Assembly: GCF_947499705.1 (NCBI RefSeq)
Contig: NZ_CANMPJ010000001.1
Location: 1,709,501 to 1,773,500 of the forward strand
Source: an uncultured Erythrobacter sp.
Lineage (GTDB): Bacteria; Pseudomonadota; Alphaproteobacteria; Sphingomonadales; Sphingomonadaceae
Length of the DNA stretch: 64,000 nucleotides
Direction of reading: 5' to 3'
Of this stretch, positions 1 through 64,000 are shown piece after piece. Under the pieces are notes generated by a model. The model was not told where the DNA came from and ran no database searches. It saw only the letters and a program-made list of their open reading frames with translations. Within the stretch, counting starts at the first letter, position 1. Each line of letters starts with the position of its first letter. Position numbers and translations under genes: made by a program.

Positions 1-293
1 ATGATGCGGGTGTAGCCGCCATCACGATCTGAATAACGCTCAGCCAGAACGTCGAACAGCTTCTTGAGCTGCGTTTCGTCGAGCAAGCGCGCCTGTGCGA
101 GGCGACGGTTCGAAAGACCACCACGCTTTGCGAGCGTGATCAGCTTTTCGATGTAAGGACGCAGTTCCTTCGCTTTGGGCAGCGTGGTCATGATCTGCTC
201 GTGCTTGATCAGCGCGGCCGACATATTGCGGAACAGGGCCTTACGGTGGCCCGACTTACGGCTCAGCTTACGCTGTGAAATTCCGTGACGCAT
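1..293 (-). CDS. rplQ: 50S ribosomal protein L17 (partial, cut by window edge)
   Basis: L17 sits near the peptide exit tunnel of the large subunit. About 97 residues are visible; the protein begins [20 protein letters not shown] and reaches the conserved GGYTRI stretch where the window ends, so the C-terminal part is missing. It is the last gene of the alpha-operon segment and follows rpoA after an 81-base gap. The N-terminal motif pattern is typical of bL17, so the identity is firm although the 3' end is not seen. Confidence 0.95.
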
Positions 294-374
294 TGTATTT
301 TCCTTCAGTTCGATGAGGGCCCGTATGAGGTAGCCCAAAGCTGGCGGCGCTTAAGGTGCGCCGCCGGAACCTGT

Positions 375-1430
375 TTAGCCAAGCAGTTCTTGTTCGAGCT
401 TCTTGGCCATTTCCTCGATGTTCTCAGGCGGCCAGCCAGGAATGTCCATGCCGAGGCGCAGACCCATGCTGGAGAGCACTTCCTTGATCTCGTTGAGCGA
501 TTTGCGGCCGAAGTTCGGCGTGCGCAGCATCTCGGCTTCGGTTTTCTGAACCAGATCGCCGATATAGATGATGTTGTCGTTCTTGAGGCAGTTGGCAGAA
601 CGAACCGACAGTTCCAGCTCGTCGACCTTCTTGAGAAGGTAACGGTTGAGCTGGTTGGCGTCGTCTTCCTGCGGCTGAGCAGCGTGGCCGATCATGGCCG
701 ACTGCGGCTGCGGAATGCCGTCTTCGAAGTGAACGAACAGTGTCAGCTGATCCTGCAGAATGCGTGCGGCATAGGCCACGGCATCTTCTGGAGTGACAGT
801 GCCATCGGTTTCGACGGTCAGAGAAAGCTTGTCGTAGTCCAGTTCTTGGCCAACACGTGCGTTCTCGACCTTGTAGCTCACCTGACGGACAGGCGAATAC
901 AGCGAGTCGACCGGGATCAGGCCGATCGGCGCGTCGGCCGGACGGTTCTGAACGGCGGGCGAGTAGCCTTTGCCTACGTCAGCGGTCAGCTCCATGTTGA
1001 GCGTCGCGCCTTCATCGAGGTGGCACAGGACGAGGTCCTTGTTCATCACTTCGATGTCGCCAGTTACGGCAATGTCGCCAGCCTTCACTTCAGCAGGGCC
1101 GGTCATGGAAAGCTGCAGGCGCTTGGCACCCTCACCTTCCATCTTGAGCGCGATCTGCTTCACATTCAGGACGATGTCGGTCACGTCTTCGCGCACGCCC
1201 GCGAGCGAGGAGAATTCGTGGAGCACATTCTCGATCTTGATCGAGGTGATAGCTGCGCCCTGAAGCGAGCTGAGCAGCACCCGGCGCAATGCGTTGCCGA
1301 GGGTCAGACCAAAGCCACGCTCGAGCGGCTCAGCAACGAAAGTCGCCTTGCGGGTCTTGTCGCCGCCTTCCTTGATTTCGAGAGTGTTGGGTTTCTTGAG
1401 TTCCTGCCAGTTCTTCGTGTTGACGGACAT
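375..1430 (-). CDS. rpoA: DNA-directed RNA polymerase subunit alpha
   Basis: Alpha nucleates assembly of RNA polymerase (the N-terminal domain dimerises and binds beta and beta') and contacts activators and UP elements through the C-terminal domain. The 351-residue protein has the family's two domains: an N-terminal assembly domain with the [20 protein letters not shown] motif near residues 40-60, a flexible linker near 230-245, and a C-terminal helix-hairpin-helix domain with the [14 protein letters not shown] motif. Length fits alphaproteobacteria (about 335-355). It lies between rpsK and rplQ, the usual alpha-operon order, on the same strand, so co-transcription is expected. Confidence 0.98.
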
Positions 1431-1547
1431 GGATTTCCCCTAATTCGCTCTTCAGCGGTTCAAAATGTCAGCGGACCGGTGCGCCTGCGATGCGCGTCCG
1501 GTCCGTTCAAGTCTCGGCGGCCAGAACGGCCGCCGGGCAGGTTCGGA

Positions 1548-1940
1548 TCAGACGCGGCGACGTTTCGATGGACGGACCCCGTTATGCGGGATCGGCGTCA
1601 CATCGCGGATCGACGTGATGTTGAAGCCGACAGCGGCGAGACCGCGCAATGCGCTCTCACGGCCCGAACCCGGGCCTTTCACTTCGACTTCCAAAGTGCG
1701 GACACCATGTTCAGCGGCCTTCTTGCCGGCATCGTCCGCTGCAACCTGTGCTGCATACGGTGTCGACTTACGGCTTCCTTTGAAGCCCATCATGCCGGCG
1801 CTGGACCAGCTGATCGCATTGCCCTGTGCATCGGTGATGGTGATCATGGTGTTGTTGAAGCTGGCGTTGATATGCGCAACGCCGCTGCTGATGTTCTTTC
1901 TGTCGCGGCGCCTTACTTTGCCGCCCGGTTCGCGTGCCAT
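1548..1940 (-). CDS. rpsK: 30S ribosomal protein S11
   Basis: S11 belongs to the platform of the small subunit near the mRNA exit. The 130-residue product has the family hallmarks: a basic N terminus followed by the [22 protein letters not shown] segment split over residues 20-40, and a basic C terminus ending SKRRRV. It follows rpsM by 59 bases and precedes rpoA by 117 bases on the same strand, the standard alphaproteobacterial order rpsM-rpsK-rpoA-rplQ. Confidence 0.98.
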
Positions 1941-1999
1941 TGTCTCGTATTCCTTTTAACTGAGGACGAAGGAAAAAGCGTTCGAGGTTACCCTCTCGC

Positions 2000-2368
2000 T
2001 TACTTCTTCTTCCCTGCGATCGGCTTGGCCTTACCCTTGCGGGTGCGGGCGTTGGTGTGCGTGCGCTGACCGCGAACGGGCAGACCGTTACGGTGACGCA
2101 GACCGCGATAGGTACGCAGATCCATCAGGCGCTTGATGTTCATCGCAGTGTTGCGACGAAGGTCACCTTCGACCTGGTGATCGCTGTCGATGGTTTCACG
2201 AATGCGCAGGACTTCCTCATCGGTGAGGTCCTGAACACGTGCACTGTGCGGAATGCCAAGCTTGTCGGCGATTTGGACAGCCGTCGTGCGGCCAATCCCG
2301 TGAATGTAGGTAAGCGCGATGATTACACGCTTGTTTGTGGGGATGTTTACCCCGGCAATACGAGCCAC
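2000..2368 (-). CDS. rpsM: 30S ribosomal protein S13
   Basis: S13 is in the head of the small subunit and contacts the P-site tRNA and L5/L31 in the intersubunit bridges. The 122-residue product starts [15 protein letters not shown] and has the conserved HGIGRTTA helix-two-turn-helix motif and the [15 protein letters not shown] basic tail. It is the first ribosomal gene after the Sel1 gene insertion, and two promoter-like sequences stand upstream of it (2559-2587 and 2652-2680), so this gene probably begins a separately transcribed alpha segment. Confidence 0.98.
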
Positions 2369-2558
2369 TTAATTCTCCATGCTCCACAGGGGTTTGCGGG
2401 TTTGAAACCGGAGCCCCTATCTCAACGCTCAAACACTGACGCGCTCTATGCCGCGCTGTCCCTCGAACTAGCGAGGTATCAAGACGGCAAAAAGTCCGGT
2501 TGGCACGCGCAATTGCGTTGCCTGCCGGACTGGGTTCGAACGTGTCGAATGAGCGGCG

Positions 2559-2587
2559 CGCTTACGGTGATTCGAGCAATCCGTCAA
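2559..2587 (-). promoter_or_regulatory. putative sigma70-type promoter of the rpsM-rpsK-rpoA-rplQ unit, proximal
   Basis: On the minus strand TTGACG (2582-2587) is followed after 17 bases by TAAGCG (2559-2564), about 190 bases upstream of rpsM. The -35 match and the spacing are good; the -10 match is weak. Together with the sequence at 2652-2680 it forms a tandem pair in the 327-base gap between the Sel1 gene and rpsM. The rest of that gap holds no gene I can support. Confidence 0.4.
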
Positions 2588-2651
2588 CAGCAAGCAGCGC
2601 ATAATCGACCGAGCCGCCAATATGGGCCGCTCAGACGTTGTTTCAAGGGCC

Positions 2652-2680
2652 GGAATACACCCAAATGCCGACAGCGTCAA
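2652..2680 (-). promoter_or_regulatory. putative sigma70-type promoter of the rpsM unit, distal
   Basis: On the minus strand TTGACG (2675-2680) is followed after exactly 17 bases by TATTCC (2652-2657). It begins 16 bases after the stop of the Sel1 gene, where a promoter restarting transcription of the alpha segment would be expected. Identified by eye only. Confidence 0.45.
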
Positions 2681-2695
2681 AACCGGCCAACATGC

Positions 2696-3784
2696 CTACC
2701 CGCAGTTCCAGTAATCTCGCTGAGGTGCACAGGATTTGGAAGTCGTCCCTCCATATTGGTTCTTGTAGACTACGCAGCGGTTGACCTCAGGGCATTGTTT
2801 GAAAATTGGCCTGCGCAGCTTGGCGCGATTTTCGCGTGTTTCCTGATACGATTGGCGCAGCCGTGGGCCAACCTGCTCGAGCAGTTCCGCAGCCTTCGTG
2901 TTGCCGGCATCAACTGCACGGTTCATCCAATAAAAGAACGCATCCTCGTGTTTGGAGTTGTCTTTGCCGCGGAGGAGATAGCTCGCATGCAGCACCATCA
3001 TTTCGGTGTTTCCCGCTTCGGCGGCTATCCGTGAGTAGCGGCGGCCCAGCCCGATATTCCGTTTGATACCGAACACGTCGGTCATCTGGTCACCAGTGTA
3101 TGCCTCTGCCAGAGTGACTACGGCATCCATGCTGCCATGTTCGGCCGCTTTTTGCAGCCAACGCTCATGCTCTTTCCATTTGCGGCTCTTGCCGTCCTGC
3201 TGGAAAAATTCGACACCCAGCCAGTACATCGATTTGTTTGAACCACGGTCAGCAGCCTGCAAGAACAGCTCACGCGCACGCACCGGATCCTTGGCAATGC
3301 CAAGTCCCCCATCGCGGTACAGACCGCCATATTCGTAAGTCGCATCGGGGATGCCAATCTCATGCGCGTACTTGATCCAATACAGCGCGAGATCATTGCG
3401 CGGCGTACCGAATTCCCCCTTCACCAAGGCAAAGGCCATCGGAACATAGACATCATATGGCAGTATTTTTTTGAGATATTCGTTGGCGTCGGAGACGATT
3501 GCTCGTTCAGCTTCGTTGGTGGGCCGCAATGTCGATAGCCCGATCAACAGCGCGCGATTTGGGACCGGATCACATTCTTCAACGCCATTCTGGACTACGT
3601 TCTCGTACCATTCCAACTCATCGTCTTTGACGGTGTTACCCGCCTCGTATTCCTGGACAATAATGGCGGCTGCCAATCGGCACACCATTTCGGGGACCGA
3701 CACTTCATCAGCTACAGAATTGGTTGGCAGCGCCAGCCCAGTCAACGCAGCCATCAATACCAAAGTGGATCTTACGAGCTTCAC
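2696..3784 (-). CDS. exported Sel1-like repeat protein
   Basis: The 362-residue protein starts with a signal peptide (MKLVRSTLVLMAALTGLALPTNSVADE), so it is probably periplasmic. From about residue 130 to 310 it has Sel1-type alpha-helical repeats, recognisable by units such as ALYWIKYAHEIGIPDATYEYG, A-ELFLQAADRGSNKSMYWLG, WLQKAAEHGSMDAVVTLAEAY and YSRIAAEAGNTEMMVLHASYL, each about 36 residues. Such repeats bind partner proteins; no enzyme motif is seen. The C terminus has cysteine pairs (KQCPEVNRCVVYK and the final DYWNCG) that could form disulfides. Its position inside the spc-alpha ribosomal cluster, between the SRPBCC gene and rpsM, is unusual. Function unknown. Confidence 0.8.
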   Translation of the reverse strand: MKLVRSTLVLMAALTGLALPTNSVADEVSVPEMVCRLAAAIIVQEYEAGNTVKDDELEWYENVVQNGVEECDPVPNRALLIGLSTLRPTNEAERAIVSDANEYLKKILPYDVYVPMAFALVKGEFGTPRNDLALYWIKYAHEIGIPDATYEYGGLYRDGGLGIAKDPVRARELFLQAADRGSNKSMYWLGVEFFQQDGKSRKWKEHERWLQKAAEHGSMDAVVTLAEAYTGDQMTDVFGIKRNIGLGRRYSRIAAEAGNTEMMVLHASYLLRGKDNSKHEDAFFYWMNRAVDAGNTKAAELLEQVGPRLRQSYQETRENRAKLRRPIFKQCPEVNRCVVYKNQYGGTTSKSCAPQRDYWNCG

Positions 3785-3894
3785 AGTGCCCCTCCCCTGT
3801 TCGTTTGGGAAAGCCCATAACTCGCTGCGTTCTCTGAAACTTGGTAAGATACGACAGTAATTGACTTTTTAGGCGCGCGCCGCGCTGGACAGGA

Positions 3895-4548
3895 TCAACC
3901 GTCGGCCAGATCGCCGAACGCTTCGTCAACGTTCGGCCCATCCGATTCGCCATCGTTCTCGACAGCCACTTCCTCTTTCTCCGGAGCCTCTTCAACTGCG
4001 GCAACGTCCACCCGCCCCAGCATCTTAGCGAGGCCGTTCAATTGCTGGCTCATCACGCCGTCAACCGCCTTGGAAATCTCCGGAACCTTGTAGCGCATCG
4101 AACCGCCAACATTGTATTCCCACACGATCCGCGTGCCTTCATCGATTTCAGACAGGACTACAGTGAGGATACCGGTTACCGGTTCGCTTTGCAGCGGTCC
4201 AAGAGCACCTTGCATCCGCAGTGCCTTTTCCGGGAAGGCGTGGATCACGCGCATGTGTTCCACGCTGCCCTCGAGCGAGATCTTGTCGGGATCGGGGTCT
4301 TCAGGAATTCGTTCACAGAAGCATCCTCCTGCCTGAGGACGCAGAGACAGGTTTTCGGAATCGCCTGACCAGGTGTGCGCCGCGTTCCACCAGCGCGCCG
4401 GGCTGATCAAAGCAAGCCAGGTTTCCTTGAGATTTGTTTCGACCACTGCCTCGTCGCGAGTGATAAAGCCGCGATCATCTGAGTCGGTAACTTCGGCGGC
4501 TAGCGGCGTCGCGGCCAGCGCGAGCGCCAGAGCAGCAACGCGAGTCAT
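3895..4548 (-). CDS. exported SRPBCC-fold protein
   Basis: Starting at the ATG at 4548 the protein is 217 residues and opens with a signal peptide (MTRVAALALALAATPLAAEV). The body (EAVVETNLKETWLALISPARWW, later GTRIVWEYNVGGSM) has the pattern of the START/SRPBCC helix-grip fold used to bind hydrophobic ligands. The C-terminal 30 residues are acidic. A longer frame from a TTG at 4629 overlaps the end of adk but would bury the signal peptide, so the inner ATG is preferred. It follows adk by 77 bases and probably shares its transcript. Ligand and function are unknown. Confidence 0.75.
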   Translation of the reverse strand: MTRVAALALALAATPLAAEVTDSDDRGFITRDEAVVETNLKETWLALISPARWWNAAHTWSGDSENLSLRPQAGGCFCERIPEDPDPDKISLEGSVEHMRVIHAFPEKALRMQGALGPLQSEPVTGILTVVLSEIDEGTRIVWEYNVGGSMRYKVPEISKAVDGVMSQQLNGLAKMLGRVDVAAVEEAPEKEEVAVENDGESDGPNVDEAFGDLADG

Positions 4549-4625
4549 AAAGTGCGGCACGATCCAATTCTCCCTTTGCTCGTGCAATAAGGGAATGGCT
4601 TCGGCGGCGAAAGCCCCGGCGGGGC

Positions 4626-5270
4626 TCAACCCAGAATTGCGTCGATTGCCCCGGCCACTTCGTCGATGGCTGCCATGCCATCGACCCGCGTGACAATATT
4701 GCGGGCTTCATAGCCGGGCAGGATCGGCGCTGTCTTGGCACGGTATTCCTGCATCCGCTTGCGGACAGTTTCTTCATTGTCGTCGGGACGACGCTTGAAT
4801 TCGGTGTTTCCGCAATTGTCGCACACGCCTTCTTTCGAAGTCGGGTTTGCAGTGTCGTGATAAAGCGCACCGCAATTTGCGCACGAAAAGCGCCCGGTGA
4901 TGCGTTCGACCAATGCGTCTTCGTCCACCCCGAGCTCAATCACATGATCAAGCGAGCGCCCATGCTTGGCGAGGATTTCATCGAGGGAGTCGGCCTGTGC
5001 AGCGGTGCGCGGATAGCCATCGAAGATTGCGCCCGTCTCCGCGCCCATCGCCTCTAGCTCGGCATCGATCAGATCAGAGACAATCTCGTCCGAAACGAGC
5101 TCTCCGCGATCCATCACAGCTTTGGCCTTGATGCCAACAGGCGTCTGAGCCTTCACGGCCGCACGCAGCATATCTCCGGTGGAGAGCTGCTTCATGCCAT
5201 GCCGTTCCACCAGGCCAGCACTTTGCGTACCCTTGCCTGCCCCGGGAGGGCCAAGAAGAATGATGTTCAC
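4626..5270 (-). CDS. adk: adenylate kinase
   Basis: Adenylate kinase converts AMP plus ATP to two ADP. The GTG at 5270 is chosen because a GGGGGA sequence ends 6 bases upstream, while the TTG at 5276 directly abuts it; the protein then begins with NIILLGPPGAGKGTQ, the P-loop. The LID domain carries four cysteines in the pattern C-x2-C ... C-x2-C (SCANCG ... VCDNCG), the zinc-binding long-type LID. About 214 residues, typical for the family. It lies after secY, as in most spc operons. Confidence 0.96.
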   Translation of the reverse strand: MNIILLGPPGAGKGTQSAGLVERHGMKQLSTGDMLRAAVKAQTPVGIKAKAVMDRGELVSDEIVSDLIDAELEAMGAETGAIFDGYPRTAAQADSLDEILAKHGRSLDHVIELGVDEDALVERITGRFSCANCGALYHDTANPTSKEGVCDNCGNTEFKRRPDDNEETVRKRMQEYRAKTAPILPGYEARNIVTRVDGMAAIDEVAGAIDAILG

Positions 5271-5338
5271 CAGCAATCCCCCAATGTCGCGCGAACGGAT
5301 GCCGCGTCTTGAATAGTCATCGACACGGCGCTTGTGCG

Positions 5339-6703
5339 TTAACGCATCCGGCCTTTCAACTTAGCCTTCTTGATTAGATCGCCGTACTGGTGCGCCAGCA
5401 GATGCGACTGCACCTGGCTAAGCGTATCGACCGTCACATTGACGACGATCAGCAGGCTAGTTCCGCCGAGGAACAATGGAATGCCCGTTTGAGCGATCAT
5501 GTATTCCGGAACCACACAGACAAATGTCAGGTAGATCGCACCGACTACGGTGATGCGCGAGAGGACATATTCGAGATATTCGGCGGTGCGCTTGCCCGGA
5601 CGGATGCCGGGAATGAACCCGCCATTCTTCTTGAGGTTGTCCGCAGTCTCTTCCGGATTGAAGACAACTGCGGTGTAGAAGAAGCAGAAGAAGATGATCC
5701 CAATCGCATAAAGCAGCATGTAGATTGGCTGACCGTGGGCGAGATACTGGTTCAGCGTAACGATCACGCTGCCAAAACCGCTTTCGGTATCAACCGAATT
5801 ACCGGCGAACTGAGAAATTGTCAGCGGCAGCAGCAACAGCGAGCTGGCGAAGATCGGCGGGATCACACCAGCGGTGTTGAGCTTCAGCGGAAGGTGTGAA
5901 CGGTCTGCCTGCATCATGCCCTGCTGGGTCGCACGCTTCGGATACTGGATCAGCAGTCGGCGCTGAGCACGCTCTACGAAAGAGATCAGCAAGATCAGGC
6001 CTATGACCATGAAAACGAAGAAGATGATGATGCTCGGCGCGATCGAACCGGTACGGCCCCCTTCGAACAGGTTGGTCGCAAATGTCGGGAACTGCGCGAC
6101 AATACCCGCCATAATGATCAGCGAGACGCCGTTGCCGATGCCGCGCGATGTGATCTGCTCACCCAGCCACAGCAGGAACATGGTGCCACCGACGAGGCTG
6201 ATAACAGCGCCGACCTTGAACATGTAGCCGGGGTTCACGACCGCCTGAATACCGTTTTGGTTGGCGAAGCTCTCTAGGCCCGAAGCAAGGAACCAACCCT
6301 GGATTGCGCACAGGAACACCGTTCCGTAACGCGTATATTGGTTGAGCTTCTGCCGCCCGGTCGCGCCCTCTTTCTTGAGCGCAGCCAGCGTCGGGTGGAG
6401 GGCTGCAGCCATCTGCACCACAATCGAGGCGGTAATATACGGCATCACACCAAGCGCGATGAGGCTCATGCGCTCCAGGCTGCCGCCGGAAAATGTGTTG
6501 AACAGGTCGAGGATACCGCCCCGGCCCAGATCAGCCAGATTCTGGAGCGCCGCTGGGTTGACACCCGGCAGCGGAATGAAGCTGAGGAAACGGAAAACAA
6601 CGAGCGCACCAAGAGTGAACCAGATGCGCTGGCGCAGCTCGGTGGCCTTGGCAAAATTGCCAAGGTTCATGTTGCTGGCGATGTTATCGGCGCGTGATGC
6701 CAT
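5339..6703 (-). CDS. secY: preprotein translocase subunit SecY
   Basis: SecY forms the protein-conducting channel of the inner membrane with SecE and SecG. The 454-residue product has about ten hydrophobic segments, the IPLPGVNP N-terminal periplasmic motif, the plug region with GGSLERMSLIALGVMPYI, and the cytoplasmic loop FNPEETADNLKKNGGFIPGIRPG needed for SecA and ribosome contact. It lies between rplO and adk on the same strand, as in the spc operon of most bacteria. Confidence 0.98.
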   Translation of the reverse strand: MASRADNIASNMNLGNFAKATELRQRIWFTLGALVVFRFLSFIPLPGVNPAALQNLADLGRGGILDLFNTFSGGSLERMSLIALGVMPYITASIVVQMAAALHPTLAALKKEGATGRQKLNQYTRYGTVFLCAIQGWFLASGLESFANQNGIQAVVNPGYMFKVGAVISLVGGTMFLLWLGEQITSRGIGNGVSLIIMAGIVAQFPTFATNLFEGGRTGSIAPSIIIFFVFMVIGLILLISFVERAQRRLLIQYPKRATQQGMMQADRSHLPLKLNTAGVIPPIFASSLLLLPLTISQFAGNSVDTESGFGSVIVTLNQYLAHGQPIYMLLYAIGIIFFCFFYTAVVFNPEETADNLKKNGGFIPGIRPGKRTAEYLEYVLSRITVVGAIYLTFVCVVPEYMIAQTGIPLFLGGTSLLIVVNVTVDTLSQVQSHLLAHQYGDLIKKAKLKGRMR

Positions 6704-6807
6704 GTCGTATCGTCGATCCTAGTCAATTGCCGTTCGAAGCGGCTCAGAGACGATAAGTAGGGAGCGGACGGCCCGTTGTCGAACCCCCCGCATCCCATTT
6801 TGTCGCA

Positions 6808-7311
6808 TTATTTGGCTTTGGCCGCCTTGGCTGCCTTGACCTCGGCGTTGATCGGCGCGGTCACTTCGACACTGCCGCCGGCTTTTTCAACCGCTGCAAT
6901 CGCGCCCATGGTGGCACCGGCAACGACGAACTTGGCCTTGGCCTTGATCTCACCCTTACCGAGCAGACGGACACCGTCCTTGCCGCCGCGGACCAGGCCG
7001 CATTCGCGCAAGGCTTCTTCGGTGATGTCCTTCTTGCCGTCGAGCTTCTTGGCGTCGATCCATTTTTGGACCATGCCAATGTTCACTTCGGCGAAGTCCT
7101 TGCCAAACGGGTTGTTGAAGCCGCGCTTTGGCAGACGCATGTGAAGTGGCATCTGACCACCGGCGAAGCCATTGATGGCAACGCCCGAACGGCTCTTCTG
7201 GCCCTTCTGACCGCGTGCAGCGGTCTTGCCCTTGCCCGAACCGATACCACGGCCGACGCGCATGCGCCCCTTGCGGGCACCTGCATTGTCACGGATGTCA
7301 TTGAGTTTCAT
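6808..7311 (-). CDS. rplO: 50S ribosomal protein L15
   Basis: L15 organises 23S rRNA domains during large-subunit assembly. The 167-residue protein begins [30 protein letters not shown], with the glycine and lysine-rich signature and the [18 protein letters not shown] motif. It follows rpmD after a 77-base gap containing a hairpin (7357-7375) and precedes secY by 104 bases. Confidence 0.98.
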
Positions 7312-7356
7312 AGTTGTGCACTCGCTTTCGCTTTTCTTCGCGCTTTAGAAAAGGAA

Positions 7357-7375
7357 ACCCCGCATTTCGCGGGGT
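7357..7375 (-). terminator. terminator-like hairpin between rpmD and rplO
   Basis: ACCCCGC (7357-7363) pairs with GCGGGGT (7369-7375) across a 5-base loop. Read on the minus strand it lies 13 bases after the rpmD stop and is followed by TTTCCTTTTCT. Inside an operon it would act as an attenuator or an mRNA processing and stability element rather than a full stop. Confidence 0.5.
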
Positions 7376-7388
7376 CACCTGAATTGGT

Positions 7389-7565
7389 TTAGTCGACCAC
7401 TTGAACCAGATGCGGGATCTTGGCGACCGCGCCGCGAACTTCAGGAGTATCCTGCCGCTCGACGACCTTGTGCATCTTGTTGAGCCCAAGACCGATCAGG
7501 ATCTTGCACTGGCTTTCGGGACGACGGATCGGCGAACCAATCTGCTTGATCTTGATGGTAGCCAT
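7389..7565 (-). CDS. rpmD: 50S ribosomal protein L30
   Basis: This short gene encodes 58 residues: [16 protein letters not shown], then [19 protein letters not shown], ending in HLVQVVD. The pattern [12 protein letters not shown] ... LGLNKM is diagnostic of uL30. It starts 5 bases after the stop of rpsE, in the canonical rpsE-rpmD-rplO order. L30 is a small globular protein of the large subunit. Confidence 0.96.
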
Positions 7566-7570
7566 TGTGC

Positions 7571-8410
7571 TTACTCCACAACCGCAGCAGCATCAGCCGC
7601 TGCTTCGGCTTCGCTCGCACCGCCGCGACCCAGCAGGTCGGCGACTTTCTTGCCGCGACGCTGAGCAACCGACTTCGGCGAAGTCTGGTCCTGCAGCGCC
7701 TCGAAAGTGGCGCGGATCATGTTGTACGGGTTGGACGTGCCGACCGACTTGGTCACAACGTCGGCAACGCCGAGGCTTTCGAAGACGGCACGCATTGGAC
7801 CACCGGCGATGATGCCGGTACCCGGAGGCGCCGTGCGGATGGTCACCTTGCCGGCACCGAAACGGCCATTGCCATCATGGTGCAGCGTGCGGCCTTCCTT
7901 CAGCGCGACGCGGATCATCTTCTTGCGTGCAGCAGCGGTTGCCTTGGTAATAGCTTCCGGCACTTCGCGTGCCTTGCCGTGACCAAAGCCGACGCGGCCC
8001 TGACCGTCACCGACAACGACGAGCGCAGCAAAGCCAAAACGCTTACCACCCTTCACCGTCTTGGAGACGCGGTTGATGTGCACCAGCTTTTCGATGATGC
8101 CGTCATCTTCTTCTTCACGGCGTCCGCGACCGCGACCACCGTCTCGGCCACCACGACCACGGCCACCGCCGCGATTGTCGCCACCACGGCCACGACCGCC
8201 GCGGCCTTGCTTCGGCTGTTCAGCCGGAGCAGCAGGTGCAGCCTCAGCTGGTGCAGCTTCGGTAGCCGGAGGGGCTTCCGCTGGAGCTTCTTCAGCTGGA
8301 GCGGCTTCGGGAGCCGCTGCTTCGGCAGCAGGTGCTGCTTCAGGCGCTGCGGTTTCCGGAGTCGCTTCCGGTGCTGCGGTTTCTTCTGGTTTCTTTTCGT
8401 CAGCCATCAT
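7571..8410 (-). CDS. rpsE: 30S ribosomal protein S5 with long low-complexity N-terminal extension
   Basis: S5 helps translational fidelity and mRNA unwinding at the entry tunnel. The conserved core starts near residue 103 ([19 protein letters not shown]) and continues to KVADLLGRG. At 279 residues it is about 110 longer than Escherichia coli S5. Residues 1-66 are almost only Ala, Pro and Glu; residues 69-98 are RGG-rich. The start ATG overlaps the rplR stop (TGATG), and a second ATG follows at once. The extension is continuous with the core in one frame, so it is not a frameshift artefact. Confidence 0.95.
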
Positions 8411-8754
8411 CAGAACTCCAGCCCGCCTTCGCGAGCGGCATCGGCCAGCGCCTTGACGCGGCCATGAAACAGGAACCCGCCGCGATCGAACACGACAGTG
8501 GTGACGCCAGCCTTCTTGGCAGCAGCGGCAATGTCCTTGCCGACCTGCTGGGCAGCATCGACATTGGCACCACTGGCCTTCGCACCAAGCGTCGAAGCAG
8601 CGGCCACAGTGCGGCCCTGCGCGTCGTCAATGATCTGCGCATAGATGTGGCGGCCGGTGCGGTGCACCGACAGACGCGGCTTATCGCCCGAGCGTGCGCG
8701 AAGCGCAGTACGGACGCGGCGGCGGCGGCGTTCAAACAGGGAAAGCTTAGCCAT
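8410..8754 (-). CDS. rplR: 50S ribosomal protein L18
   Basis: L18 binds 5S rRNA with L5 and L25. Starting at the ATG at 8754 the product is 114 residues ([20 protein letters not shown]), with the [18 protein letters not shown] core and a [23 protein letters not shown] end, both family signatures. A longer open frame upstream lies inside rplF and is ignored. The gene abuts rplF and overlaps rpsE by one base. Confidence 0.97.
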
Positions 8755-8755
8755 C

Positions 8756-9289
8756 TTACTTCTTCTTCCCTTCCTTGCGGAAGACATACTCGCCGCGATA
8801 CTTGATACCCTTGCCCTTATACGGCTCAGGCTTACGGAATTCGCGGATCTCGGCGGCAAACTGGCCAACGGCCTGCTTGTCGATGCCGGAAATCTCGACC
8901 GTGGTTTGATCGGGCGTTTTCACTTCAAGGCCTTCTGGCACCTGGAGATCGACATCGTGGCTGAAACCAAGCTCAAGCTTCAGGGTCTTGCCCTGTGCCT
9001 TTGCACGGTAACCAACGCCTGAAATCTCAAGGGTCTTCGAAAAACCCTCTGTCACACCTTCAACCAGGTTCGACACCAGCGTGCGCTGCATACCCCAATA
9101 GGAACGCGCCTGCTTGCTGTCGTTGGCCGGGTTGACCTGAATCTCGTCGCCCTCAACCTTGTAGGAAATGAGATCGGAGAGACCCAGAGTGAGAGTGCCT
9201 TTCGGCCCTTTCACGCTCAGCGTGCCATTTTCGATATTGGCAGTGACGCCCGCAGGGATCGCCACGGCTTTCTTACCAATACGGCTCAT
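8756..9289 (-). CDS. rplF: 50S ribosomal protein L6
   Basis: L6 lies at the base of the L7/L12 stalk near the factor-binding centre. The 177-residue protein starts [15 protein letters not shown] and contains the two repeated L6 domains and the C-terminal signature [16 protein letters not shown]. It overlaps rpsH by one base at its start and is followed by rplR one base after the stop. Confidence 0.98.
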
Positions 9290-9684
9290 TAGAATACCTC
9301 CGCCAGCACTTCGCCGCCGACCTTGTTCTCGCGCGCTTCGTTGTCCGAAAGCACGCCGCGCGGGGTCGAGACGATGGTGATGCCAAGGCCATTGCGCACA
9401 GTCGGAAGTTCTTTCGAACCCGAATAAACGCGGCGGCCCGGCTTGGAGACACGAGCAACATGCTTGATCGCAGGCTCGCCTTCGAAATACTTCAGTTCGA
9501 TACGCAACGCTTTGTGCTTGCCGCTCTCGTCTTCGCTGTAACCACGGATGTAGCCTTCACGCTGAAGCACTTCGAGAACGTTCGCACGCAGCTTGGAAGC
9601 CGGCGAAAGGACGGAGTCCTTCTTCGCCTGCTGGCCGTTGCGGATACGGGTGAGCATATCACCCAGTGGATCGGTCATAGCCAT
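9289..9684 (-). CDS. rpsH: 30S ribosomal protein S8
   Basis: S8 binds the central domain of 16S rRNA and in many bacteria represses the spc operon by binding its mRNA. The 131-residue product begins with [16 protein letters not shown] after two extra residues and ends with the signature [31 protein letters not shown] sequence precedes the chosen ATG. It starts 11 bases after rpsN. Confidence 0.98.
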
Positions 9685-9695
9685 TCGTCAGATCC

Positions 9696-10001
9696 TCACC
9701 AGCTCGACTTCGTCAGACCAGGGATCATGCCCCGGTTGCCGAGTTGACGCAGTTCGATACGGTTGATGCCGAACTTGCGGTAATAGCCGCGTGGGCGGCC
9801 GGTGGTTGCGCAGCGGTTACGCACCCGGGTCGGGTTCGCATTACGCGGAAGTTCAGCCATCTTGAGACGAGCGACGAGGCGCTCGGTTTCGTCAAGCGAC
9901 TTGTCATTCGCGATCGCCTTCAGCTTCTCGTACTTCGCAGCATACTGCTTGACGAGCTTCTTGCGCTTTTCGTTCTTATTGATGGAACTCAGTTTCGCCA
10001 T
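9696..10001 (-). CDS. rpsN: 30S ribosomal protein S14 (zinc-independent form)
   Basis: S14 is a head protein of the small subunit. The 101-residue form has a single cysteine in [18 protein letters not shown] and lacks the CxxC pairs of the short zinc-binding form, so it is the C-minus type. The C-terminal [18 protein letters not shown] is characteristic. It lies between rplE and rpsH. Confidence 0.98.
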
Positions 10002-10044
10002 GGACTTAAGCTCTCTTGCTTTCTGTTTCTCTTAAGAGGACGGC

Positions 10045-10626
10045 TTACGCCGCCTCTTTCTGTTCTTCGTTAGCTTCGCCCTGGAATGGGAAGCCGAAGA
10101 GACGCAGCAATTCGCGCGCTTCTTCATCGGTTTTCGCGGTGGTGGTCACGATGATGTCCATGCCCCGCACCTTATCGATCTTGTCGTAGCTGATCTCCGG
10201 GAACACGATCTGCTCCTTGAGCCCCATCGCGTAGTTACCGCGACCATCGAACGACTTGGCATTCAGGCCGCGAAAGTCGCGAATACGCGGCATCGCGATC
10301 GTCACCAGACGATCAACAAATTCGTACATGCGTTCACGGCGCAAGGTGACCTTGCAACCGATCGGCATGCCTTCGCGCAGCTTGAACTGAGCGATCGACT
10401 TCTTGGCCTTGGTGATGACCGGCTTCTGACCAGCGATCAGAGCCATTTCCTCAGCAGCAGTCTGGACCTTCTTCTTGTCCTGACTGGCTTCGCCAACACC
10501 CATGTTGAGCGTGACTTTCGCGAGCTTCGGCACTTCAAGACGGTTCTTGTAGCCGAACTTTTCGGTCATCGCCTTGACGATTTCGTCTTCGAACTTCGTC
10601 TTCAGGCGTGGAGTGTAATCAGCCAT
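10045..10626 (-). CDS. rplE: 50S ribosomal protein L5
   Basis: L5 binds 5S rRNA and contacts S13 and the P-site tRNA. From the ATG at 10626 the protein is 193 residues ([12 protein letters not shown]), with the [33 protein letters not shown] (two blocks) and [13 protein letters not shown]-like [18 protein letters not shown] signatures. The start overlaps the end of rplX by 8 bases, suggesting translational coupling. A start five codons upstream lies deeper in rplX and is less likely. Confidence 0.97.
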
Positions 10627-10939
10627 CGATGGTCTCCCCACTCTTCACGGCAACACGCACCTTTTTACCGTCCTTTTCTTCGAAACGGACGCGGGTGGGC
10701 TTGCCATCCTTGGGATCGGCCAGCGCAACTTTCGCAATGTGCATCGGAGCCGGATACCGGTCGATGCCGCCTTGCGGGTTCTGCTGGCTCGGCTTGCGGT
10801 GACGGGCGATCACGTTGATGCCTTCGACAACGACCTTGCCATCTTTTGGCATGACCTGCTGGACAGTGCCGGTGCGGCCCTTGTCCTTGCCCGAAAGCAC
10901 GACGACGCTGTCGCCCTTCTTGATCTTAGCGGATGCCAT
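10619..10939 (-). CDS. rplX: 50S ribosomal protein L24
   Basis: L24 is an assembly-initiating protein of the large subunit. The 106-residue product has the KOW motif ([19 protein letters not shown]) at residues 8-26 and the family block [18 protein letters not shown]. It abuts rplN (one-base gap) and overlaps rplE. Confidence 0.98.
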
Positions 10940-10940
10940 T

Positions 10941-11309
10941 TCAAAGCACCTCCGGCGCGAGGCTGATGATCTTCATGAAGCCACGGCCGCGAAGTTCACG
11001 AACCACTGGGCCAAAGATACGAGTGCCGATCGGCTCTTCGCTCTTGTTCACGAGAACAGCAGCGTTGCTGTCAAAACGGATCACGCTGCCATCGGGACGA
11101 CGGACGTCCTTCTTGGTGCGAACGATCACGGCGCGGTGTACGTCGCCTTTTTTGACCTTCGCGCGTGGCTGCGCTTCCTTTACGGAAACCACGATCACGT
11201 CGCCAACGGAGGCAAACCGGCGCTTCGAGCCGCCCAGCACTTTAATGCACTGGACGCGCTTTGCGCCGCTATTGTCCGCGACGTCGAGATTGGACTGCAT
11301 CTGGATCAT
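10941..11309 (-). CDS. rplN: 50S ribosomal protein L14
   Basis: L14 forms intersubunit bridges with 16S rRNA helix 14. The 122-residue protein starts [31 protein letters not shown] and ends [13 protein letters not shown], both diagnostic of uL14. A 70-base gap separates it from rpsQ upstream, longer than the neighbouring junctions. Confidence 0.98.
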
Positions 11310-11379
11310 TGATCCGGTTCCTTCTCTTGGCTTGCCGAGACACCCGAATTTGACCGGGGCCCGGCAGTTCCTACGTCAA

Positions 11380-11670
11380 TTACTGACCTGCCGCCTCGAC
11401 ATCGAGATCGGCTTCGATCGCCTGCGTACCACCGGATACAACCTGGTCCTTCACGGCCCAGGTCTTGGTCTTGGAGATCGGTTTGGTCTCCTCGATCCGG
11501 ACGATATCGCCTACGGAATATTCGTTCTTCTCATCGTGCGCGTGATATTTCTTCGAACGGCGGATGATCTTCCCGTAGAGCGGGTGCTTCACCTTGCGTT
11601 CGACCTTCACGGTCACGGTCTTGTCGGTCTTGTCGGAGGTGACAGTCCCGATCAGGATACGTTTCGGCAT
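11380..11670 (-). CDS. rpsQ: 30S ribosomal protein S17
   Basis: S17 is a primary 16S rRNA binding protein with an OB fold. The 96-residue product starts [21 protein letters not shown] and contains [19 protein letters not shown] and the [18 protein letters not shown] signature. The C terminus is about 12 residues longer than in E. coli and acidic. It follows rpmC by 10 bases. Confidence 0.97.
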
Positions 11671-11680
11671 TGTCTACTCC

Positions 11681-11896
11681 TTACGCCTTAGCTTCAGCGG
11701 CCGACTTGGCGGCACGCTCGTTCTGCAGCGTTTTGATCTGCGCAATGGTGCGACGCACGCGGCGGATTTCCGCGGGCTTTTCGAGCTGGTTGGTCGCAGC
11801 CTGAAAGCGCAGGTTGTACTGCTCACGCTTGAGCTCGGTTAGCTCAGCGGACAGCTGGTCATCGGTCTTCGTACGAAGATCTTCGATATCGGCCAT
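11681..11896 (-). CDS. rpmC: 50S ribosomal protein L29
   Basis: L29 lies by the polypeptide exit tunnel, where it helps dock SRP and trigger factor. The 71-residue product has the two-helix pattern [29 protein letters not shown] split across residues 6-35 followed by [17 protein letters not shown]. It starts one base inside the end of rplP. Confidence 0.97.
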
Positions 11897-12330
11897 CAGT
11901 TGCCTCCCAGGTGGCTGGTGTCGCCCAGACGAGCAACAACCTTGGTCTTGATTGGAAGCTTCATCGCAGCGCGCTCGAAAGCCATCGCGGCGATGGGGCC
12001 GGGAACACCGTCGAGTTCGAACAGGATGCGGCCCGGCTTTACGCGAGCTGCCCAGTATTCGACCGAGCCCTTGCCCTTACCCTGACGAACTTCGGCAGGC
12101 TTCTTAGACACAGGCACGTCGGGGAAGACGCGGATCCACAGACGACCCTGACGCTTCATTGCACGAGTGATCGCACGGCGAGCCGCTTCGATCTGGCGCG
12201 CAGTCAGGCGCTCGGGTTCAAGAGCCTTGAGACCATAAGAGCCAAAGTTCAGCGTGGTGCCGCCCTTTGCATCGCCTTTGATCTTGCCCTTGAAGGCCTT
12301 GCGATATTTGGTTTTCTTCGGTTGTAGCAT
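11896..12330 (-). CDS. rplP: 50S ribosomal protein L16
   Basis: L16 shapes the A-site of the peptidyl transferase centre. The 144-residue protein starts [19 protein letters not shown] and has the [20 protein letters not shown] and [21 protein letters not shown] signatures. It lies between rpsC (29-base gap) and rpmC. Confidence 0.98.
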
Positions 12331-12359
12331 TGTCTCTAACCTATCTCAGCGGTCCTGCC

Positions 12360-13055
12360 TCAGCGGGCGGGACGCACTCCCGAAGTTTGCGATTCCATCA
12401 TCAGGCGGTCCTGTGCGGTCGGATCGTGACCCAGGATTTCGCCTTTGAAGACCCACACCTTGATGCCGATGATGCCGTAAGCGGTCAGCGCTTCGGTTTC
12501 AGCGTAGTCGATGTTGGCACGCAGCGTGTGCAGCGGCACACGGCCTTCGCGGTACTGCTCGACACGGGCGATTTCAGCGCCGCCAAGACGGCCGCCGCAA
12601 ACGATCTTGATGCCTTCAGCACCAAGACGCATGGCGGACTGCATGGCGCGCTTCATCGCACGGCGGAAAGCCACACGGCGAACCAGCTGATCGGCGATAC
12701 CCTGAGCGACGAGCTTCGCGTCGATTTCCGGCTTGCGGATTTCAACGATGTTCAGCTTCACTTCGCTTTCGGTCATGGTCGACAGCTTGGTGCGCAGCTT
12801 TTCAATGTCTGCACCCTTCTTGCCGATGATCACGCCGGGGCGAGCCGCGTAGATCGAGATACGGCACAGCTTGGCTGGACGCTCAATCACCACCTTCGAG
12901 ATCGCTGCCTGCGGCAGGTTCTTGACGATGTATTTGCGGATCTCGATGTCTTCCTTGAGCAGCGCAGCATAATCACGCCCTTCGGCGTACCACCGGCTGT
13001 CCCAGGTGCGGTTGATCTGCAGGCGCAGACCGATCGGATTGCTCTTCTGGCCCAT
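12360..13055 (-). CDS. rpsC: 30S ribosomal protein S3
   Basis: S3 forms part of the mRNA entry tunnel with S4 and S5. The 231-residue product starts [22 protein letters not shown], has the KH RNA-binding domain with [14 protein letters not shown] near residues 74-87, and ends with the S3 C-terminal block [21 protein letters not shown] and GEILGHDPT. It abuts rplV. Confidence 0.98.
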
Positions 13056-13056
13056 C

Positions 13057-13440
13057 TTACGCCTCTTCCTCGTCGTGTTCGCGAACCACGATGCGCAGCT
13101 TGCTGAACGGCTTCAGGATGCGGGTCGACTTACCACGGCCACGTGTGTGGAACCGCTTCATGGTGATCGACTTACCGACCGAAGCCTCGGCAACGACAAG
13201 CGCGTCGACGTCGAGATCATGGTTGTTTTCCGCGTTGGCGATCGCAGATGCGAGCACCTTGCTGGCGTCTTTCGCCATCGCCTTCTTGGAGAAGGAGAGG
13301 ATGTTCAAAGCCTCTTCGGCCTTCTTGCCGCGGATCAGCTGAGCCACGAGGTTCAGTTTCTGAGCCGAGCCGCGAATCTGCGTGCCGACTGCCAGAGCCT
13401 CGTTATCCGCTACGCGGCGGGGGGACTTTGCCTTACCCAT
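13057..13440 (-). CDS. rplV: 50S ribosomal protein L22
   Basis: L22 lines the peptide exit tunnel with its long beta-hairpin. The 127-residue product contains the signature [20 protein letters not shown], and the [15 protein letters not shown] helix earlier in the protein. It overlaps rpsS by one base. Confidence 0.98.
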
Positions 13441-13715
13441 TAGCGCTTACCCTTCTTGTCGGCAGCGTGACCGGGGAAGCTGCGTGTAGGCGCAAATTCA
13501 CCGAGCTTGTGACCGACCATTTCTTCCGAAACCGAGACGGGAATGAATTTCTGTCCGTTATAAACGTTGAAGGTCAGCCCAACGAACTGCGGCAGAATAG
13601 TAGAGCGACGCGACCAGGTCTTGATCGGCTTATTGCCACCCGATTCCTGTGCGTCCTCTGCCTTCTTGAGCAGGCTGAGCTCGACAAACGGACCTTTCCA
13701 GACGGAACGTGCCAT
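13440..13715 (-). CDS. rpsS: 30S ribosomal protein S19
   Basis: S19 pairs with S13 in the head of the small subunit. The 91-residue product begins [18 protein letters not shown] and has the [20 protein letters not shown] and [18 protein letters not shown] signatures. It starts 6 bases after rplB. Confidence 0.98.
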
Positions 13716-13721
13716 CGTGTC

Positions 13722-14558
<837 letters not shown>

Positions 14559-14566
14559 GATCCGCC

Positions 14567-14875
14567 TCAGATACCGCTTGTGATGTCGATCATCTCGCCA
14601 TCAGCGAGGGTTACGACAGCTTTCTTGAAGTCGGAGCGCTTGTAGGGCTTGCCTCGCCAGCGCTTCGTCTTGCCTTTGGTGACGATGGTGTTCACCGATG
14701 CGACTTTCTTGTCGTAGATCGCCTCAACGGCTTCCTTGATCTGCGGCTTGGTCGCGTCGTTGGACACCTTGAAGACCACCGCATTGTGCTCGGAAGCCAG
14801 CGTCGACTTCTCGGTGATGTGCGGAGCCAAAATCACGTCATAGTGACGCGCGTCTACTTCTTGCTTTTTAGCCAT
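14567..14875 (-). CDS. rplW: 50S ribosomal protein L23
   Basis: L23 sits at the exit tunnel and docks trigger factor and SRP. From the ATG at 14875 the product is 102 residues ([24 protein letters not shown]), with [22 protein letters not shown] and the [16 protein letters not shown] block. The start overlaps the rplD stop by 8 bases (ATGGCTAA), so the longer frame reaching into rplD is rejected. Confidence 0.97.
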
Positions 14876-15491
14876 TGAAGCGCGCCTCCAGTTTCTCGAC
14901 CGCATCCTTGGTCAGGACCAGCGTGTCGTGGTTGAGAATGTCGTAAACGTTGGCGCCGGCAGCCGGGAGCACGTTCACGCCGACGAGGTTTCCGGCAGCT
15001 TTCTTGAAGCTGTCGTTCACGCTTTCGCCGTCAATGAAGAGCACCTTGCCGTTGTAGCCAGCCTTGTCGAACTGACCCTTAAGAGCCTTCGTCTTCGCGT
15101 CTTTCACGTCAAGACTGTCGACAACAACCAGACCTTCAGCGGCCTTGCTCGAAAGCGCCATCTTCAGGCCGAGTGCACGAACTTTCTTGTTGAGAGACTG
15201 GTTGAAGTCACGCTTGCGCGCGCCGTGTGCCTTACCGCCACCGATAAAGATCGGAGCAGAACGAGCACCGTGACGTGCGCCGCCCGAACCCTTCTGAGCG
15301 CCAAACTTCTTACCGGTGCGAGCCACATCCGAACGCTCACGCGTTGGACGTGCGGTGGCACGGCGATTTTCCAGCTGCCAGGTCACAACCCGGTGCAGGA
15401 TGTCGGCACGCGGGGTCACACCAAAGACAGCATCGTTCAGTTCGATGTCGCCGGATGCTTTCCCGTCGATTTTCTGGACCTTCACCTTCAT
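14868..15491 (-). CDS. rplD: 50S ribosomal protein L4
   Basis: L4 contributes to the exit tunnel constriction and, in some bacteria, represses the S10 operon. The 207-residue product has [19 protein letters not shown] and [23 protein letters not shown], the conserved tunnel loop. It starts 3 bases after rplC. If L4 autoregulation exists here, the 296-base leader before rplC would be a candidate target; that is inference. Confidence 0.97.
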
Positions 15492-15494
15492 GGA

Positions 15495-16331
15495 TCAGCC
15501 CTCCTTGTTTTCGTCGCTGGCCGGAGCGTCAGCTGCGGGAGCCTCTGCCTCTGGCGCAGGAGTGTCTGCTGCAGGCGTTTCAGCTGCTGCTTCCACTGCG
15601 GTTTCTTCGACCGGAGTCTCAACCGGCGCAGCTTCTTCAGCTTGCGGGGCGGCGGTTTCGAGGATCGCGGCGGGGAATGGAAGATCGTCGGCAGCGGCGA
15701 GCTTCACAGCATCGCGAACCAGCAACCAGCCATTCTTCGAACCGGGGACCGATCCCTTGATGAAGAGCAAACCGCGTGTCGCGTCCGTACGGACAACTTC
15801 GAGGTTCTGCTGCGTACGCTGGCGATCACCCATGTGACCAGCCATCTTCTTGCCCTTGAACACACGCCCCGGATCCTGACGGTTACCCGTCGAACCGTGC
15901 GAACGGTGTGAGATCGAAACACCGTGGGTGGCGCGCAAACCGCCGAAGCCCCAACGCTTCATAGCGCCGGCAAAGCCTTTACCCTGGGTGTGACCGGTGA
16001 TGTCGACCTTTTGACCGGCGACGAAGTGATCGGCGCTGATTTGCGCTCCGACAGGGGGGAGACCCTCTTCGCTTTCGACCCGGAATTCCGCGACGCGCTT
16101 CTTCAGCGCGACCTCGGCTTTGGCAAAATGCTCGCGTTGCGGCTTTGCCACGTTTTTCTGTTTCGCTTCGCCCGCGCCAAGCTGAACGGCGAAATAGCCG
16201 TCACGCTCTGCGGTGCGGTGGGAGACAACCTGACAGTCTTCCAATGCGAGAACGGTAACCGGCACGTGCCGTCCGTCCTCATGGAAGAGGCGGGTCATCC
16301 CAACCTTCTTTGCGATCACGCCAGTGCGCAT
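15495..16331 (-). CDS. rplC: 50S ribosomal protein L3 with acidic C-terminal extension
   Basis: L3 starts large-subunit assembly. The start ATG at 16331 ([16 protein letters not shown]) is preferred because AGGAG ends 8 bases upstream; an ATG at 16337 is only 2 bases from it. The conserved core runs to about residue 220, with [19 protein letters not shown] and the [21 protein letters not shown] region (read in two blocks). The last 55 residues are a low-complexity Ala/Pro/Glu tail not present in E. coli L3 (209 residues versus 278 here). The tail resembles the S5 N-terminal extension in composition. Confidence 0.95.
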
Positions 16332-16627
16332 CGTCATAACTCCTAACAGAGGCACCCCGGCCCATCCGAGGTGCTTGCGGACCCACCTTTCGAGGGATGG
16401 ACCCATTCAACCCAAATTTCATGCATCGCCCCGTCCGGGCTGACTGCTCGTGCAGCCACATGGCCACTTGAGCTAGACGGGGGACGCAGCCCGGGGCTAG
16501 ATGTTTCCGAAGAAACGCCCGGCGGTATCCCTATGTCTTGCCGATCCGCTTGGATCAGCGGGGTCATAAAGAACCCCGAAATTCTCGGCTCGCTTAAGGT
16601 CCTAGCCGAAGGACCGGATCAAATGGC
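16332..16627 (-). other. long intercistronic region between rpsJ and rplC
   Basis: This 296-base stretch holds no convincing gene. Read on the minus strand it contains a small hairpin CGGGGT...ACCCCG, a GATCC...GGATC stem close to it, and the rplC ribosome-binding site at its end. It is by far the longest gap within the otherwise tightly packed S10 segment and may be a structured leader of the rplC-rplD-rplW part. Confidence 0.5.
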
Positions 16628-16939
16628 TTAGGCCAGTTTGATCTCAACATTTACGCCAGCAGCCAGATCGAGCTTCATCAGCGCGTCGACCGTCTGGGCG
16701 TTTGGCTGAACAATGTCCAGCAATCGCTTGTAAGTGCGCACCTCGAACTGCTCTCGCGACTTCTTGTCGATGTGCGGGCCGCGGTTCACGGTGAACTTCT
16801 CAATACGCGTCGGCATGGGAATGGGGCCACGAATAAGAGCACCCGTACGACGCGCGGTGTCTGCAATCTCACCAGTTGCCTGATCAAGAACGCGATGGTC
16901 GAACGCCTTAAGGCGAATACGGATATTCTGTGCTTCCAT
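16628..16939 (-). CDS. rpsJ: 30S ribosomal protein S10
   Basis: S10 is a head protein and also the NusE partner in antitermination. The 103-residue product starts [20 protein letters not shown] and contains [29 protein letters not shown] in two consecutive blocks, all hallmarks of uS10. A promoter-like sequence lies about 140 bases upstream (17080-17108). Confidence 0.98.
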
Positions 16940-17079
16940 TACCTACACCGATGCGAAAGAGCCAAGGAACGTTTTACCGCTCCCAAAAATAAAAGGCCCA
17001 CCCTGTTTCCCCGGTTTCCCGGACGGGAGGCCCCATGAATTTCGTTGCAACTGAGACGAATCTCCGAAGCGATGGCGCG

Positions 17080-17108
17080 CGTATACGTTCGACTTGGGAT
17101 TCTGGCAA
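17080..17108 (-). promoter_or_regulatory. rpsJ: putative promoter of the S10 segment
   Basis: On the minus strand TTGCCA (17103-17108) is followed after 17 bases by TATACG (17080-17085), in the 415-base gap upstream of rpsJ. Good hexamers and ideal spacing for a sigma70-type promoter; not experimentally supported. The gap otherwise holds hairpins at 17155-17225, 17237-17258 and 17290-17349 and no gene. Confidence 0.5.
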
Positions 17109-17154
17109 CCCCATACACTCACGAAATTACGCGTTTTGTCTGGAGCCGGCTTGA

Positions 17155-17225
17155 CCACCCTCTCCCCCGCCCTTCGCACCCCCATGGTACATCCTCAGGG
17201 GTGCGAAGGGCGGAGGAGAGGGTGG
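17155..17225. repeat. long palindromic repeat (28-bp arms) between tuf and rpsJ
   Basis: Arms 17155-17182 and 17198-17225 are complementary at 27 of 28 positions, separated by a 15-base loop. The arms begin CCACCCTCTCC and end GCGAAGGGCGG-type sequence. Two more long palindromes of similar C-rich/G-rich style occur at 21415-21480 and 24346-24434, suggesting a dispersed repeat family. Confidence 0.85.
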
Positions 17226-17289
17226 CAAGGCAGCGAGGCTTGAATGGATATTCAAGCCGCACCGAACAAAATCACGCCTTACATAAATT

Positions 17290-17349
17290 GGGGCCCGGCT
17301 CTCATGTGAGAACCGGGCCCCGAATTTCGTTTCATCCCGAAGGATGAAA
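17290..17349 (-). terminator. double hairpin directly downstream of tuf
   Basis: Reading away from the tuf stop on the minus strand, an 8-bp hairpin with loop TTCG (17330-17349) is followed by a 14-bp stem (17290-17303 with 17308-17321, one G-U pair, 4-base loop). No long T-run follows, so it may be a partial terminator or an mRNA 3'-end stabiliser. Confidence 0.5.
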
Positions 17350-17354
17350 ACCGC

Positions 17355-18545
17355 TTAGACAGTGATCTTCGAAACCACGCCCGAGCCGACGGTGCGGCCG
17401 CCTTCGCGGATCGCAAAGCGCAGACCTTCGTCCATAGCGATCGGAGCGATCAGCTTGACGTTGATCGTCACGTTGTCGCCAGGCATCACCATTTCGGTGC
17501 CTTCGGGAAGGATCACTTCGCCGGTGACGTCTGTGGTGCGGAAGTAGAACTGCGGACGGTAGTTCGCGAAGAATGGCGTGTGACGGCCGCCTTCGTCCTT
17601 CGACAGGACGTAGACCTCTGCGCTGAATTCCGTGTGCGGGCTAACCGAACCTGGCTTGCACAGCACCTGACCACGCTCAACATCTTCACGGCCAACGCCG
17701 CGGATCAGTGCGCCGATGTTGTCGCCAGCTTCGCCCGAGTCGAGCAGCTTGCGGAACATTTCAACGCCGGTCACAGTTGTCTTCGCAGTGTCCTTGATGC
17801 CGACGATTTCAACTTCGTCGCCAACGTTAACAACGCCGGTTTCAACACGGCCGGTAACAACCGTACCGCGACCCGAGATCGAGAACACGTCTTCGATCGG
17901 CATCAGGAAGTCCTTGTCGACCGGACGATCCGGCTGCGGGATGTGCTCATCGACAGCATCCATCAGAGCCTTGATCGAGTTCGCGCCGATTTCTTCGTCG
18001 CGACCTTCGAGTGCGGCCAGAGCCGAACCCTTGACGATTGGAATATCGTCGCCGTCAAAACCGTATTCGGTCAGCAGTTCACGAACTTCCAGTTCGACGA
18101 GCTCGAGGATTTCCTCATCGTCGACCTGATCAACCTTGTTCATGTACACCACCAGAGCCGGAACACCGACCTGACGTGCGAGCAGGATGTGCTCACGAGT
18201 CTGAGGCATAGGGCCGTCAGCAGCGTTCACAACCAGGATCGCGCCGTCCATCTGGGCAGCACCGGTGATCATGTTCTTCACGTAGTCAGCGTGACCTGGG
18301 CAATCGACGTGCGCGTAGTGGCGCGCAGCAGTTTCATACTCAACGTGTGCGGTCGAGATGGTGATCCCGCGCTCACGCTCTTCAGGAGCCTTGTCGATGT
18401 TCGCAAAGTCAACAGCTTCGCCGCCCGATGCCTCAGCCATCACCTTGGTGATCGCTGCGGTCAGCGTGGTCTTGCCGTGGTCAACGTGACCGATGGTGCC
18501 GACGTTTACGTGCGGCTTGTTCCGCTCAAATTTTTCCTTCGCCAT
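17355..18545 (-). CDS. tuf: translation elongation factor Tu
   Basis: EF-Tu delivers aminoacyl-tRNA to the ribosomal A site using GTP. The 396-residue protein has the P-loop GHVDHGKT (residues 19-26), switch [11 protein letters not shown], the NKVDQVDD guanine-binding motif (NKxD) and the beta-barrel domains with VVTGRVETG. Length and motifs are standard. It lies between fusA and rpsJ, the usual alphaproteobacterial str-S10 junction. No second copy is seen in the window. Confidence 0.98.
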
Positions 18546-18638
18546 TTCTCTAATATACCTTCTGTCTGAGATGATCGTATTGCGGGAGAAAAGGCGGCCC
18601 CGCTGAATCAGGCGCCGCCCCTAGCCTTGCTTGCCTAG

Positions 18639-20771
<2,133 letters not shown>

Positions 20772-20912
20772 ATGCAAATTCCTTAACGTGTAGTGGGAGC
20801 CGCCGTTCGCGGCTGCGCTCCCATATAGTTACGATTGTGACAGGCGAAAGACGGACGCCCGCGCCTGTCCACAATCAACAAGTTACCAGCGGCGTTTCAT
20901 ATCGCCCCGCTG

Positions 20913-21383
20913 TTACCAGCGGTAGTGCGAGAACGCGCGGTTCGCATCCGCCATGCGGTGCGTATCTTCGCGCTTCTTCACCGCGTTGCCGCGATTGTTG
21001 GCCGCATCCATGAGCTCACCCGAGAGGCGTGCCGACATGGTGGTTTCCGGACGGCCGCGCGCCGCGCCGATCATCCAGCGGATCGCAAGTGCCTGAGCAC
21101 GCTCGGGGCGCACTTCGACCGGCACCTGGTACGTTGCACCACCGACACGGCGGCTACGCACTTCGACCTGCGGCTTCACATTGTTGAGCGCTTCGTGGAA
21201 CAGCTGCACCGGATCGGTCTTGGCCTTGGTCTCGACCGTATCGAGGGCACTGTACACGATACCTTCTGCAACGGCCTTCTTACCGTCCAGCATCAGGTTG
21301 TTCATGAATTTCGACAGCACCTGATCACCGAACTTGGGATCAGGCAGGATTTCCCGCTTAGGCGGCTGACGACGACGTGACAT
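20913..21383 (-). CDS. rpsG: 30S ribosomal protein S7
   Basis: S7 nucleates assembly of the 16S rRNA 3' domain and lines the exit site. From the ATG at 21383, with AAGGAG 7 bases upstream, the product is 156 residues ([20 protein letters not shown]), ending in the conserved [14 protein letters not shown] longer open frame upstream reads through the hairpin and is rejected. The last bases of the gene (20912-20922) are duplicated at 20882-20892 just downstream. Confidence 0.98.
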
Positions 21384-21414
21384 TCTTCTACTCCTTCGGA
21401 GTGCTTCGGTGCCG

Positions 21415-21480
21415 GCCCACTCCCCCACCCGACCACCCAATGACTTTACCCTGTTTGGGTGGTCGGGTGGGGGAGTGGGC
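21415..21480. repeat. long palindromic repeat (26-bp perfect stem) between rpsL and rpsG
   Basis: Arms 21415-21440 and 21455-21480 are perfect inverted repeats around a 14-base loop. It lies inside the str operon transcript, 32 bases before the rpsG start. The arms are C-rich/G-rich like those at 17155-17225. Confidence 0.9.
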
Positions 21481-21569
21481 TGGTGCCGCAAGGGTCGGAC
21501 GGATGTCCGACCCGCACCAAACAAAAACTAAAACCGTGCCGCCAGCTTAGCGCCAGTGGCACGCACCCA

Positions 21570-21941
21570 TCATTTAGGCCGCTTAGCGCCGTACTTCGAA
21601 CGCGATTGCTTGCGGTCCTTGACCCCTTGCGTATCGAGCACGCCGCGCAGGACGTGGTAGCGAACGCCGGGAAGGTCGCGAACACGGCCGCCGCGGATCA
21701 GCACAACGGAGTGCTCCTGCAGGTTGTGGCCCTCGCCCGGAATGTAGGAGATGACTTCGCGCTGGTTCGTCAGGCGCACCTTGGCGACCTTACGCAGAGC
21801 GGAGTTCGGCTTCTTTGGCGTCGTGGTATAGACGCGGGTGCAAACGCCGCGCTTCTGCGGGTTCTGCTCCATCGCAGGGACCTTTGACTTGGCCTTCTGC
21901 GGAACGCGGCCCTTGCGGACCAGCTGGTTAATCGTCGGCAT
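21570..21941 (-). CDS. rpsL: 30S ribosomal protein S12
   Basis: S12 is at the decoding centre and is the classical streptomycin-resistance locus. From the ATG at 21941 the protein is 123 residues ([20 protein letters not shown]), with [20 protein letters not shown], containing the Lys of the PKKPNSA loop, and [17 protein letters not shown]. The longer upstream frame is non-coding leader. It is the first gene of the str run in this window. Confidence 0.98.
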
Positions 21942-22080
21942 ATGAGTCTTTCTCTTCACCGTTATTATCGACCCTTCCGGGCGGGAAACCGGTTCCCACT
22001 TTCCCTGAAGGGATCGACGTGAAGGTGGAACCCAGACCGTTTTGTGAGGAGTGAGGGGTTCGCCGCTTCGCCAACGTGAT

Positions 22081-22147
22081 CTCCTGCGAAAGCAGGAGTC
22101 CAGTCCCGGAGGACTAAGGCATTCTGGGCTCCTGTTTTCACAGGAGC
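22081..22147. repeat. paired-hairpin palindromic element in the rpsL leader
   Basis: Two hairpins, CTCCTGC-GAAA-GCAGGAG (22081-22098) and GCTCCTGT-TTTC-ACAGGAGC (22128-22147), face each other and share the CTCCTG core; together they form an imperfect inverted repeat. The element lies 140-206 bases upstream of rpsL, in the likely 5' leader. It has the look of a dispersed intergenic repeat. Confidence 0.6.
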
Positions 22148-22254
22148 TCACCAAGCAAGCGAGCCTGAAACACTCCACCCAAATCGGCCCTTCGGCCACC
22201 GGGTTACTTTGACGGATGCCTCGCTAAGCGAACCTTCGTGAGAAGGATCGCCCC

Positions 22255-22283
22255 AATAGAAAAGGCCTTACTCATGTGAGCAA
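22255..22283 (-). promoter_or_regulatory. rpsL: putative promoter of the str operon
   Basis: On the minus strand TTGCTC (22278-22283) is followed after 17 bases by TCTATT (22255-22260), about 315 bases upstream of rpsL. The hexamers are moderate matches. It is in the 454-base gap between rpsL and the KAP NTPase gene; that gap otherwise holds only the repeat at 22081-22147 and no supported gene. Confidence 0.35.
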
Positions 22284-22395
22284 GACCTGCGGGACAGGAC
22301 CGGCAATGTTCAGCTCTATTGTCTGAGGGAGCAGCACGCTGGACGCGAACCCTACCCTCGAATGGCGCGGCACTTAGGGGGAAACCACGGAGGGG

Positions 22396-23847
22396 TCAAG
22401 CCGGAAGAGAGTCTTCGGCACCCTCAATCTCGGGGTCAGTGAATCTCGACAGTCTTTGGATGACTAGGTGATACGATTCCGCCCCTGGCTGCCCGTTAAC
22501 TCCGAAGAAGTCGCAAAAAACTCTATCAAGGGTGGCATCGCTGTTCATTGTCTTCCTTCTAGAAACAGTTCCACCTTCAAACGCGCCTTTCGCCTTGTTG
22601 AAGAATGCGGCTCCATGATGATCGGTAGGTGCCTCGCGCATTCCTCCTCCAATTCGAAAACTCCAAGGCCGGCCAGTTTCTTCCTGACCGCTCCCCAGGT
22701 CGATCGCTATCAATTCGCAAAGGTAAGTCATGAATACTGGGCCAGGTCCAATAAGGGCCAACGAGGTTTGGAGGCGATCAAAAAACTTGAATACGCCACG
22801 TGGAGAAATTGCATAGTGCTTCAGCAACAACGCAATCCAATCTGATTCTCGTACAGAAATCCGGTCGTTCTCGACCAATGCCGAATTCGCGTACCAAATC
22901 TCCCGGTTATCGCCTTTTGTGACCCTATCGAGCAAGGATCGACACAACGATGAAAGATCAGGAAACGGTAGGGTGAGTTTACGGTCGATAAACCGGTCGA
23001 GATATGCATTACCGTTGAACTTCGATCCGTATTCGTGAGAGATAGAGTTTGCTAGCTGATCGGAGTTCATTCCGAGCAGAAAACAAACACCGGGGACATT
23101 GAAGAGGTGCTTGATCTGCTCCAACATTTTCAACGCATAGTCAGGACGACATCGATCCAATTCGTCGATAATGACATAGATCGGTCCTGGACGACCAGCC
23201 TCAATGGTAGCTGCGGACAACTCCGCTAGCGCCTTTCTGAGTTGGTTCACGGCGGATTTTGCCGCCTCATGCTCCAATATTTGCTTTTCAAGATAAGCTC
23301 TATGCTCACTTTCGCGTTCCATCGCAGACGCGAAATCATCCTCCGAAAGTCCATCCTTTATGGCGTCCTCAACATCATTCTCATCGAGTATGTCCTCGCC
23401 GATCACTCCTTCAATTGCTGAGACCGCACCGCCAGAAAGAGCAACTTTAGCCGCTTGAACACCGACTCCTTTGGCAGCAATGAGCGCGACTTGCCCAGCC
23501 TTTGACGCAACCTTTTTCCAGTTGGTCGCGACTTTTTCCTCACCAAAAGAATTCTCAACTGCACGCTTCAAAGTTGTGGCAATGGAGATTAGCGGCTGAC
23601 CAACAAAGTCATCTGACCAAGCATCAACATATGCAACCGCATGCTCAGCGGACAATTGCCTTGCCAGACGCGTCAAAAAGAAGGTTTTACCAATGCCATA
23701 CTCGGCATCTACCGCAATCACTTGCGAATTCTCTTGGTCCGAAAGACTGCCAGAAGACTTTCTACTTCTGACATACTCTATCAAGTCGTATGCGTCTTGC
23801 TCACGATCAAAGAGATCATCTTCCCAAATTGTTGCAATGTCGGACAA
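22396..23847 (-). CDS. KAP-family P-loop NTPase
   Basis: The 483-residue protein begins at a TTG, the first possible start after an in-frame stop; the N terminus (WEDDLFDREQDAYDLIEYV) matches where KAP proteins normally start. Walker A is AEYGIGKT at residues 48-55, with Ala replacing the usual first Gly. A hydrophobic, Ala/Val-rich insert follows at about 112-150, where the family often has membrane segments. Walker B is IYVIIDELDRCRPDYAL near 223-239, and RFIDRKLTLPFP follows. KAP NTPases are patchily distributed and several act in phage defence or plasmid exclusion; a defence role here is inference. The gene stands alone and looks more AT-rich than the ribosomal genes, suggesting transfer. 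Confidence 0.85.
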   Translation of the reverse strand: MSDIATIWEDDLFDREQDAYDLIEYVRSRKSSGSLSDQENSQVIAVDAEYGIGKTFFLTRLARQLSAEHAVAYVDAWSDDFVGQPLISIATTLKRAVENSFGEEKVATNWKKVASKAGQVALIAAKGVGVQAAKVALSGGAVSAIEGVIGEDILDENDVEDAIKDGLSEDDFASAMERESEHRAYLEKQILEHEAAKSAVNQLRKALAELSAATIEAGRPGPIYVIIDELDRCRPDYALKMLEQIKHLFNVPGVCFLLGMNSDQLANSISHEYGSKFNGNAYLDRFIDRKLTLPFPDLSSLCRSLLDRVTKGDNREIWYANSALVENDRISVRESDWIALLLKHYAISPRGVFKFFDRLQTSLALIGPGPVFMTYLCELIAIDLGSGQEETGRPWSFRIGGGMREAPTDHHGAAFFNKAKGAFEGGTVSRRKTMNSDATLDRVFCDFFGVNGQPGAESYHLVIQRLSRFTDPEIEGAEDSLPA

Positions 23848-23967
23848 TTTCGGCCACCACTAAGTAATATTCGATCTACACATCAACAATGATGTTAGAC
23901 TCATTTTTTCGGTTTCATACCCCGAATATCTGTATTCTTCCCTTGGCAATAGCCATGGCATGCACCC

Positions 23968-24102
23968 CTACCCCACCATCCGCTCCAGCACCCGCCCCAC
24001 GCCGATCACGCCCTGCTTGGTCAGGCTGTAGAGCGTCACCCGCGCGTCGTGGCGGGAGGGTTCGCGTTTCACCAGCCCCGCTTCCTCCAGCCGAGCAAGG
24101 TG
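23968..24102 (-). pseudogene. C-terminal remnant of a winged-helix (MarR/ArsR-like) regulator
   Basis: The minus strand reads HLARLEEAGLVKREPSRHDA followed by RVTLYSLTKQGVIGVGRVLE and a stop at 23968. This is the second half of a winged-helix domain: end of the recognition helix, then the beta-wing. The reading frame loses homology at about 24102, where the inverted-repeat element (24130-24239) begins soon after, so the N-terminal half of the gene is missing. The remnant is probably non-functional. Confidence 0.65.
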
Positions 24103-24129
24103 GCACGGGGGTGTGCCTTCGCCCAAAGC

Positions 24130-24239
24130 TCGTCATCGCGAGGCGGCCCGGAGGGCCAACGCGGCGATCCATGGACCATCGCTGCGCCTAGATGAGAGGG
24201 TGGACCATGGATTGCTTCGCCTACGGCTCGCAATGACGA
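24130..24239. repeat. inverted-repeat element without gene (relative of the GIY-YIG element)
   Basis: The left arm starts TCGTCATCGCGAGG and ends GATCCATGG (24130-24174). The right arm 24205-24239 reads CCATGGATTGCTTCGCC through CAATGACGA. The same terminal sequences frame the GIY-YIG gene at 50024-50399. Here only 30 bases lie between the arms, and no reading frame is present. Confidence 0.75.
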
Positions 24240-24345
24240 ATGGGTAAGTTGCGGACCAAGCCAGAAACCATTTTCCTACTCAGAGGGAATGTGCATTTTG
24301 GGGACGGTCATGGATGACCCTTCCGAACAGCGCGACCAAACTTCT

Positions 24346-24434
24346 CCCCTCCCGCTTGCGGGAGGGGTCGGGGGTGGGCCTCCGACGCCGGACGATACGC
24401 GCCCACCCCTAACCCCTCCCGCAAGCGGGAGGGG
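24346..24434. repeat. nested palindrome cluster
   Basis: Arms 24346-24379 and 24401-24434 are complementary at 32 of 34 positions. Each arm itself contains a perfect 22-base palindrome (CCCCTCCCGC, two bases, GCGGGAGGGG). This nested form is the best-preserved member of the C-rich/G-rich palindrome family seen at 17155 and 21415. It fills much of the gap before the gene at 24530. The remaining sequence between 23848 and 24529 shows no further gene. Confidence 0.85.
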
Positions 24435-24529
24435 AACGCTCACCAACCACCGCGCCATCGCCCGCCAAGCCACCTCCGCGGTGGCACTTCGTGCCGTCTC
24501 CGCTTTCGCTCCGACTCCGCCTACTCACT

Positions 24530-25177
24530 ATGACTAAGAATCTGCGCAAAACGCCGCGTCAGGCAACATCGGCGGTTGCGTGGGTAGATGAGCCTCCCGC
24601 GCCTGACGATCCGTTGCTCGACTTTGCGCCGGTTCCGCATGCGCGGCCGCGGCGCAACTCGATCACGCCCGATCTCCAGCGCAAGTTCATCGCGCATCTC
24701 GCCGCTACCGGGATCGTCACCGCTGCCGCGCGGCATATCGGCAAGAGCATGGAGGCGCTTTACAAGCTGCGCCAGCGGCCCGGTGCGGAGGGCTTTCGTA
24801 GCGCGTGGGACGCAGCGATTGATCGCGGGGTCTCGCGGCTGGAGGCCACTGCCCTCACCCGTGCGATCGAAGGCGAGGAGCGCATGGTCGTCTCCTCCGG
24901 CAAGGTGCTCGGCACCGAGACCCGCCACAACGAAGCGCTGGTCATGTTCTTCCTGCGCAACCGCCTGCCCGATCGCTACAACCCGACGAAGGATATCGGC
25001 CCCGGCCATCCGCTCTACGAACGCATCCGCCGCGAGGTCGAGGAAGAGCGGCTCCGCATCGCCAACCACCCCGACACGATCCGCCGCGTGCGCGAGAGCA
25101 TCGACCGCAAGGTTGAGGGGATCAGGCGGCAGGTCGAATGGGAGAAGAAGCTGGCGGATCAGAAGGACGGAGAATGA
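24530..25177 (+). CDS. helix-turn-helix protein resembling terminase small subunits
   Basis: The 215-residue product starts at the ATG at 24530 (MTKNLRKTPRQATSAVAWVD); the frame extends upstream into repeat sequence without a better start. Residues about 45-90 (ITPDLQRKFIAHLAATGIVT, AARHIGKSMEALYKLRQRPG) match the helix-turn-helix of phage terminase small subunits and related DNA-binding proteins: an uptake of AAR-x5-S-x6-LR. The second half is a charged, helical region rich in Arg and Glu. No other phage gene is near, so a packaging role is unlikely. It overlaps the next gene by 4 bases (ATGA). Confidence 0.6.
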   Translation: MTKNLRKTPRQATSAVAWVDEPPAPDDPLLDFAPVPHARPRRNSITPDLQRKFIAHLAATGIVTAAARHIGKSMEALYKLRQRPGAEGFRSAWDAAIDRGVSRLEATALTRAIEGEERMVVSSGKVLGTETRHNEALVMFFLRNRLPDRYNPTKDIGPGHPLYERIRREVEEERLRIANHPDTIRRVRESIDRKVEGIRRQVEWEKKLADQKDGE

Positions 25178-25386
25178 GCGCGAGAGAATTCAACAAATCA
25201 CAGCCGCTCGGCCCCGGGCGCTCCACCTACGGCGTGGCCGCCCCACCGGGTGACGGCGAGGCAATCCGGCACGCCCGAGAATGGCTCGCCCATGTGGAAG
25301 CGGGAAGGATCGGAAAGCGCATTCCCACCGACCCGGAAATCATAGCAAGACGCGAGCGGAATGAGCGGATTGTGCTGGGGAAATGA
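25174..25386 (+). CDS. small protein of unknown function
   Basis: A 70-residue product (MSAREFNKSQPLGPGRSTYG ...) starts at the ATG overlapping the stop of the preceding gene, which suggests translational coupling. It is basic and polar, with no membrane segment and no recognised motif; the middle (EAIRHAREWLAHVEAGRIGKR) is probably helical. It presumably works with the HTH protein upstream. Confidence 0.5.
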   Translation: MSAREFNKSQPLGPGRSTYGVAAPPGDGEAIRHAREWLAHVEAGRIGKRIPTDPEIIARRERNERIVLGK

Positions 25387-25390
25387 GATT

Positions 25391-25645
25391 GTTTCCTTAC
25401 GCCCTCAGGCGCCGGGCGCGGGCGGTGTCCTCGCTTCGCTCGTTCAGCTTCGCTTCCCGGCCCGCTTGGCTACGCCGCATAAGCGGCGGCGCGCAGTCGC
25501 GCTTGCGACGCCTGCTGCGTCGAACCAGTCCTACTTAGCTGGCTTGGCCGCGGAGGACGGGCCGAAGGCCCGCAAGCCCGACCGGGCGCCCGCAGGCCCG
25601 ATAGGGCCGAGGAAATCGCACCCCGGACGGGGTGCGGAACACAAA
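25391..25645. repeat. large structured inverted-repeat element, copy A (degraded left end)
   Basis: The right part (about 25560-25645) contains GCCCGATAGGGCC, then CGAGGAAATCGC, then a hairpin CACCCCGGACGGGGTG and an ACAAAA end. This is the same order of modules as in copies at 47862-48083 and 52215-52435. The left end is recognisable only by TCCTCG and its hairpins. It fills most of the gap between 25386 and 25668; no gene is seen in it. Confidence 0.6.
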
Positions 25646-25667
25646 AAACGCGCGAAACAAAAAACCC

Positions 25668-26414
25668 TCAGCTCCCCTCATACTCCGCCGGGGGCACGGG
25701 CTCCTCGCCGAGCTCGCGCAGGCGCTCGTACACCTTCACCTTCGCCGGGTAGAGCGGGCTATCGGGGAGCGTCGCGCCGGGGACCTTGAACGCCTCGACC
25801 AGCCCTTCGCGCGCCTTGGGATCGGTCAGGTCCGCGCCGAGCGTGATCAGGTGCCACACAACGTCCCAATCGGTGCCGTACGCGGCGAATACGACCAGCG
25901 GCTGCTGATTGGCGATCGCGCTCATATCCGCCCCCTTGCTTTGCATCAGCGTAATCGCATCGAGATTGGCGCCGTTGATGAAGCGCACGATCACCGGGTC
26001 GCCATCGGGACGCAGCTGGTTGGGATTGCCGCCCGCGTCGAGGATCATGGGCAGCAGGTCGGGCTGCCGGGCGTAGGTGTTGACCGCGAGCGTGACTGCG
26101 GTGTCGCCTTCGTCATCCTCGATATTGGGATTGGCCCCGCTGGCTATCAGTGCGCGGGCGGCGGCCTGCTTGCCCGTGCCGACCGCGAAGGCAAGCGGGG
26201 TAACCCCCACTGCGCCGCGCGCGTTCACGTTTGCGCCGCCCGCCAAAGCGGAATTTACCGCAGCAGGATCGTCGGCGACGATGGCTTCTTCGAGCACGGC
26301 ATCCTGTCCACTAAACTGCATCACGCTCTTCCTGTTTCCATTCCACTGCACCCAAAGCGCGACCACGACCGTCAACATTACGGCGGCGATCAGCGCTCCG
26401 ACTACGAACCGCAT
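25668..26414 (-). CDS. membrane-anchored ankyrin-repeat protein, candidate immunity protein
   Basis: The 248-residue product begins with an uncleaved-looking signal anchor (MRFVVGALIAAVMLTVVVAL). Residues about 40-210 contain ankyrin-type repeats: AIVADDPAAVNSALAGGANV, then VTPLAFAVGTGKQAAARALI and ASGANPNIEDDEGDTAVTLA. The gene overlaps the end of the lipase-like gene by 13 bases on the same strand. Ankyrin and Sel1 proteins often serve as immunity partners of phospholipase effectors, and a periplasm-facing ankyrin domain would fit that. The role is inferred from gene order. Confidence 0.7.
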   Translation of the reverse strand: MRFVVGALIAAVMLTVVVALWVQWNGNRKSVMQFSGQDAVLEEAIVADDPAAVNSALAGGANVNARGAVGVTPLAFAVGTGKQAAARALIASGANPNIEDDEGDTAVTLAVNTYARQPDLLPMILDAGGNPNQLRPDGDPVIVRFINGANLDAITLMQSKGADMSAIANQQPLVVFAAYGTDWDVVWHLITLGADLTDPKAREGLVEAFKVPGATLPDSPLYPAKVKVYERLRELGEEPVPPAEYEGS

Positions 26415-27673
26415 GACCTCAGAAACCCTTGCAAGGTCTCCCGGTCTTCTTCGTGTTGCTTTTCCATCGGTCCCAATACCTGTGACATCTTGTGCTGGAC
26501 AAGTTTTCCGAAGCGCGCCTCATCGCCACTTGCGCCTGTTGAGCCAGCCACGCTCGACATCACACCCCAGCGACCTGGAACCGTATCGTGCGACATCGAT
26601 CTGACCGGCGGGAAAAGCCTATCGTAGCCCGGTGTTTCTTCTGCACCGGCAATCATATCGTCAACCGATTGCAGGAACCGCGCGCGATCGGCCTGAAACA
26701 CTTCGTTGGCGGCGTGCTGGGCTGCAGCAACTTCGGGCCGGTTCCGAGTTCTTTGACCAGCCAGTATTCGGTGAGCGGGGTTGCTGTACTTCATCTCCAT
26801 AGGATTCATTGAGCCCGACATTTCACCGGCAAGGTGCGTCCGCAGGAACTGCGCGTTGCGCACCTCACGATCGGCATCTGTGGTGTTGTTCATGAATGTC
26901 AGAAAGTCGTTTTCTGCGCTGAACGAGCGGGTGCGGTTTTGGAGCGACTGAAAGTTTGCTTGCCCTGTACGCGCCAGCGATGCTTCGTGGAGACCCGCGC
27001 TGTTGAACACATAAACGTTGGAGTTAGGCGAAAGCAGACCGGCTTCCTGCGCGAGGCCTCCTCCTTTCGAGTACCCTGAGATATCGAAGTTCTGGCCCGA
27101 CGCGTTAAGCTTGGTCGCAAGTCTGCGGGTCGACGCATACTGATCAGTATCGAAGCCCTGACCATTCTCAATATTGGTCTTCCAGTCGACAAGTGAATCC
27201 GGCTGCGTGTCGCGAGAAACCATGATCAACCGCCCGTCAGTCTGTGAACGGTAGATTGCCGCACGGTGACCGGTCGTATCGTTGCGCAAATCGTTGGGAG
27301 TTATCGCATTCGGACTGCCCGGCGGGATGCCAAGTTCGCGATTGAGTGCATCGGCATCCAACGGCAGGCGTTCGAGACAGGGCGCGCTCGCATTGTTCGT
27401 ATTGGCATCGCCCAACACATTGAGGTCGTTTGCCGCCCGGGCGCTGGGTAAGGCTTCTCCATAGCGATCAAATCGATCGGCCACTGCTTTCATGCCCGGC
27501 GCGCGTTGCGCACAGGTACGCCCCTGATGCCCGCCACGGCTGACGGCCCCGGATTCGTACCCGTCCGACAGGTCCCGCGCTCCGTTCGCGAGCGCGATGT
27601 CATCCTGACGGCCCTGCGCGCAAGGATCGTTGCAGGGTTGAACCGGGCTCGTGCCGCCCCCCATGCCGACCAT
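26402..27673 (-). CDS. lipase-like alpha/beta hydrolase, candidate antibacterial effector
   Basis: From the ATG at 27673, with GGAGGG 7 bases upstream, the protein is 423 residues and has no signal peptide. The motif FDISGYSKGGGLAQEAGLL carries a GxSxG nucleophile elbow with Ser at about residue 202. An acidic residue in FSAENDFLTFM and a histidine in NPAHRILAG could complete the triad. The N terminus is glycine/cysteine-rich and unlike the rest. The start overlaps the upstream gene stop (TGATG), and the ankyrin gene overlaps downstream. The absence of a signal peptide plus a linked membrane-anchored partner suggests a type VI-like lipase effector; no secretion genes are in the window to confirm this. 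Confidence 0.65.
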   Translation of the reverse strand: MVGMGGGTSPVQPCNDPCAQGRQDDIALANGARDLSDGYESGAVSRGGHQGRTCAQRAPGMKAVADRFDRYGEALPSARAANDLNVLGDANTNNASAPCLERLPLDADALNRELGIPPGSPNAITPNDLRNDTTGHRAAIYRSQTDGRLIMVSRDTQPDSLVDWKTNIENGQGFDTDQYASTRRLATKLNASGQNFDISGYSKGGGLAQEAGLLSPNSNVYVFNSAGLHEASLARTGQANFQSLQNRTRSFSAENDFLTFMNNTTDADREVRNAQFLRTHLAGEMSGSMNPMEMKYSNPAHRILAGQRTRNRPEVAAAQHAANEVFQADRARFLQSVDDMIAGAEETPGYDRLFPPVRSMSHDTVPGRWGVMSSVAGSTGASGDEARFGKLVQHKMSQVLGPMEKQHEEDRETLQGFLRSCGS

Positions 27674-28098
27674 CAATCATCCCTCCGATCGAACGAAGAA
27701 AACGGAACAAAACCGTTGCTGTCCAGCAGTGCTTTCATCTGCATGTCCGAGATGTCCCCAGCAATCGATCCGTTCAGCGGTTCGCCCAGCAATTTACAGC
27801 CAAGAGCGTAGGCGTGCCGCAATGCCATTTCCATCCTGTCGCCCTCCGGATCGAAATAGGGCTGCCAAAAACTGCGCATCCGGCCTTTATCGGCGAGCGC
27901 ATCGCGAAACGCCGAATTCCCCGATTTCTCCTGAAGAAACTCGAACAGGAAGGTGTAGAAATCGCTTTCCTGATAGCTCGCATACAGATCGTCGGAGACC
28001 GTGATCACTGCATGGACCTTTCCGAGGATGCTCCTGAGAAACTGACGATACGCACGCATTGGTGCGGTCGCCAGCTTACTCTGTCTGCCGAAGATCAC
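27673..28098 (-). CDS. protein of unknown function at the head of the lipase module
   Basis: A 141-residue protein read from a GTG at 28098 (an ATG at 28059 is an alternative). It contains AVITVSDDLYASYQESDFYT and a helical C-terminal half with RHAYALGCKLLGEPL. No known motif or signal peptide. It is translationally coupled to the lipase-like gene by an overlapping stop and start. In position it mirrors the 128-residue gene heading the plus-strand module; an adaptor or chaperone role is a guess from position. Confidence 0.55.
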   Translation of the reverse strand: MIFGRQSKLATAPMRAYRQFLRSILGKVHAVITVSDDLYASYQESDFYTFLFEFLQEKSGNSAFRDALADKGRMRSFWQPYFDPEGDRMEMALRHAYALGCKLLGEPLNGSIAGDISDMQMKALLDSNGFVPFSSFDRRDD

Positions 28099-28383
28099 AA
28101 GAGATGCCGCAAGCTCGGAATGCGGGCCACACGTTCCGCATTGCGCTCATGCAGCGAGCGCAGCACAGAGCATCCTTCAACCGGTTTTTGTTCAAAGGTT
28201 AGACGAACACTCGCGCCATGAAATGGCGGCAGGTTGCAGCAAAAGTCATCTTCCGGTTTTTAGTTTACCAGTAAATGTGATAGCGCGCTGCAATACGCGC
28301 AGAGAACTGCCGAATTCGGGTGATCGCATTCTAATTGGAGTTGGAGCCAGAGGCTCAGTTCCAAACAAGACTGGGGGCCCGCT

Positions 28384-28770
28384 TTGATCATCATCAGTGA
28401 TCAGACCATGGATGCTTTCGCGGATAAAGCGATTGAGCAGACATTCAACGATGTTGCCGGCGAACTTGAAGCGAAGGGCGCGGATCAAGAAACTGCCAAA
28501 CTTTGTGCGAACCGCGCTGTCGATTTAGGGATCGAGTACGACATTCAAGATGTACCTTCGCTGGTCGGCATAGGTGAGCTACTCGGTCGCTACGATGCCA
28601 AGTTTTATGAAGCGCCATCGATCGATGCGGCGCTATTGAATAGCAAAGTGAGCACCCAACAGCGTGTGGGGCGCATCCTCAATTCTTCGGTGTTGATGAA
28701 ACGCATAGTCGACAACATTCCCGCTGGCGTCGATCGTCGCCTGCGCGCCCGTTCGTCTGGCTCGATCTGA
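28384..28770 (+). CDS. protein of unknown function at the head of the nuclease module
   Basis: A 128-residue protein from a TTG at 28384 preceded by GGGGG; an ATG 8 codons later lacks a visible ribosome-binding site. The sequence IISDQTMDAFADKAIEQTFN is followed by AKLCANRAVDLGIEYDIQDV, likely all-helical. No recognised domain. It directly precedes the nuclease-like gene with a one-base gap and is probably co-transcribed. The 285-base gap upstream (28099-28383) separates it from the divergent lipase module and must hold both promoters. Confidence 0.55.
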   Translation: MIIISDQTMDAFADKAIEQTFNDVAGELEAKGADQETAKLCANRAVDLGIEYDIQDVPSLVGIGELLGRYDAKFYEAPSIDAALLNSKVSTQQRVGRILNSSVLMKRIVDNIPAGVDRRLRARSSGSI

Positions 28771-28771
28771 C

Positions 28772-29800
28772 GTGGAACCCCCGTCTCCGCCTCCGCCTCC
28801 GCCTCCACAGGGCGAGAAGCGCGACCGTGACGATTCCGATCCCCAAAAGGATTTCGACACGTCAAATCTCCGAGAAACAAAAGGCCTAAAGCTTCGAGAC
28901 ACCGATAGCCGAAAAGAGCGCAGGCAACGCGAGGAAAGAAGGCAGAAATTTACCTCAGAGTATTGCCCGCTCGCCAAGGTTGCGACAAAAAATTCGTTGA
29001 GTGAGATCGAAGGCGGTTACGCTCAACGATCTGATAAGAAACAGCTTTTTCTACATATGATGAAGGCACATGAACGAAGGAACAAGTTTACTGCCCGCGT
29101 CAAACAAAAAGAAGACGACAGAAAGCAAAAAGAATTAGATCAAAAATTCGACAAGCATAACGATGGATTATCTCAAGATAGAGGTAAATTAACCGAGACC
29201 TATGGAGAAGAAGCAGCCGCGATCTACATGGCAAATAAATACAAGAATACACAATTGTTCACTGGGTTTGCATCCGGGCCCGGATTCGATCAAGTCTGGA
29301 TCGAAAGAGCCGATAACCAGCAGATCATCAAGATCTTCATAGTGGAAGCGAAGGGGAAAAATGCCACTTTGAGCAAGAAGAAAACAGAAACCAAAGGGTA
29401 TCAAATGGACTGTGAATGGGTGGCAAAGACAGTGCTTGAGCTCGAAGCCAATAACAATCGAAGGCCCGGTGGCGATGATAATACAGCGGATAGTTTGGTG
29501 CCTATTTCTCAAAAAGACAACAATATCAGCTATGAAGATTACAAACTGACAGAAGAAGGAACCAAAAGCGCATTCTATAGATCGAAAAGTGATAGAACTA
29601 TCGTGATCGATCATATGAAAAAGGCACTTCTGAGCGACCCGCCACCATCACTTGTCGGATTGGTCATAGGCATTGATGGTGATAATATAGTCGGAGAGCA
29701 CGCTTTGCCTCTAGGCGGTACCTATCCAAAACGAAATAATGATGGCGAATATTGTTACAATAGTAGCGGTGAGCCCTATGGGATAGTCAACAATGAATGA
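28772..29800 (+). CDS. PD-(D/E)xK nuclease-like protein, candidate toxin
   Basis: The GTG-initiated 342-residue protein starts with a proline run (EPPSPPPPPPPQ) and a long, highly charged Lys/Arg/Glu/Asp segment to about residue 140. The C-terminal half has GPGFDQVWIERA, a beta-hairpin, and IFIVEAKGKNATLSKKK, giving a D173 ... E192-x-K194 arrangement, followed by KGYQMDCEWVAKTV. This pattern matches restriction-endonuclease-fold toxins of polymorphic toxin systems. No signal peptide is seen. The next gene overlaps by 8 bases, a typical toxin-immunity arrangement. Codon use is AT-richer than neighbours, a sign of transfer. DNA cleavage is inferred from motif alone. Confidence 0.65.
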   Translation: MEPPSPPPPPPPQGEKRDRDDSDPQKDFDTSNLRETKGLKLRDTDSRKERRQREERRQKFTSEYCPLAKVATKNSLSEIEGGYAQRSDKKQLFLHMMKAHERRNKFTARVKQKEDDRKQKELDQKFDKHNDGLSQDRGKLTETYGEEAAAIYMANKYKNTQLFTGFASGPGFDQVWIERADNQQIIKIFIVEAKGKNATLSKKKTETKGYQMDCEWVAKTVLELEANNNRRPGGDDNTADSLVPISQKDNNISYEDYKLTEEGTKSAFYRSKSDRTIVIDHMKKALLSDPPPSLVGLVIGIDGDNIVGEHALPLGGTYPKRNNDGEYCYNSSGEPYGIVNNE

Positions 29801-30248
29801 GGAATTTGAATTCTGGGTAGCTCAGGAACGGCTCCTGCCTGTTACCGCATTCGAAGACGACACCGAGAAACGCATAGGCGCGGTCGTTGGCTCACTTAAC
29901 GCTCTGGGAACCCACGTGGGCGTGTGCGCCATGTCCATCGGCGCTTTCGCGGAAGCTTTTGAAAGGCTTGGTGAAACAATGGGGGTGGGAGACAGTTTGG
30001 CACAGAGTGCGATTGCGGATTCCCCACATGGGATACTTCCAGATGACGACCTAAGCTGGAGCATGGGATTCTTCTCGGCCGAAACCGTCGAACTTGTTCA
30101 GAATGTAATCAACGGCGAGCGCGATCAGCTCATCGCGCTGGGCAAATCATCGCTGGACATCGAAGCCGTGCGCAATCTCTTCATGGATGCCTGCGAAGAG
30201 GCAAGCGCATCCGGTCAGGCGATCGTAATCATTCACAAGGGTGAGTAA
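29793..30248 (+). CDS. small acidic protein, candidate immunity protein of the nuclease
   Basis: A 151-residue acidic protein (MNEEFEFWVAQERLLPVTAF ...) whose ATG lies 8 bases inside the end of the nuclease-like gene. It has no signal peptide, as expected for neutralising a cytoplasmic nuclease. No family is recognised. The acidic character would suit binding to the basic nuclease. The assignment rests on gene order and overlap. Confidence 0.55.
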   Translation: MNEEFEFWVAQERLLPVTAFEDDTEKRIGAVVGSLNALGTHVGVCAMSIGAFAEAFERLGETMGVGDSLAQSAIADSPHGILPDDDLSWSMGFFSAETVELVQNVINGERDQLIALGKSSLDIEAVRNLFMDACEEASASGQAIVIIHKGE

Positions 30249-30250
30249 GT

Positions 30251-30757
30251 TCACGCACGTTCGCTGGCCAGCGCACCATACCAATACACATCGCATAGGC
30301 CGGCATGTGTCGTCTCGTGTTCGCGGAAGTGGCCCTCACGGACAAAGCCGAGGGTTTCCAGGAGCTTCACCGACGCGGCATTGCGGGTGTCGACCTCGGC
30401 TGTGAGCTTGCGAGCGCCTTCATCAAACAGGAACTCCACCAGCGCAGCGGCACACTCGCGCGCCACACCTTCGCGTTGGCGATGCTTGCAGGTGATGTAG
30501 CCGATTTCCTCGACGCCTTCCTCATGCGCGGGGACTGCGACAAACCGCCCGGCTACATCGCCGTCTTTATCCTCTGCGATCCAGGTGCGCCCATTCCAAT
30601 CGCGCTGGCTCAACCAGCCCCACAGCTCCTCCTCGTTCGCGAAGGCCGGGCGGGTAAGATACCGGCACTGCGAAGGATCGGAGAGGGTCGGAAACAACGC
30701 CGCTGCATCTGTCGGCAGCAACTTGCGCATGGTGAACCGGTCGGTGGTAATCGACAT
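30251..30757 (-). CDS. GNAT-family N-acetyltransferase (RimJ/RimL type)
   Basis: The 168-residue product (MSITTDRFTMRKLLPTDAAA) has the GNAT layout of the RimJ/RimL subgroup: an N-terminal TDRFTMRKLLPTDA, the acetyl-CoA-binding segment CKHRQREGVARECAAAL (motif A) and the NAASVKLLETLGFVREG motif B. Substrate unknown: a protein N terminus or a small amine. A GTG 4 codons upstream overlaps the LysR gene and is an alternative start. It forms a two-gene unit with that LysR gene. Confidence 0.85.
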   Translation of the reverse strand: MSITTDRFTMRKLLPTDAAALFPTLSDPSQCRYLTRPAFANEEELWGWLSQRDWNGRTWIAEDKDGDVAGRFVAVPAHEEGVEEIGYITCKHRQREGVARECAAALVEFLFDEGARKLTAEVDTRNAASVKLLETLGFVREGHFREHETTHAGLCDVYWYGALASERA

Positions 30758-30761
30758 GATC

Positions 30762-31553
30762 TTACGCACCGGTGAGATGCGCGACCAGCGCCTTCACTTT
30801 CTTGCTGCGCCATTGCGGCAGCGGTGCTACCAGCCAATAGGCGCGGCGGCTGTCTTCAGGGTCGCCTTGCTTCACAAGCGCGCCGCTTCCGACTGCGCCT
30901 GAAACCAACGGTAGCGGCAGCACCGTGCGCCCCATGCCCGCCAGCGCAGAAGACAAAGCCTGCCCAGCGCTGCCAGCCTTGATGCACGCCTTGGTGCCAT
31001 CGGGCAGAGCCGCGCCGGGCCAATCGATCCACGCATCGCGCGCATCGGGAGCCGCCACGGTCACTCGCTCAGCCGGAGCGAGTTGAACCCCCTCAAGTTC
31101 ACCCGGGCCATCAACCAGCCGGATCGCGAGATCGAGGTTTGCCTCGGTGAAATCCGCATTCTCATCGGCGATGATCGAATAGAGCACACCGGGGGTCCCC
31201 GCCTGAAACTCGGCAAGGCGCGGCGCGAGCCATTCGGCGTAGAATTCGCGCGGAGCGGCGATCGTGTAGCGGTCGGACGCCTGCCCGGCCTGCATCGCCT
31301 GCACGCTTTCCTCGAACCGCAGGAACCCTTCGCGCAAAGCGTCCAGCCCGGCCTCCCCTTCAGGTGTCAGCTCCAGCCCTTTGCTGGTGCGACGGAACAG
31401 CACCACGCCGAGGTGATCTTCCAGCGCGCGGATCTGTTGGCCGACTGCAGCAGGCGTCACCGCAAGCTCATCCGCTGCACGGGTGAAGGAGAGATGCCGA
31501 GCCGCCGCGTCATAGACGCGCAGCGCATTGAGGGGGAGATGCGTGCGTTTCAC
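30762..31553 (-). CDS. LysR-family transcriptional regulator (GcvA-like)
   Basis: The GTG at 31553 gives 263 residues starting KRTHLPLNALRVYDAAARHL, the exact position where GcvA-type regulators start. The helix-turn-helix is SFTRAADELAVTPAAVGQQIRALE split over residues 20-45, followed by the linker and a periplasmic-binding-type effector domain. The frame is open to 31604 but the extension is Arg-rich and unlike the family. It overlaps the GNAT gene region by the GTG alternative start and reads into it; target genes unknown. Confidence 0.85.
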   Translation of the reverse strand: MKRTHLPLNALRVYDAAARHLSFTRAADELAVTPAAVGQQIRALEDHLGVVLFRRTSKGLELTPEGEAGLDALREGFLRFEESVQAMQAGQASDRYTIAAPREFYAEWLAPRLAEFQAGTPGVLYSIIADENADFTEANLDLAIRLVDGPGELEGVQLAPAERVTVAAPDARDAWIDWPGAALPDGTKACIKAGSAGQALSSALAGMGRTVLPLPLVSGAVGSGALVKQGDPEDSRRAYWLVAPLPQWRSKKVKALVAHLTGA

Positions 31554-31632
31554 AACAGCGCGCTTATCCCTGCGCGCGCGATGCTGCAAGCACCCGCGCG
31601 CCAAGCTCTTCTACTGGAATGCAAACGTAGGT

Positions 31633-32040
31633 TTAGGAGCGCCCGTCAGCTGTTTCCGGAGCCGCGAGCGGGAAGAACGGGATGCGCACTTCGATCGGCG
31701 AACCGTCGGACCGCAGGAACGTGTAAAACCCTTCCATCGAACCATGCGGCGTCGTCAGCGGACAGCCGGAGACGTAATCATGGCTTTCGCCCGGCGCGAG
31801 ATGCGGCTGTTCGCCGACCACACCTTCGCCGTCGACATGGTTCACCATGCCGCGTGCGTCGGTGATCCGCCAATGCCGGGTGCGCAGCTGCAGCGCCTCA
31901 TGCGAGCCGTTCTCGATCCGGATGTGATACACCCAGAACCACTTGCCAGCCTCGGGATGCGATTGCTCCGGCAGGAAATTGACGGCAACCCGGACGGTGA
32001 CCCCGTCGGTAACAGCAGCGTGTTGAAACAGCTCTTTCAT
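31633..32040 (-). CDS. apaG: ApaG-domain protein
   Basis: The 135-residue product has the ApaG/FNIII-like fold pattern: VAVNFLPEQSHPEAGKWFWV, YHIRIENGSHEALQLRTRHW, and the family hallmark VGEQPHLAPGESHDYVSGCP with MEGFYTF. ApaG is linked to divalent-cation handling and diadenosine tetraphosphate metabolism in enterobacteria; its molecular role is not settled. It stands alone on the minus strand between the LysR gene and an S9 peptidase gene. Confidence 0.92.
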   Translation of the reverse strand: MKELFQHAAVTDGVTVRVAVNFLPEQSHPEAGKWFWVYHIRIENGSHEALQLRTRHWRITDARGMVNHVDGEGVVGEQPHLAPGESHDYVSGCPLTTPHGSMEGFYTFLRSDGSPIEVRIPFFPLAAPETADGRS

Positions 32041-32123
32041 ACGATTCTCAACGTAGCAATTCTGGGCTTCGTCACAAGAGGCCCAACGGTCTTAATCCAC
32101 CCTGTATCCCGAAGAACACAGAT

Positions 32124-34178
32124 TCACGCACCGCCAGAACTTGTAGGCAATTCGATCTTGCGAAAGATCGAAGATCCCTCTGGCGCCGCAATCGGCTTCA
32201 ATTCGCCGTTTTCGTCGACCTGATCTGCAGGATTGTGTTCGGCAAGAAACTGATCGAGCGCATCATACCATTTCTGCTCATTCGCAGCGGTCGAAAAGCT
32301 GTGTCCCTCCCCTTCGATGACCAGCGTCGTTAGCTGCGAAGGTGCCTTTTTCGCCGCCTTGGTCATCTGTTCGAATTGCTTGAAGGGAACGTTGTCATCC
32401 AACGTGCCGTGCGCCAGCAGCACCGGTCGATTGAGATTCTTCGCCAGCCGATAGGGTGAGACATCTTTGAGATTGAGATCCTCATCTCCTTCGATCTTGG
32501 CAGTCCAACGCTTTCCGGCCTTTCGCGTCAGCACGCGGCGATCATATTTGAGCATCCGGGTCCAGTCGGTCACACCTGCCCAGCTTGCCGCACACCGGTA
32601 ACGGTCGGGGTTGCGCAGAACTCCCCAAAGCGCCGCGTATCCGCCGTAGGACCCGCCGACCAGACAAACCCGTGCCGGGTCGGCTATGCCTTCAGCAACC
32701 GCCCAGTCCATCGCGTCGTCGAGATCGTCCTGCATGCCCCGACCAACTTGTCCGACACCAAGATCGTAGAAGTCAGTGCCATAGCCGCCGGATCCGCGAA
32801 AATTGGGTTGCAGCACGGCATAACCGCGATTGGCCAACAACTGGACCTCGTCATTGTAGCTCAATTGGTCGCGAATGCCGAAAGGCCCACCATGCGGAAG
32901 AATGATCAGCGGCAGCTTGGTTGGCTCGCGTCCCTTGGGCAGAGTTAGGTAAGCCCGAATGTCAGTGCCGTCGCGCGCCGTGTAACTGATCGCCTTGGGC
33001 TTTGCGAGCTTGCGAAAATCGATCTTCGGTCGGTATTGGGCCAGTTCTTTGAGTGATTTGGCATCTTCGTCGTAGAAATAGAGCACGCCGGGATCGGCTT
33101 CATTGCCAGCCCAAACCAGCATCTGCTTGCCGTTCTCGGATCGCGATACGATCCACAGATCACGATCACCTAGAGCAGTTTGCAGTTTCTCGTACGCTTG
33201 TTTGTATTCGTCATCAAACCAGACGATCTGAGACCGGTCGTCGGTGTAGAACGCGGCCAGAGGCTTACCATCTTCGATCCAGACATCTTCGATGTCCCAG
33301 TTCGGATGTTCGTAGAAGGTTTCGACAACTTCGCGCGTGGCATAATCGAACACCCGCAGACCAACCCGGCCTTCGTCGTTTTCGTCGAGAACATAGCCGC
33401 GGTTAGAACCGCTGATGATCTGGATCGCATCGAAATAGCTTTCCTGATCCCCGGGCTTGATCCTCGCGACCCGCTTGAAGTCGTCTCCATCATTCTCGCG
33501 ATAGAAAATAAGCAGGCGCCGACCGCGCCATCCCATGCCCAACCTCACGACGCCGTTATCATCTGCAATCCACGTCGAAACATCGTATTTCGGCTCGAGG
33601 ACCTTGGTTACCTCCCCGCCCTTTTTCAGCTCGTAGCGAAACACGCTTGGCTGCCACATGCGGCCATCGCCGCGATGCGCAATCAGCGCATGTTCCCCAT
33701 CTTCGGAAACGTGCAGAACATTGCCGCCATTGAATCCCCGCTGATCTTCAACGAGAAAATCAAATGTCCCCTCTTTGGGGTAAGCGATAAGCAAGCGGGT
33801 GACGCGAACATAATAGTTCCCGCGGATGGCAATGGCGGACGTCTTGATGAGCATCTTGTCGTCGCTGACCCATCGCGTCCAATCGACTAGCGTCCCGCGA
33901 GCAAACCTGATTCCGTCGATCGGCTCACCCGTTTGCGGAGAAGCTACCTGCATACGAACGCCGTCATTGGTCCGTTCGAAATACGACATGGTCTGTCCGT
34001 CGGGGGACAACTGAGAATTCCAAAGCGCATTGCGCCCGGCAAAGTACTGGGTCGGAATGAGCGGCGGAACATCACTCGCGGACACAGCTTCCGCGCTTTC
34101 AGACGACGATGGTTCCTGCGCAAAGGCGACAGAGCTGGCCAAAGCCAAGGCCAACACGAAAATGGTTCGAAAAAACAT
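32124..34178 (-). CDS. exported S9-family peptidase (prolyl oligopeptidase-like)
   Basis: From the ATG at 34178 the protein is 684 residues with a signal peptide (MFFRTIFVLALALASSVAFA), so it acts in the periplasm or outside. The N-terminal two-thirds is a beta-propeller-like region; the C-terminal alpha/beta-hydrolase domain has VCLVGGSYGGYAALWGVL with the nucleophile Ser, the Asp in LLAHGTLDDNVPF and the His in IEGEGHSFS. Such enzymes cleave short peptides after Pro or Ala. The longer frame upstream of 34178 is Arg-rich and rejected. Confidence 0.9.
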   Translation of the reverse strand: MFFRTIFVLALALASSVAFAQEPSSSESAEAVSASDVPPLIPTQYFAGRNALWNSQLSPDGQTMSYFERTNDGVRMQVASPQTGEPIDGIRFARGTLVDWTRWVSDDKMLIKTSAIAIRGNYYVRVTRLLIAYPKEGTFDFLVEDQRGFNGGNVLHVSEDGEHALIAHRGDGRMWQPSVFRYELKKGGEVTKVLEPKYDVSTWIADDNGVVRLGMGWRGRRLLIFYRENDGDDFKRVARIKPGDQESYFDAIQIISGSNRGYVLDENDEGRVGLRVFDYATREVVETFYEHPNWDIEDVWIEDGKPLAAFYTDDRSQIVWFDDEYKQAYEKLQTALGDRDLWIVSRSENGKQMLVWAGNEADPGVLYFYDEDAKSLKELAQYRPKIDFRKLAKPKAISYTARDGTDIRAYLTLPKGREPTKLPLIILPHGGPFGIRDQLSYNDEVQLLANRGYAVLQPNFRGSGGYGTDFYDLGVGQVGRGMQDDLDDAMDWAVAEGIADPARVCLVGGSYGGYAALWGVLRNPDRYRCAASWAGVTDWTRMLKYDRRVLTRKAGKRWTAKIEGDEDLNLKDVSPYRLAKNLNRPVLLAHGTLDDNVPFKQFEQMTKAAKKAPSQLTTLVIEGEGHSFSTAANEQKWYDALDQFLAEHNPADQVDENGELKPIAAPEGSSIFRKIELPTSSGGA

Positions 34179-34248
34179 AGGCCCCCATTGCGTCCGTCTG
34201 CATCGAATCGCAGAGGCAAACCTATGAATACGGCAGGCAAACGCAAGC

Positions 34249-34878
34249 CTAACCGGCGGCGAGCAATTCCTCGATCTGGCCAAGGCGTTCCTTGCCGAAG
34301 AACATCTCGAATGTGTCCGGCGCTGCGCCGTGTGATCCGACATACATGGTCGGAATGCCGAACGCGCCGCGTTCTACCGCTTGGTCGGTGTTGGCGACGA
34401 GGCCCTGTTTGATCTCGTCGGTCTGGCTCCGCTTGAACAGGTCGGCCGCGTCAAAGCCTGCATTTCCAACTGCCGCACCCAGTTCGCCCGGATCGTTGAT
34501 ATCGATTCCATCTTCCCAGATGGCGGGCAGCAGCGCTTCAACGAATTGCACCCCGCGCCCGTCTTGATCTGCCGCAAGCAGCATCCGCTGAAGCGTGATC
34601 GAGTTGAACGGAAATTGCGGGTGGAGCTTGTATTTGGACAGCTGGTGCTTCTCGATAAAGCGGCGCATCTCGAGCATCGAATATTCGACCTTGCCCTTCA
34701 CATCCGCGTCACGGATCATCGGTGGAGCATTGCCGGTGAGCTTGTGCATACCGCCGAGGAATACCGGAATGACGTCAAGCTCTGCTCCAGTCCGTTTGAT
34801 GATCTCACGCAGCGGCCACCACACCAGATAGGCGTTGGGGCTGACAAAATCGAAGATGAGTTCAACGCGATTGGCCAT
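34249..34878 (-). CDS. DsbA-family protein, 2-hydroxychromene-2-carboxylate isomerase-like
   Basis: The 209-residue protein opens ELIFDFVSPNAYLVWWPL, the thioredoxin-fold start of HCCA isomerases with Ser in place of the catalytic CxxC. It ends with the conserved ERGAFGIPTMYVGSHGAAPD (cis-Pro after GI) and an MFFGKERLGQIEELL helix. HCCA isomerases use glutathione to isomerise naphthalene-pathway intermediates; many homologues, like this one, lie outside such pathways. Substrate unknown. No signal peptide, so cytoplasmic. Confidence 0.88.
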   Translation of the reverse strand: MANRVELIFDFVSPNAYLVWWPLREIIKRTGAELDVIPVFLGGMHKLTGNAPPMIRDADVKGKVEYSMLEMRRFIEKHQLSKYKLHPQFPFNSITLQRMLLAADQDGRGVQFVEALLPAIWEDGIDINDPGELGAAVGNAGFDAADLFKRSQTDEIKQGLVANTDQAVERGAFGIPTMYVGSHGAAPDTFEMFFGKERLGQIEELLAAG

Positions 34879-35003
34879 GTGGTTTCTCCCTTATGGTGGT
34901 GGGTCGCATGGAGACTATTGTGAGGCAAGGCCAATCGCCAGAGCACCCTGCAAGGGTACAAATCGACCAGATAGCCCAACTCTGTGCAGGGCTGCACACA
35001 GAC

Positions 35004-36059
35004 CTATTCCGAAACGAGCTGCGCTCCAAAATCAGGAGGCCCACCCGGCCCCGGATCCACACCCAGTACCCAGTGAAGCATGGCAGTTTTGAACGCCTCT
35101 TTCTGCGCTTCTGGCAGTTTGCCCGCGCCGTGCCCCATCCCCGGCACTTCCCAATAGGTATAGGACGAGTTGCCGCTTTCCTTGAGAAGCTCGACCAGCT
35201 TGCGTGCGCTTTGAACCGGAGTGGAATCGAAGTCCTTTTCACCATGGACGATGAGTATCGGAACCTGATTGTCCTTAAGCACTTGCGAGTGGCGCGCGAA
35301 GAGGCGCGTGGGCCACACTTTCCAACTGTTATCCTTTCCTGACCAGGTCTTGGTCCAGGTCGGGTTGTCGACCATCTGCTGAAACTGTTCGTTGAGCGAC
35401 GCCAGACAGTCTTCGCGTTTCTCTTTCAAGCGGTCCTCGGGGCAAATCCAGAAATCCTGAAAGTGTTCCGCCATCGTGTAACCACCGCCCATCGCACCTA
35501 GTACTGCGCGTGTGACGTTTGGGTAATAGGCAGTCAGCTGCACCGCGATGTCACCACCATCCGACCAACCCCAAATCATCACTTCGCCGTTCCACCAGTC
35601 TGCACCGGTCTTGCGAAGGTGTTGCAACACGCGCAAATGGTCGATGACCCTCTGGTCCATCGTGTAATGTTTGAGAAATTCCTCGCTGCACTCGGACGGA
35701 TAGCCGGCATCATGAGCAACGCCGGGTTTTTCCACCATGACCCGTGCATATTTGATCGGGCGATCGTTGCCGGGCCGATAGCTATAACGGATGGTCGGAC
35801 GCAGTTGGCCAATGCAACTTGATCCGTCGACCATGATCAATAGCGGGACCTTCTCATCCGTTTCGGGACGGTCGAGAAAGTAGACCAGTTCACGTTCGTC
35901 GATGGTCTTTATCGCTACGCGTTGTTCATAAATGTAATTGGTCTGAGCACTCACCTCGCCGCGCTCGACGTCTTGAGCAACAGCAGCGGAAATATTCAGG
36001 GATGCGGCCAACAGGTTCAGGAAAATGGCTCCCGACAGCCTCTGGAATCTCTTCATCAT
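35004..36059 (-). CDS. exported alpha/beta-hydrolase (serine peptidase or esterase type)
   Basis: The 351-residue protein has a signal peptide (MMKRFQRLSGAIFLNLLAASL to AVAQ). The nucleophile elbow is MIWGWSDGGDIAVQLTAYYP (GWSDG), the acid lies in ILIVHGEKDFDSTPVQSA and the histidine in VPGMGHGAGK. The layout matches prolyl-oligopeptidase-like or esterase-type hydrolases lacking a propeller. Five or more cysteines could form disulfides in the periplasm. Substrate unknown. Confidence 0.82.
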   Translation of the reverse strand: MMKRFQRLSGAIFLNLLAASLNISAAVAQDVERGEVSAQTNYIYEQRVAIKTIDERELVYFLDRPETDEKVPLLIMVDGSSCIGQLRPTIRYSYRPGNDRPIKYARVMVEKPGVAHDAGYPSECSEEFLKHYTMDQRVIDHLRVLQHLRKTGADWWNGEVMIWGWSDGGDIAVQLTAYYPNVTRAVLGAMGGGYTMAEHFQDFWICPEDRLKEKREDCLASLNEQFQQMVDNPTWTKTWSGKDNSWKVWPTRLFARHSQVLKDNQVPILIVHGEKDFDSTPVQSARKLVELLKESGNSSYTYWEVPGMGHGAGKLPEAQKEAFKTAMLHWVLGVDPGPGGPPDFGAQLVSE

Positions 36060-36166
36060 CTCAAATTACCCCATCCACGATTCACGGCGAAGAATGAGGT
36101 CCAACTTGCCAAGTTGCAAGCTGGTTGAATGATGGCGAAAGCCACCGCTGATCGTCCTTTTGGGAC

Positions 36167-37681
36167 TTAATGCGGAGCCAGCCCCAGCTCGATCCCGGTG
36201 CGGTCTTCCAGTGCGAACTTGTCGAACAGGTCAGCGCTCGCCGAATTCAACCCGACAACCCGCGTATGCCGCCCGTTGCGACGCATGCGGTCAATGACCT
36301 TTTCCAGCGCACCAATTGCCGAAATGTCCCAGAAATGCGCCTTCGACACGTCGATCACCACATTGTGTGCAGCGTCTTCGTACTGGCTTTCCGGGCCGAG
36401 CATTTCCATGAACTTGTCGACGCTGGCGAAGAAGATTTCACCTGTCACTACATAGACCGCGCTGTGCGGACGGCGCACGCGCTCGACCGTGAACAAGTTG
36501 CGGACCTTGTTGGCGAAGAAGATGCCCGAAAGCAGCACGCCTACAAGCACGCCCAGCGCCAGATCATGCGTCCAGACAACCACCACGACGGTCGCGATCA
36601 TAACCAGCGAGCTAGTGGGTGGATGGCGGCGCAGGTTCGGGATCGAGTTCCAGCTGAACGTCCCGATCGATACCATGATCATCACTGCGACCAATGCCGG
36701 CATCGGGACCTGCCCAACGTATGAGCCAAGCACAGTAAGCAAGAACAACAGGAACGCGCCTGCGGTAAATGTCGAAAGACGACCACGGCCGCCCGAGGCC
36801 ACGTTGATAACTGACTGACCAATCATCGCGCAGCCGCCCATTCCTCCGAAGAACGCAGCCGCAATGTTGGCAACGCCCTGGCCCGCGCTCTCGCGTTGTT
36901 TGTTGCTGTCCGTGTGGGTCATGTCATCGACGATCTGCGCCGTCAGCAGGCTTTCCAGCAGGCCGACAGCCGCCATCGTCAGCGAGTATGGCGCAATGAT
37001 TTTCAGCGTTTCCCAGGTCAGCGGCACGTCGGGGATCGCGAAGAATGGCGGTCCATCGGGAAGTTTACCCTCGCCCGCGACGTTATTGACCGGCAGGCCC
37101 CAGAACACCGCCGCCGCTGTCAGCAGGACGATGGCCACCAGCGGGCTTGGCACAGCCTTGCTGATGCGCGGAAAGCCGTAAATGATCGCCAGACCCGCCG
37201 CGACCATGGCGTAGGTCCACCAGGTCACTCCGTCATTTCCGGGCAGCAATTGCGGGATTTGCGCCATGAAGATCAGGATCGCGAGTGCGTTGACGAAGCC
37301 TGTAATAACCGAGCGGCTGACGAATTGCATCAGCAGGTCGAGCCTGAGCAGCGCAGCGATGCCCTGGAAAATGCCCATCAGGATTGTCGCAGCGAAGAGG
37401 TAATCGACCCCCCATTCGTCGACCAGCGGGATCACCACCACGGCAACCGCAGCGGTCGCCGCCGAGATCATGCCGGGCCGCCCGCCGGTCAGCGCGATTA
37501 CCATCGCGATCACAACCGAGGCATAAAGGCCAACGCTCGGATCTACGCCCGCGATCAGGGCGAAACCAATCGCTTCCGGAATCAGCGCCAGAGCGACGAC
37601 GATACCGGCAAGGATGTCAGCGCGCGGCTGAGCCAGCCAGTCACGGCGGAATGTTGCCGCGAAGGAGCGGTCTACAGTCAT
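36167..37681 (-). CDS. SulP-family anion transporter with STAS domain
   Basis: The 504-residue protein has about ten membrane segments, with the SulP signature near the N terminus (DILAGIVVALALIPEAIGFAL and AGVDPSVGLYASVV) and the G-G-GGCAMIGQS-INVASGGRGR segment. A C-terminal cytoplasmic STAS domain follows (HSAVYVVTGEIFFASVDKFM, VIDVSKAHFWDISAIGALEK). Members carry sulfate, bicarbonate or other anions; the substrate cannot be read from the sequence. Single gene on the minus strand. Confidence 0.93.
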   Translation of the reverse strand: MTVDRSFAATFRRDWLAQPRADILAGIVVALALIPEAIGFALIAGVDPSVGLYASVVIAMVIALTGGRPGMISAATAAVAVVVIPLVDEWGVDYLFAATILMGIFQGIAALLRLDLLMQFVSRSVITGFVNALAILIFMAQIPQLLPGNDGVTWWTYAMVAAGLAIIYGFPRISKAVPSPLVAIVLLTAAAVFWGLPVNNVAGEGKLPDGPPFFAIPDVPLTWETLKIIAPYSLTMAAVGLLESLLTAQIVDDMTHTDSNKQRESAGQGVANIAAAFFGGMGGCAMIGQSVINVASGGRGRLSTFTAGAFLLFLLTVLGSYVGQVPMPALVAVMIMVSIGTFSWNSIPNLRRHPPTSSLVMIATVVVVVWTHDLALGVLVGVLLSGIFFANKVRNLFTVERVRRPHSAVYVVTGEIFFASVDKFMEMLGPESQYEDAAHNVVIDVSKAHFWDISAIGALEKVIDRMRRNGRHTRVVGLNSASADLFDKFALEDRTGIELGLAPH

Positions 37682-37946
37682 GGGAATTTCCAGAATTCGA
37701 GTAGATCGAGAGCTGTGCCCCGATGCGTTCGGTGCTGTTCTATGCGCTTATGCTGCATTGCACAATGGTGAAGTCAGTTTCGCCCCTGCCTTTCGCCCCA
37801 TCATGGTTAATTTCGCGTTTCCTCAAAATCTGGGAGGTTTGTTAGGCGCTGTCAGCCAAAAGGAACACGCCCCCGCTGTCCGGCGGAAGGCAGGTGACCC
37901 GATCACGTGTCGTTTCAAGCGATCCCGCAAGGGACCAATGTGCATC

Positions 37947-37988
37947 AGGCCGGTGCGGAATGTGTGAGGCACATCCGCCCGGCCTTTT
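37947..37988 (+). terminator. strong hairpin with T-run on the plus strand, no gene assigned
   Basis: AGGCCGG and GCGGA-TGTG (37947-37964) pair with CACAT-CCGC and CCGGCC (37970-37985) in a long interrupted stem followed on the plus strand by TTTT. It lies in the 330-base gap 37682-38011. No plus-strand gene precedes it; on the minus strand it lies 24 bases after the stop of the flavin-oxidase-like gene and could serve that gene too, although it has no T-run in that direction. Confidence 0.55.
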
Positions 37989-38011
37989 GGGTTTCAGGAC
38001 AGGAGCCTAAT

Positions 38012-38635
38012 TCACGCACCCTCATTCGATTGCAGCCGCAATTGTGCATTCTCTTTTTCAAGTTCTGCTACACGAGTCTCGAGATTTGAGACTGCCTCCT
38101 TCACTTCTGCTGCGTCGAACTTTTTAGTGATATGTTGAGGACAATTCCAATCGTAGGCCTCTAACGTCAGGACCACAGCGCGCTCAGCAACTCCACCATA
38201 ATCAGGCAATTGCAGCGCGGCCGCCAATTCAGGCTCACTTGTCAGGTCATGATAGGAGGCGCGAGCGAACATCTTCATGCGGCGGCGGCGCTTGTAGTCC
38301 ATCAAGAACAGCGCCACCCGATTGTCTGCGGAAAGGTTACCAAGCGAGATATATTGCCGGTTCCCGCGAAAATCGAGAAAGCCAATTCTGCGTTCATCGA
38401 GCAATTTGAGGAACCCCGTCGGGCCGCCGCGATGCTGGACATAGGGCCAACCAGTCTCCGAAACGCTCGCCATATAGAAAGAGTTTCGTTCAGCTATGAA
38501 CGCAGCCGCGTTGTCATCGAAGTGATCAAACGCGCGGTCGCCCTCAAAATTCTCGAACAATCCCGCCGCATCGTTTTCAGCTTGCGCTGCGCGAACTGAA
38601 GGCGTCAGGGCGATATCCATAAATCCGTAAGGCAT
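38012..38635 (-). CDS. pyridoxamine 5'-phosphate oxidase-like FMN-binding protein
   Basis: The 207-residue protein has the split-barrel flavin fold: FIAERNSFYMASVSETGWPYVQHRGGPTG in two blocks (residues 45-75), FLDFRGNRQYISLGNLSADN and RVALFLMDYKRRRRMKMFAR. This subgroup is similar to general stress and antioxidant oxidoreductases rather than PdxH. The last 30 residues (AAEVKEAVSNLETRVAELEK) form a coiled coil, an unusual addition that may mediate dimerisation. Substrate unknown. Confidence 0.85.
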   Translation of the reverse strand: MPYGFMDIALTPSVRAAQAENDAAGLFENFEGDRAFDHFDDNAAAFIAERNSFYMASVSETGWPYVQHRGGPTGFLKLLDERRIGFLDFRGNRQYISLGNLSADNRVALFLMDYKRRRRMKMFARASYHDLTSEPELAAALQLPDYGGVAERAVVLTLEAYDWNCPQHITKKFDAAEVKEAVSNLETRVAELEKENAQLRLQSNEGA

Positions 38636-38670
38636 GATGTAACCTTTCCGTCGATCGACCCCGCTTCAAT

Positions 38671-39888
38671 TCATAAAGTCGCTGCTACCAACGCCCTATC
38701 CATATCTTCTTTCAGGTCGGCGATATCTTCTAGTCCGACATTGATCCGCAGCAGCCCCTCGGTCACGCCCATATCCATGCGGGCGTCCTCGCTCAGACTG
38801 GCATGCGTGGTCGAGGCCGGGTGGCACATTAGGCTGCGCGCGTCGCCGATATTGTTCGAGATATCGATCAGTTCTAGCGCATCGAGGATAGCAAAGGCCC
38901 GTTCGCGGGTTCCAACGTCGAAGGCGAAGATCGGTCCCGTCATGTCCATTTGAGCGAGCGCGAGATCATGGCGGGGATGGCTGGGCAGGCCGGGATGCAG
39001 CATTTGACCGCCCGCCTTCTCCAGACGCGGTTCGAGGAATTGACCCAGCGCTACGGCTTGCTCGCTCTGACGCTTGGCTCGCAGATCGAGCGTTTCAAGT
39101 CCCTTGTGCACCACCCACGCGTTGAATGGGGAGAGGTTCGGCCCTGTGTTGCGCTGGAACGGCAGAAGCGTCTCGTTGATCCATTCTTCGCTGCCGCAAA
39201 TGGCACCGGCGAGCACCCTGCCCTGACCGTCCATCAACTTGGTTGCGCTATAAGCGACCACGTCCGCGCCGAATTCCATCGGGCGCTGGAGCGCAGGGCT
39301 GGCGAAAGCATTGTCGACCACCGTTGTGATTCCATGCGCCTTCGCTAGGTCGCAGACGAATTGCAGGTCTACGATATCGAGCGTCGGATTGGCCGGAGTC
39401 TCGAAAAAGAATACCTTGGTGTTGGGCTGGATTGCCGCCTCCCATGCAGCATCCTCGGCGCTGTCGATCACCGTCGTTTCGATCCCGAACCTGGGCAAGA
39501 GACTGTCGACCAGCCAGCGACAAGAACCGAAAGCCGCGCGCGCGGCAACACAGTGATCGCCAACAGAAAGCTGACACAAAAGCGCAGCGGTCATTGCCGC
39601 CATTCCGCTGGCCTGCGCGCGGCAAGCCTCGGCCCCTTCCAACAGCGCGATCCGCTCCTCAAGCATCGCGACGGTCGGGTTTTGTAGGCGCGAATAGGTC
39701 ATGCCATCCGCATCACCAGCGAAACGATCCGCAACGGTCTGCGCATCGTCGTAAGCGTAGCCCGAAGTGAGGAACAAGGCCTCGCTGGTCTCGCCATGCT
39801 CGCTGCGCCAGGTCCCGCCGCGCACGGCGCGGGTGGCAGGTCGCCAATTGCGCGTTGCCGCGCGGTCCATTCCGGTGGTCTTCTTCAT
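38671..39888 (-). CDS. metZ: O-succinylhomoserine sulfhydrylase
   Basis: MetZ makes homocysteine from O-succinylhomoserine and sulfide in methionine synthesis. From the ATG at 39888 the protein is 405 residues; the start begins MKKTTGMDRAATRNWRPATR, and TRAVRGGTWRSEHGETSEALFLTSGYAYD follows as in MetZ proteins. PLP-binding features are seen: FFFETPANPTLDIVDL, VVDNAFASP and the lysine in VVAYSATKLMDGQGR. Its 31-base distance to the TetR gene upstream on the same strand suggests possible co-transcription. No SAM-II-like leader is seen. Confidence 0.92.
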   Translation of the reverse strand: MKKTTGMDRAATRNWRPATRAVRGGTWRSEHGETSEALFLTSGYAYDDAQTVADRFAGDADGMTYSRLQNPTVAMLEERIALLEGAEACRAQASGMAAMTAALLCQLSVGDHCVAARAAFGSCRWLVDSLLPRFGIETTVIDSAEDAAWEAAIQPNTKVFFFETPANPTLDIVDLQFVCDLAKAHGITTVVDNAFASPALQRPMEFGADVVAYSATKLMDGQGRVLAGAICGSEEWINETLLPFQRNTGPNLSPFNAWVVHKGLETLDLRAKRQSEQAVALGQFLEPRLEKAGGQMLHPGLPSHPRHDLALAQMDMTGPIFAFDVGTRERAFAILDALELIDISNNIGDARSLMCHPASTTHASLSEDARMDMGVTEGLLRINVGLEDIADLKEDMDRALVAATL

Positions 39889-39919
39889 GGCAGGGACGAT
39901 TAGGGGCGCGTGCGGAGCC

Positions 39920-40459
39920 TTACAACCCGCTTGCGTCCAGACCGTCGCTTGCGGTGCGTTCATGCCCGACCACGCCAAGCATCAACGTCCCTTCAAGCAG
40001 CGTCATCAGATAACGAGCGCCGCCTGCAGGGTCTGGATCGCCTTCGGGCATTTGCGTTTCGAGCCAGGCAAGTTGCTTGGTCATCATCGCATCGGCAGCT
40101 TCACGATAGCCCGCAATCCCGCGCGCTGATCCGGCGACAATCTCCCACCACAGCACCATGAAGGGCTGCATCATCGGGTGTCGGCCCTGCTCCAGAATGC
40201 GCTCGAAACATTCATTGCGAGTCTTGGGACGATCAGCTCCCATCGCCGCATCGAGCGCTGTGGAGTAGATGCCGGCAATATGTTCGAGCAAGTCGGCGAC
40301 CAGCTGCTCCTTGTTCCCGAAATGATAGATCAGCATCCGGTCGCTGGTCCCCGCTGCCTTCGCAAGAGGCCGCAGACTCGCCCCGCCCAGCCCATTGTTG
40401 AGCACATGCGCAGCAAGTTTGGGCAGCAGCGTTTCGCGGGAAAGTGGTGGGTTCGCCAT
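39920..40459 (-). CDS. TetR-family transcriptional regulator
   Basis: From the ATG at 40459 the product is 179 residues (MANPPLSRETLLPKLAAHVL). The helix-turn-helix is NGLGGASLRPLAKAAGTSDRMLIYHFGNKEQLVADLL across residues 22-58. The C-terminal ligand domain is unassigned. Two identical-type palindromes lie just upstream (40468-40483 and 40500-40515), between this gene and the divergent membrane-protein gene at 40537, so it probably represses both itself and that gene. Confidence 0.88.
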   Translation of the reverse strand: MANPPLSRETLLPKLAAHVLNNGLGGASLRPLAKAAGTSDRMLIYHFGNKEQLVADLLEHIAGIYSTALDAAMGADRPKTRNECFERILEQGRHPMMQPFMVLWWEIVAGSARGIAGYREAADAMMTKQLAWLETQMPEGDPDPAGGARYLMTLLEGTLMLGVVGHERTASDGLDASGL

Positions 40460-40467
40460 TTTGCGCT

Positions 40468-40483
40468 TGTAGCGATTGCTACA
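40468..40483. promoter_or_regulatory. TetR operator 1
   Basis: TGTAGC-GATT-GCTACA, a perfect 6-bp inverted repeat with a 4-base spacer, 9 bases upstream of the TetR start codon. Its twin lies 32 bases away centre to centre, about three helical turns, so two dimers could bind on one DNA face. Confidence 0.75.
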
Positions 40484-40499
40484 TTCGGTTACCAGTCTT

Positions 40500-40515
40500 T
40501 GTAGCACTCGCTACA
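40500..40515. promoter_or_regulatory. TetR operator 2
   Basis: TGTAGC-ACTC-GCTACA, the same half-sites as operator 1 with a different spacer, 21 bases upstream of the membrane-protein gene at 40537. Conservation of the half-sites but not of the spacer supports a protein-binding site. Confidence 0.75.
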
Positions 40516-40536
40516 TAACGACTCGGAGATTGACCG

Positions 40537-40950
40537 ATGGACACGCTGCAAATCACCTTTTGGGCCATAATCATCTTTGGGGCGGCGGCGTGGGCCTACA
40601 TCGTCTTCGCCAAACCAGCACATGGCAATTCCACTCTTGCCGCGATGCTTTCCGGCGGCTTCGGTGCCTACACGGCAGTGCAGATCTGGCAGGAAGGCGT
40701 GGTGATGTTCTTCACCAACCACTCCGTCAATCTGACCGGAATTCAAGTGTGGTGGGATTTGGTGATGTGCGTAATGATCGCGCTGTTCTTCATCGCCCCG
40801 CGCGCCCGCAAGGTCGGAATGAACGTCCCGCTGTGGGCGCTGTTGTGCGGATGCACGGCCAGCATTGGCTTGCTCGCGATGATTGCGCGCCTGTTCTGGT
40901 TGGAAAATCAAACTGAAACACCCTCTGTCGCGAACCCCGCCAAAGCGTAA
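40537..40950 (+). CDS. small membrane protein controlled by the divergent TetR
   Basis: The 137-residue product has four likely membrane segments: LQITFWAIIIFGAAAWAYIV, LAAMLSGGFGAYTAVQIWQE, WWDLVMCVMIALFFIAP and PLWALLCGCTASIGLLAMIA. The tail is short and polar. A GGAGA site precedes the ATG. No family is recognised. The divergent TetR gene with its two operators in between suggests induction by a small molecule, perhaps a lipophilic compound; that is inference. Confidence 0.75.
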   Translation: MDTLQITFWAIIIFGAAAWAYIVFAKPAHGNSTLAAMLSGGFGAYTAVQIWQEGVVMFFTNHSVNLTGIQVWWDLVMCVMIALFFIAPRARKVGMNVPLWALLCGCTASIGLLAMIARLFWLENQTETPSVANPAKA

Positions 40951-40965
40951 ATACTCTTGTCCGCT

Positions 40966-40991
40966 GCCAAGCGCTTACCTAAGCGCTTGGC
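40966..40991. repeat. 12-bp perfect palindrome before the glycosyltransferase gene
   Basis: GCCAAGCGCTTA (40966-40977) and TAAGCGCTTGGC (40980-40991) are perfect inverted repeats separated by CC, ending 4 bases before the ATG at 40996. It could be the terminator of the gene ending at 40950 (no T-run), an operator, or a hairpin limiting translation of the next gene. If translation starts at the TTG at 40957 it would be coding. Confidence 0.7.
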
Positions 40992-40995
40992 AACC

Positions 40996-42336
40996 ATGTC
41001 AGCGGTCGCCACACCCTCTGTCTCCGAACAAGAACTAGCGGGGCCACCTGAATTGCCGCGCGATCCGTGGCTGTGGTGCTTGCTGATACCAGCCATATTT
41101 GCGGCACTGGCAAGCATCCGCCTGACCATACCGAGTGCGCCGTATTTCGACGAAGTGCACTATCTGCCCGCCGCGCGCGAGATGCTGGCGATCCTCGAAG
41201 GGCGCGGCGAATACCTCAATCGCGAGCATCCGCTGCTCGGCAAACAGCTGATTGCGCTGGGCATATACCTGTTCGGCGATACCCCGCTTGGCTGGAGGAT
41301 CGTACCACTGATCGCAGGGACAATCGCGGTCTGCGCGAGCATGCGCGCGCTGTGGCAGGCAAGCCAGGATCACTTCGCCACGATTGCTTTCGGTGTTCTG
41401 CTGGCGACGGGGTTCCACCTGTTCGTTCACGCCCGGATCGCGATGCTCGACATCTTTATGGCGATGTTTCTGAGCCTTGCTGCGTGGTTCTTCGCCGCCG
41501 CCATCCGCAAGCCCGAAACCGGGCGCTGGCGACTGGCCATTGCAGGTGTCGCGCTCGGCTGCGCCTTGGGATCGAAGTGGAACGCGGTGCCACTCGCAAT
41601 GGTGCCCGGCATCACGTTCTTCGCCGCGCGCCTGTCAGCCGGGCGGCGGCGGTTGCTGACCAGCCGCCGCGGCGTTCCGGTGCCGGGCATTTCACTGCTC
41701 GAAGCGTTCGTATGGCTCGGGATCGTGCCGTTGTTGATCTATGCCCTGACATTCGCGCCGGGTTACTGGCTCAGCGACTATCTGCGCCCCTCCCCGCTCG
41801 CCGAAAAGGGGATTATCGGGCTGCACCGCGAGATGCTGGACATGCAAGCGTCTGTCGTCAGCCCGCATTCCTATCAGAGCACATGGCAGCAATGGGTGCT
41901 GAACAAGCGCGGCATTTGGTATCTCTACGAATTCACCGACAGTGCGCAGCGCGGGGTGCTGCTGATTGGCAACCCGCTTACGATGCTGCTGGGCCTCCCG
42001 GCTCTGTTCTGGTGTCTCATCTGGGGCCTGTATCGCAGCGACTGGGCGAAGGTCGCGACGGTCGTGGGCTTTGGCGTGAGTCTTGGCCTGTGGCTGATCG
42101 CGAACAAGCCAGTACAGTTCTACTACCACTACATGATGCCGAGCTGCTTCCTGCTTGCAGCACTGGCGTTGGTCCTCGGCGATATCCACCGCAGCGCGCA
42201 ATATCGCTGGGTGAGCTATGTCGTGCTGGCGGGAAGTGCGGCGTTCTTCGCGCTGTTCTTCAAGATCCTGACGGCGGGCGAATTGGAAGGGCCAATGAGC
42301 TTCGCCAAATGGGCGTGGCTGGAGGGCTGGAGATGA
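40996..42336 (+). CDS. PMT-family phospholipid-carrier-dependent glycosyltransferase
   Basis: The protein (446 residues from the ATG at 40996) is polytopic, about ten membrane segments, and has the PMT/GT39 features APYFDEVHYLPAAREML with the catalytic-type Asp-Glu pair in the first periplasmic loop and NREHPLLGKQLIALGIYLFG. It would transfer a sugar from a polyprenyl-phosphate donor to a protein or lipid in the periplasm. The GT2-GtrA protein encoded nearby (42702-43790) could supply such donors. Start uncertain: a TTG at 40957 is also open, and neither has a clear ribosome-binding site. Confidence 0.85.
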   Translation: MSAVATPSVSEQELAGPPELPRDPWLWCLLIPAIFAALASIRLTIPSAPYFDEVHYLPAAREMLAILEGRGEYLNREHPLLGKQLIALGIYLFGDTPLGWRIVPLIAGTIAVCASMRALWQASQDHFATIAFGVLLATGFHLFVHARIAMLDIFMAMFLSLAAWFFAAAIRKPETGRWRLAIAGVALGCALGSKWNAVPLAMVPGITFFAARLSAGRRRLLTSRRGVPVPGISLLEAFVWLGIVPLLIYALTFAPGYWLSDYLRPSPLAEKGIIGLHREMLDMQASVVSPHSYQSTWQQWVLNKRGIWYLYEFTDSAQRGVLLIGNPLTMLLGLPALFWCLIWGLYRSDWAKVATVVGFGVSLGLWLIANKPVQFYYHYMMPSCFLLAALALVLGDIHRSAQYRWVSYVVLAGSAAFFALFFKILTAGELEGPMSFAKWAWLEGWR

Positions 42337-42752
42337 GGATGAGGAGGCTGGTGGCTTCGCTTCTATTGCTGGCAACTCCAGCAAACGCCGATGATCGGTT
42401 CAACTGCCCTAAGCCGAAAGGTGATCTCAGGCCCGACCGCGATGCAATCGCGAACGCTTGGCCATCGCACATCGACAGAATTCTGCCCGAACTTGTGGAG
42501 GTCGATTTCCGTTGCAGGGTCGATGGCAATGGCAGTTTTGTCGACTGCATATTCGTGACCCGGCAAGCGCTGAAAGAAAATCAAGAACGCATCGTACAAC
42601 GAGCTGCGTCAAGAATTATGCGCGCCACGAAAACGGACGTTCCCAACCAACCGTGTGTCGCCAACAAAATTGCGTTTAAGCAGGGCGATACGGCTCGTGA
42701 CTCAATACCGTCCCCAGACGAAACGGCTGCTCAGAGCGAAGTTCCAAACTGA
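42333..42752 (+). CDS. small exported protein of unknown function
   Basis: The ATG at 42333 overlaps the stop of the glycosyltransferase gene (ATGA). The 139-residue product starts with a signal peptide (MRMRRLVASLLLLATPANAD). The mature part has three to four cysteines (FNCPKPKGD, FRCRVDGNGSFVDCIF, NQPCV) and a TonB-C-like feel in VDFRCRVDGNGSFVDC...IVQRAASRI, a pattern seen in small periplasmic proteins of this group. No firm family. Its last 51 bases overlap the convergent gene. Confidence 0.65.
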   Translation: MRMRRLVASLLLLATPANADDRFNCPKPKGDLRPDRDAIANAWPSHIDRILPELVEVDFRCRVDGNGSFVDCIFVTRQALKENQERIVQRAASRIMRATKTDVPNQPCVANKIAFKQGDTARDSIPSPDETAAQSEVPN

Positions 42753-43790
42753 GCCGATAAGTATGCCGCACAAGGCTGAGAGCATCCAGAATACGCCGCT
42801 TGATTCGAGGAACGTCGCGACGGCAACATTCGCGAAGCCGCCGACGGCACAGGTTAGGCAGAACCCTGCCCAGCCTCGCAGAACTTCGCCCCAGCCAGTC
42901 AGGCGCTTGTCGCGGTAAGTCAGCCAATTGTTGAGCCAGAAATTGAAGCTCATCGCTGTCAGAACAGCGACCAATTGCGCGCGCCAAAACGCATCGAGCA
43001 GATGCGGAAACAGCGCGAACAAGACCGCGTAATGCACGATCACACCCAGCCCACCGACGGTCCCGAACAGCGCAAACCGCGTCGGGATCACTCGGCCCAA
43101 TGTCTTGTCGTAAAGCCCGGCGAGAAAATCGAACAGGATTGCGCGGTCAAGCTTGCTTTCGCCTTCGCGGCGTTTGGCAAAGTTGAGCGGAAATTCCTTC
43201 ACTTTGATGGGCTCGTCGGAGGTCGCGAGCAGATCGAGCAGTATTTTGAACCCAATCCCCGACAAACGCGGCACCAATTCCCGCGCGGTTGCGGTAGGCA
43301 GCATGAAATAACCGCTCATCGGGTCGGTCAACTCGACGCCGGTCAGCCTGCGCGCCATCGCATTGGCCATACCGGATAGTTTTTCGCGTTCCGGCTCAGC
43401 CCAATCGGCAGTGCTGGCCCCTTCGGCGAAGCGCGAGGCGACACAGATATCGGCCTCACCTGCCTTGAGGCTAGCGAGCATTTTGGGGAGCAACGCCGGG
43501 TCATGTTGGTGGTCAGCATCCATTACCGCGCTGTAGGGAGCAGCGGTTGCGCAAAACCCTTCGATTGCGGCACTTGCCAACCCGCGCCGTCCGATCCGCT
43601 GGATTACCCGGACACGCCGATCGGACTGCGCCAGTGCGCGCGCTTCGTCCGCCGTGCCATCCTTGCTGTCATCGTCGACAATCAGGACTTCCCAACCCTC
43701 AGCGCCAAGCGCACCCTCAATCCGTTCGACCAACGGCGCGAGGTTCCCGCGCTCATTCAGTGTCGGAAGGATAATGGCCAGATCGAGCAT
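42702..43790 (-). CDS. GT2 glycosyltransferase fused to GtrA-like membrane domain
   Basis: The N-terminal 230 residues are a GT2 domain like dolichyl-phosphate mannose synthase: LAIILPTLNERGNLAPLVER, VLIVDDDSKDGTADEARALA and the DADHQHDP metal motif. The C-terminal 130 residues are a four-helix GtrA domain (PTRFALFGTVGGLGVIVHYA, MSFNFWLNNWLTYRDKRL). The fusion makes polyprenyl-phosphate sugars and probably helps flip them, supplying the PMT-type transferase nearby. The ATG at 43790 gives 362 residues, preferred over a TTG three codons upstream. The 3' end overlaps the convergent gene by 51 bases. Confidence 0.9.
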   Translation of the reverse strand: MLDLAIILPTLNERGNLAPLVERIEGALGAEGWEVLIVDDDSKDGTADEARALAQSDRRVRVIQRIGRRGLASAAIEGFCATAAPYSAVMDADHQHDPALLPKMLASLKAGEADICVASRFAEGASTADWAEPEREKLSGMANAMARRLTGVELTDPMSGYFMLPTATARELVPRLSGIGFKILLDLLATSDEPIKVKEFPLNFAKRREGESKLDRAILFDFLAGLYDKTLGRVIPTRFALFGTVGGLGVIVHYAVLFALFPHLLDAFWRAQLVAVLTAMSFNFWLNNWLTYRDKRLTGWGEVLRGWAGFCLTCAVGGFANVAVATFLESSGVFWMLSALCGILIGSVWNFALSSRFVWGRY

Positions 43791-43805
43791 GTCCGCCAAT
43801 CGGCG

Positions 43806-44876
43806 TCAGAGGCGCTCACGCACGGCCGCGCCAATTTCCTCGCAGCCATGCTCGCCGCCCAGATCACCGCCGCGAATGCCGTCAGCCAGAGCTTTCGAAA
43901 CTGCCGTCTCGATCTGCACGGCCTCAGCTTCGCGACCAAACGAGTGCCGCAGCATCATTGCCGCCGACAGGATCGTCGCCATCGGGTTGGCCTTGCCCTG
44001 ACCGGCAATATCGGGCGCGCTGCCGTGGATCGGTTCGTAAAGGCCGAAAACGCCATGATCGGTCTCGCGCTCACCCACCGAGGCACTGGGAAGCAGGCCA
44101 ATGGAGCCAACCGCCGCGCTTGCCAGATCGGAGAGGATATCGCCGAACAGATTGCCGGTCAGGATCACGCCGAACTGCGCAGGATTGCTGATGATCTGCA
44201 TCGCGGCGTTGTCGACATACATGTGACTGAGATCGATATCAGGATGGGACTTCGCCGCGTGCTTCACCGTGTCACGCCAAACCTGACTGGTTTCGAGCAC
44301 ATTGGCTTTGTCGACGCTACAAAGTCTTTGTTTTCTTGGGCAATCGCCAGCCCGAGCCGTGCGGAATGCGACCTGTGCGATGCGCGAGACCTCTGGTTCG
44401 GAGTAGGACATCATGTCCCATCCCTCGCGGCTGCCATCATTCGCCACCCGCTCGCCCTTGTCGCCGAAATAGACGTCGCCGGTCAGCTCGCGCACGATCA
44501 TCATGTCGAGCTCGCCCGCAATCTCCGGCTTGAGCGGTGAAAGATGCTCCAGCCCCGCAAACACCTTGGCCGGGCGCAGATTGGCGAACAGGTCCAGCTC
44601 CTTGCGCAGGCCCAGGATCGCCTGTTCGGGCCGAAGGTGCCGTTCCAACCCGTCGCAGTCCGGATCACCCACCGCGCCGAACAGCACGGCGTCGCAGGAT
44701 TTGGCGATAGTCAGCGTCTCTTGCGGCAAGGGGTGGCCGTGGCGCTTGTATGCAACGCCGCCGACATCGCCGTCGAACATCGTCAGCCCCGGCAGGTCCA
44801 GCGTTTCGAGAACGCGCACCGCTTCGCGTGTGACTTCCGGGCCAATTCCGTCGCCGGGCAGGACTGCAATCTTCAT
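43806..44876 (-). CDS. leuB: 3-isopropylmalate dehydrogenase
   Basis: LeuB oxidises and decarboxylates 3-isopropylmalate in leucine synthesis, with NAD and Mg. The 356-residue protein has MKIAVLPGDGIGPEV at the start, RELTGDVYFGDKGER, SVDKANVLETSQVWRD with catalytic Lys, VDNAAMQIISNPAQFGVILTGNLFGDILSD with metal-binding Asp residues in two blocks, and EPIHGSAPDIAGQGKANP. Residues about 175-185 (AGDCPRKQRL) are about four longer than usual and locally unlike the family. It overlaps nothing and precedes the GT2 gene by 15 bases. Confidence 0.95.
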   Translation of the reverse strand: MKIAVLPGDGIGPEVTREAVRVLETLDLPGLTMFDGDVGGVAYKRHGHPLPQETLTIAKSCDAVLFGAVGDPDCDGLERHLRPEQAILGLRKELDLFANLRPAKVFAGLEHLSPLKPEIAGELDMMIVRELTGDVYFGDKGERVANDGSREGWDMMSYSEPEVSRIAQVAFRTARAGDCPRKQRLCSVDKANVLETSQVWRDTVKHAAKSHPDIDLSHMYVDNAAMQIISNPAQFGVILTGNLFGDILSDLASAAVGSIGLLPSASVGERETDHGVFGLYEPIHGSAPDIAGQGKANPMATILSAAMMLRHSFGREAEAVQIETAVSKALADGIRGGDLGGEHGCEEIGAAVRERL

Positions 44877-44886
44877 TTTGAAACGC

Positions 44887-45489
44887 TCACTTCAGCATGC
44901 GGCCAAGCCGCTCCCCCAAGGCTATCCGCGCGGCCATAACATCGCTTTTGCTGTCGGCAAGCACATAGCGGCCCAGCGGCCTATGCAGCGCCCGGAAGGT
45001 GTCGAACTGCGCTTCGAAATCGCCCTCCATATCGGGGCGCTGACCGCCGTAGCCCATCTCGCGCAGCAGCATCGTCTCATACGCAACCATCGCCGCCAAC
45101 CACCCGCTCGCGGAAGGGGCATGGCAAACCGCGTCCAAGAGCGCTGAGAGCGCCTGGTAGAGCGAGGGATAAGGATTGCGTTCCGGCAGGGCGCTCGCAG
45201 TCAGCACGCAAGCCCAATTGATCGCGGCGGCGGGCAGCGGCTCGGTCATCCACGGCCCGCGACTTTCCTCCAGTTCCAGCCGAGCAAACGGCAATTGGCT
45301 GTCGGACTTTGAGCGCAACTCCAGTGCGACAGCATTGCCCGGGATCATGACGGGACGAAGCTGCCGCCCGCGCCCGCCCGCAACATAGCCCGCGACCAGA
45401 CCGTATTCCTCAGTCAGCAGCCGAGCGATTGCCGCGGTTTCGCCATGCGGACGCGAGGCGACCAGAATGGCGGGCGCGCTGACAATCAT
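44887..45489 (-). CDS. recO: DNA repair protein RecO
   Basis: RecO loads RecA with RecR at gaps. The 200-residue product has the OB-fold N terminus (APAILVASRPHGETAAIARL, followed by LVAGYVAGGRGRQLRPVMIPG) and a helical C-terminal region; it is shorter than E. coli RecO (242) and lacks the four-cysteine zinc motif, as in other sphingomonads. The ATG overlaps the stop of the S9 peptidase gene (ATGA); it ends 10 bases before leuB. Confidence 0.9.
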   Translation of the reverse strand: MIVSAPAILVASRPHGETAAIARLLTEEYGLVAGYVAGGRGRQLRPVMIPGNAVALELRSKSDSQLPFARLELEESRGPWMTEPLPAAAINWACVLTASALPERNPYPSLYQALSALLDAVCHAPSASGWLAAMVAYETMLLREMGYGGQRPDMEGDFEAQFDTFRALHRPLGRYVLADSKSDVMAARIALGERLGRMLK

Positions 45490-47477
45490 TCAGCTTCGGT
45501 CAGCCCCAGCTGCTTCTCGATAAATTCGGCCTGTTTGCGGTAATAGAACAGCTGGTTGGAGAGCTTGCGCCAGCCATGCCCTTCATCCGGAATACGCACG
45601 AAGGGTGCTTCTATCCCGTTGGCGCGCAGTGTTTTTACCATCACTTCGGTTTCATAGATGTCGATGCGCGGGTCCATCACACCGTGCGAATACAGCACCG
45701 GCACGTTGATCTGATCGGCTTTGCGGATCGGCGAATTGACCGTGTAATATTCCTTCCAGCGTTCCTCAGTGATGTCGCCATATTCGATCCGATCCGAGGC
45801 TTTGAGCGCGGGCGAGGCGATCTCCAGCGCGGTGACCCAATCGGCGACGCCGAACAGCGAGACGCCAGCGGCAAAGTTGCCCGGGTATTCAGCGAGCACT
45901 GCGTTGACCGCATAGCCGCCATACGATCCGCCCATCACCGCCGCGCGGTCTCCGTCGATCAAGCCATCGGCGGCAAGCGCATTCTTCATATCGACAAGAT
46001 CACGAACCGAATCGAGCCGGTTCTCGCGGTCGTCGAGTGTCGTGTAGGTTCGCCCTAGCCCGGTGCTGCCCCGCACATTGGGCTCGAACACCGCAACGCC
46101 GCGCGCGACATGATATTGTGCGATGGGATCGTAGGTCGCCTGCGATTGTGCTGTCGGTCCGCCGTGTACCGAGAACACAACCGGAGGCGCGTTCTCGCCA
46201 ATGCTTGCTCCGTCGGGCAGATAGAGCAGCCCCTGTAGCTCCACGCCATCACGCGCCCGATAACGCACCACTTTCGGGCGAACCAGACGGTCGGGATCGA
46301 GCCCGGCATAGTTGGCCGCAAACACCTTCTCCGCAGTACCGGCAATAGGATTGGTCATCCAGATTTCACCTGGCGTCTGCCAGCCGTTCACGCGTACCAA
46401 CAATTGCCCATCGCCCTCGCAATCGAGCGCATAATTACCCTCAGGAAGCTCAGGCATGGTGATAGGGCGCTTTTCGACTGTGTGCCAACCGCGCAGGACG
46501 TCAAAGCCGTCTTCGTTCTGCGTCCAATAGAGATACTGGCCACCTGGTCCGCCGCCGCACAGTTCCAAGTTCTCGACGTCGCTTTCGGTTTCGAAGACAC
46601 GCGCGAAGGTTTCGCTTCCCAGCCGATAGAATGAGAGCGTACCGTATTCGCGATCAACATTGGTCGAGAAGTAGAAGCCGGATGAATTCGGCATCCACTC
46701 AAACCCGCCCAGAGTATGGCTGGCGCGATCCTCTGCCGGCGGCTTGGAAATGGTGGTCATCGCTTTGGTCGCGAGATCAAGCAGGAAGAGATTGTCGGCA
46801 TCTTCGCCCACCGTCTCGGTGACGAGTGCAAATTTGCCGTCGGGCGAGATCGAGCGGGGAGCGAGGCCAAGCTCCGCCTCGACGATCAACTCGCTTTCGC
46901 CGTTCAATGTGCCGCGATAGACATCGAACACGCCCGTTCCGCGTGCGGTAGAGGCATAGACGAAACTGCCATCAGCCGCGAAATCGCCAAACTGGCGAAA
47001 GTCGCCGCGCGCGGCGGGCAGCACCTCGATTTCGGCCTGACCGTCTGGCGTAATGGCAAAGTAGCCCGGCTGCTCATTGCCATCGCGATCTGCTGAGTAA
47101 AACAAGGCGGAGCCGTCAGGCGTCCAGACCGGAGCGCGCACTCCTGTCCTGAAAGTTACTTGCTTCGGCACGCCACCGCCGGATGGCATGACCCACAGCT
47201 CGGACTGGCCCGTAACATCCCAAGAAAAAGCAATCGTCTTGCCGTCGGGCGAAAGGTTGGCGGCGCCCGGACCGCTGGCGAGCAAATAGCGCGCAATGTC
47301 GGCAGGGTATTCGCCCGCGCGGCCAATCGTCACATCGCTGCCGTCGGGTTCCATTGCCTCGATTGAAAGATCAGCGCCCTTGGCTCCGCCGAAGCTTTCT
47401 TCTGTGTCCTGAGCAAGTGCAGCGACAGGCAGCGCCGCGAACGCAGCGGTAGCCAACCAAAGGGAGCGTGGGGTCAT
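45486..47477 (-). CDS. exported S9-family peptidase
   Basis: The 663-residue protein has a signal peptide (MTPRSLWLATAAFAALPVAALA). The propeller-like region shows repeated DG-x-x-I/L-F/Y motifs (NLSPDGKTIAFSWDVTG, VWTPDGSALFYSADRDG, SISPDGKFALV), and the hydrolase domain has RAAVMGGSYGGYAVNAVLAE with the nucleophile, an Asp in YSHGVMDPRIDIYE and His in IPDEGHGWRK. A second S9 peptidase lies at 32124-34178; the two are different subfamilies. It overlaps recO by 4 bases and may share a transcript. Confidence 0.92.
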   Translation of the reverse strand: MTPRSLWLATAAFAALPVAALAQDTEESFGGAKGADLSIEAMEPDGSDVTIGRAGEYPADIARYLLASGPGAANLSPDGKTIAFSWDVTGQSELWVMPSGGGVPKQVTFRTGVRAPVWTPDGSALFYSADRDGNEQPGYFAITPDGQAEIEVLPAARGDFRQFGDFAADGSFVYASTARGTGVFDVYRGTLNGESELIVEAELGLAPRSISPDGKFALVTETVGEDADNLFLLDLATKAMTTISKPPAEDRASHTLGGFEWMPNSSGFYFSTNVDREYGTLSFYRLGSETFARVFETESDVENLELCGGGPGGQYLYWTQNEDGFDVLRGWHTVEKRPITMPELPEGNYALDCEGDGQLLVRVNGWQTPGEIWMTNPIAGTAEKVFAANYAGLDPDRLVRPKVVRYRARDGVELQGLLYLPDGASIGENAPPVVFSVHGGPTAQSQATYDPIAQYHVARGVAVFEPNVRGSTGLGRTYTTLDDRENRLDSVRDLVDMKNALAADGLIDGDRAAVMGGSYGGYAVNAVLAEYPGNFAAGVSLFGVADWVTALEIASPALKASDRIEYGDITEERWKEYYTVNSPIRKADQINVPVLYSHGVMDPRIDIYETEVMVKTLRANGIEAPFVRIPDEGHGWRKLSNQLFYYRKQAEFIEKQLGLTEAE

Positions 47478-47569
47478 AGGATACCTCTGTAAGATCAGCG
47501 GGAGATGCGCTGAACCTTAGAGGATCGAAGAGTGCTTGCAATCCTGCGCAGCGCGGCAGGCGCAGCGAA

Positions 47570-47821
47570 TTACTTGCCGGAGAGCTTGGCTTCCAGCTCC
47601 GCGACCTTGGCTTCAAGCGCATCAGCCTGTTCGCGCGCTTTTTGCGCCATGGCTTTGACGGTATCGAATTCTTCGCGGCTGACGAAATCCATGCCGCCCA
47701 TCGCCGCACGCATGCGTTCACGGGCGCTCTCACGCGCCTCGCGGGTCATGCCCGCCATGGTGCCAGCGGCGCTGTTTGCGAGCTTGACGAAGTCGGCGAT
47801 GATCGGGTTTTCGCTTTGCAT
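47570..47821 (-). CDS. ubiK: UbiK/BMFP-family accessory factor
   Basis: The 83-residue protein matches the BMFP/UbiK family: a short amphipathic N terminus (NPIIADFVKLANSAAGTMAG) and a C-terminal coiled coil (FVSREEFDTVKAMAQKAREQ, ADALEAKVAELEAKLSGK). UbiK binds UbiJ and helps ubiquinone biosynthesis under aerobic conditions in enterobacteria. Single gene; a dispersed repeat element starts 40 bases upstream. Confidence 0.88.
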   Translation of the reverse strand: MQSENPIIADFVKLANSAAGTMAGMTREARESARERMRAAMGGMDFVSREEFDTVKAMAQKAREQADALEAKVAELEAKLSGK

Positions 47822-47861
47822 GTTCTATATTTGGCAATGCTCACCCTGAAGGGCAAGCATC

Positions 47862-48083
47862 TTTGTTCCGCACTCGCATCCGCGAGCGCGATTTCCTCGC
47901 TCACGCGACCTAAAGGTCGCATCGCTGCGGGCGGCCGGTCGGCCTTGCGACGCCTATGGCGTCGAGCCAGTGCAACATGGCGATCGCTTCGCGGAGCACG
48001 GCTGCGCAGCAGCCGCAAGGGCGACCGCCCGCCCGCAGGCCCGATAGGGCCGAGGAAGTCGCAGCCCGGATGGGCTGCGCCAA
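47862..48083. repeat. large structured inverted-repeat element, copy B (about 222 bp)
   Basis: The left end reads TTTGTTCCGCACTCGCATCC and continues to GCGATTTCCTCGC; the right end, reversed, reads TTTGGCGCAGCCCATCCGGG and continues to GCGACTTCCTCGG. The two arms align over about 100 bases and contain hairpins of different sequence at equivalent positions (GCGACC-TAAA-GGTCGC left, GGCCC-GATA-GGGCC right). It lies between ubiK and the TspO gene. A relative of the same length is at 52215-52435. Confidence 0.8.
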
Positions 48084-48084
48084 A

Positions 48085-48633
48085 CTAAAGCACCACTTCC
48101 ACCGCAGCGCCGCTGTCGCCGGTCAATCCGCCGTCCGGATTTTCGACAATGAACATGTAGTTGAGCGCCCCGGCAAAACACAGCCATCCGAGATACGGCA
48201 CGAGAAGCAATCCTGCGCTCCGCCTCACTCGCCAAAACGCCGCAATTACGACGAGCAGCGTCACAATCGCCGCGCCGATCACGATCAGTCCGCCTTGCAT
48301 ATTTTGCGCGCCGAAGAACACTGGCGTCCATGCCAGCGTGATCGGGAAATGCACCGCGAACACGACCAGGGCGAGCGGGCGTCCAAACGCTCCCCAAGCG
48401 CTGGCCACCAGCGCGACAGCAAACCCTATCATCGCAAAGAGAATGCCCCAGACAATACCGAACGCCGCGGTCGGCGGAAAGATCGACGGCTTTGTAAGGC
48501 TATCGAACCAGACCGTATCGGGGCTGCCGAAACGGCCGGACAGGAAGCCCAGCAAAACAATCAGGGGAACCAGAAACAGCGACCAACGCAGGAAGCTGGC
48601 GCGAAGTTGCGCCTTTGATGCCAGGAAATTCAT
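48085..48633 (-). CDS. tspO: TspO/MBR-family membrane protein
   Basis: From the ATG at 48633 (MNFLASKAQLRASFLRWSLF), with GGGAGAG nearby, the protein is 182 residues with five membrane segments. Family signatures: SLTKPSIFPPTAAFGIVWGILF, with the W-x2-LF pattern, LAWTPVFFGAQNMQGGL and LGWLCFAGALNYMFIVENP. TspO binds porphyrins and, in related alphaproteobacteria, modulates tetrapyrrole and light/oxygen responses. The longer upstream frame lacks a better start. The 302-base gap to 48936 shows nothing else I can support. Confidence 0.92.
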   Translation of the reverse strand: MNFLASKAQLRASFLRWSLFLVPLIVLLGFLSGRFGSPDTVWFDSLTKPSIFPPTAAFGIVWGILFAMIGFAVALVASAWGAFGRPLALVVFAVHFPITLAWTPVFFGAQNMQGGLIVIGAAIVTLLVVIAAFWRVRRSAGLLLVPYLGWLCFAGALNYMFIVENPDGGLTGDSGAAVEVVL

Positions 48634-48935
48634 TATCTCTCCCGATAGCACGAAACCACGCTTTGCGCGCATGATTCGCCTGAAGCAGCATTCGAGCGGC
48701 GAGATACACATTCCATGGCGCGGGACCAAACGCGCTGGCTTGGCTCACCCTCATTTCGGCGCAACAAACGCCAGAATCCCCAGCCAAATTCGAAAGTTCG
48801 GTAAATGGACGTGCGTTTTGCAATCATTGTGTTAGCTTCGCCACATTCTTGCCGCGATTCGGGACGCTACACGGCAAGGAATCATCCATTCGCGCGTCCT
48901 GCCCGATCAAGGGCCCAATTTGGGGAACGAGTTAC

Positions 48936-49205
48936 ATGAAAAAGACCAACTTCGCTTCGATGCTCGCAGTCGCTGGCGGTCTCGCTGTTGCAACCGCCGC
49001 TTGCTCGGCACCTGCTGAAGACGGCGCTACCGACGCCGATACCACTGCTGTCGCTGAATGCGCTGCAGGCTGCTGTGCAGCTGCATGCGAAGGCGCTGGC
49101 TGCTGCGCTGCTGCCTGTGAAGGTGCTGCATGTGCCGCTGCATGCGAAGGCGCTGGTTGCTGCGCTGCAGAAGGCTGCTGTGCCGCTGCTTGCGAAGCTG
49201 CCTAA
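48936..49205 (+). CDS. cysteine-rich small lipoprotein-like protein
   Basis: The 89-residue product starts with a lipoprotein-type signal (MKKTNFASMLAVAGGLAVAT, then AACS; lipid-modified Cys at residue 23, with a non-canonical Thr at the -3 position). After an acidic linker (AEDGATDADTT) residues 42-86 contain 14 cysteines in imperfect repeats of the type CCAAACEGAG. Nothing but Ala, Gly, Glu and Cys is present there. The pattern suggests dense metal binding or a disulfide-linked envelope anchor; no family is recognised. A terminator follows at 49230-49267, so it is probably a single-gene unit. The repeats are also visible in the DNA. Confidence 0.8.
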   Translation: MKKTNFASMLAVAGGLAVATAACSAPAEDGATDADTTAVAECAAGCCAAACEGAGCCAAACEGAACAAACEGAGCCAAEGCCAAACEAA

Positions 49206-49229
49206 GCTTTAACGCTTCAAAGAATGCTG

Positions 49230-49267
49230 ACGGCCGATCGCAACTCCATGTTGCGGTCGGCCGTTTT
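49230..49267 (+). terminator. intrinsic terminator of the cysteine-rich gene
   Basis: Arms 49230-49243 and 49251-49264 match at 13 of 14 positions (ACGGCCG...CGGCCGT outer part) around a 7-base loop and are followed by TTTT and further T residues. It starts 25 bases after the stop codon at 49205. Confidence 0.85.
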
Positions 49268-49342
49268 GCTTTGCGGGCGGAGCCGCCTATAAAACTCGCT
49301 TTGACAGTAACCTTCCGTGCTTCGTCACAGTAACTGGATATT

Positions 49343-50014
49343 ATGGACAAGCTTCAAGCCGCGCAGACCGTTATCGAGACAATCACGCAAATGGCGCAGG
49401 AGCAGCGCCCGCTGATGCTTCGTGTCGTGCCCGAAGATGGTGCGAATTTCTGGACTCACTATCCGGAAAAGGACGCCCGCGACGAGTTCTGCAAAGCGCG
49501 CTGGTATTACCATGTGCATGCTCCGGGAAACCGCGATGCCGATGAGCACGGCCATTTCCATCTGTTCCTGCACCGGACGCAGCTGCCCGATGGGTTGGAG
49601 CCGAAGGTTTGGCCGCCTCAGGGTGAAGAAGCGAAAGCTCACGTGACCCACCTGATCGCCCTGTCGATCGACACGCTCGGTATCCCGCGCTCGTGGTTCA
49701 CCGTGAACCGCTATGTGACCAACGAATTCCTCTATCCCGCCGAGACGATGATCGAGCATCTCCCGGCATTCAACGTCGATCACACCAAGGAAGACGACCT
49801 CGTCAACCGCTTCGTCACTGCGATGGTGGCGCTTTACAGTGAAGAGATCGAAGACTTGCTGCGCCAACGCGATACAAGGCACGCTGCACTGGTCGAAGAG
49901 CATGGCGACAAGGCGTATGAGCTGGCCTCTGGTGAAGAGGTGCTGTCACAGATCCCAATCGATCTGGATGCCAAGATCAATTCGCTCGACTGGCCCGAGG
50001 AAGCAGAGGCGTAG
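49343..50014 (+). CDS. protein of unknown function (DUF6969-like)
   Basis: The 223-residue cytoplasmic protein has the block FCKARWYYHVHAPGNRDADE followed by HGHFHLFLHRTQLPDG, with a histidine-rich core, and VTHLIALSIDTLGIPRSWFTVNRYVTNEFLYPAETM in two blocks. This pattern is shared by an uncharacterised family that I recall as DUF6969; I cannot check it here. The clustered histidines may bind metal. It stands alone after the cysteine-rich gene; a functional link between the two is possible but unproven. Confidence 0.7.
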   Translation: MDKLQAAQTVIETITQMAQEQRPLMLRVVPEDGANFWTHYPEKDARDEFCKARWYYHVHAPGNRDADEHGHFHLFLHRTQLPDGLEPKVWPPQGEEAKAHVTHLIALSIDTLGIPRSWFTVNRYVTNEFLYPAETMIEHLPAFNVDHTKEDDLVNRFVTAMVALYSEEIEDLLRQRDTRHAALVEEHGDKAYELASGEEVLSQIPIDLDAKINSLDWPEEAEA

Positions 50015-50023
50015 CTCTCAATT

Positions 50024-50399
50024 CGTCATTGCGAGGAGCGCAGCGACGAAGCAATCCATGGCCTAACGGTTAAGCTCAAAGAACAGGTCTCGCCAATCCG
50101 GATCGGTGGCTTCGATCAACGCGATCTTGGCCTTTCTCGACCCACCTTTGATCTGTTTCTCTCGTTCAATAGCAGCTTCCATCGTTGAATGTAGCTCAAG
50201 CCAAACGAGAAGCTTGCATCGATACTTCTTCGTGAATCCTTCGACCAGGCTCTCGCGATGCTGCCACGCTCGCTTTGGCAGGTCAGACGTGACTCCGGTA
50301 TAGATCGCGCCATTCTTCTGGTTCGCCATCATATAGACGGCTGGCTGAAAGTTGGATGATCGGTCCATGGATTGCTTCGCCTCCGGCTCGCAATGACGA
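50024..50399. mobile_element. inverted-repeat element carrying a GIY-YIG gene
   Basis: The left arm (50024-50061) begins TCGTCATTGCGAGGAGCG and ends AAGCAATCCATGG; the right arm (50365-50399) is its inverse with a slightly different centre. The two arms match at about 13 bases on each outer side and 14 bases on each inner side. The gene occupies exactly the space between: its stop is one base from the left arm and its ATG is part of the CCATGG of the right arm. No target duplication or transposase is seen. Confidence 0.75.
50063..50368 (-). CDS. small GIY-YIG nuclease-domain protein
   Basis: The 101-residue protein has the GIY-YIG hallmarks: VYMMANQKNGAIYTGVTSDL (VYMM ... IYTGVT as the GIY-YIG pair), RAWQHRESLVEGFTKKY with the catalytic-type Arg and His, and a Glu in the helix EAAIEREKQIKG. 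Single-domain members are related to the endonuclease domain of UvrC and to small intein/repeat-associated nucleases; cleavage activity is inferred. The start codon lies inside the inverted repeat of the element framing it. Confidence 0.9.
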   Translation of the reverse strand: MDRSSNFQPAVYMMANQKNGAIYTGVTSDLPKRAWQHRESLVEGFTKKYRCKLLVWLELHSTMEAAIEREKQIKGGSRKAKIALIEATDPDWRDLFFELNR

Positions 50400-50407
50400 G
50401 TTCCTTC

Positions 50408-51142
50408 TTAACCCCGCCTCGCCGAAATCAGGAATTCCACATTGCCTTGAGGTCCGGTGATCGGACTTTCAACAATTCCTTCGATATCCCAGCCAAGTCC
50501 CTCAAGCCATTCGCGAACTTCGCGGCACACGCGCTGATGCAGAACCGGATCGCGAACGACTCCGCCCTTGCCGACCTCTTCACGCGCAACATCGAATTGC
50601 GGCTTAATCAGCGCAACCAAACGGCATTCCGACGCGGCCAGTTCGAGCGGGCGCTCGAGCACTTTTGAAAGGCTGATAAAACTCGCATCGCACACAACCC
50701 AATTACTCGGGCGGTTTATCTGCTCGGGCGTCAGAATTCGTGCGCTGGTCTGTTCCAGCACTGTCACACGATCATCCTGGCGCAGTTTCCACGCAAGCTG
50801 ATTAGTGCCGCTGTCGACCGCGAACACATGGGCAGCGCCCTTGGTGAGCAGCACATCGGTGAAACCGCCGGTCGAGCTCCCGATATCCATCGCCACCGCA
50901 CCGCTCGGATCGAGTGCGAAGTGCTCGATTGCATGCGCCAGCTTGATCCCACCGCGACTGACCCAAGGGTGGTCGCGCCCGCGCACTTCAAGCGGCGCAT
51001 CCTCGGCCAATTGCTGGCCCGGCTTGGCGATCTTGGATTCGCCCGAAAACACCGTTCCCGCCATGATGAGCGCCTGCGCACGCGTGCGGCTTTCGGCCAG
51101 TTCCCGCTCGACCAGCAGGTGATCCGCGCGGCGCTTAGCCAT
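50408..51142 (-). CDS. tlyA: TlyA-family rRNA 2'-O-methyltransferase
   Basis: TlyA methylates ribose 2'-OH groups in 16S and 23S rRNA and sets capreomycin sensitivity in mycobacteria. The 244-residue protein has an N-terminal S4 RNA-binding domain (ADHLLVERELAESRTRAQAL), then a Rossmann methyltransferase domain with AMDIGSSTGGFTDVLL, and the K-D-K-E residues in VSRGGIKLAHAIE, VVCDASFISLSKVL, VALIKPQF and GNVEFLIS. It is read away from the GIY-YIG element, and no partner gene is linked. Confidence 0.93.
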   Translation of the reverse strand: MAKRRADHLLVERELAESRTRAQALIMAGTVFSGESKIAKPGQQLAEDAPLEVRGRDHPWVSRGGIKLAHAIEHFALDPSGAVAMDIGSSTGGFTDVLLTKGAAHVFAVDSGTNQLAWKLRQDDRVTVLEQTSARILTPEQINRPSNWVVCDASFISLSKVLERPLELAASECRLVALIKPQFDVAREEVGKGGVVRDPVLHQRVCREVREWLEGLGWDIEGIVESPITGPQGNVEFLISARRG

Positions 51143-51213
51143 CGGTCGGATTTTCTGCGGAGAGCGGCGAATAGGTCATGGACGCACCCGCCGTTAGCGC
51201 GCATTTAGGCGAC

Positions 51214-51789
51214 ATGAAAGCAATCCATTTCAAGCTTGTCAGCGCCATGGCACTCGGCGTGTCAGCCTGCGCATGCGTTCCAACCGCAGAAGCGCCAGCC
51301 GCTCCATCCGCACCGATTGCAACCCCTGCACCGGCTCCGACACCCACTCCCGCTCCGCCGCCGCCTCCTCCTGCTGTGGAGGAGCCGCGCTTCGAAAACT
51401 ATCTCGATGCGCCGCAGACGGTCGGAACTTGGGGTTACGGCGCCGACCCCGACACGACGATGGCGTTCTTCGGCACTGGAGAGAACGAACTTGCCGCGTC
51501 CTTCGTCGTACTCTGCCGCGTTGGTACTGGTGAAGTCTGGCTAGGACGGCGCGGGGCGAACTCCCCGCGTACGATGGAAATCAAGACCGAAACGGTGACG
51601 CGCGTGCTTCAAGCCGATTTGATGCGCCGCGAAGGCAGCATTGTCGTCGCCAAACTATCAGCGCGGGATCCGCTGCTTGATGCGATGGCAATTACGAAAG
51701 GGCGCTTTGCAGTCGGCGTGGAAGGTATGCGGACACTATACCTACCAGCTTGGGCCGAAGTGACGCGCGCGATTGAAGATTGCCGGTAA
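51214..51789 (+). CDS. proline-rich lipoprotein of unknown function
   Basis: From the ATG at 51214 the protein is 191 residues and begins with a lipoprotein signal (MKAIHFKLVSAMALGVSACA; lipid-modified Cys in SAC). An Ala/Pro-rich spacer (PTPAPPPPPPAVEEP) leads to a folded domain that includes SFVVLCRVGTGEVWLGRRG. Such spacers let an outer- or inner-membrane lipoprotein cross the peptidoglycan. No family recognised. An ATG at 51178 is upstream in frame but gives a worse signal peptide. Confidence 0.7.
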   Translation: MKAIHFKLVSAMALGVSACACVPTAEAPAAPSAPIATPAPAPTPTPAPPPPPPAVEEPRFENYLDAPQTVGTWGYGADPDTTMAFFGTGENELAASFVVLCRVGTGEVWLGRRGANSPRTMEIKTETVTRVLQADLMRREGSIVVAKLSARDPLLDAMAITKGRFAVGVEGMRTLYLPAWAEVTRAIEDCR

Positions 51790-52040
51790 GATTCGTTTCC
51801 CGCTTTCCACAGCCATGCGATGATTGACATGCCTCAAAGGCACTAAAACAAGAAACGCCCAAGGTTTCCCCTGAGCGCGTTCCAATATCGTCTGAGCGAA
51901 GGCGCATTATTCTGACGTGGGAAAAGTTTTTTTCAAGTCTTGTCTTGGCACCTCTTCTGACTCAGATTGGTTGGTGAGGTTAGCGGTGAACGCGAACTTC
52001 GGCCCCCGGTGATACGGCGAGGTCTTGGCTTTCAAGCGCG

Positions 52041-52054
52041 AAAGGAGGTGATCC
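52041..52054 (+). promoter_or_regulatory. Shine-Dalgarno sequence fully complementary to the 16S rRNA 3' end
   Basis: AAAGGAGGTGATCC is the exact reverse complement of the bacterial 16S rRNA tail GGATCACCTCCTTT, a match far longer than usual (4-7 bases). It stands one base before an ATG (52056) and directly opens the small reading frame there. Confidence 0.85.
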
Positions 52055-52055
52055 G

Positions 52056-52112
52056 ATGTCTCATGGTTCAGTAGCGAGGTCGGTGAAGATCCCTACGGAG
52101 CATATTCGGTAA
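52056..52112 (+). CDS. 18-residue peptide reading frame with super-strong ribosome-binding site
   Basis: The frame encodes MSHGSVARSVKIPTEHIR and a TAA. It lies in a 695-base gap between the lipoprotein gene and ilvE. A small hairpin (CGGTAA-TCTCC-TTACCG, 52107-52123) covers its stop codon, with CTCC in the loop, and a terminator follows at 52164-52199. The peptide may be real, may be a leader, or the transcript may titrate ribosomes through its Shine-Dalgarno match. No family recognised. The upstream 250 bases contain no other gene; a TTGACA at 51824-51829 is the best -35-like hexamer I see. Confidence 0.45.
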   Translation: MSHGSVARSVKIPTEHIR

Positions 52113-52163
52113 TCTCCTTACCGAGTGAGGTTTCGTGAGCGGCACTTCCGGCCGCTGACCATG

Positions 52164-52199
52164 AAAGGGCGGTTCCCCGACGGGCGGAGCCGCCCTTTT
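52164..52199 (+). terminator. intrinsic terminator after the 18-residue frame
   Basis: AAAGGGCGG and the following TTCC (52164-52176) pair with GGAG and CCGCCCTTT (52186-52198), a 13-bp stem with one G-U pair, then TTT and a later T-run. It marks the end of a short transcript of about 150-350 bases that is separate from ilvE. Confidence 0.8.
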
Positions 52200-52214
52200 C
52201 ATTTGGTTTTTTTG

Positions 52215-52435
52215 TTTTGCGCACGCCATCCGGCGCGCGATTTCCTCGACCCTGACGGGTCTGCGGGCGGGCGGTCGCCCTTGCGGCTGCTGCGCAGCCG
52301 AGCTCCGCGACCAAGCCAGTACCTTGGAATGGTTCGGACCCGATAGGGTCCGCAAGCCCGACCGGGCGCCCGCAGCGACGCGCCCGAAGGGCGTATGAGC
52401 GAGGAAATCGCGCTCGCGGATGCGAGTGCGCAAAG
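52215..52435. repeat. large structured inverted-repeat element, copy C (about 221 bp)
   Basis: The left end reads TTTTGCGCACGCCATCCGG and continues to GCGATTTCCTCGACC; the right end, reversed, reads CTTTGCGCACTCGCATCCG and continues to GCGATTTCCTCGC. Internal hairpins include ACCC-TGAC-GGGT, a GCGGCTGC-type stem, GGACCC-GATA-GGGTCC and GCGCCC...GGGCG. The element lies directly upstream of ilvE, and its right end is open in the ilvE frame from an ATG at 52395. Confidence 0.8.
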
Positions 52436-52484
52436 AAAGACTCAAATCTTGCCCTTCGTTTCTTCCGATACTAATCGCTCCCCC

Positions 52485-53564
<1,080 letters not shown>

Positions 53565-53589
53565 GTGCGAGTATGCGAAGGTGATCCAA

Positions 53590-53751
53590 TTGAGAAAGAT
53601 CCTGGGCGATGTCGCTGTGATACTAGGTGATCGCTTGAAGCGGTGCCAAAAAGAGGCGTCCGAACAGCTTCCTCCAGTTGGCTGTTCGGACATTTTCACC
53701 TCCACTAGAGACGAACCTCAGGACAAGCTCAGCTCGGCGATGCGGGTTTAA
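53590..53751 (+). other. possible 53-residue reading frame between ilvE and the next gene
   Basis: From a TTG at 53590, preceded by GAAGGTGATCC, an open frame (LRKILGDVAVILGDRLKRCQ ...) runs to a TAA three bases before the ATG at 53755. Its end (AMRV, stop) copies the end of ilvE (VMRV, stop), with an 11-base direct repeat GATGCGGGTTT at both places. A hairpin (53658-53668 with 53681-53691) is inside it. I do not recognise the peptide and consider it doubtful. Confidence 0.25.
53658..53691. terminator. hairpin downstream of ilvE
   Basis: GTCCGAACAGC (53658-53668) pairs perfectly with GCTGTTCGGAC (53681-53691) across a 12-base loop. On the plus strand it is followed by ATTTT, and on the minus strand by GCCTCTTTTTGG, so it could terminate transcription from either side; the ilvE transcript is the obvious client. 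Confidence 0.55.
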
Positions 53752-53754
53752 GCG

Positions 53755-54096
53755 ATGGCAGTTGATCCCTTTGCTCCCAGTCTGTCGGATAGGCTCCGCA
53801 GCGGATTGGGGCTCGCGGCGTTCCTATTGATTGCAGCTGTGCTGGCATTCGTTGTCTACTTCGCTCTGATTGCAGAAGAAAAGCCGGTACAGACCGAAAC
53901 GGCTGAGGTGATCGGGTATGGGATGGGTGCGGGTTACTCCGGCAACAAGCCGCTGCTGAAAGTGATGACAGCGCGGGGCGACGAGCGATCCATTTCGGTC
54001 GAACCCGGCGTGTTGGAAAGCTGCCAGGTCGGCGATGAAGTTCTGCTACACCGCCAAGGTGTAAACCTGACCGTTGCCGCTCGGATGTGCGAATGA
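53755..54096 (+). CDS. small membrane-anchored protein of unknown function
   Basis: The 113-residue protein has one strong membrane segment at about residues 18-42 ([20 protein letters not shown]) and a soluble domain of beta-type pattern after it ([40 protein letters not shown]). The domain resembles small OB-like or DUF modules but no family is certain. Its stop overlaps the trhO start by 4 bases (ATGA), so they are co-translated. Confidence 0.7.
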
Positions 54097-55121
54097 TGGC
54101 GGCAGCTCCAACGATCCAAGTCGCCGCGCTCTATTGCTTCGCGCCTTTCGACGATCCGACCTCGCTGCAAGCGCCCTTGCAGGCGGAGTGTGAGGAAGCG
54201 GGAACCAAGGGCACCATCCTGCTGGCGCCAGAGGGCGTGAACGGCACCATTGCCGGCTCACCCGATGCGATCAGAGCGGTGCTCGACCATATCCGCAGCT
54301 TGCCCGGTTGCGCCGAGTTCGACGTCAAATATTCTCACGCCGACGAAATGCCCTTCAACCGCATGAAGGTGCGGCTCAAGCGCGAGATCGTCACGATGGG
54401 TGAGCCTGATATCGATCCGCGCGCCAGTGTGGGCCGCTATGTCGCGCCGCAGGATTGGAACGATCTGATCAGCGATCCCGACACCATCGTGATCGACACC
54501 CGCAACGATTACGAGGTTGCCATCGGCACTTTCGAAGGCGCGGTCGATCCCAAGACGCCCAGCTTTCGCGACTTCCCGGCATGGTTTCGCGCAAATCGCG
54601 ACGAGTTGCTCGACGGCAAGAAGAAAGTCGCGATGTTCTGCACCGGCGGCATTCGCTGCGAGAAATCGACCAGCTTCCTGCGCTCCGAGGGTGTCGAGGA
54701 CGTGTTCCACCTGAAAGGCGGCATCCTCAAATATCTCGAAACCGTCCCGCAGGATGAAAGCCTGTGGGATGGCGAGTGCTTCGTGTTCGATCAGCGTGTG
54801 TCGGTGAAGCACGGGCTGGAACTTGGCTCCTATGGCCAATGCTTCGCTTGCCGCATGCCGCTGAGCGAGGAAGAGATGGCCTCGCCCGACTATGCGCCGG
54901 GCGTCAGCTGTCCGCATTGCATCGATGAGCGCGATGAGGCGCAGCGGGCGCGCTATGCCGAGCGGCAAAGGCAACAGCAGCTCGCCAAGCAGCGCGGCGA
55001 AGCGCATGTCGGGGCGAGTATCGAGCGATCAGCCGACGATGCACCAAGCGTTCCCGATGGCGGTTGGGAAGCGAACTTTCCCGGCGGCCTGACGCCAGAG
55101 ACAGACGAGAACGGCGAGTGA
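54093..55121 (+). CDS. trhO: tRNA uridine-34 hydroxylase (rhodanese domain)
   Basis: TrhO makes 5-hydroxyuridine at the wobble position of certain tRNAs using oxygen. The 342-residue protein has the N-terminal family region ([20 protein letters not shown]), the rhodanese domain with catalytic Cys in [18 protein letters not shown] and the C-terminal cysteines CFACRMPL and [11 protein letters not shown], a likely zinc site. The ATG at 54093 overlaps the preceding gene; a second ATG follows. Its stop overlaps the next gene start (GTGA). Confidence 0.93.
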
Positions 55122-55777
55122 GCGATCTGCCGATCCTCTACAGTTTTCGCCGCTGCCCCTATGCGATGCGGGCACGCATGGCGCTTTGGTCGGCGGGCAT
55201 CACGGTCGAACTGCGCGAGGTGAAACTCGCCGACAAACCGCCGGAATTGGCCGAAGCTTCACCCAAAGCGACCGTGCCTGTGCTGGTTCTTGCCGATGGG
55301 ACCGTGCTCGAAGAAAGCATCGCGATCATGCGCTGGGCGCTAGATCAGAATGACCCTGAGAACTGGCTCGATGGCGATGACACCGCGCTGATCACCCGCA
55401 ATGACGGGCCGTTCAAACACAGCCTTGATCGTTACAAATACCCGACCCGCTACCCGGACGAGGCCAAGGGTGATGAGGATACGTTCCGCCTCGACCATCG
55501 CACTCATGGGCTGGCTTTCCTGCAAGACCTGGATGAGCGACTGGGAAGCAGCGCGCAGCTGGGCGGCGACCATCGCGCCCTCGCCGATGTCGCGCTGTTC
55601 CCCTTCATCCGCCAATTCGCGAACACCGACCGTGATTGGTTCGACGCGCAAGGATTGCCGCATGTGCAGGAATGGCTCGAAAAGCACCTAGCCTCTGATC
55701 TCTTCAAGGCCATCATGCCTAAATATGCGCCGTGGAAAGCAGGCGACGAGCCGCTCGTTTTCGGTCCCTCCAAGTAG
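55118..55777 (+). CDS. glutathione S-transferase family protein
   Basis: From the GTG at 55118, overlapping the trhO stop, the product is 219 residues. It opens [20 protein letters not shown], the thioredoxin fold with a C-P-Y-A active-site start, then [27 protein letters not shown] with the cis-Pro and the glutathione-binding E-S. The rest is the helical domain. The CPY motif suggests Omega/glutaredoxin-like activity such as deglutathionylation. Substrate unknown. Confidence 0.88.
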
Positions 55778-55832
55778 TTCAGCACGCACGCCCTTTTACC
55801 GGTGATTCACCATTTCAGGTCAGGATGGTGCG

Positions 55833-56225
55833 ATGGATAGCTTTGATCCCTCCTTCAATGTCTCCATCGATCGCGTGCACTGCGTGGTGCGCTTCGCTGC
55901 GAGCGGCATGTGGGAGGAGAAGCAGATCAAGGAAGCCTCTGTAAAGATCGGCGAAGCCGCAGCGCCGTTCATCCTTGCAAAACAGCGGTTCTCCATGCTC
56001 GGCGACTATTCCGAAGCGATTACGCAGTCGCAACAGGCAGCGATCGTGATTCGCTCAAGCATCGAGACAGCGGTAAAACTGGGATTAGCTCGCATTGGAG
56101 TCGTCGGGGCGTCGGCGCTTGTAAAAATGCAATACAAGCGGATGGACGATATCGTCGAAATTGAATTCTTCGACACCAAAGTCGATGCGCTGCAGTGGCT
56201 GCGATCGAACGAACAGGCCGCCTAA
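55833..56225 (+). CDS. STAS/SpoIIAA-like small protein
   Basis: The 130-residue protein has alternating strands and helices (NVSIDRVHCVVRFAASGMWE, MLGDYSEAITQSQQAAIVIR, RIGVVGASALVKMQYKRMDD, IVEIEFFDTKVDALQWLRSN), a pattern like STAS or SpoIIAA-type domains. It lacks the typical serine motif. Single gene on the plus strand, with its end 3 bases past the convergent LysR stop. Role unknown, perhaps a regulatory switch. Confidence 0.6.
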   Translation: MDSFDPSFNVSIDRVHCVVRFAASGMWEEKQIKEASVKIGEAAAPFILAKQRFSMLGDYSEAITQSQQAAIVIRSSIETAVKLGLARIGVVGASALVKMQYKRMDDIVEIEFFDTKVDALQWLRSNEQAA

Positions 56226-57118
56226 ACGGCCAGTTCCTCCCGGAATGCATCGATCAGCCAACTTGTCGCTGGGCCGAGCTTCGTATCGCGACGCCATAAT
56301 GCGCTGAGGCGATAGGCTTCCTCTCCGGGTTTCTCTGGCAGATCGAGTTCAACCAGCCGCCCATCTTGCAGGTCACGCGTCACCATTTCGCGCGGCATAT
56401 TTCCCCAACCCAGCCCTTCCTTAAGCAAACTGTGCTTGGCGCCGAGATCGCCGAGCCGCCAGCTTTCCGGGCTAAGCACCGAGAATTCCTGACCTTCGGT
56501 GAAAGAGGATCGGTCGGACAATACAAGTTGCATGTGCTTGCGGCTCTCGCCCGGAGCCACGTTGGGACTGGCGAGTGGATGATCGGGGGCTGCAACCGGC
56601 ACCAGTTCGACCGCTCCGATGAATTGCCGCTCAAACGCGGGGTGGTCGACAATGGTCGGCCCACCAATCGCGAGATCGCCATCTTCGTCGAGCAGACATG
56701 CCGCGACTGCGCCCAGCCCTTCGATGTTGAGAGAAAGCGCGACTGTCGGGAACATGGCTCGGAATTCACGCAGAACCTTCGCGGTCACTTCGCCTGGCAC
56801 CATGACGTCGATCACCAGCGAGACATTGCTTTCGAGCCCAGAATGGAGCGAGCGCGTCTTTGCCAGCAGCGCATCGACGCGGTCAGTCACGGACCGTGCC
56901 TCCGTGAGCAAGCCTTCCCCCGCTTCGGTCAATACAGGTCTGCGCGAGCCTTCTCGCTCGAACAGCGTTACCGCCAACTGTGCTTCAAGCTGCGCGATCC
57001 CATAACTGATCGCCGATACCGCCCTCCCCATCATCCGGGCAGCGCCGCCAAAGCTGCCTTCCTCTACCACGGCAAGGAAGATGCGGAGTTGATCGAGCGA
57101 AGGGTCGCCAAGTCTCAT
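56222..57118 (-). CDS. LysR-family regulator next to the pirin-azoreductase cluster
   Basis: From the ATG at 57118 (MRLGDPSLDQLRIFLAVVEE) the protein is 298 residues, with AGG upstream; the ATG at 57148 lies inside the operator palindrome and is rejected. The N-terminal winged helix (SFGGAARMMGRAVSAISYGI, AQLEAQLAVTLFEREGSRRP) is typical; the effector domain follows. It is divergent from the pirin gene and probably activates it in response to reactive quinones or oxidants, as with other LysR-azoreductase pairs. That role is inferred. Confidence 0.85.
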   Translation of the reverse strand: MRLGDPSLDQLRIFLAVVEEGSFGGAARMMGRAVSAISYGIAQLEAQLAVTLFEREGSRRPVLTEAGEGLLTEARSVTDRVDALLAKTRSLHSGLESNVSLVIDVMVPGEVTAKVLREFRAMFPTVALSLNIEGLGAVAACLLDEDGDLAIGGPTIVDHPAFERQFIGAVELVPVAAPDHPLASPNVAPGESRKHMQLVLSDRSSFTEGQEFSVLSPESWRLGDLGAKHSLLKEGLGWGNMPREMVTRDLQDGRLVELDLPEKPGEEAYRLSALWRRDTKLGPATSWLIDAFREELAV

Positions 57119-57127
57119 ATGACCTAT

Positions 57128-57148
57128 ATGTTCGGATAATCCGAACAT
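57128..57148. promoter_or_regulatory. LysR operator between the regulator and the pirin gene
   Basis: A perfect 21-base palindrome: 10-base arm ATGTTCGGAT, one central base, and its complement. It lies 9 bases upstream of the LysR start codon and 1 base from a TTGACA hexamer (57150-57155) pointing toward the pirin gene; no strong -10 is seen at standard spacing. The location suits activation of the pirin cluster and autorepression. Confidence 0.75.
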
Positions 57149-57251
57149 TTTGACAAGTTTTATCTCACTTATCCATTTATCAGATCACCCCTATCTCCAG
57201 TTTCAACAGAGCGCACTCATTCACGAGCCGCTCCGAGACAGGAGAAAAGCA

Positions 57252-57989
57252 ATGATCGAACCCATTATCGAACTTCGTCCCTTCAATTCGCTCGGTGCCG
57301 CAAACCATGGCTGGCTCGATGCCCATCACCACTTCTCATTTGCCAGCTACCATGATCCGGACCGGGTCAACTGGGGCAGTCTCCGCGTCTGGAACGACGA
57401 CACAATTCAGCCCGGCACCGGCTTCCCCACTCACCCGCATAACGACATGGAAATCATCACCTATGTCCGCAAAGGCGCCATCACCCACCGCGATTCCGTG
57501 GGCAATGAAGGCCGCACCGAAGCGGGCGACGTGCAGGTGATGAGCGCCGGTGACGGTATCCAGCATTCGGAATACAACCGCGAAGACGAGGATACCGAGA
57601 TCTTCCAGATCTGGATCATCCCCGACGAGCGCGGTGGTAAGCCGACCTGGGGTGCACGTGAATTCCCCAAGGATGACCGTGCCGGACAGTTCGTGCCGCT
57701 CGCAGCCAGCACTGCCAACGACAATGACCTTGCCGATGGCGCGCTTCCGATCCGGACCGATGCCCGCGTGCTGGGTGCCACAATCAAGGCAGGTGAAAGC
57801 GTGACCTACATACCGCGCTCAGCCGACCGGCATCTCTATCTCGTCCCTGCCATCGGCAAGGTGCGGATCGACAATGGTGCCGACGGTGTTCGGGCCAATG
57901 CCCGTGACGGTGTCGCCATCACCCAGTTTGAGCAGGTGACTATCACCGCGCTCGAAGACAGCGAAGTTGTCCTGGTAGACGCCGCCTGA
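57252..57989 (+). CDS. pirin-family bicupin protein (YhhW-like)
   Basis: The start ATG at 57252 follows GGAGAAAAGC. The 245-residue protein has the pirin metal-binding histidines in GTGFPTHPHNDMEIITYVRK and QHSEYNREDED, with a second, degenerate cupin domain. YhhW-type members oxidise quercetin-like flavonoids. Neighbours encode an azoreductase and a DoxX protein in the same direction, suggesting detoxification of aromatic or quinone compounds under the divergent LysR. Confidence 0.92.
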   Translation: MIEPIIELRPFNSLGAANHGWLDAHHHFSFASYHDPDRVNWGSLRVWNDDTIQPGTGFPTHPHNDMEIITYVRKGAITHRDSVGNEGRTEAGDVQVMSAGDGIQHSEYNREDEDTEIFQIWIIPDERGGKPTWGAREFPKDDRAGQFVPLAASTANDNDLADGALPIRTDARVLGATIKAGESVTYIPRSADRHLYLVPAIGKVRIDNGADGVRANARDGVAITQFEQVTITALEDSEVVLVDAA

Positions 57990-57996
57990 CCCCCTT

Positions 57997-58032
57997 GAGC
58001 CAGCCGAGTTCCCCCTCTCGGCTGGCTCTCTT
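57997..58032 (+). terminator. intrinsic terminator after the pirin gene
   Basis: GAGCCAGCCGAG (57997-58008) pairs perfectly with CTCGGCTGGCTC (58017-58028) around an 8-base loop, followed by TCTTTCTT. It may only partially stop transcription, since azoreductase and DoxX genes follow without a clear new promoter. Confidence 0.75.
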
Positions 58033-58071
58033 TCTTCCAGTCCATTTCAAAACCTTTTTCGGAGAACAGCC

Positions 58072-58665
58072 ATGACCAATATCCTGCACATCTCAGCCAG
58101 CATTCGCTCTGGCGAAAGCATCTCTCGCGGCCTCGGCACGACCATTGTCGAAGGGTTAGCTGCCAAAACTGGCGCGACGATCACCGATCGCGATCTCAGC
58201 GCCAATGACATCCCCTTTGTCGATGAAGCGCGGTTCGAAGCCAACCTGACCCCGCCAGCGGACCGCACGCCAGAGCAAGCGGAACTTGCGGCCATTGCCG
58301 ACACGCTGATTGCGGAACTGCACGCAGCAGACACAATCGTGTTCAGCGTGCCCGTCTACAATTTCGGCGTACCCGCCGTGGTCAAAGCCTGGGCCGATCT
58401 GGTCGCCCGCGCTGGCACCACTTTCAAATACACGGAAAACGGCCCCGTCGGCCTGCTGGAAGGCAAGAAGGTCTACATCGCCGCTGCATCCGGCGGGACG
58501 CCGATTGGCTCGGACATGGACTTCATGTCGAGTTGGCTTACGTTCTTCCTCGGCTTCCTTGGAATAACAGATGTCGAAATCGTCGCGGCCGACGGTATCA
58601 TGAGCGTCGACGGCGAAGCCAAGATTGCCGCAGCAAAGGCCAAGGCGGCCGAACTGGCCGCTTGA
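58072..58665 (+). CDS. azoR: FMN-dependent NADH-azoreductase
   Basis: AzoR reduces quinones and azo compounds with NADH via FMN. The 197-residue protein has the flavodoxin-like N terminus (NILHISASIRSGESISRGLG), VFSVPVYNFGVPAVVKAWAD and the AASGGTPIG loop that binds FMN, all typical. It is second in the pirin-azoR-doxX series. FMN reductases of this class often protect against thiol-reactive quinones. Confidence 0.93.
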   Translation: MTNILHISASIRSGESISRGLGTTIVEGLAAKTGATITDRDLSANDIPFVDEARFEANLTPPADRTPEQAELAAIADTLIAELHAADTIVFSVPVYNFGVPAVVKAWADLVARAGTTFKYTENGPVGLLEGKKVYIAAASGGTPIGSDMDFMSSWLTFFLGFLGITDVEIVAADGIMSVDGEAKIAAAKAKAAELAA

Positions 58666-58703
58666 AGCGGACTACTGATCCATAAGTCCAAAGGAGAAAC
58701 CCC

Positions 58704-59132
58704 ATGAACACTCTTGCACAAGACACCACGATCGGTTCAGCTTCTAACGGCAGCTCCGCGCAGAACGCACTGGCCCTCATCGCCCGGCTGCTGCTGGCCG
58801 CTCTCTTCATCCTGGCAGGCATCAACAAACTGACCGGGATGGAAGGCACCGTTGGATACATCGCCTCTGTCGGCATGCCCTTCCCCGAACTTGTCTATTT
58901 CGGCACGGTCGCAATCGAGATTGTCGGCGGCCTGATGCTCGCAGCTGGGTTCAAGGCTCGCTATGCTGCCGGCGCACTCGGAACCTTCACGCTGCTGACC
59001 GCGTTCATCTTCCACAATGACTTTGCGCAGCAGACCGAAGTGACGCTGTTTCTGAAGAACCTGGCGATCGCAGGCGGCATGTTTGCCATCGCCGCCTTCG
59101 GTCCGGGCCGCCTTTCGGTCGACCGCAACTAG
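58704..59132 (+). CDS. DoxX-family membrane protein
   Basis: The 142-residue protein has four membrane segments (LIARLLLAALFILAGINKLT, FGTVAIEIVGGLMLAAGFKA, AAGALGTFTLLTAFIFHNDF, LAIAGGMFAIAAFGPG), the DoxX fold. The G-INK-T motif at the end of helix 1 is typical. DoxX proteins often accompany redox stress genes, as here. A bidirectional terminator follows at 59160-59192. Confidence 0.9.
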   Translation: MNTLAQDTTIGSASNGSSAQNALALIARLLLAALFILAGINKLTGMEGTVGYIASVGMPFPELVYFGTVAIEIVGGLMLAAGFKARYAAGALGTFTLLTAFIFHNDFAQQTEVTLFLKNLAIAGGMFAIAAFGPGRLSVDRN

Positions 59133-59159
59133 GAATGAGCCCGATACAGGGTCGCAAGG

Positions 59160-59192
59160 GGCCGGAACGTCGCAGGGCGTTCCGGCCTTTCT
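59160..59192. terminator. bidirectional terminator between doxX and nadE
   Basis: GGCCGGAACG (59160-59169) pairs perfectly with CGTTCCGGCC (59178-59187) across an 8-base loop and is followed by TTTCTT. Converging genes (DoxX on plus, nadE on minus) both end here. Confidence 0.8.
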
Positions 59193-61264
59193 TATGCGCC
59201 CGGTAAGCTCTCGCGCAGTTCCTCAAGCCACACATCGGCCACTGCATCGCTCGGCGCGCGCCAATCGCCGCGCGGGGATAGCGCCCCGCCCGAGCTGACT
59301 TTCGGGCCATTGGGCAGAGCGCTGCGTTTGAACTGGCTGAAGCCAAAGAAGCGTTTCAGGAAATTTTCCGACCACTTCGCAATCTCAGCGAGGTCGTATT
59401 GATTCTTGCGCTCTTCCGGGAACCCTGCAGGCCATAGACCCGCGCTGGCATCCTTCCACGCATGATAGGCAAGGAAAGCGACCTTGCTGGGCCGTTGGCC
59501 GTAGCGGATCGTGTGGTGCAGGAAAAAGTCGTTGAGTTCATAGGGGCCGATGATGCTCTCGGTCGACTGGATTTCACCATCTTCGCCGGCGGGCACAAGC
59601 TCGGGCGAAATCTCGGTGCCGAGGACTGCGTCCAGAACCTTCCCACAGGTATCGCTGAACTGCTCTGTCTGGATCGACCAGCGGATCAGGTATTGGATTA
59701 ACGTCTTGGGCACACCCGCATTGACGCCGTAATGGCTCATGTGATCGCCGACGCCGTAGGTGCACCAACCGAGCGCCAATTCGGACAGGTCACCGGTCCC
59801 AACCACGAACCCGCCATGTTGGCCTGCGAGGCGGAACAGGTAGTCTGTGCGCAGACCTGCTTGCACATTCTCGAACGTCACATCGTAATGCGACTCACCC
59901 TTGGAGAAAGGGTGGCCCATGTCTTCGAGCATCCGTGTGGCCGCAGGCTTGATGTCGATCTCCTCCGCGGTGATCTCCATCGCTTCCATCAGCTTCCATG
60001 CGTTGGATTTGGTCGCGTCCGATGTCGCAAAGCCGGGCATGGTGTAGCCCCGGATGGTCGAGCGCGGCAGGCCGAGCCGGTCGCACGCCTTGGCGGCGAC
60101 GATCAGCGCATGCGTGCTGTCTAGCCCGCCGGAAATGCCAATCACCAACGACTTGGCATGGGTCGCTTTGATCCGCCGCATCAGGGCATCGACCTGAATA
60201 TTGAACGCCTCGTAGCAATCCTCATCCAGCGTGTGCTGATTATTTGGCACGAACGGGAAGCGGCGGATCGGACGTTTCAGACCGACATCGCCCTCACTGT
60301 AGGCGTGTTCGAAGACGATCCGGCGGAACTCATCTTCTGGTCGACCATGCGCTTCGGCGGCATCGGCGAAGGTCTGGTTGCGCATCCGTTCGCCTGCGAT
60401 GCGGTCGGTGTCGATATCGACCACACACAGTTCCGGATCGAGATCGAACCGTTCGCTCTCTGCCAGCAATTCCCCCATTTCGTAGATGACGCCCTGCCCG
60501 TCCCACGCGAGATCGGTGGTGCTCTCCCCGTGCCCGCTCGCAGAATAGACGTAGGCGCAGATCGAACGCGAGGCGCTGGCGCGGCAATGCAGATGGCGAT
60601 CATCCGCTCGCCCAATCGTGATCGGCGAGGCTGAGAGGTTGCACAGGATCTGCGCCCCGGCGAGCGCGGCCAACGTGCCCGGCGGGTTGGGTGCCCAGAA
60701 ATCCTCGCAGATCTCTACGCCAAAAGCGAAACCCGGCAAGTTTCCAGCCGCAAAGACCAGGTCGGTGCCGAACGGCGCTTCTTCGCCATTCACGCCAATC
60801 CACAAATCCTGACACTCGCGGCCATGCGCAAACCAGCGCTTCTCGTAGAACTCGCGGTAGTTCGGCAGGTAGCTTTTCGGGATCACGCCGAGCAATTCCC
60901 CGCCCGCGATCACCAGCGCGCAATTGTAAAGCTTCCCAGTGCGACGCAATGGTGCGCCAACCACCAGCACCGGACTCAGATCTTTCGACGCCTCGACCAC
61001 TTCGCCGATTGCGCGTTCGACGCGGTCGAGTAGCGCATTCTGCAAATGCAGGTCATCAATCGCGTAGGATGACAGGCACAGCTCCGGATACACAACCAGA
61101 TCGACATTCTGTTCGTGCGCCTTGGTCGCTTCAGATAGCACACCCTTTGTGTTGTACGCGACGTCTCCGGTGCGCGAACAAGGCGTCGCTGTCGCCACCC
61201 GGACAAAGCCGTGCGCGTGCATGTCATAGAAGGCGTGGCCTGTGTCTGGCGTGCTTGCAGCCAT
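59192..61264 (-). CDS. nadE: glutamine-dependent NAD synthase
   Basis: This two-domain enzyme converts deamido-NAD to NAD, taking ammonia from glutamine. The 690-residue protein has an N-terminal nitrilase domain with Glu in VVYPELCLSSYAIDDL, Lys in LLGVIPKSYLPNYREFYEKR and Cys in FAFGVEICEDFWAP. The C-terminal synthetase domain has the ATP-binding P-loop-like SLVIGISGGLDSTHALIVAA and the TMPGFATSDATKSNA region. Length is typical of the glutamine-dependent type. Confidence 0.96.
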   Translation of the reverse strand: MAASTPDTGHAFYDMHAHGFVRVATATPCSRTGDVAYNTKGVLSEATKAHEQNVDLVVYPELCLSSYAIDDLHLQNALLDRVERAIGEVVEASKDLSPVLVVGAPLRRTGKLYNCALVIAGGELLGVIPKSYLPNYREFYEKRWFAHGRECQDLWIGVNGEEAPFGTDLVFAAGNLPGFAFGVEICEDFWAPNPPGTLAALAGAQILCNLSASPITIGRADDRHLHCRASASRSICAYVYSASGHGESTTDLAWDGQGVIYEMGELLAESERFDLDPELCVVDIDTDRIAGERMRNQTFADAAEAHGRPEDEFRRIVFEHAYSEGDVGLKRPIRRFPFVPNNQHTLDEDCYEAFNIQVDALMRRIKATHAKSLVIGISGGLDSTHALIVAAKACDRLGLPRSTIRGYTMPGFATSDATKSNAWKLMEAMEITAEEIDIKPAATRMLEDMGHPFSKGESHYDVTFENVQAGLRTDYLFRLAGQHGGFVVGTGDLSELALGWCTYGVGDHMSHYGVNAGVPKTLIQYLIRWSIQTEQFSDTCGKVLDAVLGTEISPELVPAGEDGEIQSTESIIGPYELNDFFLHHTIRYGQRPSKVAFLAYHAWKDASAGLWPAGFPEERKNQYDLAEIAKWSENFLKRFFGFSQFKRSALPNGPKVSSGGALSPRGDWRAPSDAVADVWLEELRESLPGA

Positions 61265-61500
61265 ATGCGGCGAACTCCTGAAAAGCGCGTGTTGCGGCGC
61301 ACTTAGCGACTAAACCCTAAAGTTCCTAGAGATCGCGCTCGGCCAAGCAAATGCGACCCAAAGCTGCGCTTTGGCACTGGCAGCGAAAGCTTGGGGCCTG
61401 CATGGTTGCGCAAACTCGATCAAACCGCCACTTCACGCCGCAAGGGTCAGACGATTTTCCGTCCCAAGAATTTCCCTCCCGAGACAAGGAGACACGCATC

Positions 61501-62367
61501 ATGGCCGATCCCACTTACACCCCGCCCGCAGTCTGGAGCGCCGATACCGAATCCGGCGGCCGCTTCGCCAACATCAACCGCCCGACGTCGGGCGCGCGCG
61601 AAGACCGCGAGCTGCCAAAGGGCGACAACCCGTTCCAGCTTCACTCGCTAGCCACGCCTAATGGCGTGAAGGTCACCATCATGCTCGAGGAACTTCTCGA
61701 GAAAGGCCACACTGGCGCGGAATACGACGCCTACACCGTCAATATCGGCGAAGGGCAGCAGTTCACCAGCGGCTTTGTGGACATCAATCCGAATTCAAAG
61801 ATTCCGGCGCTGCTCGATCAAAGCGGAGATAAGCCCTTCCGAATTTTCGAATCCGGTGCGATCCTCGTCCATCTCGCCGAGAAGTTCGGTGAGTTTCTTC
61901 CAGCCGATCCCGCTGCGCGCGCTGAAGTGCTCAGCTGGGTGTTCTGGCAAGTCGGCACTGGCCCATTTATCGGCGGCGGTTTCGGCCACTTCTACGCCTA
62001 CGCTCCCGAGAAATACGAGTATCCGATCAACCGCTATGCGATGGAAACCAAGCGGATTTTCGACGTTGCGGACAAGCGGCTGGGCCAATCACGCTTCCTC
62101 GGCGGCGAGGATTACTCGATCGCCGACATGGCAAATTTCCCATGGCTTGCCCCGTTTGTTGCGGGCACCATCTACAACGAAGCCAAGACTTTCCTGTCGA
62201 TCGACGAATACACAAATGTCGCGCGTTGGGCGCGCGAGATTGCCGCCCGTCCCGGGGTACAGCGCGGTCGCCTCGTCAATAAGGTCTGGGGCGATGGAGA
62301 TCAGCAACTTCTCGAACGCCACTCAGCCAAGGATTTCGACGGACTGAATCTCGACTTCACATTCTGA
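61501..62367 (+). CDS. yghU: glutathione S-transferase-like protein of the YghU type
   Basis: The ATG at 61501 follows AAGGAGACACGCATC, and the 288-residue protein starts MADPTYTPPAVWSADTESGG. YghU signatures are present: RFANINRPTSGAREDRELPKG, INPNSKIPALLDQSGDKPFRIFESGAIL (across two blocks) and the Nu-class C-terminal region. YghU-type Nu GSTs have disulfide-bond reductase activity with glutathione rather than classical conjugation. The frame is open upstream, but the strong ribosome-binding site decides the start. Confidence 0.92.
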   Translation: MADPTYTPPAVWSADTESGGRFANINRPTSGAREDRELPKGDNPFQLHSLATPNGVKVTIMLEELLEKGHTGAEYDAYTVNIGEGQQFTSGFVDINPNSKIPALLDQSGDKPFRIFESGAILVHLAEKFGEFLPADPAARAEVLSWVFWQVGTGPFIGGGFGHFYAYAPEKYEYPINRYAMETKRIFDVADKRLGQSRFLGGEDYSIADMANFPWLAPFVAGTIYNEAKTFLSIDEYTNVARWAREIAARPGVQRGRLVNKVWGDGDQQLLERHSAKDFDGLNLDFTF

Positions 62368-62448
62368 CCCGCGAAACATCGCTTACAGGAATGGGCTGGA
62401 AACCAATTGGTTTTAGGCTCATTGTTGTTTGGAAGAGAGGGCCGCGGA

Positions 62449-63831
62449 TTGACCGAAGCGTCGCATGAAGAAGTAGGCCTGGCGGAAAAGCTCGGTTACG
62501 GTATCGGAGATCTTGCGTCGGGGCTGATGCTAAATTTCTTTGGCGTCTTCCTGCTCTATTTCTTTGTCGACCTTGGTGGATTGGCTCCGGCGGCCATCGG
62601 GTTGATGCTGCTCCTCACAAAACTGGTCGATGCTTTTACCGACCCCGTGATGGGTATGGTGGCCGACCGCACTCGAACCCGCTGGGGTCGCTATCGCCCC
62701 TATTTGCTGCTTGGATCGGTGCCGCTTGGTCTGACCATGATCCTGATTTTCAGCGCACCCGATTCCCTTGGCGAAACGGGACTGCTTATTTGGGCCTATG
62801 TCACTTACACACTGTGCATGCTGGCATTTACTTCGGTCAACGTGCCCTACGGGGGGTTGTTGGGCGTGATCTCACCGTCATCGAAAACGCGCACCAGTGT
62901 GACTGCGTTTCGCATGTTCTTCTCTGCGCTAGGAGGGATATTGGTCGGCGCACTCGGCACAACTTTGGTGCGCGAGTTTGGCGCAGGTGACGAAGCGTTT
63001 GGCATCCTGCTGACCATATCTTGCATCGCGGCGGTCGCGGTGTTCTGTTTGATGACAACCTTTGCCACCACAAAGGAGCGCATCCCGCCTGCCACGACTA
63101 ATGGCGCGCCGCTAGCCGACGTAGCTGTGCTCGTCCGGACCGGTCCATGGATCGCTGTCGCCATCGCAGCAATACTGGGTGTGACGGCGATCGCCTCGCG
63201 GGCAGGCAGCGCGTTGTTCTTCTTCAAGTATGTGGTGGGAGACGGCGGCGATCCGGCCTTCCTGTTTTTCGACCGCACTGCGTTGTTTCTGACGGCGCTC
63301 GCCGTTGGTCAAGTCACCGGAGTCATCGTAGGCAACATCTTGCAAAAGCGATTTGAAAAGTCGCACCTGCTCATGGCGGCCGGCATGCTCAAAGCCGTCA
63401 TGATCGCTGTGTTCTACGTCCTCCCGCTCGACGCGATGTGGCCACAGACGTTTGTACAGTACCTGGTCGGCACCGGGTTCGGGATGCTGATGATACTGTC
63501 CTTTTCGATGTTCACGGACATCGCAGAGTTCATTGACTGGAAATCCAAGCGTCAAATGACCGCGTTAGTGATCGCTGCATCGGTATTCGCCGTGAAAGCA
63601 GGGATTGCATTCGGTTCGGCAATACCTGGCTTTATGCTGGATTTGACCGGATTCGCGAAAGATGCACAGCAATCGGAGACAGCATTGATGGGAATCCAGA
63701 CCGCGTTCGCGGTCATCCCGGCCGCCATCATGATCCCGGCCATTATCGCGCTGCTGTTCTACAACATCAATCGCGATGTGATTGCGCGGATGGAGGTCGA
63801 TCTATCGTCTCGCCGTATGACAGCAACGTAG
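62449..63831 (+). CDS. MFS transporter of the glycoside-pentoside-hexuronide family
   Basis: The start is a TTG at 62449 preceded by AGAGAGG 8 bases upstream, giving 460 residues; a TTG at 62407 is in frame but without a site. About twelve membrane segments. GPH features: KLGYGIGDLASGLMLNFFGV at the N terminus, TDPVMGMVADRTRTRWGRYRPYLLLG and the middle loop. Members import sugars with Na+ or H+; substrate unknown. It is followed by the tRNA gene. Confidence 0.88.
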   Translation: MTEASHEEVGLAEKLGYGIGDLASGLMLNFFGVFLLYFFVDLGGLAPAAIGLMLLLTKLVDAFTDPVMGMVADRTRTRWGRYRPYLLLGSVPLGLTMILIFSAPDSLGETGLLIWAYVTYTLCMLAFTSVNVPYGGLLGVISPSSKTRTSVTAFRMFFSALGGILVGALGTTLVREFGAGDEAFGILLTISCIAAVAVFCLMTTFATTKERIPPATTNGAPLADVAVLVRTGPWIAVAIAAILGVTAIASRAGSALFFFKYVVGDGGDPAFLFFDRTALFLTALAVGQVTGVIVGNILQKRFEKSHLLMAAGMLKAVMIAVFYVLPLDAMWPQTFVQYLVGTGFGMLMILSFSMFTDIAEFIDWKSKRQMTALVIAASVFAVKAGIAFGSAIPGFMLDLTGFAKDAQQSETALMGIQTAFAVIPAAIMIPAIIALLFYNINRDVIARMEVDLSSRRMTAT

Positions 63832-63842
63832 AATTCACCCCC

Positions 63843-63870
63843 TTCACATATCCGACAAGCGCGTTATAGA
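63843..63870 (+). promoter_or_regulatory. putative promoter of tRNA-Gln
   Basis: TTCACA (63843-63848) and TATAGA (63865-63870) with a 16-base spacer, ending 12 bases before the tRNA start, fits a sigma70-type promoter. Confidence 0.45.
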
Positions 63871-63882
63871 GCGCCCCTCTGC

Positions 63883-63957
63883 TGGGGTGTAGCCAAGTGG
63901 TAAGGCACTGGTTTTTGGTACCGGCATGCGCAGGTTCGAATCCTGCCACCCCAGCCA
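63883..63957 (+). tRNA. tRNA-Gln (anticodon TTG)
   Basis: A 75-base cloverleaf: acceptor arms TGGGGTG and CACCCCA pair at 7 positions (with a G-C to the discriminator G), the D loop AGCCAAGTGGTAAGGC, the anticodon stem-loop CTGGTTTTTGGTACCGG with TTG as anticodon, and the T-loop GGTTCGAATCC. CCA is encoded at the 3' end (63955-63957). It reads CAA and by wobble CAG codons. Confidence 0.95.
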
Positions 63958-64000
63958 ACAATTCTCAAAGCATCAGATCACAGGATCGAGCCTGCTTCCG

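Follow-up and report, generated by a model that had tools for sequence, protein, structure and literature searches.

The intergenic elements A, B and C in a 64,000-nt stretch of an uncultured Erythrobacter sp. genome (contig NZ_CANMPJ010000001.1, positions 1,709,501 to 1,773,500; hereafter the window) raise the question of why hairpin stems that differ in sequence from copy to copy stay paired. The initial annotation attributed this to selection on the folded form, as RNA or as single-stranded DNA, rather than on the sequence.

Each repeating unit, a polar half some 105 nt long, comprises four hairpins (H1 to H4) whose stems vary and whose loops, like the linkers, are conserved; a full element consists of two inverted halves, and halves are also found singly. 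B and C are present as described, with near-equal length (model matches 47861-48087 and 52212-52438) and ends common to both. C matches B as its reverse complement (81% identity over query positions 5-222, E 2.5e-52), so that the two lie in opposite orientation (Table 1). The RNA folds computed for B (z -8.2) and C (z -7.3) scored better than all 200 dinucleotide shuffles. The stems cited earlier as standing at equivalent positions all exist, but their positions are not all equivalent: GCGACC/GGTCGC is H2 of the B left half, GGCCC/GGGCC is H2 of the B right half and ACCC/GGGT is H2 of the C left half, whereas GGACCC/GGGTCC is H4 of the C right half. Element A had been taken for a degraded copy; its right half is ordinary by model R1 (built from 14 of the 26 alignment rows, picked for equal H1 length), and its left half is instead an arm of a second type, GCCCTCAGGCGCC...GCTTGGCT, into which an additional stretch is inserted (by reading). 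Queried against the genome, this second-type arm gave 17 matches, some of them partial, at 16 places.

Table 1. Elements A, B and C with their hairpins, and the gene next to B (positions in the window).
Feature	Position	Strand	Basis or remark
Element A	25398..25646	-	ordinary half 25572-25644 (-) and second-type arm on the left; outer limits by eye
Element B, full, two inverted halves	47862..48087	+	model R1 matches 47861-47948 (+) and 48015-48087 (-)
B left half, H1, loop ATCC	47869..47890	+	by reading, alignment and model R1
B left half, H2 GCGACC/GGTCGC, flanked by both linkers	47905..47920	+	by reading and alignment
B left half, H3 GGCC-GGTC-GGCC	47933..47944	+	by reading and pairing count
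B left half, H4	47949..47963	+	by reading and pairing count
B centre, separating the halves	47964..47999	.	by reading
B right half, H4	48000..48014	-	by reading and pairing count
B right half, H3, unlike left H3, self-paired	48019..48030	-	pairing count
B right half, short H2 variant GGCCC/GGGCC	48038..48051	-	by reading
B right half, H1	48060..48079	-	outer end 5 nt from the stop codon of the TspO-family gene
TspO-family gene	48085-48672	-	stop codon 48085-48087
Element C, full, orientation opposite to B	52212..52443	-	model matches 52212-52438; GACTC at 52439-52443
C half adjoining the terminator, H1	52220..52239	+	by reading and model R1
C half adjoining the terminator, short H2 variant GACCC/GGGTC	52248..52261	+	by reading
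C half adjoining the terminator, H3 GGGC-GGTC-GCCC	52269..52280	+	pairing count
C half adjoining the terminator, H4	52285..52299	+	pairing count
C other half, H4 GGACCC/GGGTCC	52336..52351	-	pairing count
C other half, H3, GCCC/GGGC in its own reading	52356..52367	-	pairing count
C other half, H2	52381..52393	-	by reading
C other half, H1	52409..52430	-	by reading and model R1

Collection of copies from the genome and its relatives placed A, B and C in a dispersed family of which the window holds a fraction. Half-element matches in the source genome numbered 62 at E ≤ 0.01 (150 of 4273 candidates scored), and copies were found in all 24 sampled Erythrobacter relatives and, within the host family, in 34 of the 96 genera sampled, the searches across the host family and order having been run with stricter filters that lose weak matches. 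No Rfam match at A, B or C reached the gathering score; at B there was none up to E 1, and over C there was only a chance-level match to proV (15.4 bits against a gathering score of 88.5, E 0.54). Plasmid and phage records gave no match to B at E ≤ 1e-5, and among the literature matches listed no title concerned such repeats in Erythrobacter. The commonest hairpin loops are ATCC, GGTC/AGTC and TGAA. None of the 57 halves compared was a recent copy: the most similar pair shared 90% identity, and the median identity of a half to its best partner was 84%. Single halves made up 37 of 51 elements, some of these having a second-type arm that model R1 misses. The counts below use 65 of the 66 R1 matches in the source genome (own set) and 95 of the 96 from named loci (named set), one match cut off by the locus end having been dropped from each. 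Next to element C, an sRNA-like stretch outside the repeat family (52033..52196, + strand) resembles Caulobacter CC2171 (51.9 bits against RF01867, E 7.9e-10, under the gathering score of 75), and its terminator-like stem lies directly 5' of the element.

In these larger alignments compensatory change exceeded that in shuffles, both between copies and at one orthologous site in 25 species. Between copies (14 of the 26 rows, picked for equal H1 length), two-sided change was seen in 9 of 18 pairs and none of 500 shuffles scored as high on four of five measures, the fifth, further pair types, being not above the shuffles (239 of 500 as high). With H2 and H3 located via the linkers and not via pairing, 434 of 448 H3 cells (112 of 160 halves parsed) and 577 of 606 H2 cells (101 of 160 halves parsed) were paired, against shuffled means of 0.748 and 0.868, respectively; the percentage for H1 is biased because H1 was chosen by at least four of seven paired positions. 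At H3 pair 3 the exchange is between G-C and C-G (58 to 50). This excess of compensatory change shows that a paired form is maintained, which bears out one part of the initial reading; the other part, that the fold is selected rather than the sequence, is wrong because loops and linkers are conserved in sequence as well. Of 29 full elements, 20 were parsed; in these, H3 cells were paired locally in 156 of 160 cases but between halves in only 110 of 160, so that long-range pairing of the halves is unsupported as the conserved fold, and both halves carried an identical H3 in 1 of 17 elements (expected 4.6, P 0.016). The minimum-energy fold of B does use long-range pairing of its halves. Among non-Watson-Crick stem cells, G-T (40) was not commoner than A-C (67, or 35 without the H1 A-C cells), and nothing here therefore points to selection on the gene-sense strand; RNA is one candidate for the selected form.

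The 3' untranslated region of rplA offers the orthologous site. Across the 90 species compared (from 108 matching genomes) an element was present behind rplA in 33 and absent in 57, and on a short-gene tree one parsimony resolution implied 16 gains and 6 losses; copies at this site include truncated (L285, L302), degraded (L271) and interrupted (L255, L265) ones. H1 started 7-11 nt past the rplA stop codon in all 25 type-1 rows. With H1 placed by the best stem adjoining linker 1, the rplA tree of the 25 species, based on about 240 nt, carried 28 two-sided Watson-Crick changes, compared with a mean of 5.3 and a maximum of 12 in 200 shuffles, and only 7 one-sided changes. The two-sided changes fell on 16 of the 21 changing branches, and on 8 of these one pair had changed on both sides. 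By kind, 14 of the 28 were G-C/A-T exchanges of the transition type and the other 14 were not. Linker 2 (11 nt), which was unused in detection, was exact in 17 of the 25 species, the conservation of linker 1 being biased because the type-1 rows were found through it; third codon positions differed by 33% on average among 18 of these species (19 of 25 rows parsed, 18 with the full coding stretch).

The position behind a stop codon is not confined to rplA. Of the 160 halves, 69 (30 of 65 own, 39 of 95 named) had a stop codon no more than 20 nt from H1, mostly at 4-14 nt, compared with one of 65 own and one of 95 named halves on the opposite side; since H4 fills part of that side, a 40-nt limit is fairer there and yields 14 of 160. 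Gene calls came from a codon-usage script, which missed a few evident stop codons (L015 and L016, by eye), and none of the 51 elements lay inside a called gene. Elements were found between convergent genes in 20 of 51 cases against 3 of 38 gaps in the window (P 0.001), and for single halves between tandem genes orientation alone was not significant (12 of 17, P 0.14). No called stop codon lay within 20 nt of H1 in 91 of the 160 halves, and together with the 57 species lacking the rplA element this suggests that no single copy is indispensable. Some further halves sit behind terminator-like stems. A role as intrinsic terminator is not favoured, the T-rich run lying 5' of H1 and not 3' of a stem (by eye).

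Occupancy also varies at the sites of B, where 12 of 15 relatives examined (20 fetched) had no model match, and of C, where 9 of 20 relatives had a family member; at the locus compared, the best of the long matches had 74-83% identity. Remnants of one member were seen by eye beside another at five loci (L022, L034, L035, L204 and L208). Ends of the form GAGTC(T/C) near H1 are a minority feature (14 of 65 own and 6 of 95 named halves), as is GANTC upstream of H1 (17 of 65 and 10 of 95). By eye, GACTC was also noted at the C-site junction in several species. The Dam sites of IS10 offered a parallel for methylation at these ends, GANTC being the CcrM site; this idea was weakened by the minority status of the motif, and GAGTC accounted for 20 of 28 occurrences, which fits a conserved end rather than a free middle base. 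A search for the Y1 transposase family PF01797, the sole transposase family covered, gave no match in the source genome and was positive in 6 of 14 control genomes.

Several known repeat systems share features with this family. REPs and BIMEs are likewise intergenic palindromic units, single or in inverted pairs, many closely behind stop codons: PMC12306157 counts 446 of 4,072 E. coli REPs at most 15 nt from a stop codon, cites an earlier count of 260 of 496 REPs, and reports that E. coli REPs stall ribosomes and that deletion of REPs from a 3' untranslated region shortens mRNA half-life. The REP palindrome, however, is described as 20-40 nt long and tagged by GTAG or CGTC at one end (PMC3733652), whereas the Erythrobacter unit runs to about 105 nt, has four hairpins and shows neither tag in its 26-row consensus, and the RAYT (Y1) family PF01797 had no match in the Erythrobacter genome. 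CIR repeats of Caulobacter and other alphaproteobacteria, by their description in PMC2229807, are also intergenic, with a length of about 110 bp and two inverted-repeat arms joined by a linker; they bear GANTC at the terminal loop, whereas in the Erythrobacter family it is found near the outer end and only in a minority. The RIME mosaic elements and Sm-repeats of Rhizobium and Sinorhizobium, described in PMC2573895 as dispersed, intergenic and conserved in sequence and secondary structure, are comparable alphaproteobacterial repeats but of another lineage. MITEs such as QMITE2 of Coxiella, according to PMC10969869, are short inverted-repeat elements with stable folds, QMITE2 lying mostly in 3' untranslated regions; candidate terminal repeats are seen in a minority of Erythrobacter halves.

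These observations could be read as purely selfish, with A, B and C as non-autonomous REPIN- or MITE-like mobile hairpins recognised at their hairpins and linkers by an enzyme acting in trans, and surviving only at harmless sites behind stop codons and terminators. Dispersal and inverted pairing of the copies, presence and absence at the orthologous B, C and rplA sites, the remnants beside other members and the minority GAGTC(T/C) ends are in its favour, but the genome had no match to PF01797, no recent copies were seen, and at one site linker 2 and the pairing persist from species to species; this reading, while tenable, is rather unlikely. We regard as improbable that the paired change is purely mutational, with template switching or hairpin-templated repair perfecting the palindromes without selection on the fold. 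Quasi-palindrome correction is known in bacteria, and the surplus of two-sided over one-sided changes behind rplA, the half of them that are of transition kind, as expected from a one-sided mutation followed by correction, and the lack of strand preference among G-T and A-C cells are in its favour. Such a process would, however, leave unprotected the linkers, which are the most conserved parts; nor does it account for the polarity towards stop codons, for the other half of the rplA changes or for the G-C to C-G exchange at H3 pair 3. Template switching inside palindromes could still be the source of part of the pattern. Gyrase binds at some BIMEs, and the elements might be DNA sites that extrude as cruciforms and bind a protein such as a supercoiling or nucleoid factor. 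Mismatches without strand preference, conserved linkers and loops and the over-representation between convergent genes agree with this, but orientation towards one gene would not be expected and lone halves are common, some of them with a second-type arm missed by the model; we hold it to be very unlikely.

The explanation we prefer, at roughly an even chance, is that A, B and C are old, occasionally spreading non-autonomous intergenic repeats that act in the manner of REPs and BIMEs and are kept for a role at gene 3' ends. A half, once placed, would be retained for what its hairpins do at the gene's 3' end, the elements presumably being transcribed. A ribosome on the stop codon would cover H1 with its footprint, and the likeliest action may therefore be on termination, ribosome release or mRNA 3' decay, as reported for E. 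coli REPs near stop codons. If it is pairing that matters, stems are free to drift, and halves that do not match each other would be kept from forming one long hairpin. Against this explanation, G-T cells do not exceed A-C cells, contrary to expectation for selection on gene-sense RNA, and the position behind stop codons could alternatively result from selection against harmful insertions together with spacer loss. A more specific proposal, which we consider unlikely, treats the elements as a genus-wide set of 3'-end cassettes. Selection would act only on loops, linkers and local pairing, with stems drifting freely and even being driven apart between the halves of one element; each half would fold alone by the stop codon of its own gene and affect the mRNA 3' end or the ribosome as it terminates, and copies would exchange modules.

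It is an old question whether the palindromes scattered through bacterial genomes are parasites or belong to the host 3'-end machinery, and it becomes testable at the rplA site, which can be traced in dozens of species with the element, without it or with another version of it. The family may also allow the contributions of selection, module exchange and palindrome-correcting mutation to stem coevolution to be told apart. A large family whose stems change and yet remain paired is a good place to learn why bacteria retain such repeats.

Elements B and C each consist of two inverted halves flanking a centre of about 35 nt, and C matches B as its reverse complement (81% identity), so that the two are oppositely oriented. 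The half is a polar unit running from a T-rich end through hairpin H1 (loop ATCC), the linker TTTCCTCGCTCA, H2, the linker TCGCTGCGGGC, H3 (loop GGTC or AGTC) and TTGC to H4. Hairpin H2 occurs in two lengths, long and short; B's right half and one of the two halves of C carry the short version. In other copies, including element A, a second arm type (GCCCTCAAGCGCC...GCTTGGCT) replaces the H1 arm, and a query with this arm gave 17 matches, some partial, at 16 places in the genome; halves with the H1 arm and the second arm are termed type 1 and type 2, respectively. Inspection by eye also revealed that some copies carry extra hairpin modules inserted at H2 or H3, among them a hairpin with GTCTTCGACT...CTCCG at the H3-loop place or in the H2 region (loci L018, L027, L044, L045, L188, L190, L191 and L192), which, as judged by eye, is a sign of nested growth. 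Direct tandem halves spaced by about 80–100 nt, an arrangement like that of clustered BIMEs, were seen in two genomes (G019, contig C1, 2375475-2375730; G185, contigs C35, 1201-1364, and C38, 50190-50338).

Features of the window around the repeat elements
Feature	Coordinates	Strand	Remarks
Element B	47862-48087		Two inverted halves; repeat family member
89-aa lipoprotein-like protein	48936-49205	+	Repeated cysteine-rich units (by eye; repeats also in DNA)
101-aa ORF	50063-50368	-	Flanked by TCATTGCGAG / CTCGCAATGACGA repeats
TCATTGCGAG / CTCGCAATGACGA repeat	50362-50399		Beside the 101-aa ORF
Repeat copy	24202-24239		95% identical to the repeat flanking the 101-aa ORF
Conserved stretch	~51900-52210		Contains the match below
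sRNA CC2171-like match	52033-52196	+	RF01867, below gathering score
Element C	52212-52438		Two inverted halves; GACTC end to 52443; same family as B

The initial annotation had proposed that the stems differ between copies while staying paired, as expected if the folded form were selected. Pairing held for 95.2% of cells in the seed alignment and fell to 31–45% when the partner was slid by 1–3 columns; 9 of 18 pairs showed two-sided change. The proposed covariation held on four of five measures, for which none of 500 shuffles reached the observed value, and failed on the fifth, further pair types, where 239 of 500 did. In a survey of 160 halves (65 from the window's own genome and 95 from loci in named genomes), H3, located by its linkers in 112 halves, paired in 434/448 cells (shuffled mean 0.748, maximum 0.801), with GGGC, GGCC, GCGC and GCCC as common stems, and H2, located in 101, paired in 577/606 cells against 0.868 after shuffling. 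Pairing is mainly local: parsing succeeded for 20 of 29 full elements, and in these H3 paired within its own half in 156/160 cells and between halves in 110/160. Under a stricter parse, only 1/17 elements carried identical H3 in both halves (expected 4.6, P 0.016; small sample). The two halves of an element thus seem, in this small sample, to avoid matching each other; matching halves would form one long palindrome.

The elements often lie behind genes, with H1 facing the stop codon. A called-gene stop codon was found within 20 nt of H1 in 30/65 own and 39/95 named halves, and on the H4 side in 1/65 and 1/95; with a 40-nt limit, which is fairer on that side because H4 occupies part of it, the distance histograms gave 14/160 halves on the H4 side versus 69/160 within 20 nt on the H1 side. 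Convergent gene pairs flanked 20/51 elements versus 3/38 window gaps of at least 60 nt (P 0.001), and H1 faced the stop in 12/17 single halves between tandem genes (P 0.14, not significant alone). Element B lies downstream of a TspO-family gene, behind a stop codon whose position is, by eye, shared with two element-free relatives (L196 and L199); in 12 of 15 relatives examined (20 fetched) the spacer at this site is short and gives no model match. Element C lies downstream of the terminator-like stem of the CC2171-like stretch, and 9/20 relatives have a family member at this site, often differently built.

One site was followed across species: the region downstream of rplA, a gene named from its sequence as that of ribosomal protein L1, was read in 90 of 108 matching genomes. 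Type-1 halves were present in 25 of these and type-2 halves in 5; 3 had the H3 part only and 57 no recognised element. H1 began 7–11 nt past the stop in all 25 type-1 rows, 20 of which had a terminator-like stem (simple pattern) downstream. On the rplA tree H1 underwent 28 two-sided Watson-Crick changes (mean 5.3, maximum 12 in 200 shuffles), half of the transition kind and half (14/28) of other kinds, versus 7 one-sided changes, with the pair left broken in 3. Replacement of whole hairpins seems to occur too, as between loci L268 and L300; the two-sided changes were spread over 16 of 21 changing branches, and since 8 of the 16 had a single pair changed on both sides, they are not just such swaps. 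Among the 19/25 rows that could be parsed (18 with coding sequence), the difference between species was 0.318 in H1 stems, close to the 0.328 of third codon positions; it was about 0.2 in loops and 0.029 and 0.068 in the linkers, the linker-1 figure being biased by detection. Linker 2, which is not a detection criterion, was exact in 17/25 type-1 rows and in 0/60 rows classed as neither type.

Selection on gene-sense RNA would predict more G-T than A-C cells, which was not observed: the counts were 14 G-T versus 31 A-C where a stop codon lay nearby (74 halves) and 26 versus 36 in the other 86. H1 held 32 of the A-C cells, and 30 of these 32 fell at two adjacent positions. The one-sided changes at rplA, few in number, included 4 G-T and 1 A-C. 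DNA hairpins, RNA of either strand and mutational palindrome repair are candidate explanations of the pairing.

With R1, a covariance model built from 14 half sequences, the own 3.67-Mb genome gave 62 matches at E ≤ 0.01, of 4273 candidates 150 having been scored. A blastn search with B found copies in this genome and in 24/24 same-genus relatives (a single weak copy in one, G020), and 3/16 genomes from other families gave weak matches (E 3e-4 to 8e-4). R1 matched 41/119 genomes and 34/96 genera of the family at E ≤ 0.001, and 21/147 genomes of an order sample at E ≤ 1e-5, all 21 from the window's family; the list does not give the share of this sample lying outside that family. Scanning named genomes with a DNA pattern found at least 119 stretches, and the 80 given as loci among the matches listed were mostly from Erythrobacter, Porphyrobacter, Altererythrobacter, Qipengyuania and unclassified relatives. 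Ten of these 80 came from clearly unrelated bacteria and are taken as chance pattern matches, as none matched R1 at E ≤ 0.001.

Among neighbouring features, the conserved stretch beside C was 77–93% identical in 20/20 fetched relatives, and its sequence match may represent an unannotated CC2171 member in Erythrobacter. The 101-aa ORF presumably resembles a small GIY-YIG nuclease, and the 89-aa protein had no Pfam match at E ≤ 0.001. Further inverted repeats, with arms of 28–49 nt that are 80–96% complementary, lie at 21392-21503, 24345-24435 and 17155-17225.

Dispersed intergenic palindromes are a known kind of element, and REP, CIR, RIME and MITE resemble the present family in manner; the papers listed by literature searches included none seen to treat these particular repeats, their polar unit of four hairpins, the drift of their paired stems or their place behind stop codons. 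No Y1 transposase, the only transposase kind searched for, was found, and the most similar pair among 57 compared halves was 90% identical, indicating that no recent burst of copies occurred here. We think that the Erythrobacter hairpin repeats, whose build, in-place pairing, conserved linker, polarity and position were shown, are REP/BIME-like and have their action at gene 3' ends. By analogy with REPs of E. coli, which are reported to stall ribosomes when they lie within 15 nt of a stop codon (PMC12306157), the hairpin half may affect translation termination or mRNA decay.
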